A stretch of 52,991 bases of DNA, taken from positions 1 to 52,991 of the forward strand of contig NZ_JACAOY010000008.1 in assembly GCF_013385985.1 (NCBI RefSeq), written 5' to 3'. The DNA comes from Pseudomonas sp. B6002 (GTDB lineage Bacteria > Pseudomonadota > Gammaproteobacteria > Pseudomonadales > Pseudomonadaceae). Position 1 is the first letter of the stretch. The number at the start of each line of letters is the position of its first letter. The notes below the pieces were generated by a model. It was not told where the DNA came from and ran no database searches. It saw only the letters and a list, made by a program, of their open reading frames with translations. This document shows positions 1 to 52,991 of the stretch, in pieces. The position numbers and the translations under genes are program-made.

Positions 1-181
1 CAACTTACCGTCAAAACCTACACAACTCATTGTTTATCAAGGAGTTTTCCGTTTCGACTGCGCCGGAAGTGGGGCGAATTATAGACTTCTGAAATCGCCC
101 GTCAACCCTTAATTCAACTTTTCTATCAACCCACACCAAATGTCCGAAAAGCGCCTATATAAAGAGGACACTCAGTATTGC

Positions 182-199
182 TGAGCAATATATTGCTCA
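182..199. promoter_or_regulatory. Perfect 18-bp palindrome upstream of the RhtA-like exporter
   Basis: TGAGCAATA is followed directly by its exact reverse complement TATTGCTCA. It lies about 66 bp before the exporter start, in an AT-rich stretch, where an operator for a dimeric regulator would be expected. No regulator gene is adjacent within the window. The rest of positions 1-265 holds no gene I can support. Confidence 0.5.
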
Positions 200-265
200 A
201 CGCCAAGCAGTTAAGCATCATAGCGGCTTCTGCTCCTCTACCAAGACTTCGGACGAACATCCCCA

Positions 266-1153
266 ATGACCACCTCCCCCCGCAGCCTGGCTTCTGCGCT
301 GTTTCCAGTCGGCCTGCTCCTGATCGCCATGGCTTCCATCCAGTCAGGCGCCTCGCTGGCCAAGAGCATGTTCCCTATCGTCGGCGCACAAGGCACCACC
401 ACCCTGCGCCTGATATTCGCCAGCGTAATCATGCTGCTTCTATTACGCCCATGGCGCGCCAAGCTGACGGCCAAGTCCCTGCGCACCGTCATCGTCTATG
501 GGATGGCGCTCGGCGGAATGAACTTCCTCTTCTATATGTCCTTGCGCACGGTCCCGCTGGGCATCGCCGTAGCCCTGGAGTTCACCGGCCCGCTCGCAGT
601 GGCCATCTATGCTTCCCGCCGAGCAGTCGACTTCCTGTGGATTGCCCTCGCAGTCGCAGGCTTGCTTCTATTGATCCCCACAGGCGAAGCCAGCAGCGGT
701 ATCGACCTGACAGGTGCTGCCTACGCCCTCGGCGCCGGTGTCTGCTGGGCGCTCTACATCCTGTTTGGCCAAAAGGCTGGCAATGATAATGGCGTCCAGA
801 CAGCCGCCCTCGGCGTCATGATCGCCGCACTGTTTGTCGCGCCGATTGGGATCGTGCACGCAGGCACGGCGCTGCTGACACCCGCCTTGATCCCCATCGC
901 CATCGGCGTGGCCATTCTGTCCACCGCCCTCCCCTACACATTGGAAATGGTTGCCCTCACCCGTCTTCCCGCCCGTACCTTCGGCACCCTGATGAGCATC
1001 GAACCCGCATTCGGAGCGCTCTCTGGTCTGTTTTTCCTGCAAGAGCACCTGTCTTTCGCACAATGGATGGCCATCACCTGCATCATTCTGGCGTCCGTAG
1101 GTGCCACCCTGACCATGCGCAACGAATCCAAACCACTGGTGCCAGCAGATTAA
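266..1153 (+). CDS. rhtA: RhtA/EamA-family inner-membrane exporter
   Basis: This 295-residue protein is almost wholly hydrophobic, with about ten predicted membrane segments in two EamA repeats, the usual size for the threonine/homoserine exporter RhtA. Recognisable parts are the first-helix region SIQSGASLAKSMFP, the mid-repeat GIAVALEFTGPLAVA and the C-terminal TLMSIEPAFGALSG, which is typical of RhtA. The family exports amino acids or other small metabolites, driven by the proton gradient. The ATG at 266 has only a weak ribosome site, but it starts just before the first membrane helix. It stands alone, with a small lipoprotein gene 170 bp downstream. The family call is firm; the threonine/homoserine substrate is inferred. 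Confidence 0.8.
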   Translation: MTTSPRSLASALFPVGLLLIAMASIQSGASLAKSMFPIVGAQGTTTLRLIFASVIMLLLLRPWRAKLTAKSLRTVIVYGMALGGMNFLFYMSLRTVPLGIAVALEFTGPLAVAIYASRRAVDFLWIALAVAGLLLLIPTGEASSGIDLTGAAYALGAGVCWALYILFGQKAGNDNGVQTAALGVMIAALFVAPIGIVHAGTALLTPALIPIAIGVAILSTALPYTLEMVALTRLPARTFGTLMSIEPAFGALSGLFFLQEHLSFAQWMAITCIILASVGATLTMRNESKPLVPAD

Positions 1154-1320
1154 TCATCTTTAAAAGTAGCTCTAGTATTTGCCGTTCATTTAGGCCATGT
1201 TTATGTCGTAAACGAATGTCATTCATGGAGAATTTCGACAAGGACTGCACGAACGCTACACTCGAGAGCGAGTAGAGCCTGCTTCGAGCCTTTTTGGCGA
1301 AGCGGCTATTAAGGATAGGA

Positions 1321-1602
1321 ATGAAGCGAATTTTGATACTGTTAATGGTCGTGGCCATGGCTGGCTGTGCCGCGACCACCAAGACAGAAGTGAAACGGGG
1401 CAAAAAAGGGCTGCATATCAACTGTTCCGGCCTGTCCTCATCCTGGGATCAGTGCTACACCAGTGCAACCAATTCATGCGGCGCCAAGGGTTATCGTGTT
1501 ATCGCTAAGTCCGGTGACAACTCGGAAGAGCCAGGGGACTACCCTTTCGGCCTCAACCCGGCCGGCTACACAAGCCGCAGCATGATCGTCATCTGCAAAT
1601 AA
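1321..1602 (+). CDS. Small cysteine-rich lipoprotein of unknown function
   Basis: I chose the ATG at 1321 because AAGGATAGG lies just upstream and the protein then begins with a clean lipoprotein signal (MKRILILLMVVAMAGC, lipidated Cys about residue 16). An in-frame start at 1294 would add a non-signal extension. The mature part is about 77 residues, with four further cysteines (in HINCSG, DQCYTS, NSCGAKG and the penultimate residue), so two disulfides are possible. The SCGAKGYRVI stretch resembles short cell-envelope lipoproteins of pseudomonads whose role is unknown. It is monocistronic. I do not recognise a specific function. Confidence 0.75.
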   Translation: MKRILILLMVVAMAGCAATTKTEVKRGKKGLHINCSGLSSSWDQCYTSATNSCGAKGYRVIAKSGDNSEEPGDYPFGLNPAGYTSRSMIVICK

Positions 1603-1712
1603 CCGCCTGAGCAGTCCTCTTCTGACTGCTCACATTAATTTCTTCAGACACCCCCGGCATTCGCAACGCTACGTCTAGACTCCTGCTCGATAATCGAGCC
1701 TATGGAGTCCCC

Positions 1713-2444
1713 ATGACACACAACAAGAAAATCGTATTGGTAGTGGGTGCCGGTGACGCCACCGGCGGCGCCATTGCCAAACGCTTCGCGCGCGAAGGTT
1801 ATGTGGCCTGCGTCACCCGTCGCAGCGCTGACAAATTGCAGCCTCTGGTCGACAGCATCCAGTCAGCGGGTGGCGAAGCCCACGGCTTTGCCTGTGATGC
1901 GCGCAAGGAAGACGATGTCATCGCGCTCATCGAACAGATCGAGACTCAGCTGGGCCCCATCGAAGCCTTCGTCTTCAACATCGGCGCCAACGTACCGTGC
2001 AGCATCCTCGAAGAAACCGCCCGCAAGTATTTCAAGATTTGGGAAATGGCCTGCTTCTCAGGCTTCCTGAATGCGCGGGAAGTGGCCAAGCGCATGGTCA
2101 CCCGTAACCGCGGCACCATCCTGTTCACCGGCGCCACCGCAGGTTTGCGTGGCGGCGCGGGCTTTGCCGCGTTTGCCGGCGCCAAACATGGTATCCGCGC
2201 CTTGGCGCAAAGCATGGCGCGGGAGCTTGGGCCCATGAACATCCACGTGGCCCACGTGGTGGTCGACGGCGCCATAGACACCGACTTCATTCGCGACAAT
2301 TTCCCGCAGAAATACGCCCTTAAAGATCAGGACGGCATCCTCAACCCCGACCACATCGCCGACAACTATTGGTACCTGCACAGTCAGCCACGCGACGCCT
2401 GGACCTTTGAATTGGACCTGCGCCCCTGGAACGAGCCCTGGTAA
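1713..2444 (+). CDS. SDR-fold protein lacking the catalytic tyrosine
   Basis: This 243-residue short-chain dehydrogenase/reductase has a Rossmann nucleotide-binding turn (GAGDATGGAIA, residues 12-22) and an NNAG-equivalent (NIGAN, 89-93). At the active site the usual YxxxK is FAGAK (F154...K158) and the catalytic serine region reads FTGATAG, so the Tyr and probably the Ser are replaced. ATG at 1713 has GGAG seven bases upstream. The isomerase-like gene begins 33 bp after its stop and is probably co-transcribed. It may bind NAD(P) without classical dehydrogenase chemistry, or use another acid. The fold is certain; the reaction is unknown. Confidence 0.8.
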   Translation: MTHNKKIVLVVGAGDATGGAIAKRFAREGYVACVTRRSADKLQPLVDSIQSAGGEAHGFACDARKEDDVIALIEQIETQLGPIEAFVFNIGANVPCSILEETARKYFKIWEMACFSGFLNAREVAKRMVTRNRGTILFTGATAGLRGGAGFAAFAGAKHGIRALAQSMARELGPMNIHVAHVVVDGAIDTDFIRDNFPQKYALKDQDGILNPDHIADNYWYLHSQPRDAWTFELDLRPWNEPW

Positions 2445-2477
2445 ACACCCCATAACAATAAGCAGCGAGCACCGACC

Positions 2478-3068
2478 ATGAGTAAAACCCTGGAATTCTT
2501 CTTCGACCTCGGCAGCCCCGCCACCTACCTGGCCTACACCCAATTGCCTGCGCTGTGTGCTGAAACCGGCGCGCAACTGGTCTACCAACCCATGTTATTG
2601 GGCGGCGTGTTCAAAGCCACCGGCAATGCCTCCCCCATCACCGTTCCCGCCAAGGGCCGCTACATGTTCGATGACCTGGCGCGCTACGCCCAACGCTACA
2701 ACGTGCCTCTCAAGTTCAACCCGCACTTCCCCATCAACACCTTGGGGCTGATGCGGGCCGTCACCGGCATTCAGATGCACCAACCACAACGCTTCCTCAG
2801 TTTTATTGATTGCCTGTTTAAAGCCCTGTGGGTAGAAGGCCGCCATTTAGGCGACCCCGCTGTGGTAGCGCAGGTCCTGACCGAACACGGCTTTGACCCG
2901 GAGGAAGTCCTGGCCCTGGCCAACGATGACGCCGTAAAGACCGCACTCAAGGACAAGACCGAACAGGCGGTGCAGCGCGGCGTGTTCGGCGCACCCAGCC
3001 TGTTTGTAGGCAACCGGCTGTTCTTCGGTCAGGACCGTCTGGATTTTGTGCGCGAAGCCCTGCGCTAG
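2478..3068 (+). CDS. 2-hydroxychromene-2-carboxylate isomerase-like (GST-kappa/DsbA fold) protein
   Basis: The 196-residue protein begins with FFFDLGSPATYLAY, the signature of the NahD/GST-kappa branch of the DsbA superfamily; S13 sits where the glutathione-activating serine lies. The C-terminal RGVFGAPSLFVGNRLFFGQDRLDFV is the conserved cis-Pro and tail region (cis-Pro in GAPS). NahD-type enzymes use glutathione to isomerise hydroxychromene carboxylates in naphthalene breakdown, but no other aromatic-catabolic gene is nearby, so the natural substrate is probably different. It follows the SDR gene by 33 bp. Its stop overlaps the convergent quinone-oxidoreductase gene by 4 bp. Confidence 0.8.
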   Translation: MSKTLEFFFDLGSPATYLAYTQLPALCAETGAQLVYQPMLLGGVFKATGNASPITVPAKGRYMFDDLARYAQRYNVPLKFNPHFPINTLGLMRAVTGIQMHQPQRFLSFIDCLFKALWVEGRHLGDPAVVAQVLTEHGFDPEEVLALANDDAVKTALKDKTEQAVQRGVFGAPSLFVGNRLFFGQDRLDFVREALR

Positions 3069-4060
3069 ATCTCGATCGCCAAGCGTCCTTGAGCACCGCT
3101 TGCGAGCAAATCGTAAGCGGCATTGGCAGTCAGCAGATCGAAATGATGAGAATCCATGATCGGCTTCAGCTTGCCGGCGTCGATCAAGCGGGCCGCCTCG
3201 GCGAGTATCTGCCCATGGTGCTCGCGGCCCTTGCCCGTCAACAACGGCAACAACGTAAAGACGCCCGAATAGGTCGCCCCACGGAACGACAACGGTGCCA
3301 GGCTGTGCTGCCCCCAACCAAGGCAGCTCACCACATGGCCGTGATAGGTCTTGGCCGCTCGAAACGAGGCATCCAGCGTCACGCCCCCAACGGTGTCATA
3401 CACAATGTCGAACCCCTCACCCTCAGTGTGCATCGCCACATACGCCTCGACCGTGTGTTGCTGATAGTCGATAAAGGTGGCGCCCAGGCCTTCAATGGTT
3501 GCTCGGTGTTTCGCAGACCCCGTCGCATAAACGTCTGCGCCATAAGCCAGGGCCAATTGCACCGCGATATGCCCCACACCCCCAGCGCCACCTTGAATCA
3601 AGACTTTGTGCCCCGGGCCTACATGAGCACGGTCAACCAAGCCTTCCCAGGCCGTGATCAGCACCAGCGGCAATACGGCGGTTTCACGCATGCTCAAGGA
3701 CGCCGGTTTTCGCGCCAACAAACGCGCATCGACCACCGCATATTCAGCCAACGCGCCTTGCGCACCGCCAATCCCTGCCCCTAACGCGTAAACCTCATCG
3801 CCCACCTGCCATTCACCTGCCAACACACCCACCGCTTCGACAGTCCCCGCCAGGTCCATGCCGAGGATCGCAGGCAACGGTTGTTGAGCATGTGCCGCCT
3901 GGCCTGCGCGAACTTTCGCATCCAAAGGGTTGAGGCCGACGGCGTGTATACGCACCAGCACCTGCCCAGCGCCCGCCACCGGCTTGGCGATGGCCATCAG
4001 GCGAAAAGGTGCGTCGACGGAATCCACCACCAGCGCCTGCATTTCAGTCGTATCGGTCAT
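3065..4060 (-). CDS. Medium-chain NADPH:quinone oxidoreductase / zinc-independent alcohol dehydrogenase
   Basis: This 331-residue MDR protein has a GroES-like N-terminal half (VRIHAVGLNPLDAKVR; LPAILGMDLAGTVEAVG) and a Rossmann half with VLIQGGAGGVGHIAVQLA as nucleotide-binding loop. The zinc-ligand cysteines of classical alcohol dehydrogenases are absent, which places it with quinone oxidoreductases that reduce quinones or enones with NADPH. It is cytoplasmic. It is transcribed divergently from the LysR regulator at 4176, with 115 bp between the starts, so that regulator probably controls it. Family call firm, substrate unknown. Confidence 0.82.
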   Translation of the reverse strand: MTDTTEMQALVVDSVDAPFRLMAIAKPVAGAGQVLVRIHAVGLNPLDAKVRAGQAAHAQQPLPAILGMDLAGTVEAVGVLAGEWQVGDEVYALGAGIGGAQGALAEYAVVDARLLARKPASLSMRETAVLPLVLITAWEGLVDRAHVGPGHKVLIQGGAGGVGHIAVQLALAYGADVYATGSAKHRATIEGLGATFIDYQQHTVEAYVAMHTEGEGFDIVYDTVGGVTLDASFRAAKTYHGHVVSCLGWGQHSLAPLSFRGATYSGVFTLLPLLTGKGREHHGQILAEAARLIDAGKLKPIMDSHHFDLLTANAAYDLLASGAQGRLAIEI

Positions 4061-4175
4061 TTCGGTAATCTCGGTTCATTGAAAGTGAGGCCAATGATCC
4101 ACCTGCAGACTCATGCCGATAAGACGCCAAAACGCTATAGTGCCCATGCGTATAGGGCATGAATGAGGCACTTCC

Positions 4176-5084
4176 ATGGACAAGCTCCACGCAATGGCGA
4201 TTTTTGTGCGAGTGATCGAGCGGGGCAGCTTTTCCGCCGTCGCCCGGGAACTGCAGACCACCCAGCCCACCATCAGCAAAGTGTTGCGCGCCCTGGAACA
4301 AGAACTGGGCGGCAAACTGATCTCCCGCAGCACGCGCCACCTGTCCCTGACCGACGAAGGTCAGCGGTACTACACCCATTGTCGAGAAATCCTCGCCGCC
4401 GTGGATGCTGCGGAACACAGCTTCCAGACCGGCAAGGAAAGCATCGCCGGCCCCCTGCGCATCGGCTCATCAGTAAGTTTTGGCCACCTGCATATCGCCT
4501 CACGGCTGAGTGGATTCCTGCAGCAATACCCCGACGTGCAGGTGGACCTGCAACTCAGCGATCAACTGCAAGACCTGGTCAGCGAAGGCCTGGACGTCAC
4601 CTTGCGCATTGGCGAGTTGCGCGACAGCGGCCTGATCGCCCGGCAAATCGGCACCACCCATCGCGTCACCCTGGCCAGCCCGGCCTACCTGGCCCGACAC
4701 CCCGCCCCGCAAACTCCAAAGGACCTCGCCCAGCACAACTGCCTGCTCTTCAACCTGCTGAGCAGCCAGAACCAGTGGACCTACGAAAAAGACGGTACGC
4801 GACACTCTGTGCGCATCACCGGCAACGCCCAGAGCAACAACTCTGAAGCGGTGCGGGAAATGGTGTTGACGGGGCTCGGCATTGCGCTGTCGCCCCTGTG
4901 GCTGTTCTACGACGACTTGATAGCCGGCCGCGTGGTGGCACTGTTGCAGGATTACACCCCGCAGTCACTGCCGATCCATGCGGTGTCGGCACCCAATCGC
5001 CGCCAGTCGGCCCGGGTCAAGGCGTTCGTCGATTACCTCGCCGACGCCCTGGCCCAGGCCGCCGAGCTGCAACCGATCAGATAG
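4176..5084 (+). CDS. LysR-family transcriptional regulator
   Basis: This 302-residue protein has the LysR N-terminal winged helix-turn-helix: MAIFVRVIERGSFSAVAREL, then QPTISKVLRALEQELGGKLI and the wing (STRHLSLTDEG). A periplasmic-binding-like effector domain follows from about residue 90. The EGLDVTLRIGELRDSGLIARQIG segment marks the CrgA/DmlR-like subgroup, which often controls a divergent oxidoreductase. Here the divergent neighbour is the quinone oxidoreductase at 3065-4060. Its 3' end overlaps the convergent aminopeptidase gene by 8 bp. The effector is unknown. Confidence 0.88.
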   Translation: MDKLHAMAIFVRVIERGSFSAVARELQTTQPTISKVLRALEQELGGKLISRSTRHLSLTDEGQRYYTHCREILAAVDAAEHSFQTGKESIAGPLRIGSSVSFGHLHIASRLSGFLQQYPDVQVDLQLSDQLQDLVSEGLDVTLRIGELRDSGLIARQIGTTHRVTLASPAYLARHPAPQTPKDLAQHNCLLFNLLSSQNQWTYEKDGTRHSVRITGNAQSNNSEAVREMVLTGLGIALSPLWLFYDDLIAGRVVALLQDYTPQSLPIHAVSAPNRRQSARVKAFVDYLADALAQAAELQPIR

Positions 5085-6885
5085 CCGCCGTACGCAACTG
5101 CAACCACTCAAGCCCCGCGCCACTGAGCAATGGGCTCAGGCGCTCACGCACCTCTGCGTGATAGGCGTTGAACCACTCACGCTCCTCTGCCGTCAGCAAC
5201 GAAGGCTCCAGGCAACGGGTATCAATCGGGCACAAGGTCAGAGTTTCAAACTTGAGGAACTCGCCAAACTCAGTCTTGCCCGCTTCACGGTTCAGCACCA
5301 GGTTTTCGATTCGCACCCCCCAACGACCCGGGCGATAAGTCCCCGGCTCAATCGAAGTGATCATCCCCGCTTGCATCGCGGTTTGTGGCGCGGTCGCCGC
5401 CTGATAGGCAATCACTTGCGGGCCTTCATGCACATTGAGGAAATAACCTACCCCGTGCCCGGTGCCGTGGCCGTAGTCCACGCCTTCGGCCCAGATCGGC
5501 GCGCGCGCAATCGAATCGAGCAAAGGCGACAGAATGCCTTTGGGGAAATGCGCACGGGACAAGGCAATCACACCTTTCAGCACGCGTGTGCAGTCACGCT
5601 TCTGCTCCTCACTCGGCGTACCGATAGGCACCATCCGCGTGATGTCAGTGGTACCCCCCAAGTACTGGCCACCCGAATCGATCAGCAACAAGCCGTCACC
5701 TTCGATCACCGCGTGCTCTTCTTCGGTCGCGTGGTAGTGCGGCATCGCGCCATTGGCGTTATACGCCGCGATAGTGTTGAAACTCAGCGACACGTAACCC
5801 GGGCGACGGGTACGTGCGGCGGTCAGGTGCTCATCAATGGTCAGTTCAGTGATGCGTCCACGGCCCAGCGCGCCGTCCAGCCAGGCGAAGAACTCGCACA
5901 GGGCTGCGCCGTCTTGCTCCATGGCCTGGCGAATGTGTTCCGCGTCCGCCAGGCTCTTGCGGGATTTAGCCAATGTAGTCGGGTTCAACCCTTCGATCAG
6001 CTTGACGCCGGTGTCGAGATTCTCCAGCAAGCCCGCAGTGACGCGAGCCGGGTCAACTTGCAGGCTTACACCCGACGGCACAGCGCGCAACGCTTCAGCC
6101 ACTTCGCTGTAATCGCGCAGGGTGACGCCATCTTGCTCCAGCACGGCGCGCAACTCGGCATCGACCTTGCTCAGCGCCACAAACAAAGTGGCCTGCTGTT
6201 GGTTGATCAACGCAAAGGACACGAACACCGGATTGAACGACACATCACCGCCGCGCAGGTTGAACAGCCAGGCGATGTCATCCAGGGTGGCGATGAGGTG
6301 CCAATCGGCACCCTTTTCTTTCAGACTCGCCCGCAAGGCAGCGAGTTTTTCTCCGCGGCTGACGGTGGCCTGCGGCGGCAAGTGCTGATAGATCGGTTGG
6401 TTCGGCAACGCCGGGCGGTCCTTCCACACCTCATCGAGCAGGTCGATATCGGTACGCAAGCGTGCGCCACGCTCCGCCAGCTTTGTGCCCAAGGTGCGCG
6501 CCGACGCCACCGCCATCACCGCGCCATCCACTGCCACTACACCGCCTTCCGGGGTCTGCTCGGCCAGCCATTCCAGCGGGCCGGGTTGGCCCGGCTGCAA
6601 CTTCACCAGCTCGATGCCACTGCCCTTGAGTTCCTTGGTCGCCTGCTCCCAATACCGGCTATCGGCCCAGACACCGGCGAAATCGGCGGTGACAATCAAT
6701 GTCCCCACCGACCCGTGGAACCCCGACAACCATTGGCGCCCCTGCCAGTAACCCGGCAAGTATTCCGACAAGTGCGGGTCCGCCGACGGCACCAGGAGGG
6801 CGTGGACGCCCTCGCGGCTCATCAGTTCGCGGGTATGCGCCAGGCGCTGGGGAACCGTTCCATGGGTCAAAGGCTGCGTGCTCAT
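5077..6885 (-). CDS. Xaa-Pro aminopeptidase (M24B, three-domain aminopeptidase P)
   Basis: I start it at the ATG at 6883-6885 because CAGGAG lies just upstream; a longer in-frame reading to 6960 overlaps the desulfurase gene and lacks a ribosome site. The 602-residue product has two creatinase-like N-terminal domains and a C-terminal pita-bread metallopeptidase domain. The dinuclear metal ligands are visible: Asp in LLLIDSGGQY and in GGTTDITRM, His in GTGHGVGYFLNVHEG, Glu in TSIEPGTYRPG and Glu near FLKFETLTL. It removes N-terminal residues preceding proline from peptides and is probably cytoplasmic. The 602-residue length fits the long form rather than the ~440-residue PepP. Confidence 0.88.
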   Translation of the reverse strand: MSTQPLTHGTVPQRLAHTRELMSREGVHALLVPSADPHLSEYLPGYWQGRQWLSGFHGSVGTLIVTADFAGVWADSRYWEQATKELKGSGIELVKLQPGQPGPLEWLAEQTPEGGVVAVDGAVMAVASARTLGTKLAERGARLRTDIDLLDEVWKDRPALPNQPIYQHLPPQATVSRGEKLAALRASLKEKGADWHLIATLDDIAWLFNLRGGDVSFNPVFVSFALINQQQATLFVALSKVDAELRAVLEQDGVTLRDYSEVAEALRAVPSGVSLQVDPARVTAGLLENLDTGVKLIEGLNPTTLAKSRKSLADAEHIRQAMEQDGAALCEFFAWLDGALGRGRITELTIDEHLTAARTRRPGYVSLSFNTIAAYNANGAMPHYHATEEEHAVIEGDGLLLIDSGGQYLGGTTDITRMVPIGTPSEEQKRDCTRVLKGVIALSRAHFPKGILSPLLDSIARAPIWAEGVDYGHGTGHGVGYFLNVHEGPQVIAYQAATAPQTAMQAGMITSIEPGTYRPGRWGVRIENLVLNREAGKTEFGEFLKFETLTLCPIDTRCLEPSLLTAEEREWFNAYHAEVRERLSPLLSGAGLEWLQLRTAAI

Positions 6886-6934
6886 TCTGTCTCCTGCTAA
6901 CCACGAATAATTGTTATGTGTTGCGATTGAAAAC

Positions 6935-8095
6935 TCAGACCGCCCAGAACGCCGGTGCACTGGCGAGGGCCACCTTGATCAGTTGTACCGCCTGGTCGAT
7001 GTCCTGCTCGGTGGTAAACCGGCCCAGGCTTAGGCGAATGGTGCGCCCGGCGCTGCGGGCATCATGGCCCAGGGCCAGAAGCACGTGGGACGGGGCGTTG
7101 CTCGCCGAGTTGCAGGCCGACGTGGCCGAAAAGGCAATCCCTGCGCTCAACGCAGCGGAGTTGAACTCACCCTCGTCGAACGTAAGGCTCAGGGTGTGGG
7201 GAATGCGTTGGGTGGGGCTGCCATTCAGGCGCACACCGGCGACAGACGCCAACTGATCCAGCAAACGCTGACGCAGAGCGACAATTGCCGCCTTCTCTTC
7301 AACGAACGACTGCGCCGCCAAGGCAAACGCGGTGCCCATGCCGGCAATCTGATGAGTCGCCAGAGTGCCGGAGCGCAAGCCACCCTCGTGGCCACCGCCG
7401 TGAATCTGCGCCAGCACCTTCTGCTGCGCCCGTGGCCCGACGTACAGCGCGCCAATACCCTTGGGGCCGTACACCTTGTGTGCAGAAAACGACATCAGGT
7501 CCACGGGCCACTGGGCCAGGTCGATCGCCACCTTGCCCGCCCCTTGCGCCGCGTCCACATGCAACAGCGCGCCATGGTCACGCACGCGCGCGCCAATCGC
7601 AGGGATATCGTTCAGGGTGCCCAGCTCGTTGTTGACCAGCATCAGCGACACCAGGAAGGTGTCTTCACGCAGCGCTTCGCTCACGGCGTCGGCACTGATC
7701 AGGCCCTGGGTATCCGGCACCAGGTAGGTCACGGCCACGCCGGCCTCCTGCAATTGCCGCGCAGTGTCCAGGGTTGCCTTGTGCTCGATCTGGCTGGTGA
7801 TGATATGCCCACCCGCTATACCGCGCGCCTGGGCGACGCCCTTGATGGCAAGGTTATTCGATTCGGTGGCACCGGAGGTCCAGACGATCTGCTCAGCCTG
7901 GGCCCCCACCAACTCGGCCACCTGGCGACGCGCCTGCTCGACCGTTTGCCGGGCCGCCTGGCCAAACGCATGGGAGCTGGACGCCGGGTTGCCGAAATTG
8001 GCATTGAAACCCAGGCACTCGACCATCACCTGGATGACCCGCTCATCCACCGGGGTGGTGGCGGCGTAGTCGAAATACAACGGACGTTTATTCAT
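6935..8095 (-). CDS. Cysteine desulfurase (IscS/NifS-type, stand-alone)
   Basis: This 386-residue PLP enzyme removes sulfur from cysteine as a persulfide for Fe-S or thio-cofactor synthesis. The N-terminus (LYFDYAATTPVD) is diagnostic. The PLP lysine is K207 in SFSAHKVYGPKG, the cofactor-clamping His in SQIEHKA is present, and the catalytic cysteine is C328 in SATSACNSASNAPS, on the flexible class-I loop. No iscU, iscA, hscBA or fdx gene lies nearby, so this is probably a second desulfurase separate from the main isc operon. It precedes the aminopeptidase on the same strand, 49 bp from that start. Confidence 0.88.
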   Translation of the reverse strand: MNKRPLYFDYAATTPVDERVIQVMVECLGFNANFGNPASSSHAFGQAARQTVEQARRQVAELVGAQAEQIVWTSGATESNNLAIKGVAQARGIAGGHIITSQIEHKATLDTARQLQEAGVAVTYLVPDTQGLISADAVSEALREDTFLVSLMLVNNELGTLNDIPAIGARVRDHGALLHVDAAQGAGKVAIDLAQWPVDLMSFSAHKVYGPKGIGALYVGPRAQQKVLAQIHGGGHEGGLRSGTLATHQIAGMGTAFALAAQSFVEEKAAIVALRQRLLDQLASVAGVRLNGSPTQRIPHTLSLTFDEGEFNSAALSAGIAFSATSACNSASNAPSHVLLALGHDARSAGRTIRLSLGRFTTEQDIDQAVQLIKVALASAPAFWAV

Positions 8096-8286
8096 AACCT
8101 AAAGACTCGCAGAGCGTGTTCCCGAGAACAGCGTCCCAGGGGCATCGACCAAGACAGGGGCCATCAGGTTTACCTGACCGAATACCATTAAAGAAAGACC
8201 ACTTTATTGCAAATGTGCGTAGGAACGCTCCTGAAATTCAGCTTAACAGCCTGAACGGCGGGGCCGTTAGAACGATTGGGCCTAAA

Positions 8287-8327
8287 TAAAAAAACCGAAA
8301 AGTCGCTCCCACGAACTTTTCGGTTTC
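8287..8327 (-). terminator. Intrinsic terminator after the DUF1552 gene
   Basis: On the minus strand GAAACCGAAAAGT pairs with ACTTTTCGGTTT around a short loop and runs into seven T residues. It lies 19 bp past the stop of the DUF1552 gene and ends that two-gene transcript. The rest of 8096-8345 holds no gene I can support. Confidence 0.8.
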
Positions 8328-8345
8328 TCGTCGCGTTCCCTTGGC

Positions 8346-9716
8346 TTAAACGTTCGTAAAAATCCCCGTCACCGGATCCACATTCCCTCCGTACGGCACG
8401 GTCGTCCCAGCAGCCCTGGCGATAGTGGCCCAAATGCGCTGCATATCGACCATGGTATTGCCGATCACCGGGTTGCCTTCCTGATGCCGATCACCCTGTG
8501 CCGTAATATTGAAATAACGCCCTGCGCCGTCCCCACTCTTGAGCAAACCACTGGCGCCGCCCATCAAGACCAGCGGCATGTCCTTGGTATGTTCAGGCGC
8601 ACCATCAGCCATCTCACTGGTGAACACCACCAGCGTGTGCTTGAGCAAACTGTCACCGGGTACATCGGGGTCCGCATGACGCGCCAACTCATCCATAAAC
8701 AGCTTGGCCCGCTGGGTGTACCACTGCCGGGATTTTTTCCATACCTCCAGCCCTGCATAACGGTGCGCGCAATCATGGGGGTTGGTCACGTCGCTGACGT
8801 CCAGGATATTGAGCGACTCCGCCGAGCGCCCCACTTGAATCGTGGCCACACGGGTGATGCCACACGCCAATGCAGTCGCAACCACTTGATGATGACTGCT
8901 TTGTACCTGGTTACGAAACTGCGCAGACTTGAAAGGCACCTCATCCAACGCCAGCGGTGAACACTCACCAATCGGCGGCAGCGTTTCCTCCATGTCTTTC
9001 ATGGTTTGCTCCACAGAATCAAGCTGCGTGTCGAGCTTCTGTTTCTGCGCACCGGCGAGTTTGCTTCGAAGCTCGTTGATGTCAGCCAGCACCGGGTCGA
9101 ACACATGCTTGTTGCGCGTCAGTTGCTCGCGCAGGTCACGACTGACGGAGCCAAAGATCTTTTCGTACATCAATACCGGATCCTGCTCAGGCCTGCGCAT
9201 CGCGCCACCACTTTCCGGCCCTTCCCACGAGACCTGCCAGGCGGTGCCATCAATCCCCGAGTGCGGCCCGGAAAAAAGACTGCGCTGGGACGGGTCCGTA
9301 CCCGGCATGTGCCGTCCCAGCAACACATCAATGGAGGCCATTTTCTTCTCACGGTCGCGCAAGGCCCACGTCCAGCCGTTGTGGCCTTCATTGCCCGGCC
9401 CCAGAATTGTGCCACGCAGATAAAGGGACTGGTTTTTATAAGCCGCCAGTTCCTGGCTGACTTCATTGAGCTGGAAGTCAGAAGTATCCAAGGCACTGGC
9501 GCTGGGATGCCAGAGGCCCCGCCCATCACTGGAGTAAGCAGAGCCGGAGTCCACTGCCAGCCCATCCGGCACCACAAAAAACACGACCTTAAGTTTGGCT
9601 TGCTGGGTTTGCCCCGCCAAGACCATGCGTGCCAAGCCACACTGCGTGAGCGGTGCAAACACGCCCATGGCGGCCAGCCCGGCCAGGAAACGACGACGGC
9701 TCTTCAAGATATCCAT
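8346..9716 (-). CDS. Tat-exported DUF1552 protein
   Basis: The ATG at 9714-9716 is preceded by GAGGG at good spacing; an upstream TTG at 9722 is less likely. The N-terminus carries a twin-arginine signal (SRRRFLAGLAAMG then a hydrophobic stretch), so the 456-residue protein is exported folded, probably with a cofactor or metal. The body matches the DUF1552 pattern (KVVFFVVPDGLAVD near the start of the mature part; internal coiled region LRSKLAGAQKQKLDTQLDS). Such proteins often sit beside DUF1592/DUF1588 cytochromes, as here: the upstream cytochrome stop is 2 bp away. The biochemical function is not known. It may be a periplasmic partner of that cytochrome. Confidence 0.82.
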   Translation of the reverse strand: MDILKSRRRFLAGLAAMGVFAPLTQCGLARMVLAGQTQQAKLKVVFFVVPDGLAVDSGSAYSSDGRGLWHPSASALDTSDFQLNEVSQELAAYKNQSLYLRGTILGPGNEGHNGWTWALRDREKKMASIDVLLGRHMPGTDPSQRSLFSGPHSGIDGTAWQVSWEGPESGGAMRRPEQDPVLMYEKIFGSVSRDLREQLTRNKHVFDPVLADINELRSKLAGAQKQKLDTQLDSVEQTMKDMEETLPPIGECSPLALDEVPFKSAQFRNQVQSSHHQVVATALACGITRVATIQVGRSAESLNILDVSDVTNPHDCAHRYAGLEVWKKSRQWYTQRAKLFMDELARHADPDVPGDSLLKHTLVVFTSEMADGAPEHTKDMPLVLMGGASGLLKSGDGAGRYFNITAQGDRHQEGNPVIGNTMVDMQRIWATIARAAGTTVPYGGNVDPVTGIFTNV

Positions 9717-9718
9717 GA

Positions 9719-12700
9719 TCAATCCCTCTGCGTCTTGAATTGGAACGCGTTGGAAGTGCCCAGCGTTCGCAGCATCGCGGGCAACGAGCCGGTGCCCTTC
9801 AACCCGTCGGTAATCGCCTTGACCGTTGCGGACGTGGACTCGTCGGATTTGTTACCCGAGGCAAAACGGAAGTAGCTGTCTGCCATGCAAAACATCGATG
9901 CCGAGTTGTGTGCGATCAACTTGGAGATGTCCCGCACATCCTCGATAGGCACCGTCCCGTCGACGCCAATGAACGGGCCAGACGACTTGATCGGCAACTG
10001 CACAGGAAACTGCGCGTAGTTGTAGGCTTGCTCCTGCAGGCGATAGCGCCCAGTGGCGTCGTAATGCTCCATCGACGAACCGGTGTCGTTCATATACTGA
10101 TGGCACTGCCAGCAACGCCCCCCCGAAGCCTGCTCACCGTTCACCAAATCCCAGCGCTCACGGGTCGTGATGGCGCGCGGCGGATAAGTGGGTTCCGTCG
10201 GCTCGGCTTCGACGGGCGCCCCAAACTCTCGGCAGAACAGGTTTTCGCGAATCGCAATGCCACGTTTGACCAGCGAGGTGACCTTGTAGTCGGAAGTCGC
10301 CGCCTGGAACAGTCCCAAGTGCAGCAAGCCACCGCGCTTCTCATCCACGGCCACCTTCTGCATCGCATCGCCCGTGACCCCACTGATACCGTAGTGCTCG
10401 GCCAGCGCCCGGTTAAGGAAAGTCACACCAGGGTTGAACAACTCATCCAGCGTGCCCCTGCCGTCAAGCATGACATGGCGGGTCAACAATGCTTGCTCCT
10501 GAGTCATCAGTTGGATCATCGGCGCATCCAACCCCGGTTTTTCCTGCACACCGCGCTGCGTCTTGATGTAGTAACTGATGAACCGATTGAAATGTTCCAG
10601 GCCACGTTCGGTGTGCATCATCCGGTCGATCTCGGCCGCTATTTGCTCCTGGGTCTGCAATTCATTGCGCTCAGCCTTGGCCAACAGTTGCGCATCCGGA
10701 GTAGTGCCCTGGTAGGTGTAGGACAACGCCGTCGCCACCTCGTAAGGGGTCAGTTTGTAGACGCCGCCTTGCCCTGCCACTGCCTGCCCCAGCTCAGAGC
10801 GGTACAGAAAGTGGGGGGACAGCAACAATGCCGTGACCAGCGCCGGCTCCCCGTGCTCATCGAGTACAGCCTGATAACGCGCCAGCTCTGCCTCGGTCAG
10901 ATGGCGACGAAACAGCCTGTAGCCCAGCGCCCCCACCGACTGGCTATTGGTGGCGGATTCAAGCCGTTTGACCTGCTCGGGCGACACCCGCTCGGCGATG
11001 GAGACGGCCATGTCATACAGTTGCCTGATGTCTTCAGCCTGCAGGAATCCCATGCTGGCTTCACCCGGGTACTTGAAGTCTTTTTCAGATTTATCTGCAG
11101 GCAACTTTTCGGTGTTAACCGCCACCGCCAAAACATCCCACACGCTGTTGGCGTATTCATCACGGGTCAACAGCCGCACCTGCCGCAAGCCATACGCATC
11201 GTTCGGGCTCAGGTAGGGCGCCCACACCACGTCAAACAAGTGCTTGCTGATCTCGGTGGCACAGGTGGTATCACAATGCCCGGCGACCGGCATGCTCTGA
11301 ATCTGCCTTACCAGCGCATCCTGGCCCGCAGCGCTCCACGCAACGGCCATGCGCAGGTTCTTGAAGAACTCCACCGCATGGCATTTGGTGCATGCCTCGG
11401 CCAGCACTGTTTCGCCCAGCTTCGGCTCGTGGCGATAGGCAATCGGCGTCAGTTGTTCGTCCTGGCTTTCTTCGTTGATACGCAGGGGCACGCGCTCAGG
11501 CTGTGGCTTCTCTTGCGGATAATAGGGATAGAGGATGTCGTACTCCCCATAGTCGAAAAGCCGGGTGACGCTCTCCCCCCAAGGCACCTCCACCACCTCC
11601 GGTGCTGCACCTGCGGGGTCTTTTTTCTGTACGGTGAAGTGCCACTTGGCAGCCGTCACCGAGACCGGCTTGGGAGGTGCCAACAGCGTAATCTTGATGT
11701 CCAGCTTGATCGGCCGTTCAAGGTATTGCAGGTTCACCGTCGGCGTGCTGTTCTCGGCTGACAAGATGACCTGCGTGGTGCGCACTTGGGGAATCCAGTT
11801 TTTCACATCGTTGAGTCGCACCTGATAGGTGCCGTAGGGCAAGCCTTTTAGAATCAAGGCAGCCTCGCTGTCCGCAGGATTGAACGATGCATGGAACTGC
11901 CGGGTATTGCCGCCCGGCGAGACCAGCGTGCCACTGAGCATTTCATCTTCCAGTTCAGCCGCAGGCGCCAGCATCGGACGCAAGGTCAGCTGCGTGTCCG
12001 GCAGGCCCGCAGGGTCGTAGCTGACGCGGTAGATCACCCCGGCGACATCGTCAGACACCAGCAGGCTTTTGTCCGCCAACTCGAGGAAATCCGCCGGCCG
12101 GCCGACGCAGGAATCGTCCAGGCAATACACATCAAAACGTTGAGGGTCCTGAATAAACCCGTTGATCAGCGGGATCTGATTGACCACCCGCGTGCCGTTC
12201 TGGATCGACACAACCCGCACGTCCATGCCCGGCCGCTCTGCCGTACCCGCACCGTGCACCGCCACCAGCATATTCTGGGTGCCCGCGCGCGCCGGGAAGC
12301 CATCCCAGAACTTAAGCCCCAGGGGCGCCGTGTTGGTGCCCAGCTCAAAGGCGGCTGGCACATAGTCTTTCGGGTCGATCTGCTGCAAGGATTTGTCGGA
12401 AACAATCGCACCCTGCACCAGGGGCGGCTGAATGACGCCCGGGTTGCGAAACTCTTCCTCGGTAAACCCCTGCGTCCCTTTGCCAAACAGATAAGGCACG
12501 CCAAAGTGCTGGTTGGCGCCGCTGATGCGATTGAGCTCATCGGGGTTGGGGTACCCCTGGCGATTGTTATCGGTAAACCAGATCTCACCGGTCTTGGGGT
12601 TCCAGTCAAACCCCACGGAATTGCGCACGCCCTTAGCCAGTATCTCGGCCTTGCCGGTCACCGTGTCATACCGCAACAAGGTGCCATAGCGCGGGTCGGC

Positions 12701-13864
12701 GGGAATCATGCACAGGTTGCAGGGTATGCCGACCGCGGTGTACAGGCCTTTGTCGGTAGGGTCCAGCGGATTGAAATGCAGAGGGTGCTTCATATGCCAG
12801 AAGCGTGTGCTCGAACCCGAACTGACAGGAGGCAACGGGAACACCGAGTCATCGGCTGGGAACTTGAACACCAACTCGGGTGAAGGGTCCTTGTAGTGCG
12901 CATCGGCGTCGCGTAAGCGATAAAGGCCGCCGGTAGTCGAGTAGTACAAGTCTGCGTCGCGATACACCACGCCATGGGGCTCTTCCAGGCCACTGGCAAC
13001 CACATGGATACCCGTCGGTTTGCCCGCGCTGTCGAGCGGCAAGGCGTAGATCATATCGGCGATTTTTCCGTCATAGACGTAAGAAGGAATCGCACTGGAG
13101 CCGACGTACAGCACGTTCTTGCCCATCGCCATTTGCCGCGGCTGAATCAGGCCCTGGGCAAACAATTCGATTTTGATACCTGGCAGACCACTGAGTTTGT
13201 CCGCGCGTACCGGTGGTCGATACTTGAGGGTGACGGCTTGTTCCTCGCCCTCTTCGCGCAGAAACGAAACAATGCGTGGCGTGTTCAACGGCACGAACCC
13301 ATCCGCCACGTTCATCACCAATTGGTAATCGCAGGCCTTCAAGTTGTCGAGATGGATCGTCTCGCCGGATTTGGCGCTGATGGGGATCTCTTCGGCCTTG
13401 CAGCGCAAGACGCCGGTGACGATTTGATCAGCACGCGCCACGCCAGGTACAGGGTTGCCGATCGGCCCACGGCCGCTCAATGTGGCGAAACTCAAGGTGA
13501 GCCGGTTGCCCTGGAAACCTCCGCATTCGCCCAGGTCTTTCCAGGCGTCCGGCCAGATGACCGCCCCATTGCCAGCGGGCAGGCCCGGGTTGTAGCCAGG
13601 TTGCTTGCACCATTGCCAACTGCCGACACCAAGCGGTGCCTCCTCATCCTTCCAGCACTCGAACTGCCGGCCGACATTCTGCACCTGGTCACCCTGCGCA
13701 TAAGCCTTGCCCGCCTCATAAGGCGGCGCCGTACACGCCTGAGAAGGCAAGTCAGGCGATGGCGTCCGAGTGGGCGTGTAAAAGAAATAAAGCAGAATGG
13801 CCAATACCGCAAAGCCGATGAGCCCGATCGACAAGACGCGGGGAAAACGCGGAAATAGCTTCAT
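9719..13864 (-). CDS. Giant membrane-anchored multidomain cytochrome (beta-propeller plus DUF1587/1592/1588/1585)
   Basis: The 1381-residue protein has one N-terminal membrane anchor (about 10-29) and a mostly periplasmic body. Residues 46-90 look like a small carbohydrate-binding module (AYAQGDQVQNVGRQFECW, then SWQWCKQ). About 225-625 resembles a sorbosone/glucose-dehydrogenase beta-propeller (VGFDWNPKTGEIWFTDNNRQ). A CxxCH haem site is C825-H829. From about 895 the order is DUF1587-like (RLLTRDEYANSVWDVL), DUF1592 (FRRHLTEAELARY and onward), DUF1588 (about 1176-1275, second CxxCH C1251-H1255) and DUF1585 (about 1295-1375). These domains were named from Planctomycetes. I infer oxidation of a sugar-like substrate with electrons passed through the haems. 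No function is established. Confidence 0.8.
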   Translation of the reverse strand: MKLFPRFPRVLSIGLIGFAVLAILLYFFYTPTRTPSPDLPSQACTAPPYEAGKAYAQGDQVQNVGRQFECWKDEEAPLGVGSWQWCKQPGYNPGLPAGNGAVIWPDAWKDLGECGGFQGNRLTLSFATLSGRGPIGNPVPGVARADQIVTGVLRCKAEEIPISAKSGETIHLDNLKACDYQLVMNVADGFVPLNTPRIVSFLREEGEEQAVTLKYRPPVRADKLSGLPGIKIELFAQGLIQPRQMAMGKNVLYVGSSAIPSYVYDGKIADMIYALPLDSAGKPTGIHVVASGLEEPHGVVYRDADLYYSTTGGLYRLRDADAHYKDPSPELVFKFPADDSVFPLPPVSSGSSTRFWHMKHPLHFNPLDPTDKGLYTAVGIPCNLCMIPADPRYGTLLRYDTVTGKAEILAKGVRNSVGFDWNPKTGEIWFTDNNRQGYPNPDELNRISGANQHFGVPYLFGKGTQGFTEEEFRNPGVIQPPLVQGAIVSDKSLQQIDPKDYVPAAFELGTNTAPLGLKFWDGFPARAGTQNMLVAVHGAGTAERPGMDVRVVSIQNGTRVVNQIPLINGFIQDPQRFDVYCLDDSCVGRPADFLELADKSLLVSDDVAGVIYRVSYDPAGLPDTQLTLRPMLAPAAELEDEMLSGTLVSPGGNTRQFHASFNPADSEAALILKGLPYGTYQVRLNDVKNWIPQVRTTQVILSAENSTPTVNLQYLERPIKLDIKITLLAPPKPVSVTAAKWHFTVQKKDPAGAAPEVVEVPWGESVTRLFDYGEYDILYPYYPQEKPQPERVPLRINEESQDEQLTPIAYRHEPKLGETVLAEACTKCHAVEFFKNLRMAVAWSAAGQDALVRQIQSMPVAGHCDTTCATEISKHLFDVVWAPYLSPNDAYGLRQVRLLTRDEYANSVWDVLAVAVNTEKLPADKSEKDFKYPGEASMGFLQAEDIRQLYDMAVSIAERVSPEQVKRLESATNSQSVGALGYRLFRRHLTEAELARYQAVLDEHGEPALVTALLLSPHFLYRSELGQAVAGQGGVYKLTPYEVATALSYTYQGTTPDAQLLAKAERNELQTQEQIAAEIDRMMHTERGLEHFNRFISYYIKTQRGVQEKPGLDAPMIQLMTQEQALLTRHVMLDGRGTLDELFNPGVTFLNRALAEHYGISGVTGDAMQKVAVDEKRGGLLHLGLFQAATSDYKVTSLVKRGIAIRENLFCREFGAPVEAEPTEPTYPPRAITTRERWDLVNGEQASGGRCWQCHQYMNDTGSSMEHYDATGRYRLQEQAYNYAQFPVQLPIKSSGPFIGVDGTVPIEDVRDISKLIAHNSASMFCMADSYFRFASGNKSDESTSATVKAITDGLKGTGSLPAMLRTLGTSNAFQFKTQRD

Positions 13865-14177
13865 GACTTGCGATCCATTGGCAAGCCAAGTGGTTCTTCC
13901 ATCCAGGAAGGACTACACATTCACCGTCCTGCTGCGAAACACCCGGCAGGAACCCCATCCAAAACTCACGGGCTCCAGAGTTCCAATTCTGAATGTCTTG
14001 CAAGGCTATTCCATTGCGTGACCACGACATGGCGTAAAGCCATAGAGACAGGAACCAACAGACACTCAACCCAATCATCCACCCAACCGTTCAGGTGCGA
14101 TGACTTGCTACAGCTAAGTTCTAGTTGGGGGGCAACTCGCCGTCAAACCCTGGCCGTTACCTGCCGTCGGATAGGCA
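13865..14177. other. Gene-free interval between the cytochrome and lipoprotein genes
   Basis: This 313-bp stretch must hold the promoter of the minus-strand cytochrome/DUF1552 unit and the 3' end of the lipoprotein transcript. I see no convincing promoter, hairpin or conserved small reading frame. Short open frames in it have no ribosome site or recognisable protein. Confidence 0.4.
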
Positions 14178-14447
14178 TCAGCTCGCACGACCGCCGTGGT
14201 GAGCCGATTGCTGTGCATTCATCTCGGCCTGCTGATCAAAACCAAACGCTTTCTGCGGCTGGCCGGTCAGCGCAGCGCGCTGCTGTTGGTACTCATCAAA
14301 CGACAGGCCGCGCCGGCTCAACGCTTCCAACGCCAATTGCTTGCTTTCTTCGGCGGTGTAGGGGCGCAACTCAGGGGAAGGATGAGTCGCACACCCGGCG
14401 AGGACAGCGCTGACAACTAACAAGCAAATGGCGAGAAAACGGTTCAT
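14178..14447 (-). CDS. Small lipoprotein of unknown function
   Basis: The 89-residue product opens with a lipoprotein signal (MNRFLAICLLVVSAVLAGC, lipobox LAGC, Cys 19). The rest is short, charged and Gln/Ala rich (YTAEESKQLALEALSRRGLSFDEY, ending AHHGGRAS), probably helical. It lies on the same strand as, and 313 bp upstream of, the giant cytochrome gene, and may belong to its functional unit or be independent. No domain is recognised. Confidence 0.65.
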   Translation of the reverse strand: MNRFLAICLLVVSAVLAGCATHPSPELRPYTAEESKQLALEALSRRGLSFDEYQQQRAALTGQPQKAFGFDQQAEMNAQQSAHHGGRAS

Positions 14448-14662
14448 GGCGAAGGCCCTGCGAAAGAGGTTTTAAGTCAATGAACACAGGCTACTCCCGG
14501 CCCTTGGCAACGAAAAATCAACCGACGTGATAGTCGCTATCAACCGTTCAGGCACCTTCGATAGCGCGCTCTTTATATTTCTTTACGATCTATAAATATG
14601 GAAATACGTTCATTTACGGCATAACCGTAACCCTCTATAACTGCCTCACACCCGATCAACAC

Positions 14663-14693
14663 TGTTCGCCACGCAACTGTTGCCCTGGCAACA
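14663..14693 (+). promoter_or_regulatory. Tandem upstream activator sites, probable SfnR enhancer of msuEDC
   Basis: Two similar 16-mers lie 15 bp apart: TGTTCGCCACGCAACT (14663-14678) and TGTTGCCCTGGCAACA (14678-14693). The second sits in a perfect 20-bp inverted repeat with 9-bp arms (14676-14695). They are about 85 bp upstream of the sigma-54 promoter at 14779, normal for an enhancer-binding protein. A near-identical site precedes the sfnB-like gene. SfnR, encoded in this operon, is the natural candidate to bind here. The rest of 14448-14846 is AT-rich with no gene seen. Confidence 0.6.
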
Positions 14694-14778
14694 GTCATTC
14701 AACAAAACACCAGGCAGACAACAGCTTCATTTCTCAGCAGTGAGCCTGCAGCCCACGCCAATCAAGGCTTTGCACCTT

Positions 14779-14794
14779 TGGTACAGCTCTTGCT
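14779..14794 (+). promoter_or_regulatory. Sigma-54 promoter of msuE
   Basis: TGGTAC-N5-TTGCT matches the -24/-12 consensus (TGGCAC-N5-TTGCW) with exact GG-N10-GC spacing. Transcription would begin near 14806, about 40 bases before the msuE ATG. SfnR, encoded downstream, has the GAFTGA sigma-54-contact motif. Confidence 0.75.
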
Positions 14795-14846
14795 CAACAC
14801 GTTTGACCTCACCTGCTATGAACCACTGTTGAAAAAGGAACTGTTC

Positions 14847-15410
14847 ATGACCCGTCCCCTGAATGTCGTTGCCCTCTCCGGCGGAACCTGGCGTCCGTCC
14901 CGTACCCTCGTCCTGACCCACGCCGTGCTGGCTGAACTGGCCACCCTGCTGCCGATCCAGGCCACCGTGATCGAACTGGGCGATATCGCCCGGCCGCTGG
15001 GCGGCGCGTTGTCACGCGATGAACTGCCCGCCGAAGTCGAAGCGCAACTGTTGGCCATCGAACAGGCCGACTTGTTGATCGTTGCCGCACCGGTCTATCG
15101 CGGCTCCTACCCGGGCCTGCTCAAGCACTTGTTCGACCTGATTGGCCTGAACGCGCTGATCAACACCCCCGTGCTGCTCGCCGCCACCGGTGGCAGCGAG
15201 CGTCACGCGCTGGTGCTCGATCACCAGTTGCGCCCGCTGTTCAGCTTCTTCCAGGCCTTGACCTTGCCGATTGGCGTGTACGCCACCGAGGCCGACTTCA
15301 CCGACTACCAAATCACCAGCGAGTTGTTAAAGGCCCGTATCCAACTGGCGGCCGAACGCGCGGCGCCGTTGTTTGCAGCGCACGCCCCTTCTTTGCTGAA
15401 AATCGCCTAA
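14847..15410 (+). CDS. msuE: NADPH-dependent FMN reductase of the methanesulfonate pathway
   Basis: The ATG at 14847 follows AAAAAGGAA; a start at 14778 would overlap the sigma-54 promoter. The 187-residue flavodoxin-like protein has the FMN-phosphate loop ALSGGTWRPSRT and the YRGSYPGLLKHLFDL helix typical of SsuE/MsuE reductases. These supply free reduced FMN to two-component monooxygenases. The next two genes encode such monooxygenases (MsuD and MsuC), separated from this one by 9 bp and then by a REPIN, so the role in releasing sulfite from alkanesulfonates is well supported by context. It would be induced during sulfate limitation through sigma-54. Confidence 0.88.
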   Translation: MTRPLNVVALSGGTWRPSRTLVLTHAVLAELATLLPIQATVIELGDIARPLGGALSRDELPAEVEAQLLAIEQADLLIVAAPVYRGSYPGLLKHLFDLIGLNALINTPVLLAATGGSERHALVLDHQLRPLFSFFQALTLPIGVYATEADFTDYQITSELLKARIQLAAERAAPLFAAHAPSLLKIA

Positions 15411-15419
15411 GGATTTGTC

Positions 15420-16565
15420 ATGGATGTTTTCTGGTTTCTGCCGACTCACGGCGACGGGCATTACCTGGGCACCACCCAAGGCGCACGGCCGGTCACCCTC
15501 AATTACCTCAAGCAAGTCGCCCAGGCGGCTGACAGCCTGGGTTACCACGGCGTGTTGATTCCTACCGGGCGCTCGTGCGAAGACTCCTGGGTCATCGCCT
15601 CGGCGCTGGTGCCGCTGACCGAACGCCTGCGTTACCTGGTGGCGATCCGCCCGGGCATCATCTCGCCCACGGTGTCCGCACGCATGGCAGCCACCCTGGA
15701 CCGTCTGTCCAATGGCCGCCTGCTGATTAACGTGGTGACCGGTGGCGACCCTGACGAAAATCGCGGTGACGGCAGCTTCCTCGACCACAGCGAACGCTAT
15801 GAGGTCACCGACGAATTCCTGCGCATCTGGCGCCGCGTATTGCAGGGTGAATCAGTCGATTTCGAAGGCAAACACCTGCGCGTACAGAATGCCAAGGCGC
15901 TTTACCCTCCGGTGCAGAAGCCGTATCCGCCGCTGTACTTCGGCGGTTCTTCCGACGCCGCCCACGACCTCGCCGCCGAGCAGGTGGACGTGTACCTCAC
16001 CTGGGGCGAGCCGCCTGCTGCCGTCGCACAAAAACTCGCGGATGTGCGTGAGCGCGCCGCACGCCACGGGCGCACCGTGAAGTTCGGCATTCGCCTGCAC
16101 GTGATCGTGCGCGAGACCGAAGAAGAGGCGTGGAAAGCCGCCGACAAACTGATCGAACACATCAGCGACGACACCATCGCCGCCGCGCAAAAATCGTTCT
16201 CGCGCTTTGACTCCGAAGGCCAGCGCCGCATGGCCGCGCTGCACGACGGGCGCCGCGACAACCTGCAAATCGCGCCCAACCTGTGGGCCGGCGTCGGCCT
16301 GGTGCGTGGCGGTGCCGGCACGGCGCTGGTGGGCAACCCGCAGCAAGTGGCCGAGCGCATCAAGGAATACGCGGACCTGGGGATCGAGAGCTTTATTTTC
16401 TCCGGCTACCCGCACCTGGAAGAAGCCTATCGCTTTGCCGAACTGGTGTTCCCATTGCTGCCCGAGCCGTACGCCAGCCTGGCCGGGCGCGGCGTGACAA
16501 ACCTAACGGGCCCGTTTGGCGAAATGATTGCCAACGATGTGCTGCCCACAAAAGACAAGGCCTGA
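15420..16565 (+). CDS. msuD: FMNH2-dependent alkanesulfonate monooxygenase (SsuD/MsuD)
   Basis: This 381-residue luciferase-like TIM-barrel protein begins [18 protein letters not shown], the hallmark of SsuD/MsuD. Other family segments are [43 protein letters not shown] (given here only as landmarks at about residues 77-100) and [14 protein letters not shown]. It uses reduced FMN from MsuE and oxygen to cleave the C-S bond of sulfonates, giving aldehyde and sulfite. AAGGA lies eight bases before the ATG. Next to msuE, msuC and sfnR it is best called MsuD, which acts on methanesulfonate or small sulfonates, though SsuD cannot be ruled out from sequence alone. Confidence 0.87.
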
Positions 16566-16601
16566 GAGCGCTGAGATCTGCTTGATGGGGACACTGCTTT
16601 T

Positions 16602-16690
16602 CTGTGGGAGCCGGGCTTGCCCGCGATGCAGGCGACTCGGTGTTTCAGTGATACCGAGGTGATGCCATCGCAGGCAAGCCAGCTCCCACA
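16602..16690. repeat. REPIN inside the msu operon
   Basis: The left arm GTGGGAGCCGGGCTTGCC faces a right arm ending GCAGGCAAGCCAGCTCCCAC, about 89 bp in all. The arms differ slightly, so it is a hetero-pair. It lies between msuD and msuC and could form a large hairpin in the operon mRNA. Confidence 0.85.
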
Positions 16691-16751
16691 TTAATCGTCA
16701 TCACCCATCAGATAGTGCCCGAATTTCGATCGTCTTATTGAGGAACACCGC

Positions 16752-17939
16752 GTGACAGCCAAACCCCACAGCGTCCTGCCATCGCCTGCGCAGACCGCCA
16801 AATTGCTCGCCGCCGAATTCGCCCTCACCGCCGTCGAGCGCGATGAGCGCGGCGGCACGCCCAAAGCCGAGCGCGATGCCCTGCGTCAAAGCGGTCTGCT
16901 GGCCCTGAGCATCCCCACCCAATACGGCGGCCTCGGCGCGCGCTGGAGTGAAACCCTGGGCATCGTGCGTGAGTTCGCCAAGGTCGACAGTTCCATCGCC
17001 CATGTCTTCGGTTTTCATCACTTGATGCTCGCCACCGTGCGCCTGTTTGCACGCCCGGACCAATGGCAACCCTGGTTCGAACAGACCGCTCGCAAGAACT
17101 GGTTCTGGGGCAACGCTCTCAACCCGCTGGACACGCGCACGGTGGTCAAGGACTTCGGCGGCTGGCGCGAGTTTTCCGGCAAGAAGAGCTTCTGCTCCGG
17201 CGCCAGCGACTCGGAAATGCTGATCGCCTCCGCCGTCGATGAAAGTGCCGGCGGCAAACTGTTGATCGCCGCCATCCCCAGCGGGCGCAGCGGCATCACC
17301 TTGCATAATGACTGGAACAACATCGGCCAGCGCCAGACCGACAGCGGCAGCGCCAGCTTCGAGCGGGTGCGTGTCGAAGAGTCGGAACTGCTGCTCGATC
17401 CGGGCCCGCTGAGCACGCCCTTTGCCTGCCTGCGCCCGTTGATTGCACAGCTGACGTTCACCCATATGTTCCTCGGCATTGCCGAAGGCGCCTTTGAGGA
17501 AGCACGGAACTACACCCTCACCGAAACCCGCTCGTGGCACAAATCCTCGGCCGATGACGTGCGCCACGACCCCTATGTGTTGCATCACTACGGTGAGTTC
17601 TGGGTCGCCCTCGAAGGGATACGCCTGCTGGTCGAACGCGCCGCCGAGTTGCTCGATCAAGCCTGGGCCAAAGGCCCGAACCTCAGCGAAACCGAGCGCG
17701 GTCAACTGGCCATCGCCATCGCCACCGCCAAGGTCGCCGCCACTCGCCAGGGCCTGGACCTGTGCAGCCGGCTGTTTGAAGTCACCGGCGCACGCTCCAC
17801 CCACGCCTCACTGCGCCTGGACCGCCACTGGCGCAACCTGCGCACCCAGACCTTGCACGACCCGGTGGACTACAAACTCCACGAGCTGGGGGACTGGGCC
17901 TTGAACCAATCCCTGCCAATTCCCACGTTCTACTCCTGA
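16752..17939 (+). CDS. msuC: Acyl-CoA-dehydrogenase-fold FMNH2 monooxygenase, probable MsuC
   Basis: The start is GTG at 16752, with TTGAGGA eight bases upstream. The 395-residue protein has the acyl-CoA dehydrogenase fold: helical N-terminal domain (SIPTQYGGLGARWSET), beta domain (NDWNNIGQRQTDSGSASF) and C-terminal helical bundle ending in DYKLHELGDWALN. This subgroup comprises FMNH2-dependent monooxygenases such as MsuC, DszC and SfnB. In msuEDC operons MsuC oxidises methanesulfinate to methanesulfonate for MsuD. It follows msuD after a REPIN and precedes sfnR by 5 bp. The MsuC name rests on operon position; the SfnB label is an alternative. Confidence 0.75.
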   Translation: MTAKPHSVLPSPAQTAKLLAAEFALTAVERDERGGTPKAERDALRQSGLLALSIPTQYGGLGARWSETLGIVREFAKVDSSIAHVFGFHHLMLATVRLFARPDQWQPWFEQTARKNWFWGNALNPLDTRTVVKDFGGWREFSGKKSFCSGASDSEMLIASAVDESAGGKLLIAAIPSGRSGITLHNDWNNIGQRQTDSGSASFERVRVEESELLLDPGPLSTPFACLRPLIAQLTFTHMFLGIAEGAFEEARNYTLTETRSWHKSSADDVRHDPYVLHHYGEFWVALEGIRLLVERAAELLDQAWAKGPNLSETERGQLAIAIATAKVAATRQGLDLCSRLFEVTGARSTHASLRLDRHWRNLRTQTLHDPVDYKLHELGDWALNQSLPIPTFYS

Positions 17940-17944
17940 GAGAG

Positions 17945-19054
17945 GTGCCCATGCAGCTTCTGACCCTACCGCCCTCGCCCGCCCTCGCGACCTCGATCCG
18001 CGCCACGGCCCAGGTCTTCGAAGACCCCAAATCCCAGGCGCTGCTCGACCATATCCAGCAGGTGGCGCCCAGCGAAGCCAGCGTGCTGATCATCGGCGAA
18101 ACCGGCACCGGTAAAGAGCTGGTGGCGCGGCATATCCACAACCTCAGCGCACGCCGTAACCGGCCGTTCGTGGCGGTGAACTGCGGCGCGTTCTCCGAAT
18201 CCCTGGTGGAAGCCGAACTGTTCGGCCACGAAAAAGGTGCCTTTACCGGCGCCCTCAGCGCCAAGGCCGGCTGGTTCGAAGAGGCTGACGGCGGCACCTT
18301 GTTCCTCGATGAGATCGGCGACTTGCCCATGGCGATCCAGGTCAAGTTGCTGCGTGTCCTACAGGAACGTGAAGTCGTACGCCTGGGATCACGCAAGAGC
18401 ATTCCCATTGATGTGCGCGTATTGGCCGCGACCAACGTGCAACTGGAAAAGGCCATCAACGCCGGGCACTTTCGCGAAGACCTCTACTACCGCCTCGATG
18501 TGGTCAGCCTGGAACTCAGCCCGCTGCGCGAGCGCCCCGGCGATATCCTGCCGCTGACCCGGCATTTCATCGAGGCCTACAGCCAGCGCCTGGGTTACGG
18601 CCCGATCACCATCAGCCGCGAGGCCGAGCACAAGCTCAAGAGCTACAGCTGGCCGGGCAACATCCGCGAGCTGGAAAACGTGATTCACCACACCCTGTTG
18701 ATCTGCCGTAACGGCGTGATCGAACGGGATGACCTGCGCCTGTCGAACATGCGCATCGAGCGTCAGGACGACAGCCAGCACAGCGCCGACAACAGCGCCG
18801 AAGCCCTGCTGGAGCGCGCCTTTCAAAAACTCTTCGAGGAACAGGCCGGCGCCCTGCACGAAAAAGTCGAGGACGCGCTGCTACGGGCGGCCTACCGCTT
18901 CAGCCATTACAACCAGGTGCACACCGCCAACTTGCTGGGCCTGAGCCGTAACGTGACGCGCACCCGCCTGATCAAGATCGGCGAGCTGGCGGTGAACAAA
19001 CGTCGCCCCGGCGAAAACGTGCAAGGCGAGCGCATGTTGCACTTATCCATTTAG
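17945..19054 (+). CDS. sfnR: Sigma-54-dependent activator SfnR
   Basis: This 369-residue enhancer-binding protein has no receiver domain: a short N-terminus is followed at once by the AAA+ domain (Walker A GETGTGKE at about 49-56; GAFTGA motif in HEKGAFTGALSA; Walker B-like GGTLFLDEIGDLP). A Fis-type helix-turn-helix lies near the C-terminus (HTANLLGLSRNVTRTRLIKIG). SfnR activates genes for dimethyl sulfone and methanesulfonate use under sulfur starvation. Lacking a sensory domain, it is controlled by its own expression, here as the last gene of msuEDC. It probably acts at the paired sites at 14663 and 22880. Its 3' end overlaps the convergent ABM gene by 12 bp. Confidence 0.88.
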   Translation: MPMQLLTLPPSPALATSIRATAQVFEDPKSQALLDHIQQVAPSEASVLIIGETGTGKELVARHIHNLSARRNRPFVAVNCGAFSESLVEAELFGHEKGAFTGALSAKAGWFEEADGGTLFLDEIGDLPMAIQVKLLRVLQEREVVRLGSRKSIPIDVRVLAATNVQLEKAINAGHFREDLYYRLDVVSLELSPLRERPGDILPLTRHFIEAYSQRLGYGPITISREAEHKLKSYSWPGNIRELENVIHHTLLICRNGVIERDDLRLSNMRIERQDDSQHSADNSAEALLERAFQKLFEEQAGALHEKVEDALLRAAYRFSHYNQVHTANLLGLSRNVTRTRLIKIGELAVNKRRPGENVQGERMLHLSI

Positions 19055-19408
19055 GCGGCAGTGCAACGCGTTGTCATGGCTGCGCTCAAAACTGCGCAGC
19101 ACCTGAAACGAACCGAAGGTCACGGCCGTGGCCTGGTGGGCGCGGATCAGGGTCCAGAAATCTTCCTCGCCCTGTTCAAAGCGCTGGAATGCCGCTTCGC
19201 CGTCCTCGCGGGACTGCCACTGCAGGTAATTGAGCACCCGCCGTCCGTCATCACTGACCTGCACGCTCGCACTCAAAAAACCGCCATGGCCCTCTGCCAG
19301 GCGCTCGCTCTGGATGGACAGGGCCGCCACCAGGGCGCCTTGTTGCTGAGGCTCGATCTGGAACTCGATCAGTTGAGTGAAACTGCGATTCTTCTCTGAT
19401 ACCTGCAT
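19043..19408 (-). CDS. Antibiotic-biosynthesis-monooxygenase (ABM) domain protein, SoxR target
   Basis: I start it at the ATG at 19406-19408, preceded by GAGGGGA; upstream in-frame codons run into the SoxR operator. The 121-residue product has the ferredoxin-like ABM fold (FTQLIEFQIEPQQQGALVAAL; RVLNYLQWQSREDGEAAFQRF). Members are cofactor-free oxygenases or haem-related enzymes; no catalytic role can be read here. It is divergent from soxR with a SoxR box between them, as for the ABM gene next to soxR in P. aeruginosa, and so probably responds to redox-cycling compounds such as phenazines. Confidence 0.8.
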   Translation of the reverse strand: MQVSEKNRSFTQLIEFQIEPQQQGALVAALSIQSERLAEGHGGFLSASVQVSDDGRRVLNYLQWQSREDGEAAFQRFEQGEEDFWTLIRAHQATAVTFGSFQVLRSFERSHDNALHCRLNG

Positions 19409-19457
19409 GAACACTCCCCTCTCTCTGTAGGCAGAATCTTGCGATTCGATGCAGCGC

Positions 19458-19488
19458 AGGGTAAAACCTCTAGTTAAGTCAAGGTCAA
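19458..19488 (-). promoter_or_regulatory. SoxR-controlled promoter with SoxR box
   Basis: The plus strand at 19467-19484 reads CCTCTAGTTAAGTCAAGG, close to the E. coli SoxR box (left half 8/9 to CCTCAAGTT, right half 6/9). Read leftwards it lies between TTGACC (-35, 19483-19488) and TACCCT (-10, 19458-19463), with a 19-bp spacer, the overlong spacing of MerR-family promoters. It would drive the ABM gene. Confidence 0.75.
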
Positions 19489-19508
19489 GCGCTGTTTCGG
19501 AGATTGTC

Positions 19509-19958
19509 ATGCTGAACAAAGAACTCACCGTCGGCCAGCTGGCCGCCCGCAGTGGCGTGGCGGTGACGGCGCTGCACTTCTACGAAACCAAGGGGTTGAT
19601 CAAGAGCAACCGCAATGCGGGCAACCAGCGGCGTTATCCACGGGACGTGTTGCGACGGGTGGTGGTGATCAAGATCGCCCAGCGCCTGGGGATTCCGTTG
19701 GCGACGATTGGCGAGGCGTTGCAGACGCTGCCGGATGGCCGCACGCCCACCGCCCAGGATTGGGAACGGTTGTCGGCGCAGTGGCGGGAAGACCTGGATG
19801 AGCGCATCAACAAGCTGATGTTGCTACGGGACAAGCTCAATGGCTGTATTGGTTGCGGGTGCTTGTCGATGGAGGCGTGCCCGTTGCGTAACCAGGATGA
19901 CCAGTTGGGTGAGCGTGGCCCGGGTGCTCAGCTATTGGAACCCACACCCGAAATCTGA
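19509..19958 (+). CDS. soxR: Redox-sensing transcriptional regulator SoxR
   Basis: The ATG at 19509 begins the standard SoxR N-terminus ([21 protein letters not shown]). The 149-residue MerR-family protein has a winged helix, a dimerisation helix and the [2Fe-2S] cluster motif with C113, C116, C118 and C124 ([12 protein letters not shown], spacing CX2CXCX5C). Oxidation of the cluster by redox-cycling drugs twists the promoter DNA and switches transcription on. In pseudomonads it controls efflux pumps and small oxidoreductases rather than soxS. The divergent ABM gene and the box at 19467 fit that. It sits between two sulfur-acquisition units with no evident link to them. Confidence 0.93.
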
Positions 19959-19975
19959 CCTGAAAACCCAATCCC

Positions 19976-20042
19976 TGTAGGAGCCCGGCTTGCCGGCGAT
20001 GGCGATTTTGCGGACGCCATCGCAGGCAAGCCAGCTCCCACA
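19976..20042. repeat. Hybrid REPIN between soxR and metQ-like gene
   Basis: The left arm is TGTAGGAGCCCGGCTTGCC and the right arm reads, inverted, TGTGGGAGCTGGCTTGCC. The two arms thus belong to different REP types. It lies between two convergent genes and may serve both as a transcript end. Confidence 0.82.
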
Positions 20043-20059
20043 TTTGATCTGCGCTCGGG

Positions 20060-20830
20060 TCAGAAACCCGGCGCAATCTGGCCCTTGTAGCGGGTCAGGA
20101 TGAACTGGCGCACTTCGTCGGAGTTCAAGGCTTTGGCCAATTTTTGGATGCGCGGGTCGTTGATGTTATCCGGCCGTGCCACCAGGTACTCCACGTACAA
20201 CGACTTGCCCTTCTCCACGATCAACGCGCTGTTGGTGTCGATCCCCGCTTCCAGCGCGTAATTGGCAAACACAAACGCCAGGTCCACCTGGCTCACCGAA
20301 CGGGCCAGCAAGGCGCCTTCCAGTTCACGGATCTTCAGATGTTTGGGGTTCTCTGCGATATCGCGCTGCGTGCTCAGGGTATTGCTCGGGTCCTTGAGCT
20401 TGATCAGGCCGGCTTCATCCAGCAGCACCAAGGCACGGCCGGTGTTGACCGGGTCGTTGGGGATCGACACGGTGGCGCCGTCCTTGAGCTCAGAGATGTT
20501 TTTGATGCGCGTCGAATACGCGCCAAAGGGCTCGATGTGCACGCCCACCACCGGCACCAGGTCGGTGTGGCGGGTCTTGTTGTAGTCATCGAGGAACGGG
20601 CGGTACTGGTAGTAGTTGGCATCGAGGTTCTTCAGGGCCAACTGCTGGTTGGGCTGGATGAAGTCAGTGAAGACCTTGATCTGCAGGTCCACACCTTCCT
20701 TGGCCAGCACCGGCTTCACAAACTCGAGGATTTCCGCATGGGGCACCGGGGTGGCGCCCACCACCAGTTTCTCGTTGGCAAACGCATTGAACGACAGGAC
20801 AGCGGCCAAAATGGCCAGGGACTTTTTCAT
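20060..20830 (-). CDS. MetQ/NlpA-family periplasmic binding protein
   Basis: I begin at the ATG at 20828-20830, which gives a Sec signal (MKKSLAILAAVLSFNAFA) with cleavage before NEKLVVG; there is no lipobox. The 256-residue protein shows NlpA-family landmarks: VPHAEILEFVKP, NYYQYRPFL and SIPNDPVNTGRALVLL, whose Asn lies in the methionine pocket of MetQ. It lies 31 bp after the metI-like gene and belongs to the sfnB-like unit, which points to uptake of methionine or another sulfur compound during sulfur limitation. The ligand cannot be set from sequence. Confidence 0.85.
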   Translation of the reverse strand: MKKSLAILAAVLSFNAFANEKLVVGATPVPHAEILEFVKPVLAKEGVDLQIKVFTDFIQPNQQLALKNLDANYYQYRPFLDDYNKTRHTDLVPVVGVHIEPFGAYSTRIKNISELKDGATVSIPNDPVNTGRALVLLDEAGLIKLKDPSNTLSTQRDIAENPKHLKIRELEGALLARSVSQVDLAFVFANYALEAGIDTNSALIVEKGKSLYVEYLVARPDNINDPRIQKLAKALNSDEVRQFILTRYKGQIAPGF

Positions 20831-20861
20831 GAAGGCTCCGAAGGCAGTAGTTTTATAAGTT

Positions 20862-21527
20862 TCAACGGCGGCTGTAACGCGCCACCAAGCGATCACCGGT
20901 CATCTGCAGGGCCTGCACCAGCACCAGCAAAAGCACCACGGTGACCACCATCACGTCGGTCTGGAACCGTTGGTAGCCGTAGCGAATCGCCAGGTCACCC
21001 AGGCCTCCGCCGCCGATCACCCCGGCCATGGCGGTGTAGTCCACCAGCACAATCGAAGTCACGGTCACCGCCGCCAGCAGCCCGCCCCGGGCCTCCGGCA
21101 GCAGCGTGTGGCGGATCACCTGCCACGTACTGGCGCCCATGGACTGGGTAGCCTCCACCACACCGCGATCGACCTCACGCAGCGCGGTTTCCACCAACCG
21201 TGCAAAGAACGGTGTGCACCCCACCACCAGCGGCGGGATGGTGCCCGGCACGCCCAGGGAAGTGCCCACCAGCAAGGTGGTGAGCGGGATCAACACAATC
21301 AGCAAGATAATGAACGGCAGCGAACGCAACACGTTGACCACCACCGACAGCACGCGGTACACCCCCAGCGCTTCATGCAACTGGCGTTTACCGGTGAGGA
21401 ACAACACCACGCCCAACGGCAGCCCCAGCAGCACGGTAAAACCCAGGGCGGCAGCGAGCATGCTCAGGGTTTCCAGGCACGCCTGGCCGATGTCGGCCCA
21501 GTAGATGTGTTTAAACAATTCGGCCAT
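20862..21527 (-). CDS. MetI-like ABC permease
   Basis: The 221-residue membrane protein has five or so membrane spans and the permease EAA loop (VEATQSMGASTWQVIRHTLLPEARG) that contacts the ATPase. Length and the LRSLPFIILLIVLIPLTTLLVG region match MetI of methionine importers. It lies 3 bp after the sfnB-like stop and is followed by the metQ-like gene. No MetN ATPase gene is present in this unit or elsewhere in the window, so the permease must borrow an ATPase encoded elsewhere. A methionine-type substrate is inferred. Confidence 0.86.
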   Translation of the reverse strand: MAELFKHIYWADIGQACLETLSMLAAALGFTVLLGLPLGVVLFLTGKRQLHEALGVYRVLSVVVNVLRSLPFIILLIVLIPLTTLLVGTSLGVPGTIPPLVVGCTPFFARLVETALREVDRGVVEATQSMGASTWQVIRHTLLPEARGGLLAAVTVTSIVLVDYTAMAGVIGGGGLGDLAIRYGYQRFQTDVMVVTVVLLLVLVQALQMTGDRLVARYSRR

Positions 21528-21530
21528 GGC

Positions 21531-22754
21531 TTATGACCAATCGTGACGCGGCGGCTTGGCGCCGTTGAGCAGCCAGTTGCCCACCACGTGGTACTTCCAG
21601 CGCACCGGGTCATGCAGGGTGTGCACCCGGGCATTGCGCCAATGGCGATCGAAGTTGTGCTTCTTCAAGGTCGAGCGAGTGCCGCCGAGTTCGAACAGCT
21701 TGTTGCTGGCCTCGATGGCGATTTCGGTGGTGAGCACCTTGGCCCGGGCCACCGCCAGGGAGGCATGGGCGACGTTGTCTTCGTCCGGTGCGGGGCGTGC
21801 CGCATCCAACGCGTAACCCGCGCGTTCCAGCAAGGCTTCAGCGGCTTCCAGGCGAATGTCGAGGGCGCCGACCTGGATGATGGTCAACGGGTCTTCGCTG
21901 GCTTTTTCCACACCGGCATCGATCCACGGTCGGGCGAACCGCTGCACGAACTGCACCGTGTCACGCAGCGCGGCGCGGGCAATACCGGCATCGATGGCGG
22001 CGGTGGTCAGCTGGGCGAAAGGGCCGGCCAATGTCGGCGAATCGTAGGATTTGTGCGTCGGGAACAGGTTGAACGCCGGCACCCGCAACTGCTCGGCCAG
22101 CACCGTGCCGCTGGAGGTGGTGCGCTGGCCCATGCTGTCCCAGTCATCCACCACCACCAGGCCCTCGGTGCCGCGCTTTACAAAGGCCAGTTGCGCGTTT
22201 TGCTGTTCATCCAGCGCCAGCACCGCCAGCCAATGGGCGTACAAAGAGCCGGTGCAATAGCCCTTGCGCCCGTTGATCACGTAGCCATCGCCTTCGCGGC
22301 GAATCGTCGCCTGGATGTCCTGCACATGTTTGCCACCGGTTTCCGACAGCGCATTGGCAAACCGATGGCCTTGCAGCGCCAGACCGAAGAAATGCGCCTG
22401 CTGTTCAGGCGTGCCTTGCAGGCGGATGTCTTCCAGCAGGCAGTAATGGTTCTGCGGGATCTGCCCCAGCGAGGGGTCAGCCGCCGAGATAATCGCAATC
22501 ACCTGGGCCAGTACTGCGTAAGACACCTGCGCCCCACCAAAATCACGCGGCACACTGATGCCCCACAGGCCGCTGTTGGAATACAGGTCGACCACTTCGG
22601 CGGGCACGTGGCGCGTGCGGTCGCGCTCGGCGTCCTGCTCCAGCAATACCGCGGCAACGCGGTGGGCAACGGCAAGGGCGTGGGCTTCGTCGCGAATGAT
22701 TTCGGCATCGGGGGTGTGGATCGGGTAATCGGCAGATACAGGCAGTACAGGCAT
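21531..22754 (-). CDS. SfnB-family sulfur-acquisition flavin monooxygenase
   Basis: The 407-residue protein has the acyl-CoA dehydrogenase fold and is a distant paralogue of the MsuC-like protein at 16752. Landmarks are SVPRDFGGAQVSYAVLAQV, the beta-domain segment DDWDSMGQRTTSSGTV and the C-terminal KHNFDRHWRNARVHTLHDPVRWKYH. SfnB proteins are thought to help release sulfur from sulfones or related compounds using FMNH2. It leads the sfnB-metI-metQ unit and has a sigma-54 promoter and a predicted SfnR site upstream (22790 and 22880). The reductase partner could be MsuE or another FMN reductase. Confidence 0.85.
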   Translation of the reverse strand: MPVLPVSADYPIHTPDAEIIRDEAHALAVAHRVAAVLLEQDAERDRTRHVPAEVVDLYSNSGLWGISVPRDFGGAQVSYAVLAQVIAIISAADPSLGQIPQNHYCLLEDIRLQGTPEQQAHFFGLALQGHRFANALSETGGKHVQDIQATIRREGDGYVINGRKGYCTGSLYAHWLAVLALDEQQNAQLAFVKRGTEGLVVVDDWDSMGQRTTSSGTVLAEQLRVPAFNLFPTHKSYDSPTLAGPFAQLTTAAIDAGIARAALRDTVQFVQRFARPWIDAGVEKASEDPLTIIQVGALDIRLEAAEALLERAGYALDAARPAPDEDNVAHASLAVARAKVLTTEIAIEASNKLFELGGTRSTLKKHNFDRHWRNARVHTLHDPVRWKYHVVGNWLLNGAKPPRHDWS

Positions 22755-22789
22755 ACAACGCTCTCGGGCGAATGGTTTGCCTGAGCTAT

Positions 22790-22805
22790 TGCAGCTTCTG
22801 TGCCG
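22790..22805 (-). promoter_or_regulatory. Sigma-54 promoter of the sfnB-like unit
   Basis: Read on the minus strand CGGCAC-AGAAG-CTGCA matches the -24/-12 pattern, with GG-N10-GC spacing kept exactly. Transcription would start near 22779, about 25 bases before the gene. Confidence 0.68.
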
Positions 22806-22879
22806 AGCCCGGAAACAGGCACTTTGGCCCTGAAAACGCGGGCAACACCCGCTGATGGCGCAGCAATCTGCCCGTTCGC

Positions 22880-22895
22880 TGTTGCCTGGCGAACA
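22880..22895 (-). promoter_or_regulatory. Probable SfnR upstream activator site
   Basis: On the minus strand the sequence is TGTTCGCCAGGCAACA, 14/16 identical to the site at 14663 and clearly related to that at 14678. It is 75 bp upstream of the sigma-54 promoter. A further half-site, GGGCAACA, is at 22840-22847. Confidence 0.6.
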
Positions 22896-22979
22896 CCTCG
22901 TCGGCTGGCCGCAGCCCGCGCGACACGTGGCCTATAGTTAAACGGCCGTGACTCCCCCACCTCAAACAAGGAGAACGCC

Positions 22980-23441
22980 ATGAGCGTCAAACCCATCCCC
23001 GAAGGTTTTCACAGCCTCACGCCTTACCTGGGCGTCGACAAGGCTGCCGAAGCCATAGAGTTCTACAAGAAAGCCTTCAATGCCACCCAAGTCATGCGCC
23101 TGGACATGCCCGACGGCAAGGTCGGCCACGCTGAACTGCGTATTGGCGACTCGCCGATCATGCTCGGCTCGCCCTGCGACGAAAGCCCCTTCGGCAGCCC
23201 GCGGGACGGCCATACCAGTGTGGGCCTGCATTTGTATGTGGCGGATGTCGACGCCCAGTACAGACAAGCCATCGCCGCCGGTGGCACGCCGATCTCCGAG
23301 CCCAAGGACCAGTTCTACGGCGACCGCTCCGGCACGCTGAAGGATCCCTTCGGCCACGTGTGGTTCCTGGCCACCCACAAGGAGGACCTGACCGAAGCGC
23401 AGATCCGCCAGCGAGCCATGGAGATGTTCCAGCAAAGCTGA
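22980..23441 (+). CDS. VOC-fold (glyoxalase/PhnB-like) protein
   Basis: This 153-residue protein has two beta-alpha-beta-beta-beta repeats of the vicinal-oxygen-chelate fold: LTPYLGVDKAAEAIEFYKKAF at the start and DRSGTLKDPFGHVWFLATHKED near the end. It resembles the PhnB/YdeM group, whose members are mostly uncharacterised and not proven to bind metal. CAAGGAG lies seven bases upstream of the ATG. It is monocistronic between the sulfur unit and a REPIN. Function unknown beyond the fold. Confidence 0.82.
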   Translation: MSVKPIPEGFHSLTPYLGVDKAAEAIEFYKKAFNATQVMRLDMPDGKVGHAELRIGDSPIMLGSPCDESPFGSPRDGHTSVGLHLYVADVDAQYRQAIAAGGTPISEPKDQFYGDRSGTLKDPFGHVWFLATHKEDLTEAQIRQRAMEMFQQS

Positions 23442-23454
23442 CAAGCCATACCCC

Positions 23455-23545
23455 CTGTAGGAGCTGGCTTGCCAGCGATGCAGTCAACTCGGTGCATCAG
23501 ACACACCCCGCTGATGCCATCGCAGGCAAGCCAGCTCCCACAGGG
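23455..23545. repeat. Hybrid REPIN downstream of the VOC gene
   Basis: The left arm TGTAGGAGCTGGCTTGCC pairs with a right arm that reads, inverted, TGTGGGAGCTGGCTTGCC. The pair is about 90 bp long, with a variable middle. Confidence 0.85.
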
Positions 23546-23669
23546 GTGGGTGTTTGTCAGATGGATTACCGCAGCTACACACTTCATGAACAACCCCTCC
23601 ACGCTTTCCCCCTTGCCCCAAAGGCTGCGTGATTTCAGGATGCAGGCAATCATCACAAGGAGTCATTCC

Positions 23670-24545
23670 ATGTTTGCCGGATTCCAAAAAGACAGCTGCC
23701 ACGTCAACGGCGTGGACATCAGCTACCGCAAAGGCGGTACAGGTCCCGGTCTGCTCCTGCTGCACGGGCACCCGCAAACCCACGTCATCTGGCACAAAGT
23801 CGCCGAACAACTGGCCGAGCACTTCACCGTGGTGGCCGCCGACCTGCGCGGGTACGGCGACAGCAGCAAGCCGCCGGCCAACGAGCGTCACACTAACTAT
23901 TCAAAACGCGAAATGGCCCGCGACGGTGTCGAGCTGATGAGCGCCCTGGGGTTTGACACGTTCTCGGTGCTGGCCCATGACCGCGGCGCCCGCGTCGCCC
24001 ATCGCCTGGCCCTGGACCATCCGGCCAGCGTGCAACGCATGGTGTTGCTGGACATCGCCCCCACCCTGTCGATGTACGCCCAGACCGACGAAGCCTTCGC
24101 CCGCGCCTACTGGCACTGGTTCTTCCTGATCCGCCCGGCGCCGTTGCCGGAAGCCTTGATCGAGAGCAACCCCGAGCTGTACCTGCGCAGCGTGATGGGC
24201 AGCCGCAGCGCCGGGCTCAAGCCGTTCACCGACGAAGCCTTCGCCGAATACCTGCGCTGCCTGAAACTGCCGGGCAGCGCCACCGGCATCTGCGAGGACT
24301 ACCGGGCTGCCGCCGGTATTGACCTTGAACACGACCAGGCGGACATCGACGCCGGCCATCACCTGAACCTGCCCGTGCTGGTGATGTGGGGCGCCGAGGG
24401 CACGGTCGGGCGCTGTTTCGAGCCACTCAAGGAGTGGCAGAAAGTCGCCACCGACGTGCGTGGCAAGGCCTTGCCGGCCGGCCACTACATTGCCGAAGAA
24501 GCCCCCGAGCTGTTGCTGGGCGAAGTCCTGGCCTTCCTCCGATGA
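23670..24545 (+). CDS. Haloacetate (fluoroacetate) dehalogenase-like alpha/beta hydrolase
   Basis: The ATG at 23670 has AAGGAG at ideal spacing; longer in-frame starts lack one. The 291-residue alpha/beta hydrolase carries the whole fluoroacetate-dehalogenase set: nucleophile D104 in HDRGAR, carboxylate-binding R105 and R108, D128 in LLDIAP, halide-pocket H149, W150 and Y211, and catalytic H272. All are offset by six or eight from the numbering of the characterised Rhodopseudomonas enzyme (D110, R111, R114, D134, H155, W156, Y219, H280). The family turns haloacetates into glycolate. Epoxide hydrolases also use Asp but lack this pocket. It is followed by a hairpin and dctA. Confidence 0.8.
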   Translation: MFAGFQKDSCHVNGVDISYRKGGTGPGLLLLHGHPQTHVIWHKVAEQLAEHFTVVAADLRGYGDSSKPPANERHTNYSKREMARDGVELMSALGFDTFSVLAHDRGARVAHRLALDHPASVQRMVLLDIAPTLSMYAQTDEAFARAYWHWFFLIRPAPLPEALIESNPELYLRSVMGSRSAGLKPFTDEAFAEYLRCLKLPGSATGICEDYRAAAGIDLEHDQADIDAGHHLNLPVLVMWGAEGTVGRCFEPLKEWQKVATDVRGKALPAGHYIAEEAPELLLGEVLAFLR

Positions 24546-24567
24546 TGCTGTAACCCCGTGACCTGAT

Positions 24568-24612
24568 GAACCCGCCTCGCAGGCTGCTGTTGGCCTGCGA
24601 CGGGTTCGCTTT
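24568..24612 (+). terminator. Hairpin between the dehalogenase-like gene and dctA
   Basis: GAACCCG-C-CTCGCAGGC pairs with GCCTGCGA-CGGGTTC across an 8-base loop and is followed by a short mixed GCTTTG tract. It is probably the terminator of the hydrolase gene, though the U-run is poor. It leaves only about 28 bp before dctA. Confidence 0.55.
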
Positions 24613-24639
24613 GCCCAAAAAACGATTGAGATAATAACA

Positions 24640-25944
24640 ATGACACTCAAAAAACTGCTGGGAACCCTGTACGTGCAGGTGCTCATCGCTATCGCGCTGG
24701 GTGTGTTGATCGGCCATGTGTGGCCGCAAATCGGCGTCGACCTCAAACCCTTGGGCGACGGTTTCATCAAGCTGATCAAGATGATCATCGGCCCGATCAT
24801 CTTCTGCACGGTGGTGTCCGGCATCACCAGCATGCATGACGTGAAGCAGGTGGGCCGGGTCGGCGGCAAGGCGCTGCTGTACTTCGAGGTGGTGTCGACC
24901 ATCGCCCTGTTGATCGGCATCCTCGCCGCGCACCTGCTGCACCCGGGCGTGGGCTTCAATATCGATGTGAAGACCCTCGACAGCTCGGCCATCGCCGGCT
25001 TTGTCGGCCAGGCCGAACACGGCGAAGGCGTCACCGGGTTCCTGCTGCATGTGATCCCCACGACGTTTTTCGATGCATTCTCCAAGGGTGAAATCCTGCC
25101 GGTGCTGTTCGTCTCCGTGCTGTTTGGCGTGGGCCTGGTGATGGTCGGCGAAAAGGGCCGGCCGCTGGTGGGTGTGATCAATCAGGCCAGCGAGGTGTTC
25201 TTCCGCATCGTCGGCATCATCAGCCGCGTTGCGCCCATCGGTGCCTTTGGCGCGATTGCCTTCACCATCGGCAAGTACGGCGTGGGTTCGTTGCTGCCGC
25301 TGTTGAAGCTGGTGGGCACGTTCTACATCACAGCGTTCTTTTTTATTGCGGTGGTGCTGGGCAGCATCGCCCGCTACGCCGGCTTCAGCATTTTCAAGTT
25401 GATGGGCTATATAAAGTCGGAGCTGTTGATCGTATTGGGCACCAGTTCTTCCGAATCGGCGTTGCCGCAGCTGATCCAGAAACTCGAAAGCCTGGGCGCG
25501 TCCAAGGGCGTGGTGGGTATCGTGGTGCCGACCGGTTATACCTTTAACCTGGACGGCACCAACATCTATATGACCCTGGCGGTGCTGTTCCTGGCCCAGG
25601 CGACCAATATCCACTTGCCGCTTGAGCAGCAATTGACCCTGCTGGCGGTGGCCATGTTGACGTCCAAGGGCGCCGGGGCGGTGGTCGGTGCAGGGTTTGT
25701 GGCCTTGGCAGCAAGCCTAGCCGTGGTGCCGACGGTGCCGGTGGCGGCGATGGTGCTGATCCTCGGTGTGGACCGCTTCATGGCCGAATGCCGCTCGCTG
25801 ACCAACATCATCGGCAATGCCGTGGCCGCGCTGGTGGTCGCCGCGTGGGAAGGTGAACTGGACCGCGAGAAAATGGCACCGATCGCCCTCAAGCGCGGCC
25901 GCCATGCCCGGGCGGCTGCCCAGGCCAAAATCGCGGCCGAATAA
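24640..25944 (+). CDS. dctA: C4-dicarboxylate/H+ symporter DctA
   Basis: The 434-residue membrane transporter of the DAACS family starts [20 protein letters not shown]. It shows the serine-rich re-entrant loop ([14 protein letters not shown]), the [19 protein letters not shown] segment with the substrate/cation NMDGT-like motif, and the second loop ([19 protein letters not shown]). DctA imports succinate, fumarate and malate. Pseudomonads usually carry several paralogues, so this copy may have a special substrate. It lies 95 bp after the dehalogenase-like gene and is followed by a LysR regulator on the same strand. I see no sigma-54 promoter upstream, so classical DctBD control is not evident. 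Confidence 0.9.
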
Positions 25945-25956
25945 CCGAAGACCGCC

Positions 25957-25978
25957 CGGTGTGCCGGAAGGCACACCG
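25957..25978 (+). terminator. Hairpin after dctA
   Basis: CGGTGTGCC and GGCACACCG form a perfect 9-bp stem with a GGAA tetraloop 13 bp after the dctA stop. There is no U-run after it, so termination would be weak. Confidence 0.5.
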
Positions 25979-26022
25979 ATCCGGTGCTATTCTGGCGGCT
26001 CATGCCGCCAGCCTCGTTTCTG

Positions 26023-26937
26023 ATGACTCATAAGAAAGATACCGTGCCCCTACCCGAAGACCTGCGGGTGTTCCTGACCGTGATCCGCAAGGCCGGCTTC
26101 GCTGCCGCCGCCGATGAGCTGGGGCTGTCGCCGGCGTATGTCAGCAAGCGCATCCAGATCCTCGAAACCACCCTGGCCACCCGCCTGCTGCACCGTACCA
26201 GCCGACGCATAGCCCTGACCGAAGACGGCGAACGGGTGCAGCGCTGGGCGGTGCGTATCCTGGAAGACTTCCAGCAACTGTCCGATGAACTCTCCGACGC
26301 CCATGACAGCCCGCGTGGGCACTTGCACCTGTGCAGCAGCTTCGGCTTTGGCCGCAACCACGTGGCCCCGGCCCTGTCATTGCTGGCCGAGCAGTACCCG
26401 GACCTGGAAATTCGCCTGGACCTGTTCGACCGCGTGGTGGACATCGTCAGCGAAGGGTTCGACCTGGAGATCCGCGTGGGCGACGACATCCCCGGGCAAC
26501 ACATCGGCCGGCGCCTGGTGAGCAACCGCCGCGTGCTGTGCGCCGCGCCGGCCTATCTGCAGCGCAAGGGCACGCCGCAACAATTGAGCGACCTGGAGCA
26601 GCACGACTGCCTGGTGCTCAAGGAGCGCGATAACGCGTTTGGCATCTGGAACCTTGAGAACAACGGCACGCCTGAAAGTGTGCGCGTGCGCGGGCCGCTG
26701 TCATCGAACAATGGCGAGATCGTGTTGCAGTGGGCATTGGACGGGCGCGGTGTATTGCTGCGCTCGATGTGGGATGTGAAGCCGCTGTTGGAGCAAGGCA
26801 AGCTGGTGCAGGTGCTGCACGACTACACCCAAAGTGCCAACGTGTGGGCGGTGTACCCGACACGGTTGGCGTATTCAGGGAAGCTGCGGGCGTGTGTGGA
26901 GTTTTTGCAGGAGCACTTCAAGGGTCTATCAATATAG
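26023..26937 (+). CDS. LysR-family transcriptional regulator next to dctA
   Basis: The reading gives a typical LysR protein of about 304 residues: helix-turn-helix LPEDLRVFLTVIRKAGFAAAADEL, then SPAYVSKRIQILETTLATRLLHRTS (landmarks only), and an effector domain with SEGFDLEIRVGDDIPGQHIGRRL, the DmlR-like signature. The start is uncertain: ATGs at 26002 and 26023 and a GTG at 26044 all lack a good ribosome site, and I use 26023. DmlR regulates malate use in E. coli, so control of the adjacent dctA is a reasonable inference. Confidence 0.85.
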   Translation: MTHKKDTVPLPEDLRVFLTVIRKAGFAAAADELGLSPAYVSKRIQILETTLATRLLHRTSRRIALTEDGERVQRWAVRILEDFQQLSDELSDAHDSPRGHLHLCSSFGFGRNHVAPALSLLAEQYPDLEIRLDLFDRVVDIVSEGFDLEIRVGDDIPGQHIGRRLVSNRRVLCAAPAYLQRKGTPQQLSDLEQHDCLVLKERDNAFGIWNLENNGTPESVRVRGPLSSNNGEIVLQWALDGRGVLLRSMWDVKPLLEQGKLVQVLHDYTQSANVWAVYPTRLAYSGKLRACVEFLQEHFKGLSI

Positions 26938-26956
26938 AGATTTAAACCCGATCAAC

Positions 26957-27045
26957 TGTGGGAGCTGGCTTGCCTGCGATGGCGGTGTATCAGTGAAAGA
27001 TGAGTAAGCTGACCCGCCGTTTTCGCAGGCAAGCCAGCTCCCACA
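26957..27045. repeat. REPIN between the LysR gene and leuD
   Basis: TGTGGGAGCTGGCTTGCCTG is mirrored by CAGGCAAGCCAGCTCCCACA 50 bp later. Both arms are of the same type. It lies between convergent genes. Confidence 0.87.
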
Positions 27046-27061
27046 TTTGGACCGAGGTGTG

Positions 27062-27676
27062 TCAGTTGAGCCAGGGGTTGGCTTGCAGGTGTTGGCGTTC
27101 AAAAGCTTTGATCTGCTCGCTGCGCTGCAAGGTACTACCGATAGCGTCCAGGCCAAGCAACAGCGCCGTCTTGCGCAAGGTGTCGATCTGGAACGGAATC
27201 ACCTGGCCGTCAGCCAAATGAATGGCCTGGGCCTCCAGGTCCACGCTGATCTGCGCCTGCTCGGGTTGGCTCACGACCTGCCCCAGCTTCTGCAACACCG
27301 CCTCCTCCAGCGTGATCAACAACACCCCATTACGCTGGCAGTTGTCATAGAAAATCCCGGCAAAACTGCTGCCGATCAGCGCGCGAATCCCGGTCTGCTT
27401 CAACCCCCACACTGCGTGTTCACGGCTGGAGCCGCAGCCAAAATTCGGCCCCACCACCATGAAGCTCGCGCCTTGCCAGGCCGGTTGGTTCAGCACGAAT
27501 GCGGGGTTGGGCTCGCCGGAAGGCAAGAAGCGCAGGTCAAAAAACAAACCACGATCCAGCCCACTGCGGTCGATGCCCTTGAGAAACTGCTTGGGCATGA
27601 TCACGTCGGTGTCGATATTCGCCGCCAGCATCGGCGCGGCTTTGCCGGTGATTCGGGTAAACGGTTGCAGGCTCAT
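27062..27676 (-). CDS. leuD: Isopropylmalate isomerase small subunit (LeuD-type)
   Basis: The 204-residue aconitase-swivel-domain protein begins at the ATG whose first bases overlap the leuC stop (ATGA). It has AANIDTDVIMPKQFLKGID, the LeuD signature, and NFGCGSSREHAVWGLKQ with the substrate-binding GSSR. With LeuC it would isomerise 2-isopropylmalate to 3-isopropylmalate in leucine synthesis, or a related 2-hydroxy diacid. There is no leuA or leuB alongside. It ends next to a REPIN. Confidence 0.87.
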   Translation of the reverse strand: MSLQPFTRITGKAAPMLAANIDTDVIMPKQFLKGIDRSGLDRGLFFDLRFLPSGEPNPAFVLNQPAWQGASFMVVGPNFGCGSSREHAVWGLKQTGIRALIGSSFAGIFYDNCQRNGVLLITLEEAVLQKLGQVVSQPEQAQISVDLEAQAIHLADGQVIPFQIDTLRKTALLLGLDAIGSTLQRSEQIKAFERQHLQANPWLN

Positions 27677-29106
27677 GCGCGGTCTCCAAAGTGGCGAATA
27701 TCGGTGAGGCGGCCGGTGATCGCTGCGGCAGCGACCATCGCCGGGCTCATCAGGTGGGTACGCGCCCCCGCGCCCTGGCGGCCTTCGAAATTGCGGTTGG
27801 TGCTGGAGGCGCAGCGGTCGCCTGGGGCCAATACATCGTCGTTCATCGCCAGGCACATCGAGCAGCCAGATTGGCGCCATTCGAAACCGGCGTCGATAAA
27901 GATCGCTGCCAAGCCTTCGGCCTCGGCCTGGTCGCGCACTTCGGTGGAGCCCGGCACGATCATCGCCCGCACATGGTCGGCCACGTGCTTGCCGCGCACC
28001 ACGCTCGCAGCGTCGCGCAGGTCTTCGATACGGGCGTTGGTGCACGAGCCGATAAACGCATGGCTGATGACGATGTCGCTCAGCGGCATGCCGGCTTCCA
28101 GGCCCATATAGTTGAGGGCGCGGCGCATGTCCTGGCGCAGGATCAGGTCGCTGACGTCCTGCGGGTCCGGGACGCGGGCGCCAATCGGCGCAGCCTGGTC
28201 GGGGCTGGTGCCCCAGGTGACCATGGGTTCCAAAGTGCCGGCGTCCAGATGGACTTCCTGGTCGAACACCGCGTCGGCGTCCGAATGCAGTTGGCGCCAG
28301 CCCACCAGCGCCTGTTCCCACAGCTCGCCCTTTGGCGCGCGCGGCTTGCCCTTGAGGTAGGCGAAGACTTTTTCGTCCGGCGCCATGAACGCACCGCGCG
28401 CCCCGGCTTCCACCGCCATGTTACAGATGGTCATGCGCGCCTCGACGCTCAACGCGTCGATGGTGGCGCCGCGAAACTCGATGGCATAGCCCGTGGCACC
28501 GGAGGCACCGATCTTGCCGATCAGCGCCATGATCACGTCCTTGGAGGTCAAGCCCTTGGCCAACGCCCCATCGACCGTCACGCGCATGGTTTTAAGGCGC
28601 TTGTAGACCAGCGTCTGCGAGGCCAGCAGGTGCTCGATTTCCGAGGTGCCGATGCCGAAGCCAAAAGCACCCAGGGCGCCGTAGGTGGTGGTGTGGCTGT
28701 CACCGGCGGCAATCACCATGCCCGGCAGGATAAAACCCTGTTCCGGGGCAATCACGTGCTCGATGCCTTGGCGCTTGTCGAGGATGTCCAGCAGTTCGAT
28801 GCCGAAATCCCGGCAGTTCTCCGCCAGATACGACACCTGCCGCGCGCCGCCCGCGTCTGGCATAGCCGCAATGCGCTGGGGTGTGGTGGGATTCACATGG
28901 TCAACCACCGCCAGCGCCGTGCCGGGGCGCCATACGTCACGGCCAGCCTCGCGCAGGCCGCTGAACGCCTGGGGGCTGGTGTATTCGTTGATCACCTGGC
29001 GATCGATGTACAGCAGGACATGGCCCTGATCATCCAGGGGGCACACCGTGTGGGAATCGATGTGTTTGTCGTAGAGGGTTCTGGCAGGCATTTTTTCTAG
29101 GCTCAT
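27673..29106 (-). CDS. leuC: Isopropylmalate isomerase large subunit (LeuC-type)
   Basis: The 477-residue aconitase-family protein has the three [4Fe-4S] cysteines: one in FIGSCTNARIEDL and two in SGCSMCLAMN. Substrate-loop segments AAGDSHTTTYGALGAFGFGI and STNRNFEGRQG are intact, so the enzyme should be active. The start may be 29106 or the ATG at 29091; neither has a strong ribosome site. It is translationally coupled to leuD. Absence of leuA and leuB suggests either a second isomerase or a related dehydratase (for example, for citramalate-type substrates). Confidence 0.87.
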   Translation of the reverse strand: MSLEKMPARTLYDKHIDSHTVCPLDDQGHVLLYIDRQVINEYTSPQAFSGLREAGRDVWRPGTALAVVDHVNPTTPQRIAAMPDAGGARQVSYLAENCRDFGIELLDILDKRQGIEHVIAPEQGFILPGMVIAAGDSHTTTYGALGAFGFGIGTSEIEHLLASQTLVYKRLKTMRVTVDGALAKGLTSKDVIMALIGKIGASGATGYAIEFRGATIDALSVEARMTICNMAVEAGARGAFMAPDEKVFAYLKGKPRAPKGELWEQALVGWRQLHSDADAVFDQEVHLDAGTLEPMVTWGTSPDQAAPIGARVPDPQDVSDLILRQDMRRALNYMGLEAGMPLSDIVISHAFIGSCTNARIEDLRDAASVVRGKHVADHVRAMIVPGSTEVRDQAEAEGLAAIFIDAGFEWRQSGCSMCLAMNDDVLAPGDRCASSTNRNFEGRQGAGARTHLMSPAMVAAAAITGRLTDIRHFGDRA

Positions 29107-29380
29107 TTTTGTAGGCGCTCACACAACGGTATGCGCCCATCCTACCCAGCCGCCCCGCCCCATCAATGGCGCCTGGGTGATGGCTTGGAACATGTTTCGT
29201 GTTCGATCCCGGCGGCAAACCACGCTGAATGTGAGCCTGAAACAATTTCTTTCATATCCGGCTTAGGGATTTGCCCTTCTCATCCGTCTTAACTTAGATA
29301 CAGCCCGTCGCGTCAGCAAAAGCTACGACCGGCCTTTTCCGGGCCTTCTTTGCCCCCCTCCGATCAAGACCCTCATTCAC

Positions 29381-30583
29381 ATGTCGAAGAAGTCACGCTC
29401 AAAACTCTGGTTTCTCGTACACAGTTGGCTGGCATTGCCCATCTGGTTCTTTGTACTGATCGTCTGCATCACCGGCACCCTGGCCGTGGTCAGCCAGGAG
29501 ATTGTCTGGCTGGCCAACCCGGACATCCGCGCCAGCAAGCCGTCGGATGACGCCGAGCCGCTGAGTTACGACCAGGTGATCAGCGCGATCAAGCGCGCCG
29601 AACCGCAGGTGATCGTGCAGTCGATCATTCGCCCGGATGAAACCCATTTCGCCCTCAGCGTCGACCTCAGCTACCCCGACGGGCGCTCCGTGGAGGTCTA
29701 CGTCAACCCGTACACCGGCGCAATCCAGGGCGTGAGCCCGTCATTCAACTTCAAGCAATTCACCCGCGCCCTGCACGGTTGGTGGCTGGTGCCGTTCACC
29801 AATGGCTACAGCTGGGGCTGGTATTTGGTGTCGTTCCTTGGCCTGCCGTTGCTGGCGTCGCTGGTCACCGGGCTGGTGGTGTACAAGCGCTTCTGGAAAG
29901 GCTTCCTGCGCCCTACCCTGCGCATCCGCCATGGCGCGCGGATCTTCTGGGGTGACTTCCACCGCTTGAGCGGGATCTGGTCGATCTGGTTTATCGCAGT
30001 CATTTCCATCACCGGCACCTGGTTCCTGATCCAGGCAATCCTGGGCGACAACCAGATCTCCATCTCCAGCGAGCCCATCGTGCCAGTGATCGCCCGGGAG
30101 AAAGTACCGATGTCCGCCCCCGGCGTGCCTTCACCGATGATTCCCCTGGACGAAGCCATCGAAATTGCCAGCCAGCGTATTCCGGGGCTGGAAACCAGCT
30201 TTGTGGTCTTGCCACTCAATGCCTACAGCCATCTGCAGATCGGCGGCCGGGGCTGGTACCCGTTGATGTACCAGACCGCACAGATAAACCCCTATAACGG
30301 CGAAGTGGCGGTGTCGCACCTGCTGTCCAACCGCTCGACGCTGGAATTTGTCACCGAGTCCATGCGCCCGCTGCACACCGGCGACTTCGGCGGTTTGTGG
30401 GTCAAGCTGATCTGGGCTTTCTTCGGCCTGCTGTTAAGCATGATGGTACTGAGCGGCTTGCTGATCTGGACCAAGCGCACGGCCCTGGCCACCCTCAACG
30501 CGCTCAAGCGCAGTGCCAAAGCCCCGCGCCAGGCAGCTCCTATACCGGCCATGAGCATTGAAACCACGGAGGGCAACCGATGA
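29381..30583 (+). CDS. fpvG: FpvG, PepSY inner-membrane ferripyoverdine reductase
   Basis: The 400-residue PepSY-type membrane protein has an N-terminal helix (SWLALPIWFFVLIVCITGTLAV), a PepSY periplasmic loop (LSYDQVISAIKRAEPQVIVQS), a long helix pair around residues 140-215 with histidines (TRALHGWWLVPF; DFHRLSGIWSIW) that could ligate haem, and a C-terminal helix. It heads an eight-gene operon with the order of fpvGHJK-CDEF in P. aeruginosa. FpvG reduces Fe(III) in ferripyoverdine so that iron is released in the periplasm. It overlaps fpvH by ATGA. I see no clear PvdS or Fur box upstream. Confidence 0.88.
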   Translation: MSKKSRSKLWFLVHSWLALPIWFFVLIVCITGTLAVVSQEIVWLANPDIRASKPSDDAEPLSYDQVISAIKRAEPQVIVQSIIRPDETHFALSVDLSYPDGRSVEVYVNPYTGAIQGVSPSFNFKQFTRALHGWWLVPFTNGYSWGWYLVSFLGLPLLASLVTGLVVYKRFWKGFLRPTLRIRHGARIFWGDFHRLSGIWSIWFIAVISITGTWFLIQAILGDNQISISSEPIVPVIAREKVPMSAPGVPSPMIPLDEAIEIASQRIPGLETSFVVLPLNAYSHLQIGGRGWYPLMYQTAQINPYNGEVAVSHLLSNRSTLEFVTESMRPLHTGDFGGLWVKLIWAFFGLLLSMMVLSGLLIWTKRTALATLNALKRSAKAPRQAAPIPAMSIETTEGNR

Positions 30584-31119
30584 GCAAGGTCGCCGCTGCT
30601 GTACCCCCTTCGCCACTGCGGGCCTTTTGGCTGAAATGGCGCTTCCATATCAATGTGCTGCTGTTGTTGGTACCGCTGGGCTTCATGCCCAAATACTTTG
30701 CCGACGCTGCGTTGTTCCGAGGCGACACCGGCATCGGCGAACGGGTGGCCGGTGAAGTGCAGGTCGGGCCCTGGAGCCTGACCCTCGCCGAATTTCGCAA
30801 TGAAGGCCCGCGCCCCGACCCGGCCGGCCCGATGAAGTTTTTCAACGCCGCCCTGTGCGCCTCCTGCGCCGAACAGGTCAAGGCCACTTACCTGCGCATC
30901 GGCAAGCCGCGCAGCCTGCGGGCAGCCGGGGTGATCTTCTTTGGCACGCCGTACCGCATGGGCGCGATGTTGCCAGTGCCGGAGCGCACCCCGGCCGACG
31001 CCGAACTGTGGGTCACCATGGAAGGCTGGGACGGCACGATGCACCAGGGTTCCATCCCGCTGAGCCAGGCCTCGCCTGCCACTGTTGCCTGGCTGAACAA
31101 GCAAGGAGTCAAACCATGA
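30580..31119 (+). CDS. fpvH: FpvH, membrane accessory of ferripyoverdine reduction
   Basis: This 179-residue protein has one N-terminal membrane helix (HINVLLLLVPLGFMPKYF) and a periplasmic domain with a CxxC pair (C93 and C96 in ALCASCAEQV) that could hold metal or a disulfide. It is identified mainly by operon position, second in fpvGHJK-CDEF, overlapping both neighbours by ATGA. FpvH helps FpvG in pyoverdine-iron dissociation; its exact role is unsettled. There is no other recognisable domain. Confidence 0.82.
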   Translation: MSKVAAAVPPSPLRAFWLKWRFHINVLLLLVPLGFMPKYFADAALFRGDTGIGERVAGEVQVGPWSLTLAEFRNEGPRPDPAGPMKFFNAALCASCAEQVKATYLRIGKPRSLRAAGVIFFGTPYRMGAMLPVPERTPADAELWVTMEGWDGTMHQGSIPLSQASPATVAWLNKQGVKP

Positions 31120-31439
31120 CGTTGAAGCGCCTATCCCGTGTATTGCTAATGCTGTGCGCCGGGTTCAGTACCGTGGCCCTGGCCCACAACCCGATGTGCG
31201 AGTGCAAGGAAATTGCCGGTGAGCAGATCCAGTGCACCGGCGGCTTCTCCGACGGCAGCGGCGCGCCCGGCGTGACCCTGGACGTGATCGGCTACGACGA
31301 AACCGTCCTGTTGCCGGGCAAGCTCGGCCAGGACTCGACCCTGACCTTCAAGAAGCCCTCGGCCGAGTTCTACGTGCTGTTCGACGCCGGCCCCGGCCAC
31401 GTCGTTGAGATCGACCAAGCGGATATCCAGCCGCAATGA
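31116..31439 (+). CDS. fpvJ: FpvJ, small periplasmic protein of the pyoverdine system
   Basis: The start ATG overlaps the fpvH stop. The 107-residue protein has a Sec signal (LLMLCAGFSTVALA), and the mature N-terminus HNPMCECKEIAG is rich in His, Met and Cys, a plausible metal site. The rest resembles a small beta-sandwich (VTLDVIGYDETVLLPGK; FYVLFDAGPGHVVEID). Position in the operon supports FpvJ, which works with FpvG, FpvH and FpvK in iron release from ferripyoverdine. The molecular role is not established. Confidence 0.82.
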   Translation: MTLKRLSRVLLMLCAGFSTVALAHNPMCECKEIAGEQIQCTGGFSDGSGAPGVTLDVIGYDETVLLPGKLGQDSTLTFKKPSAEFYVLFDAGPGHVVEIDQADIQPQ

Positions 31440-31996
31440 GTACCACACAGGTTGTACGCCCCGCCGGGGCCGGCCACGAAACCCTCTATGTGCTGCTGTT
31501 GTGCCTGATCATCCTCGCCGTGGCCGGTTCGGTGATTGCCCTGCATGGCGAAAGCCAGGAAGTCGCCGCCGTGCCCAGCCACCAGTTGGACGCGCGCCGC
31601 GACCTGAGCGCAGCCGAACAAGGGATCTACGCCGACCTGCGGGTGACCCTGGACGAGATTCAACTGCTGCAACAGGAGCAAAGCGCCCTGCCGACGCCGC
31701 AGCAATTGGCCGAAGAAGGGTTTGCGCCCTTTGCACAGGACGCCAGTTCGGTCAGCCGTGGCGATCATCGCTGGCAACTGCTTGCGCCGTCGGCTTACCT
31801 GGGCTTGAGCCAGGCGCCCGCCACCAGCGGCTCGCTACTGATGCGCGTGCACGATGGCGAGCCGGATGTGTGGCTCAACCGCCAGGCCAACCTCGCGCCC
31901 CCTTCCGACCTGACCGACCCGGCGCTGATCGCGGCCGGCTGGAAGCAGGTGGTCACGCAATTCGATGCCGGCGTGACCCGCCAGCACCGTCACTGA
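31436..31996 (+). CDS. fpvK: FpvK, membrane-anchored protein of the pyoverdine system
   Basis: The 186-residue protein has a single N-terminal anchor (LYVLLLCLIILAVAGSVIAL) and a periplasmic helical and mixed domain with a conserved-looking SVSRGDHRWQLLAPSAYLGL stretch. It ends in a His-rich tail (RQHRH). It starts inside the fpvJ stop (ATGA), and its stop is 13 bp before fpvC. The call as FpvK comes from order and topology. Its role is as an accessory of the FpvG reductase complex. Confidence 0.8.
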   Translation: MSTTQVVRPAGAGHETLYVLLLCLIILAVAGSVIALHGESQEVAAVPSHQLDARRDLSAAEQGIYADLRVTLDEIQLLQQEQSALPTPQQLAEEGFAPFAQDASSVSRGDHRWQLLAPSAYLGLSQAPATSGSLLMRVHDGEPDVWLNRQANLAPPSDLTDPALIAAGWKQVVTQFDAGVTRQHRH

Positions 31997-32009
31997 ACGA
32001 GAAGACCGA

Positions 32010-32936
32010 GTGCCCATGTCCATTTCATCCCCGTTGTTGCGTCTGTTGCTGGTCGGCCTTATCAGCCTGATGCTCACCCCCCTGGCGAACGCCGAGGCGG
32101 CCAAGCGCCTGCGAATCGGCATCACCCTGCACCCTTATTACAGCTACGTGGCCAATATCGTCGGCGACAAGGCCGACGTGGTGCCGTTGATCCCGGCCGG
32201 CTTCAACCCCCATGCCTACGAACCGCGCGCCGAAGACATCAAGCGCATCGGCACCCTGGACGTGATCGTGCTAAACGGCGTCGGCCATGACGACTTCGCC
32301 GACCGCATGATCGCCACCAGCGAGCGTCCGGACATCCCGGTGATCGAAGCCAACGCCAACGTGCCGTTGCTGGCGGCCACCGGTAACGCGGCGCGTGGCG
32401 CAGGCAAGGTGGTCAACCCGCACACCTTTTTGTCGATCAGTGCCTCGATTGCCCAGGTGAACAACATCGCCCGCGAACTGGGCAAGCTCGACCCGGACAA
32501 CGCCAAGACCTACACCCAGAACGCCCGCGCCTACGGCAAACGCCTGCGCCAGATGCGCGCCGATGCACTGGCCAAGTTGACCAGCGCGCCGAACCCGGAC
32601 CTGCGTGTGGCCACCGTGCACGCGGCCTACGATTACCTGCTGCGCGAGTTTGGCCTGGAAGTGACGGCCGTGGTCGAACCGGCCCACGGCATCGAGCCCA
32701 GCCCCAGCCAGCTGAAAAAGACCATCGACGAACTGCGCGCCCTGGATGTGAAGGTGATCTTCTCGGAGATGGATTTCCCGTCCACCTATGTCGACACCAT
32801 CCAGCGTGAGTCGGGGGTCAAGCTGTACCCGCTTTCGCATATCTCCTACGGCGAATACACCCCTGAAAAGTACGAAGTGGAGATGACCGGCAACCTCAAC
32901 ACGGTGGTGCGGGCCATCCAGGAGTCAGGCTCATGA
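32010..32936 (+). CDS. fpvC: FpvC, periplasmic metal-binding protein
   Basis: This 308-residue cluster-9 (ZnuA/PsaA-type) binding protein has a Sec signal to about residue 29. Metal-ligand motifs are HPYYSY near the start of the mature protein, PAGFNPHAYEPRAEDI, VHAAYDYL and FSEMDFPS, supplying the usual His/His/Glu/Asp set. In the fpv operon FpvC is thought to receive iron released from pyoverdine and to pass it to FpvDE. It overlaps fpvD by ATGA. Its His set is intact, unlike the second binding protein FpvF. Confidence 0.88.
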   Translation: MPMSISSPLLRLLLVGLISLMLTPLANAEAAKRLRIGITLHPYYSYVANIVGDKADVVPLIPAGFNPHAYEPRAEDIKRIGTLDVIVLNGVGHDDFADRMIATSERPDIPVIEANANVPLLAATGNAARGAGKVVNPHTFLSISASIAQVNNIARELGKLDPDNAKTYTQNARAYGKRLRQMRADALAKLTSAPNPDLRVATVHAAYDYLLREFGLEVTAVVEPAHGIEPSPSQLKKTIDELRALDVKVIFSEMDFPSTYVDTIQRESGVKLYPLSHISYGEYTPEKYEVEMTGNLNTVVRAIQESGS

Positions 32937-33679
32937 CCGCGGCCGAACACCTGAGCGTGGCCAGCGTTGGCCCGACCCTCGACTTCGACGCGGTGTCGCT
33001 GACCCTGGGCCGCACCACCATCCTGGACGGCGTGAAATTCCAGGTACAGCCCGGCAGCATCCATGCGTTGGTGGGCCCGAACGGCGGCGGCAAAAGCTCG
33101 CTGATCAAGACCCTGCTGGGGCAGACGCCGCATCAGGGCCAACTGCGCCTGCACTGGCCGACTACGCCCGGCACCATCGGCTACGTGCCCCAGGCGCTGG
33201 AGTTTGACCGGGGCCTACCCATGACCGTCGACGACTTCATGGCCGCCATGTGCCAGCGCCGCCCGGCATTTCTCGGGCTATCGCGGCACTACGCCGGGGC
33301 GATTGGCGATGCGCTGGAGCGTGTCGGCATGCAGGACAAGCGCAAACGCCGCATGGGCGCGCTGTCTGGCGGTGAACGCCAGCGCGTGCTGCTGGCCCAG
33401 GGCTTGATCCCGGCGCCGCAACTGCTGGTACTGGATGAGCCGATGTCGGCACTCGACGAGGCAGGGATCCAGGTGTTCGAACGCCTGCTCAATGACTGGC
33501 GCCTGGCCGGCATCACCGTGTTGTGGATCGAGCATGACCTGGAAGCCGTGGGCCGCCTGGCCGATCGCGTCACCGGCCTGAACCGTCGCGTGCTGTTCGA
33601 CGCTACGCCGAAGGAAGCGTTGACCCCGGACCGCCTGCTGACCCTGTTCTCCACCCACCCTCGGAGCCCGGTGCAATGA
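32933..33679 (+). CDS. fpvD: FpvD, ABC transporter ATPase
   Basis: The 248-residue ATPase has Walker A (GPNGGGKSS), Q-loop region (GYVPQALEFDRG), signature (LSGGERQRVLLAQGL), Walker B (LLVLDEPMSALDE) and H-loop (WIEHDLEAV), all intact. It belongs to the metal-chelate branch that pairs with ABC-3 permeases. It overlaps both fpvC and fpvE by 4 bp. It energises uptake of pyoverdine-derived iron into the cytoplasm. Confidence 0.88.
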   Translation: MTAAEHLSVASVGPTLDFDAVSLTLGRTTILDGVKFQVQPGSIHALVGPNGGGKSSLIKTLLGQTPHQGQLRLHWPTTPGTIGYVPQALEFDRGLPMTVDDFMAAMCQRRPAFLGLSRHYAGAIGDALERVGMQDKRKRRMGALSGGERQRVLLAQGLIPAPQLLVLDEPMSALDEAGIQVFERLLNDWRLAGITVLWIEHDLEAVGRLADRVTGLNRRVLFDATPKEALTPDRLLTLFSTHPRSPVQ

Positions 33680-34575
33680 GTTATGAAGCGTTTCGCCTGA
33701 TGGTCCAGGGCTGGGCTTCTTCCGGATACCTGCCGGAAGCGCTGGCCTATGGTTTTGTGGTCAACGCCCTGCTCGCCGGCCTGCTGATCGGCCCGGTACT
33801 GGGCGGCCTGGGTACGTTGGTGGTGGTCAAGCGCTTTGCGTTTTTCTCCGAAGCGGTCGGCCACGCGGCACTCACCGGCGTGGCCGTCGGCATCCTGCTG
33901 GGTGAACCCTACACCGGGCCCTATGGCGCCCTGTTCGGGTACTGCCTGCTGTTCGGCATCCTGCTCAACTACCTGCGCAACCGCACCGGGTTGGCGCCCG
34001 ACACCTTGATCGGCGTGTTCCTCTCGGTGTCCCTGGCCCTGGGCGCCAGCCTGCTGCTGATCCTGGCGGGCAAGATCAACGTGCATATTCTGGAGAACGT
34101 ACTGTTCGGTTCGGTGTTGACGGTGAATGGCAACGATCTGCTGGTGCTGGCGGTTGTTGGCTCGCTGGTCATGGCGTTGGCGTTGCCGCTGTACAACCGC
34201 ATCATGCTTGCCAGCTTCAATCCGCAACTGGCGGCGGTGCGCGGGGTGGCAGTGAAAACCCTGGATTATCTGTTTGTGATCCTGGTGACGTTGATCACCG
34301 TGGCGGCGGTCAAGGTCATCGGCGCGATCCTGGTGGGCGCCCTGCTGGTCATCCCCGCCGCCGCCGCGCGCCTGCTGAGCCAGTCGCTCAAGGGTTTCTT
34401 CTGGATCTCGGTGATCATTGCCACGGTCAGCACGCTGTGCGGGATCCTGCTGCCGATCATCTTCGACCTGCCCATCCCGTCCGGTGCCGCGATCATCCTC
34501 GTGGCCGGTATCGCCTTCGCCTTTGCCGCCATTGCGCGCGGCACCGTGCCCAGCCTCAAAGGGAATCTTGGATAA
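33676..34575 (+). CDS. fpvE: FpvE, ABC-3 permease
   Basis: The 299-residue protein has eight or so membrane helices and the ABC-3 family landmarks KRFAFFSEAVGHAALTGVAVG and IGAILVGALLVIPAAAARLL. It is the permease partner of FpvD. Its TAA stop overlaps the fpvF ATG by one base, so translation is coupled. Confidence 0.88.
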   Translation: MSYEAFRLMVQGWASSGYLPEALAYGFVVNALLAGLLIGPVLGGLGTLVVVKRFAFFSEAVGHAALTGVAVGILLGEPYTGPYGALFGYCLLFGILLNYLRNRTGLAPDTLIGVFLSVSLALGASLLLILAGKINVHILENVLFGSVLTVNGNDLLVLAVVGSLVMALALPLYNRIMLASFNPQLAAVRGVAVKTLDYLFVILVTLITVAAVKVIGAILVGALLVIPAAAARLLSQSLKGFFWISVIIATVSTLCGILLPIIFDLPIPSGAAIILVAGIAFAFAAIARGTVPSLKGNLG

Positions 34576-35489
34576 TGCGCTCCATTCTTCATCCTATGGC
34601 CCTGGCCATCGCTTGTTTGTTCACCACGCCACTGATGGCGGCTGAGGCGGCCAAACCGGTTGCCCAAGCGGCAAAACCCGTCAAGGTACTGGCCTCGTTG
34701 CCTATCACCTATGGCCTGGCTGAAGTGCTGCTCAAAGGCACCGCCGTACAGCTCGAACGCGCCGCCCCGGCCAACCTGCCCGGTTCGCGGCAAGTGTCCT
34801 ATTTCACCGGCCGTGGCGCACCGGCGCTGAGCAAGCTGGCGCAGGACGCCGACGCCGCCATTGGCTTGCGTTCGCTGTGGGCGGATGACCCGCTGTACCC
34901 GGTGGCGCGGCGCAGCAATATCCGCATCGTCGAAGTGGATGCCGCACGCCCGGTGGACGGCGGTTTGCCGGGCATTGCCGTGCAACCCGGCAGCACCGAT
35001 GGCCTGAACAGCCAGCCGTGGCAATCGAGCAACAACCTGGGGCGTATGGCCGACGTGCTCGCCGCCGACCTCAGCCGCCTGGCGCCCGACGCCAAGCCCA
35101 CGATCGACGCCAACCTCGCCGCCCTCAAGCAACGCCTGCTCAAGCTCACCGCAGACAGCGAAGCGCGGCTGGCCAAGGCGGACAACCTCACGGTGGTCAG
35201 TTTGAGCGATCATTTCGCCTACCTGGTCAGCAGCCTGAACCTGGAATTAGTGAGCACAGATGCACGGCCGGACGCCGACTGGACGCCCGAGGCCTTGCAA
35301 AAGCTCAGTGCCGAATTGAAGGAGAACGACGTGGCGGTGGTGTTGCACCATCGACAGCCGAGTGAGGCGGTGAAGGCGGCCATCGAGGCAGGCGGCTCGC
35401 AATTACTGGTCTTGAACGTAGACGGCGCAGACCCGGTGGAGGAACTCACCACCAACACCGACTCACTGATCAAAGCCCTGACACCTTAA
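34575..35489 (+). CDS. fpvF: FpvF, second periplasmic binding protein of the pyoverdine ABC system
   Basis: The ATG at 34575 shares a base with the fpvE stop. The 304-residue protein has a Sec signal (ending near LMAAEAAKP) and the cluster-9 fold, but it lacks the His-rich metal motifs of FpvC: the equivalent of NPHAYEP reads LPGSRQVSYFTG. It may therefore bind a siderophore or partner protein rather than bare metal. In P. aeruginosa FpvF associates with FpvC and ferripyoverdine, which agrees. It is last in the operon; a REPIN follows within 5 bp. Confidence 0.86.
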   Translation: MRSILHPMALAIACLFTTPLMAAEAAKPVAQAAKPVKVLASLPITYGLAEVLLKGTAVQLERAAPANLPGSRQVSYFTGRGAPALSKLAQDADAAIGLRSLWADDPLYPVARRSNIRIVEVDAARPVDGGLPGIAVQPGSTDGLNSQPWQSSNNLGRMADVLAADLSRLAPDAKPTIDANLAALKQRLLKLTADSEARLAKADNLTVVSLSDHFAYLVSSLNLELVSTDARPDADWTPEALQKLSAELKENDVAVVLHHRQPSEAVKAAIEAGGSQLLVLNVDGADPVEELTTNTDSLIKALTP

Positions 35490-35492
35490 CCT

Positions 35493-35576
35493 TGTAGGAG
35501 CCGGCTTGCCGGCGATGGCGTCCCTAACATCGCCGCCAAATCTGAAGGCCTCATCGCCGGCAAGCCGGCTCCTACA
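35493..35576. repeat. REPIN between fpvF and the GntR/UTRA gene
   Basis: TGTAGGAGCCGGCTTGCCGG faces its exact reverse complement, with about 44 bp between. It lies four bases after the fpvF stop, between convergent genes. Confidence 0.88.
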
Positions 35577-35591
35577 GGGAATGTGGCGTGA

Positions 35592-36305
35592 TTAAGCGAC
35601 GTCGACACCGACGTGGATGGCGTCATGCCGCCAGAACTCCAGATCGCAGTCGATCAAGCGCTGATGCTGATCGTAATTGACCCGGGCAATGCGCAAGCCC
35701 GGGCTGCCCACCGACACGCGCAACGCGGCGGCGGCTTCCACGGGCAGAGACGTCGGCACAATTTCAAAACGCACCCGCCCGTAGTGCAAGTCATATTGAC
35801 GGGCATAGAGTTCGGTCATCGACTGATTCAGGTCGCACTCCAGAATCCCCGGAAAATACTGCGGGTTGAGGTAGTGCTCCACATACAGCACTAAACGCCC
35901 ATCAATGCGCCGGCCCCGGCACACCTGGATCACGCTGGACAATGCCGGCAACTGCAACCACGCACACACCGCTGCCGACGCCGGCTGCAGCCGCGCGGAA
36001 ATCACCTCGGTGGACGGCACCCGCCCCTGGTCGCTGACCATCGCGTGAAAGTGGCTGCGCTGCATCAGGTTATAGGCCAGCCGGGGTGGCGAGACAAACC
36101 AGCCGCGGCGCTCCTCGCGATAGATCTGCCCCTGGGCCTCCAGCTGTAACAAGGCTTCCCGCACCGTAATGCGAGTGGTACCAAACAACTCGCTGAGCTT
36201 TCGCTCGGCGGGCAATTTACTCGCAGGCGGCAACAGGCCATGGTCGATCTGCTCTTGCAGCGCCAGGCCGATGGATGTCACCGCCTTGATTGCCTCATCA
36301 CGCAT
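35592..36305 (-). CDS. GntR/UTRA regulator of the phosphorus-acquisition cluster (PhnF-like)
   Basis: The ATG at 36303-36305 is preceded by AGGTAAC; an adjacent TTG is less likely. The 237-residue protein has a GntR winged helix (PASKLPAERKLSELFGTTRITVREAL then GQIYREERRGWFVSPPR, landmarks only) and a UTRA ligand domain (ISARLQPASAAVCAWLQL onward, VLYVEHYLNPQYFPGILE). PhnF and PhnR of phosphonate systems are of this type. It is divergent from the transport operon. Two operator-like palindromes lie between the genes, one just 14 bp upstream of its own start. It probably represses both directions until an organophosphorus ligand binds. Confidence 0.85.
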   Translation of the reverse strand: MRDEAIKAVTSIGLALQEQIDHGLLPPASKLPAERKLSELFGTTRITVREALLQLEAQGQIYREERRGWFVSPPRLAYNLMQRSHFHAMVSDQGRVPSTEVISARLQPASAAVCAWLQLPALSSVIQVCRGRRIDGRLVLYVEHYLNPQYFPGILECDLNQSMTELYARQYDLHYGRVRFEIVPTSLPVEAAAALRVSVGSPGLRIARVNYDQHQRLIDCDLEFWRHDAIHVGVDVA

Positions 36306-36318
36306 CAATGTTACCTAT

Positions 36319-36332
36319 CTGGACTAGACCAG
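36319..36332. promoter_or_regulatory. Operator-like palindrome at the GntR/UTRA gene
   Basis: CTGGACTAGACCAG is a palindrome with one mismatch and closely resembles TGGTATAGACCA, reported for mycobacterial PhnF. It would lie in the 5' leader of the regulator mRNA and allow autorepression. Confidence 0.6.
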
Positions 36333-36401
36333 CACCGCTTCGGTGCACAAACCGCGCTCTATCAGGGCTTGAGCTGTTGCCTGCCAGCCTAGGCATTACA
36401 G

Positions 36402-36419
36402 ATGACCGACAGATGACAG
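36402..36419 (-). promoter_or_regulatory. Pho box facing the GntR/UTRA gene
   Basis: Minus-strand CTGTCAT-CTGT-CGGTCAT matches the Pho box (CTGTCAT-N4-CTGTCAT) at 13 of 14 half-site positions with correct spacing. A -10-like TAGGCT lies 10 nt downstream. It suggests PhoB activation of the regulator gene. Confidence 0.65.
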
Positions 36420-36539
36420 CCCCTCTCACGCCCCTGCCCCACACTCTGCAATACATCGGCCAAGTCGAGTGCCTGCGGGCATTTGGGCATGGTCTACGCT
36501 AACTCTGCGACGAGCGACATCCGCGATTTAAAAACGACA

Positions 36540-36573
36540 TCGACATGAAACTGTCATCAGGCACGCCTAGATT
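36540..36573 (+). promoter_or_regulatory. Pho-box promoter of the transport operon
   Basis: TCGACAT-GAAA-CTGTCAT (36540-36557) has a perfect second half and a 4/7 first half. Ten bases later TAGATT (36568-36573) can act as -10, the spacing typical of PhoB-activated promoters. Transcription would start near 36580, and the operator at 36588 would cover it. Positions 36306-36656 contain no gene. Confidence 0.6.
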
Positions 36574-36587
36574 GGCTCAGGTATTGC

Positions 36588-36599
36588 TGACCTAGACCA
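36588..36599. promoter_or_regulatory. Operator-like site before the transport operon
   Basis: TGACCTAGACCA shares CTAGACCA with the site at 36319 and resembles the PhnF operator. Its place just after the predicted transcription start suits a repressor. Confidence 0.55.
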
Positions 36600-36656
36600 A
36601 CACCACCGCAAACGTCGACAAAAACGCAGCGTTGAAAACGCCCAAAGGAGCTTCGG

Positions 36657-37733
36657 ATGAAACAGCTTTTCCTGGCATCACTGTTAGGCTCGACCATTGC
36701 CATGTGCACCGCCGCCATGGCTGCTGATACCGATTTGAAAACCCTGGAAGCTGCCGCGAAAGCGGAAGGCGCCGTCAACAGCGTCGGCATGCCCGATGAC
36801 TGGGCCAACTGGAAAGGCACCTGGGAAGACCTGGCCAAGACCTACGGCCTCAAGCACATCGACACCGACATGAGTTCGGCCCAGGAAATCGCCAAGTTCA
36901 AGGCTGAAAAAGACAACGCCAGCGCCGACATCGGCGACGTGGGCGCAGCGTTCGGTCCGATTGCGGTGAAGCAAGATGTGACCCAGCCGTACAAACCGTC
37001 CACCTGGGCCCAGGTGCCGGATTGGGCAAAAGACAAGGACGGTCACTGGGCGCTGGCCTACACCGGCACCATCGCCTTTATCGTCAACAAGAAGCTGCTG
37101 CACGGTTCGGAAGTGCCCACCAGCTGGGCTGACCTGCAAAAAGGCAAATACAAGGTCTCAATCGGTGACGTGAGCACCGCGGCCCAGGCGGCCAACGGCG
37201 TACTGGCCGCCGCCATCGCCAATAAAGGCGACGAAAAGAACATCGCCCCAGGCCTGCAGTTCTTCACCAAGATCGCCCAGCAAGGCCGTCTCTCGCTGTC
37301 CAACCCGACCATCGCCACCATGGAAAAAGGCGAAGTCGAAGTGGGCGTGGTCTGGGACTTCAACGGCCTGAGCTACAAGGCCAAGATGGCCAACCCGGAT
37401 GACTACGTGGTGCTGATCCCATCGGACGGTTCGGTGAAGTCCGGCTACACCACCATCATCAACAAATACGCCAAGCACCCGAACGCCGCCAAGCTGACCC
37501 GCGAATACATCTTCAGTGATGCCGGCCAACTCAACCTGGCCAAGGGCAATGCGCGTCCTATCCGTGCTGAAACCGACCTGAAACTGCCGGCCGATATCGC
37601 CAAGAACCTGATCCCGGGCGAGCAGTACACCAAGGCCAATCCGCAGCCGATCAAGGATGCCGATGCCTGGGAAGCGACTTCCAAGAAGCTGCCTCAGCTG
37701 TGGAACGAGCAAGTCATCGTAGAAATGAAGTAA
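36657..37733 (+). CDS. Periplasmic solute-binding protein of the phosphorus-linked ABC importer
   Basis: The 358-residue protein has a Sec signal (MKQLFLASLLGSTIAMCTAAMA, 22 residues, cleaved before ADT) and a type-II binding-protein body of the Fe3+/spermidine/2-aminoethylphosphonate group (GAVNSVGMPDDWANWKGTW; YTGTIAFIVNKKLLHG; KGEVEVGVVWDFNGL). AAAGGAG lies just before the ATG. It heads the operon, which continues after a REPIN with the phosphatase-superfamily enzyme, permeases and ATPase. A phosphonate or phosphate-ester ligand is inferred from the regulator and Pho boxes, not read from the pocket. Confidence 0.82.
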   Translation: MKQLFLASLLGSTIAMCTAAMAADTDLKTLEAAAKAEGAVNSVGMPDDWANWKGTWEDLAKTYGLKHIDTDMSSAQEIAKFKAEKDNASADIGDVGAAFGPIAVKQDVTQPYKPSTWAQVPDWAKDKDGHWALAYTGTIAFIVNKKLLHGSEVPTSWADLQKGKYKVSIGDVSTAAQAANGVLAAAIANKGDEKNIAPGLQFFTKIAQQGRLSLSNPTIATMEKGEVEVGVVWDFNGLSYKAKMANPDDYVVLIPSDGSVKSGYTTIINKYAKHPNAAKLTREYIFSDAGQLNLAKGNARPIRAETDLKLPADIAKNLIPGEQYTKANPQPIKDADAWEATSKKLPQLWNEQVIVEMK

Positions 37734-37761
37734 TCAGGCTCACTGCCTGAAATGCGGCCGG

Positions 37762-37851
37762 TGTGGGAGCTGGCTTGCCTGCGATAGCGGTCTGACATTC
37801 AGCCTCTATGTCGACTGATACGCCGCTATCGCAGGCAAGCCAGCTCCCACA
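37762..37851. repeat. REPIN inside the phosphorus-linked operon
   Basis: TGTGGGAGCTGGCTTGCCTG faces its exact complement with about 50 bp between. It lies between the abundant binding-protein gene and the rest of the operon, where it could stabilise the upstream mRNA. Confidence 0.88.
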
Positions 37852-37912
37852 TTTTGACCCGGTTACGCCAGAGAATTTGAGTCAAACCACCTGTTGCGGA
37901 GCTCCAGCCCCC

Positions 37913-38719
37913 ATGAAGCACAATGTCATCCTTGTCGTGCTCGACGGCCTGAACTTCGAGGTTGCGCGGCACGCCATGGGGCACTTGCAGGCCTATGTCG
38001 GCGCAGGACGCGCAGCGCTCTACAAGCTGGAATGTGAACTGCCCGCCCTGTCCCGCCCGTTGTATGAATGCATCCTGACCGGCGTGCCACCGATCCAGAG
38101 CGGTATCGTGCACAACCATGTTTCGCGCCTGTCCAACCAACGCAGCATTTTCCATTACGCCACCGACGCCGGCCTCACCACAGCGGCGGCGGCCTACCAC
38201 TGGGTCAGCGAGTTGTATAACCGCACGCCCTTTATCGCCGCCCGTGATCGTCATACCGACGACAAGGCGCTGGCGATCCAGCACGGGCATTTCTACTGGA
38301 ATGACCACTACCCCGATTCCCACCTGTTCGCCGATGCCGAAAGCCTGCGCCGCAAACACGCGCCGAACTTCCTGGTGGTGCACCCGATGAACATCGACGA
38401 CGCCGGGCACAAGCACGGCCTCGACACGCCGCAGTACCGCAACAGCGCACGCTCGGCCGACATCATCCTCGCCGACTACCTGCAAGGCTGGCTCGACGCC
38501 GGCTACCAGGTGCTGGTGACGGCCGACCATGGCATGAACAGCGACCGCTCCCACAACGGCCTGCTGCCGGAAGAGCGCGAAGTGCCGTTGTTCGTCCTTG
38601 GCGATGCCTTCAGCCTGGAGGCCAATGCCGCGCCCCGGCAGACCGAACTGTGCGGCACCGTCTGCGAATTGCTGGGCGTGCCCCACGACAAACCTGTATG
38701 CCGGGAGCTGTTGAAATGA
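37913..38719 (+). CDS. Alkaline-phosphatase-superfamily (NPP/PhnA-like) hydrolase with serine nucleophile position
   Basis: The ATG at 37913 has CGGAG upstream. The 268-residue protein has no signal peptide, so it acts in the cytoplasm on imported substrate. Two-metal site residues are D11 (VVLDGLN), D162 and H166 (NIDDAGHKH), D205 and H206 (TADHGMN) and H214 (DRSHNG). The nucleophile position, 36 residues after the first Asp as in Xanthomonas NPP (D54/T90), is S47 in ALSRPLYECILTG where NPP and phosphonoacetate hydrolase have Thr. It may be a phosphate mono- or diesterase or a C-P hydrolase. Its stop overlaps the permease ATG. Confidence 0.8.
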   Translation: MKHNVILVVLDGLNFEVARHAMGHLQAYVGAGRAALYKLECELPALSRPLYECILTGVPPIQSGIVHNHVSRLSNQRSIFHYATDAGLTTAAAAYHWVSELYNRTPFIAARDRHTDDKALAIQHGHFYWNDHYPDSHLFADAESLRRKHAPNFLVVHPMNIDDAGHKHGLDTPQYRNSARSADIILADYLQGWLDAGYQVLVTADHGMNSDRSHNGLLPEEREVPLFVLGDAFSLEANAAPRQTELCGTVCELLGVPHDKPVCRELLK

Positions 38720-39552
38720 CCCGTGGTAAATGGCTGGCGCTGCTGTGCCTGGTGCCGTTCGCGCTGTTCTTTATCGTGTTCGAAATTGCCCCGCTGGTGT
38801 GGGTGCTGATCAACAGCCTGCAAACCGAGGAAGCCGGTTGGGGCCTGGAAAACTTCACGCGCATCTTCAGCTCGAAGTTCTACCTGCAAGCCATCCAGTT
38901 CAGCCTGGAGATCAGCTTCTATTCCAGTGTCTTCGGCATCATCATCGCCACGCTGGGCAGCTACTCCCTGCGCCGGGTGGATTCGCCGCTGCGCAATTTC
39001 GTCACCGCCTTCGCCAACATGACCAGCAACTTTGCCGGCGTGCCCCTGGCGTTCGCGTTCATCATCCTGCTGGGGTTCAACGGCAGCATCACCCTGATGC
39101 TCAAGCAGGCCGGGATCATCCAGGACTTCAACCTGTATTCCAAAACCGGCTTGATCATCCTGTACACCTACTTCCAGATTCCCCTCGGTGTGTTGCTGCT
39201 GTACCCGGCCTTCGATGCACTGCGTGAAGACTGGCGCGAGTCGGCTGCCCTGCTGGGCGCCAATGGCTGGCAGTTCTGGCGGCATATCGGCTTGCCGGTG
39301 CTCACGCCTGCGCTGCTGGGCACCTTCGTGATCCTGCTGGCGAACGCGCTGGGCGCCTACGCCACGGTGTATGCACTGACCACCGGCAATTTCAACGTAC
39401 TGCCGATCCGCATCGCGGGCCTGGTCTCCGGCGACGTGTCACTGGACCCGAACATGGCCAGCGCCCTGGCCGTGGTGCTGGTGGCGCTGATGACCGTGGT
39501 CACCGTGGTCCATCAACTGCTGCTCAAGAGGAGCTACCATGTCTCGCGCTGA
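38716..39552 (+). CDS. ABC importer permease 1
   Basis: The start ATG overlaps the phosphatase stop by 4 bp. The 278-residue protein has six membrane helices and the EAA-type loop REDWRESAALLGANGWQFWRHIGLPVL near residue 180. It belongs to the PotB/ThiP-like permease family used by polyamine, iron and aminoethylphosphonate importers. It pairs with the second permease, whose start overlaps its end by 14 bp. Confidence 0.86.
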   Translation: MTRGKWLALLCLVPFALFFIVFEIAPLVWVLINSLQTEEAGWGLENFTRIFSSKFYLQAIQFSLEISFYSSVFGIIIATLGSYSLRRVDSPLRNFVTAFANMTSNFAGVPLAFAFIILLGFNGSITLMLKQAGIIQDFNLYSKTGLIILYTYFQIPLGVLLLYPAFDALREDWRESAALLGANGWQFWRHIGLPVLTPALLGTFVILLANALGAYATVYALTTGNFNVLPIRIAGLVSGDVSLDPNMASALAVVLVALMTVVTVVHQLLLKRSYHVSR

Positions 39553-40339
39553 AGCCGGCCCGGCCACCCTCTACCATCGGGTAGTGGTGTACCTGTTGTT
39601 CCTGATCCTGGTATTGCCGCTGGTGGGCACCTTTGTCTACTCCATTGCGAGCAGTTGGTCGGCCACCGTGCTGCCGGCCGGCTTTACCGTGAAATGGTAT
39701 GTGCAACTGTGGAGCGACCCGCGCTTCCTGGCCGCCTTCGGCCAGTCGCTGCTGGTGTGCGTGGGTGCGCTGATTCTGTCAGTGGTGTTGATTTTGCCGC
39801 TGCTGTTCGTAGTGCATTACCACTTCCCCAGGCTCGACGCCTTGATGAACATCCTGATCCTGCTGCCCTTCGCGGTGCCGCCGGTAGTGTCGTCGGTAGG
39901 CCTGCTGCAACTGTACGGCTCCGGGCCGTTAGCGATGGTGGGCACGCCGTGGATATTGATCGGTTGCTACTTCACCGTGGCGCTGCCGTTCATGTACCGC
40001 GCGATCACCAACAACCTGCAAGCCATCAACCTGCGTGACCTGATGGACGCCTCCCAACTGCTCGGCGCCAGCACCTGGCAGGCCGCGATCCTGGTGGTGC
40101 TGCCCAACCTGCGCAAAGGCCTGATGGTTGCCCTGCTGCTGTCGTTCTCGTTCCTGTTCGGCGAGTTCGTGTTCGCCAACATCCTGGTAGGCACCCGCTA
40201 CGAGACCCTGCAGGTGTACCTCAACAATATGCGCAACAGCAGCGGCCACTTCACCAGTGCCGTCGTCATTTCCTATTTCTTCTTTGTGCTGGTGCTGACC
40301 TGGGCCGCCAATATCTTGAACAAGGACAAAAGCCAATGA
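39539..40339 (+). CDS. ABC importer permease 2
   Basis: The 266-residue protein has six predicted helices and the EAA loop NLRDLMDASQLLGASTWQAAILVVLP around residues 160-186, the PotC-like partner of permease 1. AAGAGGAG lies just before the ATG. The ATPase gene begins within its last codon (4-bp overlap), which indicates coupled translation of the membrane complex. Confidence 0.86.
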   Translation: MSRAEAGPATLYHRVVVYLLFLILVLPLVGTFVYSIASSWSATVLPAGFTVKWYVQLWSDPRFLAAFGQSLLVCVGALILSVVLILPLLFVVHYHFPRLDALMNILILLPFAVPPVVSSVGLLQLYGSGPLAMVGTPWILIGCYFTVALPFMYRAITNNLQAINLRDLMDASQLLGASTWQAAILVVLPNLRKGLMVALLLSFSFLFGEFVFANILVGTRYETLQVYLNNMRNSSGHFTSAVVISYFFFVLVLTWAANILNKDKSQ

Positions 40340-41325
40340 GCTTCGTCAGCGTCCAACATTTGCAAAAAGGCTACGCCGGCACCCCGGTGTTCAGCGACAT
40401 CAACTGCGAAATCGCCAAGGGCGAATTCGTCACCCTGCTCGGCCCGTCCGGTTGCGGCAAGTCCACCCTGCTGCGTTGCATCGCCGGCCTCACGCCGGTG
40501 GACAGCGGAAAAATCCTGCTGGATGGCCAAGACATTGTTCCGCTCAGCCCGCAGAAACGACACATCGGCATGGTGTTCCAGAGCTACGCGCTGTTCCCCA
40601 ACATGACCGTGGAACAGAACGTCGCCTTTGGCCTGCGCATGCAAAAGGTCAACGCCGACGACAGCCACAAGCGCGTGCAGGAAGTGCTGCAACTGGTCGA
40701 ACTCAAGGACCTGGCCGGCCGCTACCCGCACCAGATGTCCGGTGGCCAATGCCAACGCGTGGCCCTCGCCCGCTCGCTGGTCACCCGCCCACGCCTGCTG
40801 CTGCTCGATGAACCGCTGTCGGCGCTGGATGCAAGGATTCGCAAGCACCTGCGCGAACAGATCCGCCACATCCAGCGTGAACTGGGGCTGACCACCATCT
40901 TCGTGACCCACGACCAGGAAGAAGCCCTGACCATGTCTGACCGGATCTTTCTGATGAACCAGGGCAAGATCGTGCAGAGCGGCGACGCCGAAACCCTCTA
41001 CACCGCCCCGGTGGATGTGTTCGCGGCGGGCTTTATCGGCAACTACAACCTGCTGGACGCCGACAAGGCCACTCAACTGCTGCAACGCCCGATCAACAGC
41101 CGCATCGCCATTCGCCCGGAAGCCATCGAGCTGAGCCGCAGCGGCGAACTCGACGCGCTGGTGCGCAGCCATAGCCTGCTGGGCAACGTAATCCGCTATC
41201 GCATCGAGGCGCGCGGCGTGGAGTTGGTGGTGGACGTGCTCAACCGTTCGGCCGACGACCTGCACCCGGACGGGCAACGCCTGGCACTGTCCATCGACCC
41301 AAGTGCCTTGTGTGAAGTAGCCTGA
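40336..41325 (+). CDS. ABC importer ATPase
   Basis: The 329-residue ATPase has Walker A (GPSGCGKST), Q-loop (VFQSYALFPNMTVEQN), signature (MSGGQCQRVALARSL, Met for the usual Leu), Walker B (LLLLDEPLSALD) and H-loop (FVTHDQEEALTMSD). A TOBE-like C-terminal domain from about 235 (NSRIAIRPEAIELS) is typical of PotA/FbpC/PhnT proteins. It completes the importer with the two permeases and the binding protein. Confidence 0.88.
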   Translation: MSFVSVQHLQKGYAGTPVFSDINCEIAKGEFVTLLGPSGCGKSTLLRCIAGLTPVDSGKILLDGQDIVPLSPQKRHIGMVFQSYALFPNMTVEQNVAFGLRMQKVNADDSHKRVQEVLQLVELKDLAGRYPHQMSGGQCQRVALARSLVTRPRLLLLDEPLSALDARIRKHLREQIRHIQRELGLTTIFVTHDQEEALTMSDRIFLMNQGKIVQSGDAETLYTAPVDVFAAGFIGNYNLLDADKATQLLQRPINSRIAIRPEAIELSRSGELDALVRSHSLLGNVIRYRIEARGVELVVDVLNRSADDLHPDGQRLALSIDPSALCEVA

Positions 41326-41354
41326 TGCAACGATTGATTGAGAGAGCGTGACCG

Positions 41355-42008
41355 ATGGCATTGGTAATTTTTGATCTGGACGACACCCTCATCCACGGTG
41401 ACTGCGCCACCCTGTGGAGCGAGCAGATGGGCCGCCTGGGCTGGGTCGACCCCGAGTCGTTCATGCGCAAGAACAACGAACTGATGGACGCCTACAGCCA
41501 GGGCAAGCTGCTGATGGAAGACTTCATGACCTTCAGCCTGGAGCCGATGATTGGCCGCACACCGGAAGAAATCGAACACCTGGTGGAGCCGTGGGTCGAG
41601 GACGTGATCGAGCCGCTGATCTACAGCGATGCCACCAAGACCATCGCGCGCCACCGGGCCAATGGCGACCGGATCCTGGTGATTTCGGCGTCGGGCACGC
41701 ATTTGGTCAAGCCGATTGCCGCGCGCATCGGCATCGACGAAGTGCTGGGGATCGATCTGGACGTCAGCCATGGCGTGTACAGCGGCCAGACCGTGGGCGT
41801 ACTGACTTACCGCGAAGGCAAGATCACCCGCTTGCTGGAATGGCTGGAACAGGAAGGCGAGACGTTGGACGGCGCGTATTTCTATTCGGATTCGCGCAAT
41901 GACTTACCATTGCTGAGCAAGGTGGAGTACCCGCAGGTGGTGAACCCGGATCCGGTACTGCGCGAGCACGCGGAAAAGGCCGGCTGGCCGATCCACCACT
42001 GGGTCTGA
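41355..42008 (+). CDS. HAD-IB phosphatase (SerB-like)
   Basis: This 217-residue HAD hydrolase has motif I D7-x-D9-x-T11 (VIFDLDDTLIHGD), motif II VISASGTH, the motif III lysine region (YREGKITRLL) and motif IV (FYSDSRNDLPLL). The helical cap resembles phosphoserine-phosphatase-like subfamily IB. It lies 29 bp after the ATPase and is probably the last gene of the operon. It may dephosphorylate the imported compound or a product of the upstream hydrolase. It is cytoplasmic. A REPIN follows. Confidence 0.86.
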   Translation: MALVIFDLDDTLIHGDCATLWSEQMGRLGWVDPESFMRKNNELMDAYSQGKLLMEDFMTFSLEPMIGRTPEEIEHLVEPWVEDVIEPLIYSDATKTIARHRANGDRILVISASGTHLVKPIAARIGIDEVLGIDLDVSHGVYSGQTVGVLTYREGKITRLLEWLEQEGETLDGAYFYSDSRNDLPLLSKVEYPQVVNPDPVLREHAEKAGWPIHHWV

Positions 42009-42022
42009 ATTTAAACCCTAAC

Positions 42023-42115
42023 CCTGTAGGAGCCGGCTTGCCGGCGATAGCAGTGTGTCAGATGAAACATTCTTCATTGATACACCGCAATCGCCGGCAA
42101 GCCGGCTCCTACAGG
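42023..42115. repeat. REPIN ending the phosphorus-linked operon
   Basis: CCTGTAGGAGCCGGCTTGCC is mirrored by its complement about 93 bp on. It lies between convergent genes. Confidence 0.88.
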
Positions 42116-42123
42116 GGTGTGTT

Positions 42124-43086
42124 TCAGGTCAGGCTTTCGTCGATGACCAACACCAGCTTCCCGGAAATCTGGTTGGTCGCCAGCTCCGCAAACGCCGCCT
42201 CGGCGTCCTTGATCGGGAAGGTCTTGGCCAATTGCGGGCGCAAACGCCCTTCGACAAACAGCGGCCACACGTGCTGGCTGAGGTCACTGAACAGGTCTGC
42301 CTTGAACTGATCGCTGCGACTGCGCAGGGTCGAGCCCAGCAGTTGCACGCGCTTGCCCAGCACCTGGGCCAGGTCCAGCTTGGCCTCGCGGCCGCCCATC
42401 AGGCCGATCAACACCCAGCGACCGTCCAGGGCCAGCAGCTTGAGGTCCAGCGCCGCATAGTCACCGCCGACGGGGTCGAGGATCACGTCGAACGGCCCGA
42501 AATCCCGCAAACCTTCGATGCCATCGGTACGCACCACACCGCCCTGGGCGCCCAGCGCTTCGCAATAGGCCAGGCGCTCTGCCGAGCCGACACTGACCCA
42601 GCACGGGCTGCCAAACGCCTTGCACAGCTGGATCGCCGCAGAGCCCACGCCGCTGGCGCCGGCATGCAACAACACCTTCTCACCGGGCTTGAGCCCCGCC
42701 AGCTGGAACAGGTTGAGCCACGCGGTGCTGTACACCTCAGGCAGGGCCGCCGCTTCGAGCAGCGACAAGCCCTCTGGCACCGGCAGTACGTGGCGTGCGT
42801 CCACCACCACCTCCTCGGCCATGCCGCCACCGGCCAGCAGCGCACACACGCGGTCGCCGACCTGCCAGGATGAACCCGGGCCGACTTCGCTGATCACCCC
42901 GGAACACTCCAGGCCCAGCACGTGACTGGCGCCCGGGGGCGGAGGATAGAGCCCCGCACGCTGTAATAAATCGGCGCGATTGAGGCCCGCAGCCGCCACA
43001 CGAATGCGAACTTGGCCTACATCGCAGGTAGGACGGGGTTCATCCAACCACTCCACGTGACCGTCAACGCCTTGCAATGCTTTCAC
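42124..43086 (-). CDS. NAD(P)H:quinone oxidoreductase (PIG3-like MDR)
   Basis: The start is GTG at 43084-43086, with GGAGG upstream. The 320-residue MDR protein has VAAAGLNRADLLQRAGLYPPPPGA, the PIG3/QorA-type signature, and the nucleotide loop LLHAGASGVGSAAIQLCKA. Zinc-ligand cysteines are missing. It reduces quinones with NADPH. It is divergent from prc, 105 bp apart. It is unrelated in operon terms to the quinone oxidoreductase at 3065. Confidence 0.85.
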   Translation of the reverse strand: MKALQGVDGHVEWLDEPRPTCDVGQVRIRVAAAGLNRADLLQRAGLYPPPPGASHVLGLECSGVISEVGPGSSWQVGDRVCALLAGGGMAEEVVVDARHVLPVPEGLSLLEAAALPEVYSTAWLNLFQLAGLKPGEKVLLHAGASGVGSAAIQLCKAFGSPCWVSVGSAERLAYCEALGAQGGVVRTDGIEGLRDFGPFDVILDPVGGDYAALDLKLLALDGRWVLIGLMGGREAKLDLAQVLGKRVQLLGSTLRSRSDQFKADLFSDLSQHVWPLFVEGRLRPQLAKTFPIKDAEAAFAELATNQISGKLVLVIDESLT

Positions 43087-43112
43087 AGTGCCTCCATAGT
43101 GAGTCTGGACTG

Positions 43113-43140
43113 AGCCCGTAGCTGTAGCGCCGGGCTTTTT
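43113..43140 (+). terminator. Terminator-like hairpin in the divergent prc promoter region
   Basis: AGCCCG and CGGGCT form a stem with a 12-base loop, followed by five T residues. It points the same way as prc but lies 52 bp upstream of it, so it could only end a short leader RNA. Confidence 0.4.
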
Positions 43141-43191
43141 GCATTATGCGACCGGACCATATGGAACCGGCTCCCTCAAAGACGGCCTAAT

Positions 43192-45306
43192 ATGCGTTAT
43201 CAATTGCCCCCGCGTCGAATCAGCATGAAGCATTTGTTCCCAAGCACCGCCCTCGCTCTTTTCATTGGTCTCGGCTTTGCGTCGATGTCGACCAATACGT
43301 TCGCAGCCAACAGCTGGGACAACCTTCAGCCGGATCGCGATGAGGTGATTGCCAGCCTTAACGTCGTCGAGTTGCTCAAGCGCCATCACTACAGCAAGCC
43401 GCCTTTGGACGACGCTCGCTCGGTGATCATCTACGACAGCTACCTCAAGCTGCTGGACCCGTCGCGCAGCTACTTCCTGGCCAGCGATATCGCTGAGTTC
43501 GACAAGTGGAAGACGCAGTTCGACGACTTCCTCAAGAGCGGCGACCTGCAGCCCGGTTTCACCATCTACAAGCGTTACCTGGACCGCGTAAAAGCGCGTC
43601 TGGACTTCGCGCTGGCCGAATTGGACAAAGGCGTCGACAAGCTCGACTTCACCCAGAAGGAAACCCTTCTGGTGGACCGCAAGGACGCCCCTTGGCTGAC
43701 CAGCACCGCCGCCCTAGACGACCTGTGGCGCAAACGCGTCAAGGACGAAGTGCTGCGCCTGAAGATCGCCGGCAAAGAGCCAAAGGCCATCCAGGAACTG
43801 CTGACCAAGCGCTACAAGAACCAACTGGCGCGCCTGGACCAGACCCGAGCCGAAGACATCTTCCAGGCCTACATCAACACCTTCGCGATGTCCTACGACC
43901 CGCACACCAATTATCTGTCGCCAGATAACGCGGAAAATTTCGATATCAATATGAGTCTGTCGCTGGAAGGCATCGGTGCCGTACTGCAAAGCGACAACGA
44001 CCAGGTGAAGATTGTGCGCCTGGTGCCGGCAGGTCCGGCAGACAAGACCAAGCAAGTCGCGCCGGCTGACAAGATCATCGGCGTGGCCCAGGCCGACAAA
44101 GAGATGGTCGACGTGGTCGGCTGGCGCCTGGACGAAGTGGTCAAGCTGATCCGTGGGCCGAAAGGCAGCGTGGTGCGCCTGGAAGTGATTCCGCACACCA
44201 ATGCGCCGAACGACCAGACCAGCAAGATCGTGTCCATCACCCGTGAAGCGGTGAAGCTCGAAGACCAGGCCGTGCAGAAGAAAGTCCTCAACCTCAAGCA
44301 GGATGGCAAGGACTACAAGCTGGGCGTGATTGAAATCCCGGCCTTCTACCTGGACTTCAAGGCCTTCCGCGCTGGCGACCCGGACTACAAGTCCACCACC
44401 CGCGACGTGAAAAAAATCCTGACTGAGCTGCAGAAGGAAAAAGTCGACGGCGTGGTCATCGACCTGCGCAACAACGGCGGCGGTTCCCTGCAGGAAGCCA
44501 CCGAGCTGACCAGCCTGTTTATCGACAAGGGCCCGACCGTGTTGGTACGCAACGCTGACGGCCGTGTCGACGTGCTCGAAGACGAAAACCCGGGCGCCTT
44601 CTACAAAGGGCCGATGGCGTTGCTGGTCAACCGCCTCTCGGCATCGGCTTCGGAGATTTTCGCCGGCGCCATGCAGGACTATCACCGTGCGCTGATCATC
44701 GGTGGCCAGACCTTCGGCAAAGGCACCGTGCAGACCATCCAGCCGCTGAACCATGGCGAGCTTAAGTTGACGTTGGCCAAGTTCTATCGGGTTTCCGGGC
44801 AGAGCACCCAGCATCAGGGCGTACTGCCGGATATCGACTTCCCGTCGATCATCGACACCAAGGAAATCGGCGAGAGCGCCCTGCCCGAAGCCATGCCGTG
44901 GGACACTATCCGTCCTGCGATCAAGCCGGCGTCGGACCCGTTCAAACCGTTCCTGACGCAGTTGAAGGCTGACCACGATGCGCGTTCCGCCAAGGATGCC
45001 GAGTTCGTGTTTATCCGCGACAAACTGGCCCTGGCCAAGAAGCTGATGGAAGAAAAAACCGTCAGCCTCAACGAAGCGGACCGTCGTGCGCAGCACACCT
45101 CCATCGAGAATCAGCAGCTTGTGCTGGAAAACACCCGCCGCAAGGCCAAGGGTGAAGACCCGCTCAAAGAGCTGAAGAAAGAAGATGAAGATGCACTGCC
45201 GGCCGAGCCGGAAAAAACCAAGCCGGAAGATGACGCCTACCTGGCGGAAACCGGTCGCATCCTGCTGGACTACCTCAAGATCTCCAAGCAGGTTGCCAAG
45301 CAGTAA
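43192..45306 (+). CDS. prc: Tail-specific protease Prc (carboxy-terminal processing peptidase)
   Basis: The 704-residue periplasmic protease has a Sec signal (KHLFPSTALALFIGLGFA). The start may instead be the ATG at 43225; neither has a strong ribosome site. A long N-terminal helical domain is followed by a PDZ domain (SLSLEGIGAVLQSDNDQVKIVRLVPAG, about 255-345, landmarks) and an S41 protease domain with Ser/Lys dyad S485 (RLSASASEIFAG) and K510 (TFGKGTVQ), 25 apart as in E. coli Tsp. It degrades proteins by their C-termini and, in pseudomonads, also helps trigger the anti-sigma cascade for alginate. An intrinsic terminator follows. Confidence 0.92.
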   Translation: MRYQLPPRRISMKHLFPSTALALFIGLGFASMSTNTFAANSWDNLQPDRDEVIASLNVVELLKRHHYSKPPLDDARSVIIYDSYLKLLDPSRSYFLASDIAEFDKWKTQFDDFLKSGDLQPGFTIYKRYLDRVKARLDFALAELDKGVDKLDFTQKETLLVDRKDAPWLTSTAALDDLWRKRVKDEVLRLKIAGKEPKAIQELLTKRYKNQLARLDQTRAEDIFQAYINTFAMSYDPHTNYLSPDNAENFDINMSLSLEGIGAVLQSDNDQVKIVRLVPAGPADKTKQVAPADKIIGVAQADKEMVDVVGWRLDEVVKLIRGPKGSVVRLEVIPHTNAPNDQTSKIVSITREAVKLEDQAVQKKVLNLKQDGKDYKLGVIEIPAFYLDFKAFRAGDPDYKSTTRDVKKILTELQKEKVDGVVIDLRNNGGGSLQEATELTSLFIDKGPTVLVRNADGRVDVLEDENPGAFYKGPMALLVNRLSASASEIFAGAMQDYHRALIIGGQTFGKGTVQTIQPLNHGELKLTLAKFYRVSGQSTQHQGVLPDIDFPSIIDTKEIGESALPEAMPWDTIRPAIKPASDPFKPFLTQLKADHDARSAKDAEFVFIRDKLALAKKLMEEKTVSLNEADRRAQHTSIENQQLVLENTRRKAKGEDPLKELKKEDEDALPAEPEKTKPEDDAYLAETGRILLDYLKISKQVAKQ

Positions 45307-45374
45307 ATGATGGCAATTTAATGTGAACACTCCCCGGAGTGTCATCATATAGACATCATTCTGTCGTGAAATGA

Positions 45375-45410
45375 AGGACCGCAGGCGTTAAGCCTGCGGT
45401 CCTTTTTTTT
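45375..45410 (+). terminator. Strong intrinsic terminator after prc
   Basis: GGACCGCAGGC and GCCTGCGGTCC form an 11-bp stem with a short loop, followed by eight T residues. It isolates prc from the next gene, whose start is 15 bp downstream. A smaller stem (ACACTCC/GGAGTGT) lies at 45327-45342. Confidence 0.9.
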
Positions 45411-45424
45411 CGATCGAGATCGCC

Positions 45425-47194
45425 ATGACCATGACCGAACAGCTGAATGCCCTGAGCTCAATCCTGGCTCAAGGCAGTTTGCACAGCCTGTTCCAACCGA
45501 TCATCTGCCTGTCCGAGAGGCGCATCCTCGGCTACGAGGCCTTGAGCCGTGGCCCGTCCAACAGCCCGCTGCACTCCCCCGTCGCGCTGTTCTCGGTGGC
45601 CAGCCACGCCGGGCGCCTCAGTGAGCTGGAGATCGCCTGCCGCGAGAGTGCCTGCCGACGCTTCAGCGAGCAGAAATTGCCGGGCAAGCTGTTCCTGAAC
45701 ATCTCGCCGGAATCCCTGATGGAAACGGCCCATCAACCGGGCCGCACATTGCAATTGCTGCGTGACTTCGGCATTCCACCCAGCCAAGTCGTGATTGAGC
45801 TTACCGAGCAGACGCCGACCGACGATTTCGACCTGCTGCAGACCGCCTTGCACCACTACCGTGACATGGGCTTTGCGATTGCTCTGGATGACTTGGGCGC
45901 CGGCTATTCCAGCTTGCGGTTATGGTCGGAGCTGCGCCCGGATTATGTGAAGATCGACCGGCACTTTATCGACGGCATCCATCAGGATGCGCTCAAGCGT
46001 GAGTTTGTCGGTTCTATCCTGCAGATCGCCAAGGCGTCTCGCGCCCAGGTGATTGCCGAGGGCATCGAGCTACCGGAAGAGTTGGCGGTGCTCACGGAGA
46101 TGGGCGTCGACCTCGTTCAAGGCTACTTGCTTTGCCGCCCCCAGGAGCACCCGCCGCAGGAGGTGCGGACCATGCTGCCCAAACAGGATAACGCCAACAT
46201 CGCCCTCAACGAAGAAGGCAGCGACCTCAGCGCCCTGCTCAACGAGCAACCTGCGGTCGACCAGGACACTGCCACCGCGCAGGTGCTGGAATCGTTCCGC
46301 CGCCAGGCCAACCTCAACTCGCTGGCGGTGCTGGACGGGCGCGGCCACCCGGTGGGTATCGTGCACCGGCATTCGTTGTCTGACGCCCTGCTCAAGCCCT
46401 TTGCCACCGACCTGTTCGCACGCAAGCCGATCAGCCGTCTGATGAGCAATGACTTTCTTGCCGTGGAGCTGAGCCAGTCGCTGCAGCAAGTCAGTCGCCT
46501 GCTCACCAGCCGTGCGCGACAGCGCATCGAAGAAGATTTCATCATCACCTTGAACGGGGATTATCTGGGCCTGGGCCGGGTGATTGACGTGCTCAAGCTG
46601 ATCACCGAACTGAAGATCCAGCAAGCGCGCTACGCCAACCCGCTGACCTTGTTGCCCGGCAACGTGCCGATCCAGCAATGCCTCACACGCTTGCTGCAGC
46701 AACAGCGCGAGTCGGTGATCTGCTACGTGGATATAGACAGCTTCAAGCCGTTCAACGACATCTACGGTTATGGGCGTGGGGATGAAGTGTTGTTGTGCCT
46801 GGCGCAATGCCTGAATGATCGGGTAGACCCCAGCCGCGACTTTGTCGGGCATATCGGCGGCGATGATTTTCTGCTGGTGCTGGGTCCGCAGGACTGGCGC
46901 AAGCGGCTCAACCAGCTGCTGGATGATTTCCACACCCAGTGTCGGCGGTTCTACCGTGCCGAACACCTGGATGCCGGTTGCTTCGTGGCATTGAACCGCC
47001 AGGGCGTGCGGCAGGAGTTTGCCCTGTTGTCGCTATCGATTGGCGTGGTGCATCTCTATCCACAGGCCTGTGGACAACTCGATGCCAGCCAACTGGCAGA
47101 ATTGGCCTCCCAGGCCAAGCACCATGCCAAGGACGTGGCCGGCTACAGCATCCATGTGATCGACAGCATGGACATGCTGCCCCAACCGCTTTAG
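45425..47194 (+). CDS. EAL-CBS-GGDEF cyclic-di-GMP signalling protein
   Basis: The 589-residue cytoplasmic protein starts with an EAL phosphodiesterase domain (about 15-250) with intact catalytic motifs: EALSR (E38), IELTEQ, and ALDDLGAGYSSL (DDFG equivalent). A CBS pair (about 275-395) follows. Last is a GGDEF-like domain whose signature is GGDDF at 478-482, with the inhibitory RxxD absent. Cyclase activity is doubtful; the domain may bind GTP and regulate the EAL domain. The gene next to prc in P. aeruginosa has the same layout. Its TAG stop overlaps the convergent small gene at 47191. Confidence 0.9.
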   Translation: MTMTEQLNALSSILAQGSLHSLFQPIICLSERRILGYEALSRGPSNSPLHSPVALFSVASHAGRLSELEIACRESACRRFSEQKLPGKLFLNISPESLMETAHQPGRTLQLLRDFGIPPSQVVIELTEQTPTDDFDLLQTALHHYRDMGFAIALDDLGAGYSSLRLWSELRPDYVKIDRHFIDGIHQDALKREFVGSILQIAKASRAQVIAEGIELPEELAVLTEMGVDLVQGYLLCRPQEHPPQEVRTMLPKQDNANIALNEEGSDLSALLNEQPAVDQDTATAQVLESFRRQANLNSLAVLDGRGHPVGIVHRHSLSDALLKPFATDLFARKPISRLMSNDFLAVELSQSLQQVSRLLTSRARQRIEEDFIITLNGDYLGLGRVIDVLKLITELKIQQARYANPLTLLPGNVPIQQCLTRLLQQQRESVICYVDIDSFKPFNDIYGYGRGDEVLLCLAQCLNDRVDPSRDFVGHIGGDDFLLVLGPQDWRKRLNQLLDDFHTQCRRFYRAEHLDAGCFVALNRQGVRQEFALLSLSIGVVHLYPQACGQLDASQLAELASQAKHHAKDVAGYSIHVIDSMDMLPQPL

Positions 47195-47562
47195 GCCTCG
47201 GCCGATTCCGGATACTCGTACTCGAACACCCGCACCACCTCCGAGGCGTGCCAGGACGCAGCGGCCACGCCATCGGATGGCCCGCTGAAGCGCCCCAGGC
47301 GCTCCACACACTCAAAGAAGCCGGTACGCGGCAGGCGGCTAGCGCCCTGGCTGATCACCAGCGAGCTGCGCAGCGGCTGCTCGGCCTTGGCATCCAGCGC
47401 CGCCAGATGTTCCAGGGCCGCCGCCAGGGTTTGCATGGCCGGCGTGGGAAATTGCAGGCGCTCCAGCAGCGCGCGGTAGGTCAGCAGATGGCGCTGGCGG
47501 CGCGCCTGGTCCAGTTCGTTGAGTAACCCATCCCAGTGTTGACGGCTGATACGTAGGCTCAA
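47191..47562 (-). CDS. Conserved small protein of unknown function paired with an XRE regulator
   Basis: This 123-residue protein is soluble and helical in its first half (SRQHWDGLLNELDQARRQRHLLTYRALLERL), with a beta-like second half (SRLPRTGFFECVERLGRF). It starts inside the stop of the XRE gene (ATGA overlap), so the two are made together. I do not recognise a domain. The arrangement is like an antitoxin-toxin pair, but no toxin fold is evident, and a housekeeping partner role is equally possible. Confidence 0.7.
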   Translation of the reverse strand: MSLRISRQHWDGLLNELDQARRQRHLLTYRALLERLQFPTPAMQTLAAALEHLAALDAKAEQPLRSSLVISQGASRLPRTGFFECVERLGRFSGPSDGVAAASWHASEVVRVFEYEYPESAEA

Positions 47563-47897
47563 GATTCATCCCTCCAACCTGCAACGCCCAATTCCCAGGC
47601 CAGGCTGCGGCGAATAGCGGCATCCGGCTGGCGCTCACCACTTTCAATCAATCCTAGATAAGAGGGGCTGATGCCCACGGTACGGGCCAAGGCCTCGATG
47701 GCCAGCCCTTTGGCTTCACGCAGGCCGCGCAGGTCTGCGAGCGGGCGCAGGTCCCTGTCGGGAGCGGGGGTGACAGCAGGGGAAGAAGCCTGGGTGGGTG
47801 TCGGTTGACCGGCGGCTTTTAGTAGCGCCTGGTACTGATCCCATGGCAACACCGCGTATTCGGGTTCGCCATTGCGTGAAATTATCTGAATATCCAT
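47559..47897 (-). CDS. Phd-like/XRE helix-turn-helix fusion protein
   Basis: The ATG at 47895-47897 follows ACGGGGC; earlier in-frame codons add no domain. The 112-residue protein begins with a Phd/YefM-like strand-helix (IISRNGEPEYAVLPWDQYQALLKAAG). A Pro/Ala-rich linker follows, then an XRE helix-turn-helix (GLREAKGLAIEALARTVGISPSYLGLIESGERQPD). It is likely a DNA-binding regulator of its own two-gene unit. Confidence 0.78.
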   Translation of the reverse strand: MDIQIISRNGEPEYAVLPWDQYQALLKAAGQPTPTQASSPAVTPAPDRDLRPLADLRGLREAKGLAIEALARTVGISPSYLGLIESGERQPDAAIRRSLAWELGVAGWRDES

Positions 47898-47993
47898 GAC
47901 TGCCCCGTAGGATAACAACACTTACTAAGTAAGTTCTTTCCTTAGAAGTGTAATCCTAACAGCCACAAAGGTCGCAGGGGGATAGCCGCGTTG

Positions 47994-48449
47994 TCAGTTT
48001 TTTTGCGGTTTTTCCTTTGCCAGCAGTGCCGGCGTCGCGGGTAAGCGCTCAACCACCGCCAGTTTTTCCGGGCGCTGGGCATCGCGCCAGGCGCGAAAGG
48101 CGCTCAGCTCGCCGTCCAGGGTCTTCATGACCCAGGCCAGCACCGCGATGTCGTCGAGCATGCCGAACACCGGGATGAAGTCAGGGATCGCATCAATCGG
48201 GCTCAAGAAGTACATCAGCCCGGCCACCACCGAGATCAGCGCCTTGGGACTGATCGCCCGGTACTCGCCGCGCCAGTAGGCCAGGCACAGGGCCTGGAGC
48301 AGCTTGAGATCGTCCTTGAGCTTGCCCAGCCGGTTGCCCTGGCTCGAACCTTTGGCGGCGACCGCAAACAGCAGGGTTGGCAGACGCCCCCGCCCCAGCA
48401 GGCGCGCGGCCATGGGCAGGAAGCGGGTGAAATTGAAGGGTGCTTTCAT
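47994..48449 (-). CDS. YkvA-family (DUF1232) membrane protein
   Basis: The ATG at 48447-48449 has GGGAG upstream and is preferred to an earlier in-frame codon at 48473. The 151-residue protein has the DUF1232 core (YRAISPKALISVVAGLMYFLSPIDAIPDFIP then GMLDDIAVLAWVMKTL), given as landmarks, with two short membrane helices. YkvA proteins are widespread and uncharacterised. A pair of inverted DnaA boxes lies 30 bp upstream of the start. Confidence 0.82.
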   Translation of the reverse strand: MKAPFNFTRFLPMAARLLGRGRLPTLLFAVAAKGSSQGNRLGKLKDDLKLLQALCLAYWRGEYRAISPKALISVVAGLMYFLSPIDAIPDFIPVFGMLDDIAVLAWVMKTLDGELSAFRAWRDAQRPEKLAVVERLPATPALLAKEKPQKN

Positions 48450-48478
48450 CGTCACTCCCGTTCCAGGCGACATAAAAT

Positions 48479-48503
48479 GTTATCCACACAAATTGTGGAT
48501 AAC
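48479..48503. promoter_or_regulatory. Inverted pair of perfect DnaA boxes
   Basis: TTATCCACA at 48480-48488 and its complement TGTGGATAA at 48494-48502 form a 25-bp palindrome with 10-bp arms (GTTATCCACA) around CAAAT. Both match the DnaA-box consensus exactly. They lie between the ykvA-like gene and fklB, within the gene-free interval 48450-48873, which otherwise holds a REPIN-like inverted repeat and a terminator. Confidence 0.75.
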
Positions 48504-48684
48504 CTTGTGAACAGAGCCGGTTTTTTCGGCTGAAAGCCACGACCTGCAAGGCTTGCAGTCAGATCGGGCATTTTTTGCGCACATAAAAAAACCCAAGATT
48601 TCATTGACTTGGCGCTGATCTGCGACTACCCGTGCTCGAGTCTTATATCAGACTCCCACCGGCCCCGGACGTTCGTTTGGATCT

Positions 48685-48817
48685 GTAGTGAGCGGGCTTG
48701 CCCCGCGCTGGGGGGCGACACCGATCCAAATCCAGGCTCCTGAGTCTTTCTGAAATACCGCAGCGCCCGGATTGGGGCGGCTTCGCCCCCCAGCGCGGGG
48801 CAAGCCCGCTCACTACA
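48685..48817. repeat. Large inverted repeat of a third REP type
   Basis: TGTAGTGAGCGGGCTTGCCC at the left returns inverted at the right, continuing to 33-bp perfect arms (through GCGCTGGGGGGCG). The central part is about 67 bp. The arm sequence differs from the other REPINs in this window and matches the TAGTGAGCGGGCTTGCCC class common in pseudomonads. Confidence 0.88.
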
Positions 48818-48828
48818 CCGCAGAAACA

Positions 48829-48856
48829 ACAACGCCCCGTCGAAACGGGGCGTTGT
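48829..48856 (-). terminator. Terminator of the FKBP gene
   Basis: AACGCCCCGT and ACGGGGCGTT form a perfect 10-bp stem with a four-base loop, followed on the minus strand by GTTGTTT. It lies 18 bp after the stop codon. Confidence 0.8.
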
Positions 48857-48873
48857 GTGTGCTCAGGCGCTGG

Positions 48874-49614
48874 TTACTTCTTGGCAGCCGGGGCAGCAGG
48901 GGCTTCAGGAGCGTCAGCCTTGGCTGGGTCCTTGATGGCCAACAGCTTCAGGTTGAACACCAGTACCGAGTTGGCAGGGATCGCCGGGCTCGGGCTCTGG
49001 GCACCGTAGGCCAGGTCAGACGGGATGTACAGTTCGGCTTCTTCACCGACGTGCATCAGTTGCAGGCCTTCGACCCAACCCGGGATCACACCGCTGACCG
49101 GCAGGTCAATCGGGCTGCCACGGTCTTCGGAGCTGTCAAAGGTGGTGCCGTTGGTAAGCTTGCCGGTGTAGTGAACAGTCACGACGTCGGTTGGCTTAGG
49201 CTGGGCGCCATCGGATTTCTTCACGATCTTGTACTGCAGACCGGAAGCGGTGGTGACGACGCCGTCTTTCTTGGCGTTGTCTTCGAGGAATTTCTTGCCG
49301 GCGGCTGCCGACTCTTCACTCATCTTGGTCATGCGTTCTTCAGCACGCTTTTGCAGTGCGGCAAACGCTTCAACCAGTTCTTCGTCTTTCAGCTTCTGTT
49401 CTTTCTTGCCAACGGCATCTTCGATGCCTTGGGCTACCGCTTTGGAGTCCAGGTCATCCATGCCTTCTTGAGCAAGGCTTTTGCCCATGTTCAGGCCGAT
49501 GCCGTAGGAAGCTTTCTGCGCCGGGGTTTTCAGCTCTACGCTGGTCTGCGAATCACAACCCGCAAGTACCAGGCTAACCAGGGCCACCGCCGCCGCCAAC
49601 CGATGCTGTTTCAT
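48874..49614 (-). CDS. fklB: FKBP-type peptidyl-prolyl isomerase lipoprotein
   Basis: The ATG at 49612-49614 follows AAGGAAA, and the product then begins with a lipoprotein signal (lipobox LAGC, Cys 20). An N-terminal helical dimerisation domain (QKASYGIGLNMGKSLAQEG; a charged helix about 70-115) precedes the FKBP domain (VVTVHYTGKLTNGTTFDSSEDRG; VIPGWVEGLQLMHVGEE; YIPSDLAYGAQ). This is the FkpA/Mip layout, so it probably acts as a periplasmic, membrane-tethered foldase. Length is 246 residues with an Ala/Pro-rich tail. Symbol use varies; it may be named fkpA. Confidence 0.87.
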   Translation of the reverse strand: MKQHRLAAAVALVSLVLAGCDSQTSVELKTPAQKASYGIGLNMGKSLAQEGMDDLDSKAVAQGIEDAVGKKEQKLKDEELVEAFAALQKRAEERMTKMSEESAAAGKKFLEDNAKKDGVVTTASGLQYKIVKKSDGAQPKPTDVVTVHYTGKLTNGTTFDSSEDRGSPIDLPVSGVIPGWVEGLQLMHVGEEAELYIPSDLAYGAQSPSPAIPANSVLVFNLKLLAIKDPAKADAPEAPAAPAAKK

Positions 49615-49861
49615 GCTATTTCCTTGTTCATGCGCCAATAGGGCATTCGAATAAAGTCGCGAGCTTATCAGGCGGCCACGACCAATGGCTACCGGCATGT
49701 GAGCGGGAAACTTCTGATAAGTTCACGTGTTTAAAAGCATTTTCATTCATTATGGAGGCCCGCGACGGATCGCGGGACCACACGCCACCAGGCTCATGGC
49801 CACTTGCCGCACCTGTGACGTGATGGCATAACAACGCTACAACTCGACAAGGATAGTTATC

Positions 49862-51673
49862 TTGCGCATTTTTTCCCGTGTTTTACTCCTGATATTTGCC
49901 CTGCTCGGCATCGCCCTGGCCGTGGTGCTCTATTACACCGTGAACCCCAAACTCCCGGATTACACACCCGTGGAGCAGGTGCACTACCAGGATCAATGGA
50001 GTGCCGCCGACCGTCAGACCTACTACTTCACGCCCCAGGGCACCCAGGTAAAAGGCCTGCATTACGATTGGTTCACGGCCCTCGAACTGCCATTTTCGGA
50101 CGCGCGTTTTGCCACGCCGGAGTACCTTGCACGCTTCGGTTTCCTGGTGGACCCCAAACAGGTTCCCACCACGCAAAACCCCGGCAACCTGCCCGTCGGG
50201 TTCGCCCGTCATCAGAATGCCGGCAGCAACGTCGAGTACCTGGACATCACCTGCGCCGCCTGCCATACCGGTGAATTGCATTTCAAAGGCCAGGCCCTGC
50301 GCATCGACGGCGGCTCGGCCCAGCACGTGCTGCCCTCCAGCGTACCGACCCTGCGCGGCGGCAGCTTCGGCCAGGCCCTTGTCGCCAGCCTCGCTGCCAC
50401 CTACTACAACCCGTGGAAGTTCGAGCGTTTTGCGCGCACCGTGCTCGGCACACATTACGACGATGACAGCAAAAAACAGCTGCGCCAGGACTTCAAGCAG
50501 TCGCTGAACCAGTTCCTCAAGGTCGCCTGGAACGACACCCATCGCGGCCTCTACCCCACCGAAGAAGGCCCGGGCCGTACCGACGCGTTTGGCCGCATCG
50601 CCAACGCCAGCTTCGGCGACGCCATTTCCCCGGACAACTACCGTGTCGCCAACGCGCCAGTGGACTACCCGCATTTGTGGGACATCTGGACCTTCGACTG
50701 GGTGCAATGGAACGGCTCGGCCCAGCAGCCCATGGCGCGCAATATCGGCGAAGCCCTTGGCGTGGGGGCCACGCTGCAGTTCTTCGACGGCGCCGGTCAA
50801 CCGCTGCAAGGCGATGCGCGTTACCCCTCCAGCGTTAGGGTACGTGACCTCAACCTGATCGAAGAAACCCTGCAACGCCTCAAGCCACCGACCTGGCCCG
50901 AAGACTTGTTCGGTGCCATCGACAAGCCGCTGGCCGCCCAGGGCCGCGCCCTGTTCGCCGAGAACTGCGCCGGCTGCCACGTGCCCAGCGTCACCCAGGA
51001 AAATGGCCGTCCGGTGCAGCAACTGAAAATGCTGCCCGTGGACTACATCGGCACCGACCCCGGCACTGCCAGCAACATCGCCGACCAACGCTATGACCTC
51101 AGTGCGTTGCAGTGGGACCCGGCCGAATTGGCCAAGCTGAATGTCGAGCTGCACCCCACCCCGACCGAGCCGCTGGACCTGAAAAAAATGTCGGTGGCCA
51201 AGGGCCTGGCCTACGTCACCGCCTTCGTCGAAGACCACGCCTACCGCGCCGCCGGCGTAACGCCAGCCGAACGCCCACGCCTGGACGGCTACGGCCTGCC
51301 CATCGGCGTGCGTGAACTGCGCGCCTATAAGGCTCGCCCGCTGGCCGGTGTCTGGGCGACCCCGCCGTTCCTGCATAACGGCTCGGTGCCGACGATCTAC
51401 CAATTGCTCTCGCCCCAGGACGAGCGCAGCACCACCTTCTATAAAGGCACCTTCGACTACGACCCTCGCCACCTGGGCTTCCAGACCGACGCGTTCAAGA
51501 ACGCCTTCCTGTTCGACACCAAAATCACCGGCAACCACAACAGCGGCCATGAATTCCGCGCCGGCCAACGGGGCAACGGCGTCATCGGCCGTGGCCTGCA
51601 ACCGCAGGAGCGCTGGGCGCTGCTGGAATACCTCAAAGTGCTGGGCGGCCCGCTGGAGCAACAACTGCCATGA
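49862..51673 (+). CDS. Membrane-anchored di-heme cytochrome c peroxidase/RoxA-like protein
   Basis: Translation begins at a TTG at 49862 with AAGGATA upstream; there is no ATG before the N-terminal membrane anchor (VLLLIFALLGIALAVVLYY). The 603-residue periplasmic protein has two haem c motifs, C131-x-x-C-H135 (CAACH) and C369-x-x-C-H373 (CAGCH). The long di-heme body resembles the cytochrome-c-peroxidase branch that includes the rubber oxygenases RoxA/RoxB. It overlaps the catalase-like gene by ATGA. It may oxidise or oxygenate a hydrophobic substrate or reduce peroxides; which cannot be told from sequence. Confidence 0.83.
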   Translation: MRIFSRVLLLIFALLGIALAVVLYYTVNPKLPDYTPVEQVHYQDQWSAADRQTYYFTPQGTQVKGLHYDWFTALELPFSDARFATPEYLARFGFLVDPKQVPTTQNPGNLPVGFARHQNAGSNVEYLDITCAACHTGELHFKGQALRIDGGSAQHVLPSSVPTLRGGSFGQALVASLAATYYNPWKFERFARTVLGTHYDDDSKKQLRQDFKQSLNQFLKVAWNDTHRGLYPTEEGPGRTDAFGRIANASFGDAISPDNYRVANAPVDYPHLWDIWTFDWVQWNGSAQQPMARNIGEALGVGATLQFFDGAGQPLQGDARYPSSVRVRDLNLIEETLQRLKPPTWPEDLFGAIDKPLAAQGRALFAENCAGCHVPSVTQENGRPVQQLKMLPVDYIGTDPGTASNIADQRYDLSALQWDPAELAKLNVELHPTPTEPLDLKKMSVAKGLAYVTAFVEDHAYRAAGVTPAERPRLDGYGLPIGVRELRAYKARPLAGVWATPPFLHNGSVPTIYQLLSPQDERSTTFYKGTFDYDPRHLGFQTDAFKNAFLFDTKITGNHNSGHEFRAGQRGNGVIGRGLQPQERWALLEYLKVLGGPLEQQLP

Positions 51674-52833
51674 TTATCCGATCGCAATACAACGAACGCT
51701 CCCTGCTCGCCCGCCTCTGGCTGCGCCTGGGCCGGTTTCTCGGCAAGACCATTCTGTGGCTGGTCGGCCTCGGGCTGCTCGGCTGGCTGGCTGCCACGAC
51801 CTGGTTTGCCTGGCAACACAGCGGCCCGGTGTCGCCCAACGAGCAGATCCCGGCGGGTGAAGCGGCGATGACCCAGGGCATCATCCAGACCGCCGTACGC
51901 ATCGTCGACCAGCACCGCGAAGGCACGCGCTACCTGCGCGACGCCCACGCCAAGGCCCACGGTTGCGTGAAGGCTGAAGTCAGCGTACTGGCAAACCTCG
52001 ACCCCGCATTGCGCCAGGGTGTGTTCGCCGAGCCCGGCAAGACCTGGCAAGCGATGATGCGGCTGTCCAACGGCAACGCCTACCCGCAGTTCGACAGCAT
52101 CCGCGATGCGCGGGGCATGGCGATCAAGCTGCTCGATGTACCGGGCAAACAGCTGATGGCCGACCAGCAAGCGCGCACGGAGCAGGACTTCGTGATGTTC
52201 AGCCACCCGAACTTCTTTGTCAGTGACGTGGCGGAGTACGCGCAAAACATCGGCGCCCAGGCCAACGGCAAGAAGGTCCTGGCGTTCTTCCCCAAACTTG
52301 ATCCACGCAGCTGGCAGGTGCGGCACCTGTTCATCGCCCTGGCCACACTGGCACCCGCGCCGGCCAGCCCGACGCAGACCACGTACTTTTCGGTTTCGCC
52401 CTACAAGTTCGGCACGGCCAATGCCAAGTTCCGTGTCGCACCCGACCCGCAAAGCTGCCCGGAATACGTGCTGCCCAAACAGAACCAGGACCTGCCGAAC
52501 TTCCTGCGTAGCGCCTTGAATCAACAGCTCTCCACCGACCGCGTGCCGGCCTGTTTCGTGTTGCAGATCCAGCGCCAGAACCCGCAGAAATTCATGCCGA
52601 TCGAAGACACCAGCATCGAGTGGAAGGAAAGCGACGCGGCGTATGAAACCGTGGCCAAGGTGAAAATCCCGCCGCAGGATTTTGATACGCCAGCACTGAA
52701 CCTCGCGTGCGACAACCAGTCGTTCAACCCCTGGTTCGGGGTGCAAGCCCATCGCCCTATCGGCGGGATCAACCGCTTGCGCAAAGCGGTCTACGAAGCG
52801 ATCAGCGACTACCGCCACAGCCGCAACCTGTAG
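51670..52833 (+). CDS. Membrane-anchored catalase-like heme protein
   Basis: The 387-residue protein has an N-terminal membrane helix (KTILWLVGLGLLGWLAATTWF) and a minimal catalase-like barrel: the distal His lies in AKAHGCVKAEV, the Asn region is SHPNFFVSD, and a possible proximal tyrosine is in LRKAVYEAI. It is shorter than true catalases (about 480 or more residues), as in small catalase-related peroxidases and hydroperoxide-processing enzymes. It is translationally coupled to the di-heme cytochrome, so the two likely act on the same peroxide. Its TAG stop falls inside a REP sequence. Confidence 0.82.
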   Translation: MIIRSQYNERSLLARLWLRLGRFLGKTILWLVGLGLLGWLAATTWFAWQHSGPVSPNEQIPAGEAAMTQGIIQTAVRIVDQHREGTRYLRDAHAKAHGCVKAEVSVLANLDPALRQGVFAEPGKTWQAMMRLSNGNAYPQFDSIRDARGMAIKLLDVPGKQLMADQQARTEQDFVMFSHPNFFVSDVAEYAQNIGAQANGKKVLAFFPKLDPRSWQVRHLFIALATLAPAPASPTQTTYFSVSPYKFGTANAKFRVAPDPQSCPEYVLPKQNQDLPNFLRSALNQQLSTDRVPACFVLQIQRQNPQKFMPIEDTSIEWKESDAAYETVAKVKIPPQDFDTPALNLACDNQSFNPWFGVQAHRPIGGINRLRKAVYEAISDYRHSRNL

Positions 52834-52856
52834 GAGCCGGCTTGCCGGCGATGACG
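52828..52856. repeat. Single REP element overlapping a stop codon
   Basis: CTGTAGGAGCCGGCTTGCCG is one REP arm without a mirrored partner within the next 140 bp. Its TAG is the stop of the catalase-like gene. Confidence 0.8.
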
Positions 52857-52872
52857 GTATAACGGGCGACAT

Positions 52873-52991
52873 GGATCAAGTGCATATCCGTTATTTAGGT
52901 AACGGCGACTTAGGGTTCCGCCCTTACGGCGGGTCACTTTTGGAAAAGAGCCCCAAAAGTAACCAAAAGGGCTCTTGCCCCACCACTCGGC
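52873..52991. repeat. Structured intergenic repeat at the window edge
   Basis: From memory this sequence type, with GGTCACTTTTGG and AAAGTAACCAAAAGGGCTC, recurs between genes in pseudomonads. It contains a CCGCC/GGCGG hairpin (52918-52932) and two alternative stems: ACTTTTGG/CCAAAAGT (52936-52960) and AAGAGCCC/GGGCTCTT (52946-52976), which share bases and cannot form together. It is cut by the window end. Confidence 0.5.

Follow-up and report, generated by a model that had tools for sequence, protein, structure and literature searches.

Closest Described Systems

PhnRSTUV of Salmonella is an uptake system for 2-aminoethylphosphonate (2AEP). In Pseudomonas putida BIRD-1, AepSTU was described as an auxiliary 2AEP transporter, with PPUBIRD1_3891 as AepS (PMC8316502). 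Table 2 of another study shows Pi induction of the BIRD-1 GntR protein and ATPase, both of which fall silent when phoBR is mutated, whereas it lists the binding protein as unaffected by PhoBR (2.69 vs 2.31 log2) (PMC5082522). The text on AepSTU terms this binding protein constitutive, and its abstract terms three BIRD-1 transporters, AepSTU included, phosphate-insensitive (PMC8316502). The Pho control proposed in the initial annotation of the locus described here is thus borne out in these published data for the regulator and the ATPase, which depend on PhoBR, but not for the binding protein (PMC5082522). The PhoBR-unaffected, constitutive binding protein and the phosphate-insensitive label of AepSTU were both counted against the two-lock model set out below.

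Gene Content of the Locus

In the window, i.e., the whole stretch of 52,991 nucleotides of Pseudomonas sp. B6002 that was analysed, the seven genes initially proposed to form a cluster are all present and their order is kept in related genomes. A GntR/UTRA (HutC-type) regulator (35592..36308, minus strand; PF00392 and PF07702) is divergent from an operon, all on the plus strand, that begins with an AepS-like periplasmic binding protein with a signal-peptide-like start (36657..37733; PF13343, 101.8 bits). It is followed by an NPP-fold hydrolase of the alkaline phosphatase superfamily (37913..38719, 268 aa; PF01663) in which no signal peptide was seen, ABC permease 1, whose start overlaps the stop of the enzyme gene (38716..39552, ATGA; PF00528), ABC permease 2 (39539..40339; PF00528), an ABC ATPase (40336..41325; PF00005 and TOBE_2) and a HAD-IB phosphatase with DLDDT and DSRND motifs (41355..42008; PF12710). 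The gap between the binding protein and enzyme genes holds a REPIN-like inverted repeat with perfect arms of 29 nt (37762..37851), a 25-mer of whose arm, allowing up to two mismatches, occurs 387 + 386 times across the genome. The ATG at 37808, which opens a 303-aa enzyme frame, falls within this repeat; that frame is considered over-long, and ATG 37913 is the most likely start of the enzyme (268 aa).

A PF13343 binding protein, two permeases, an ATPase and an adjacent GntR regulator make up an AepSTU-type gene set, and this is the only spot in the genome where a UTRA match adjoins a PF13343 match (8 UTRA and 20 PF13343 matches). Among PDB entries, the binding protein is by far closest to 5t1p (452 bits, the next one reaching 42 bits), and its scores against PhnS and PhnS2 (45.3 and 45.7 bits) do not reach the cut-offs (395.3 and 392.75); its structure model was set aside as too poor (mean pLDDT 53.4). 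In the same way, the best NCBIfam match of permease 2 is PhnV (TIGR03255, 88.7 bits, below the cut-off of 358.7) and the ATPase scores 377.3 bits against PhnT2 (TIGR03265, below 457.7). We take P. aeruginosa PA3249-PA3255 and P. putida KT2440 PP_1726 to be orthologues. PA3250 is among the proteins of a published Pi-starvation exoproteome, and PP1726 is listed at -25.0 in an unspecified column of a published table. In BIRD-1, the locus tags PPUBIRD1_3890 (GntR) and _3895 (ATPase), as tabulated, match the gene types and spacing found here (PMC5082522), and the PPUBIRD1_3890-3895 region is probably the orthologous locus, a link that comes from locus-tag order and not from sequence comparison, which was counted against the two-lock model. 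By this order the transporter would be AepSTU; the initial statement that no characterised system with this gene set was known is wrong for the transporter.

The regulator scores 291.1 bits against PhnR (TIGR03337), just under the curated cut-off of 296.75, and far lower, 99.3 bits, against PhnF (TIGR02325), whose cut-off of 156.8 is not reached. The earlier label PhnF-like was therefore dropped for PhnR-like.

Promoter Region

The gap between the divergent genes carries the elements initially pointed out there, namely Pho-box-like sites facing both ways, a -10-like TAGxxT 10 nt downstream of each, and two palindromic operators. The promoter of the regulator has the Pho box CTGTCATCTGTCGGTCAT (36402..36419, minus strand; 13/14), followed after 10 nt by TAGGCT (36386..36391, minus strand). 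That of the operon has the Pho box TCGACATGAAACTGTCAT (36540..36557, plus strand; 11/14), followed at the same distance by TAGATT (36568..36573, plus strand). Operator 1, TGGACTAGACCA (36320..36331), which matches the palindrome TGGTCTAGACCA at 11/12 positions, is located downstream of the regulator promoter, and operator 2, TGACCTAGACCA (36588..36599; 10/12), just downstream of the -10 of the operon. The operators resemble the PhnF operator. When the gap was shuffled 1000 times with dinucleotides preserved, no shuffle reached the score of the minus box and 0.4% reached that of the plus box.

Conservation was assessed in 41 regions, one per genome, from genomes that are relatives and not independent draws, with Pho-box and operator thresholds chosen after a first look at the data. 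Taking the best site anywhere, two TGGnCTAGACCA operators at 10/12 or better are present in 41/41 regions (0 of 4100 shuffles), the plus box at 10/14 or better in 34/41 and the minus box at 11/14 or better in 35/41, both boxes being found together in 31/41 (0.15% of 4100 shuffles). When the plus box is counted only at the homologous place before the operator, it is present in 33/41 regions and both boxes in 30/41; the 11/41 regions that fail this two-box test were counted against the two-lock model. The distance from the start of the Pho box to operator 2 is 48 nt in 37/41 regions and 49-50 nt in the 4 others, and TA is found 10 nt after the plus box in 41/41 regions and after the minus box in 37/41. 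Within operator 2, CTAGACCA is invariant in an alignment of 8 sequences.

Across the 6.68-Mb genome, CTGTCATN4CTGTCAT with at most one mismatch (at least 13/14) is found in only two places, this promoter gap and the pst locus, between genes recognised by eye as pstS and pstC. The palindrome TGGTCTAGACCA with at most one mismatch occurs at nine places vs 17 for a backward control pattern, so the operator motif is not enriched genome-wide; operator 2 has two mismatches and hence is absent from this list. Among the palindromic places of the genome with at most one mismatch to TGGTCTAGACCA, no second target of the regulator was found, the sole other CTAG-centred one being within a gene that resembles FlhB by eye. 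Conserved PhoB boxes at both promoters point to membership of the Pho regulon, and box scores, shuffles, genome scan and conservation all support, at the level of sequence, a putative dual PhoB/repressor promoter layout as initially suggested.

The Two Hydrolases and Their Distribution

The enzyme matches PF01663 with 69.6 bits (gathering score 23). D11, S47, D162, H166, D205, H206 and H214 are invariant in 31 sequences; S47 is presumably the nucleophile and the six other residues the metal ligands. The nearest folds among the 50 structure matches listed are NPP phosphodiesterases, although a Ser is found at the position aligned with their Thr nucleophile. The HAD protein scores 160.4 bits against TIGR01490, above the cut-off of 98.3, and carries DxDxT and DxxND motifs; against the histidinol-phosphatase model NF052360 it scores 219.2 bits, under the cut-off of 280. 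A limited literature search retrieved no published function for either gene and no measured activity of either enzyme, the latter point being counted against the two-lock model.

The enzyme was found in 35 of the 37 same-genus genomes examined. Of 34 other same-genus loci, 33 retain the seven-gene order, whose co-conservation the initial annotation had suggested checking, the lone exception having no HAD match and being at a contig end. This supports the association of both the apparently cytoplasmic alkaline-phosphatase-superfamily enzyme and the HAD phosphatase with the importer. All four C-P cleavage routes tested are absent from 7 of the 35 cluster-bearing genomes, which suggests that the operon probably frees phosphate itself.

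Beyond the genus, the enzyme accompanies AepSTU-type importers in gammaproteobacteria and on Enterococcus plasmids, and Opp/Dpp-type importers in more distant Pseudomonadota, the named ones including Shinella plasmids. In Labrenzia, a homologue (34% identity) lies directly 3' of TmpA-TmpB with overlapping frames. Of 16 non-family loci with the importer, 7 come from one genus and three (L121, L140 and L214) lack a neighbouring phosphatase in the stretch read; both points were also counted against the two-lock model. Enterococcus plasmids carry the enzyme in large numbers (179 of 198 plasmid records matched). In the E. faecium plasmid cluster, fragments of class V aminotransferase and HAD type that come after the ATPase were initially taken for PhnW/PhnX, suggesting a phosphonatase; taken as separate short frames, they resemble by eye a cysteine desulfurase of the SufS type and a HAD-IA protein, and the phosphonatase reading was dropped.

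Proposed Function and Alternatives

The reading that we favour, with a probability of about 0.55, is that of a two-lock phosphate-starvation operon, by which a whole diester would be imported, cleaved, and its product dephosphorylated by the HAD enzyme. PhoB-P bound to boxes replacing the -35 elements would switch on both divergent promoters, and a PhnR-like repressor of the UTRA type, bound to the operators downstream, would block them until a putative phosphorylated effector is present. The AepSTU-type ABC importer would carry a small organophosphorus diester (phospho(no)diester) intact into the cytoplasm, where the NPP-fold hydrolase may split one ester bond via a Ser47 phospho-enzyme and the HAD-IB enzyme would take phosphate off the monoester product. 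We infer a two-step dephosphorylation, and our best guess for the substrate is a diester whose head group is of aminoethyl type, e.g., glycerophosphoethanolamine or a 2-aminoethylphosphonate ester. Neither 2AEP itself nor glycerophosphocholine is favoured by the mutant phenotypes in the literature, which speak against both.

The operon could instead be a plain auxiliary 2AEP importer (AepSTU), its hydrolases being incidental or acting on 2AEP products made elsewhere. The PhnR-like regulator agrees with this, as does the failure of a BIRD-1 triple mutant without AepXVW, AepP and AepSTU to grow on 2AEP as sole P source, but the single AepSTU mutant is reported to show no difference from the wild type in Pi-sensitive growth (PMC8316502). 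Furthermore, both hydrolases accompany the importer in almost all loci, one cluster-bearing genome in five has none of the four C-P cleavage routes tested, and a BIRD-1 strain without phnWX that retains its 2AEP transporters is described as unable to draw P, N or C from 2AEP, making this reading unlikely.

It is likewise doubtful that the operon is a phosphonate pathway of its own, with the NPP-fold enzyme acting as a new hydrolase of C-P bonds or as a phosphonate-monoester hydrolase. The PhnR-like regulator, the Labrenzia neighbourhood and the presence of phosphonoacetate hydrolases among the PDB profile matches of the enzyme could suggest it. However, the enzyme scores 27.1 bits against the phosphonoacetate hydrolase PhnA (TIGR02335; cut-off 407.55), and the nearest folds are those of NPP phosphodiesterases; the lack of a phosphonoacetate hydrolase among the 50 structure matches listed does not count against this reading. 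Moreover, TmpA/TmpB probes from the Labrenzia locus match only that locus among the 47 probed, and the operon does not rescue the phnWX mutant on 2AEP in the published account.

A common phospholipid head-group diester such as glycerophosphocholine is a very improbable substrate: ENPP6, a choline-specific glycerophosphodiesterase, is among the listed structure matches, but published excerpts report PhnD3 in BIRD-1 and SBW25, and no growth on glycerophosphocholine, the sole diester tested there (glycerophosphoethanolamine was not), of BIRD-1 wild type or of SBW25 and DSM4166 glpQ mutants, which speaks against it. Uptake of iron, sulfate or polyamine, as some database names have it, was dropped as barely credible, since the weak PDB matches to iron-binding proteins, the Fe3+ annotation in BIRD-1 (PMC5082522, as tabulated) and the iron and sulphate binders described within PF13343 (PMC8316502) are set against Pho boxes and PhnR/PhnF-type operators at the promoters, two phosphate-ester-type hydrolases in the operon, 5t1p as by far the best homologue, and the reported transport of 2AEP by AepSTU (PMC8316502).

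What is new lies in the enzymes, an apparently cytoplasmic NPP-fold hydrolase and a HAD-IB phosphatase travelling with the importer. The operon is present in most Pseudomonas genomes examined and its transporter is already named in one species, yet the published 2AEP role is seen only in a triple mutant and leaves the two hydrolases unexplained. Once identified, the substrate would count as a further source in organic phosphorus cycling and show what a widespread alkaline-phosphatase-superfamily branch does, one that many Enterococcus plasmids also carry. Tentatively, and on balance doubtfully, the constant of these loci might be the NPP-fold enzyme and not the importer, in which case it may define a hitherto unrecognised cytoplasmic hydrolase family acting on phosphonate or aminoalcohol phosphate esters that enter the cell whole. 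If true, bacteria would be taking up a kind of natural phosphorus nutrient that still awaits description.

Comparison with Known Systems

The enzyme differs from described NPPs (Xac NPP, ENPP6, ENPP7) by its Ser nucleophile instead of Thr, its length of 268 aa, an identity of about 20% and the apparent lack of a signal peptide. Cj0727-Cj0733 of Campylobacter jejuni is also close, 5t1p, to which the binding protein is most similar among PDB entries, being a C. jejuni protein. Published excerpts place cj0727-cj0732, an operon without assigned function, with pstABC in a list of biofilm-regulated clusters, and report both Cj0732 and PhoX as up in chicken-juice biofilm. PhnRSTUV of Salmonella shares a UTRA regulator near PhnR and permeases and an ATPase of the same broad family; however, regulator, binding protein, permeases and ATPase are all below the curated cut-offs here, and the cluster has NPP-fold and HAD-IB hydrolases and no phosphonatase. 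AepSTU of P. putida BIRD-1 has the GntR regulator, PF13343 binding protein and ATPase in matching order and is Pi-responsive, but the published account deals with the transporter, the words "phosphodiesterase" and "phosphatase" being absent from the main text (PMC8316502). Finally, UgpBAECQ of E. coli is, in the published description, a Pi-regulated ABC importer of phosphodiesters with its own cytosolic phosphodiesterase (PMC5438359); UgpQ is a GDPD, whereas the present locus pairs an enzyme of alkaline-phosphatase/NPP fold with a distinct HAD phosphatase and has a UTRA regulator.

Organization of the locus

The host Pseudomonas genome is 6.68 Mb in size, and P. libanensis, P. extremorientalis and P. 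marginalis are among its closest named matches. Sequence and domain profiles place at 35592-42008 a GntR/UTRA regulator (35592-36308, minus strand) opposite to a six-gene operon, which encodes in order a periplasmic binding protein (PF13343; 36657-37733), a PF01663 hydrolase of the NPP fold (hereafter the enzyme), two permeases, an ABC ATPase and a HAD-IB phosphatase (41355-42008). The gene set initially proposed is thus borne out by the gene calls and domain profiles. The enzyme stop contains the start of permease 1 (ATGA), while overlaps with the preceding frame amount to 14 bases for permease 2 and 4 for the ATPase. The binding protein has a signal-peptide-like stretch at its N-terminus, whereas none was seen by eye in the enzyme or the HAD protein; their chemistry should therefore be cytoplasmic and follow import, as far as can be read from the sequence.

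A REPIN-like inverted repeat, whose arm occurs at 773 genomic places (≤2 mismatches), lies between the binding protein and enzyme genes (37762-37851) and a second one (35490-35579) beside the regulator end. The 303-aa enzyme frame is probably overlong. Because its ATG (37808) falls inside the first repeat and similarity starts at residue 27 or later of this frame in 26 of the 35 other matching genomes, we place the start at 37913, probably giving 268 aa. With this placement, the repeat supplies a false start codon and extends the frame by 35 codons.

The operon is directly adjoined by genes that by eye resemble those for zinc uptake (znuC, znuB and a ZnuA-like protein; 32933-35489). The operon's enzyme, beside these zinc-uptake-like genes, should require zinc.

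Regulatory region

The gap between regulator and operon contains a Pho box facing the regulator (36402-36419), matching CTGTCAT-N4-CTGTCAT at 13/14 positions, and another facing the operon (36540-36557; 11/14). Elsewhere in the genome, a 13/14 match occurs only between pstS and pstC (both recognised by eye). Dinucleotide shuffling of the gap (1000 replicates) never attained the minus score and attained the plus score in 0.4% of cases. The gap also contains two operators (36320-36331 and 36588-36599); TGGTCTAGACCA resembles TGGTATAGACCA, the operator of mycobacterial PhnF.

When the best site anywhere was retained in the corresponding regions of 41 genomes, both boxes passed in 31 and two operators in all 41, compared with 0.15% and 0 of 4100 shuffles; since the thresholds were fixed after a first look at the data and the genomes are related to each other, these counts measure conservation and are not independent trials. 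At the homologous place, the plus box passes in 33/41 regions and both boxes in 30/41. The plus box lies 48 nt from the operator in 37 regions (49-50 nt in the other 4), and TA is found 10 nt after the box on the operon side in all 41 and on the regulator side in 37. The boxes facing both ways, the -10 elements at 10 nt and the two operators claimed by the initial annotation are thus all present and conserved. An alignment of eight sequences displays, on both sides, the Pho box, then the -10 and then the operator. As the operon-side operator starts 14 nt past the -10, it would be well placed for blocking RNA polymerase.

Conservation and homologous loci

Of 37 same-genus genomes, including the one studied here, 35 carry the enzyme, as does 1 of the 21 remaining genomes in the draw of relatives. 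Draws from the class and the phylum gave any enzyme match in 26/369 and 59/398 genomes (E 0.001), many of them weak superfamily matches. Co-conservation of the seven genes, a check suggested at the outset, is clear: their order is intact in 33 of the 34 other same-genus loci fetched and in 6/6 further same-family loci. The exception, L182, has no HAD match and its stretch stops at a contig end.

Outside the family, the enzyme accompanies an importer of the AepSTU type (the auxiliary 2-aminoethylphosphonate, 2AEP, importer of P. putida BIRD-1) in 16 distinct loci (L119 with its copy L125, L120, L121, L126, L135, L136, L138, L140, L199, L208-L214), 7 of which come from one genus (L136, L208-L213). 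A HAD-IB gene is in line in 11 of the 16. On the opposite strand, L126 instead carries a HAD-IA gene and the E. faecium locus a PHP-type gene; 3 loci have none of these phosphatase-type genes within the stretch read. Enterococcus accounts for 179 of the 198 plasmid records matching the enzyme. In the E. faecium plasmid stretches L119 and L125, the reading frames of the importer and the enzyme are uninterrupted. The PHP-type gene lies upstream on the opposite strand, and downstream are transposase-like frames together with disrupted HAD-IA and SufS-like fragments.

Five loci (L127, L128, L133, L137, L139) have an enzyme at 46-67% identity and no AepSTU-type importer within the stretch read; in L139, the enzyme and HAD-IB genes adjoin an Opp-type importer and in L137, the enzyme adjoins a Na/Pi symporter, with PsiE nearby. 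Among distant homologues (28-36% identity), the enzyme gene is next to Opp/Dpp-type genes in 13 loci (L129, L131, L132, L145, L197, L198, L200-L205, L216). No probe matched in L124, L130, L144, L206, L207 and L215 (28-36% identity; L215 starts at a contig start) or in L134 (40%). An additional Opp-type binding-protein gene separates the Opp ATPase gene from the NPP-type enzyme gene in L131 and L200-L202. On a Labrenzia plasmid (L123:7254-9837), a LysR gene accompanies TmpA (577.5 bits, cut-off 400), TmpB (351.8, cut-off 300) and an NPP-type enzyme, the last three forming, in that order, one overlapping run. This suggests that the Labrenzia homologue serves trimethylaminoethylphosphonate use.

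The probable BIRD-1 counterpart

The spacing of the BIRD-1 tags PPUBIRD1_3890 (regulator), _3891 (binding protein) and _3895 (ATPase) exactly fits the operon's gene order, and this is the only locus of the genome studied here where UTRA (8 matches) and PF13343 (20 matches) are neighbours. From locus order, the operon is therefore taken to be most likely the Pseudomonas AepSTU locus.

According to Table 2 of PMC5082522, Pi depletion raises PPUBIRD1_3890 (+3.57 log2) and _3895 (+4.72 log2), neither being detected in a phoBR mutant. PPUBIRD1_3891 (PhnD3, later AepS) increases by 2.69 in the wild type against 2.31 in the mutant, and the table classes it as unaffected by PhoBR. In the exoproteome, it is reported to become more abundant on Pi depletion in both BIRD-1 and SBW25, and to be lower yet detected in the phoBR mutant. 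Loss of phoBR in this table thus silences the regulator and ATPase but spares the binding protein between them, which could reflect an internal signal downstream of the binding-protein gene or the absence of the repressor. The 2021 paper (PMC8316502) terms AepS constitutive and, in its abstract, describes the three transporters as phosphate-insensitive. A mutant without three transporters, AepSTU among them, is unable to use 2AEP for P, and the single AepSTU mutant grows like the wild type (PMC8316502). The words phosphodiesterase and phosphatase are absent from the main text of that paper.

Candidate substrates

2AEP is reported to support no growth of a BIRD-1 phnWX mutant, whether supplied for P, N or C, though the mutant retains the transporters, so the two hydrolases release no phosphate from this compound there. 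PhnX exceeds its cut-off in 23 of the 35 same-genus genomes bearing the cluster, and PhnJ in 5 more. All 7 others have the seven genes in order; PhnA and Phn-HD exceed their cut-offs in none of them, with weak sub-cut-off matches in 3. In these species, the operon's own enzymes must therefore release phosphate, unless another C-P route exists. Glycerophosphocholine is an unlikely substrate, since growth on it is reported to fail in wild-type BIRD-1 and in glpQ mutants of SBW25 and DSM4166; absent induction could mask such a capacity.

Comparison with known systems

Overall, the genes, boxes and operators initially described are confirmed, while the interpretation built on them is supported only in part. 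The AepSTU transporter has already been described in BIRD-1; what is new and interesting in the operon are the paired enzymes and the nutrient they serve. The operon would be like Ugp-type systems in importing and then hydrolysing its substrate, and differs from them by its other enzymes and its UTRA regulator.
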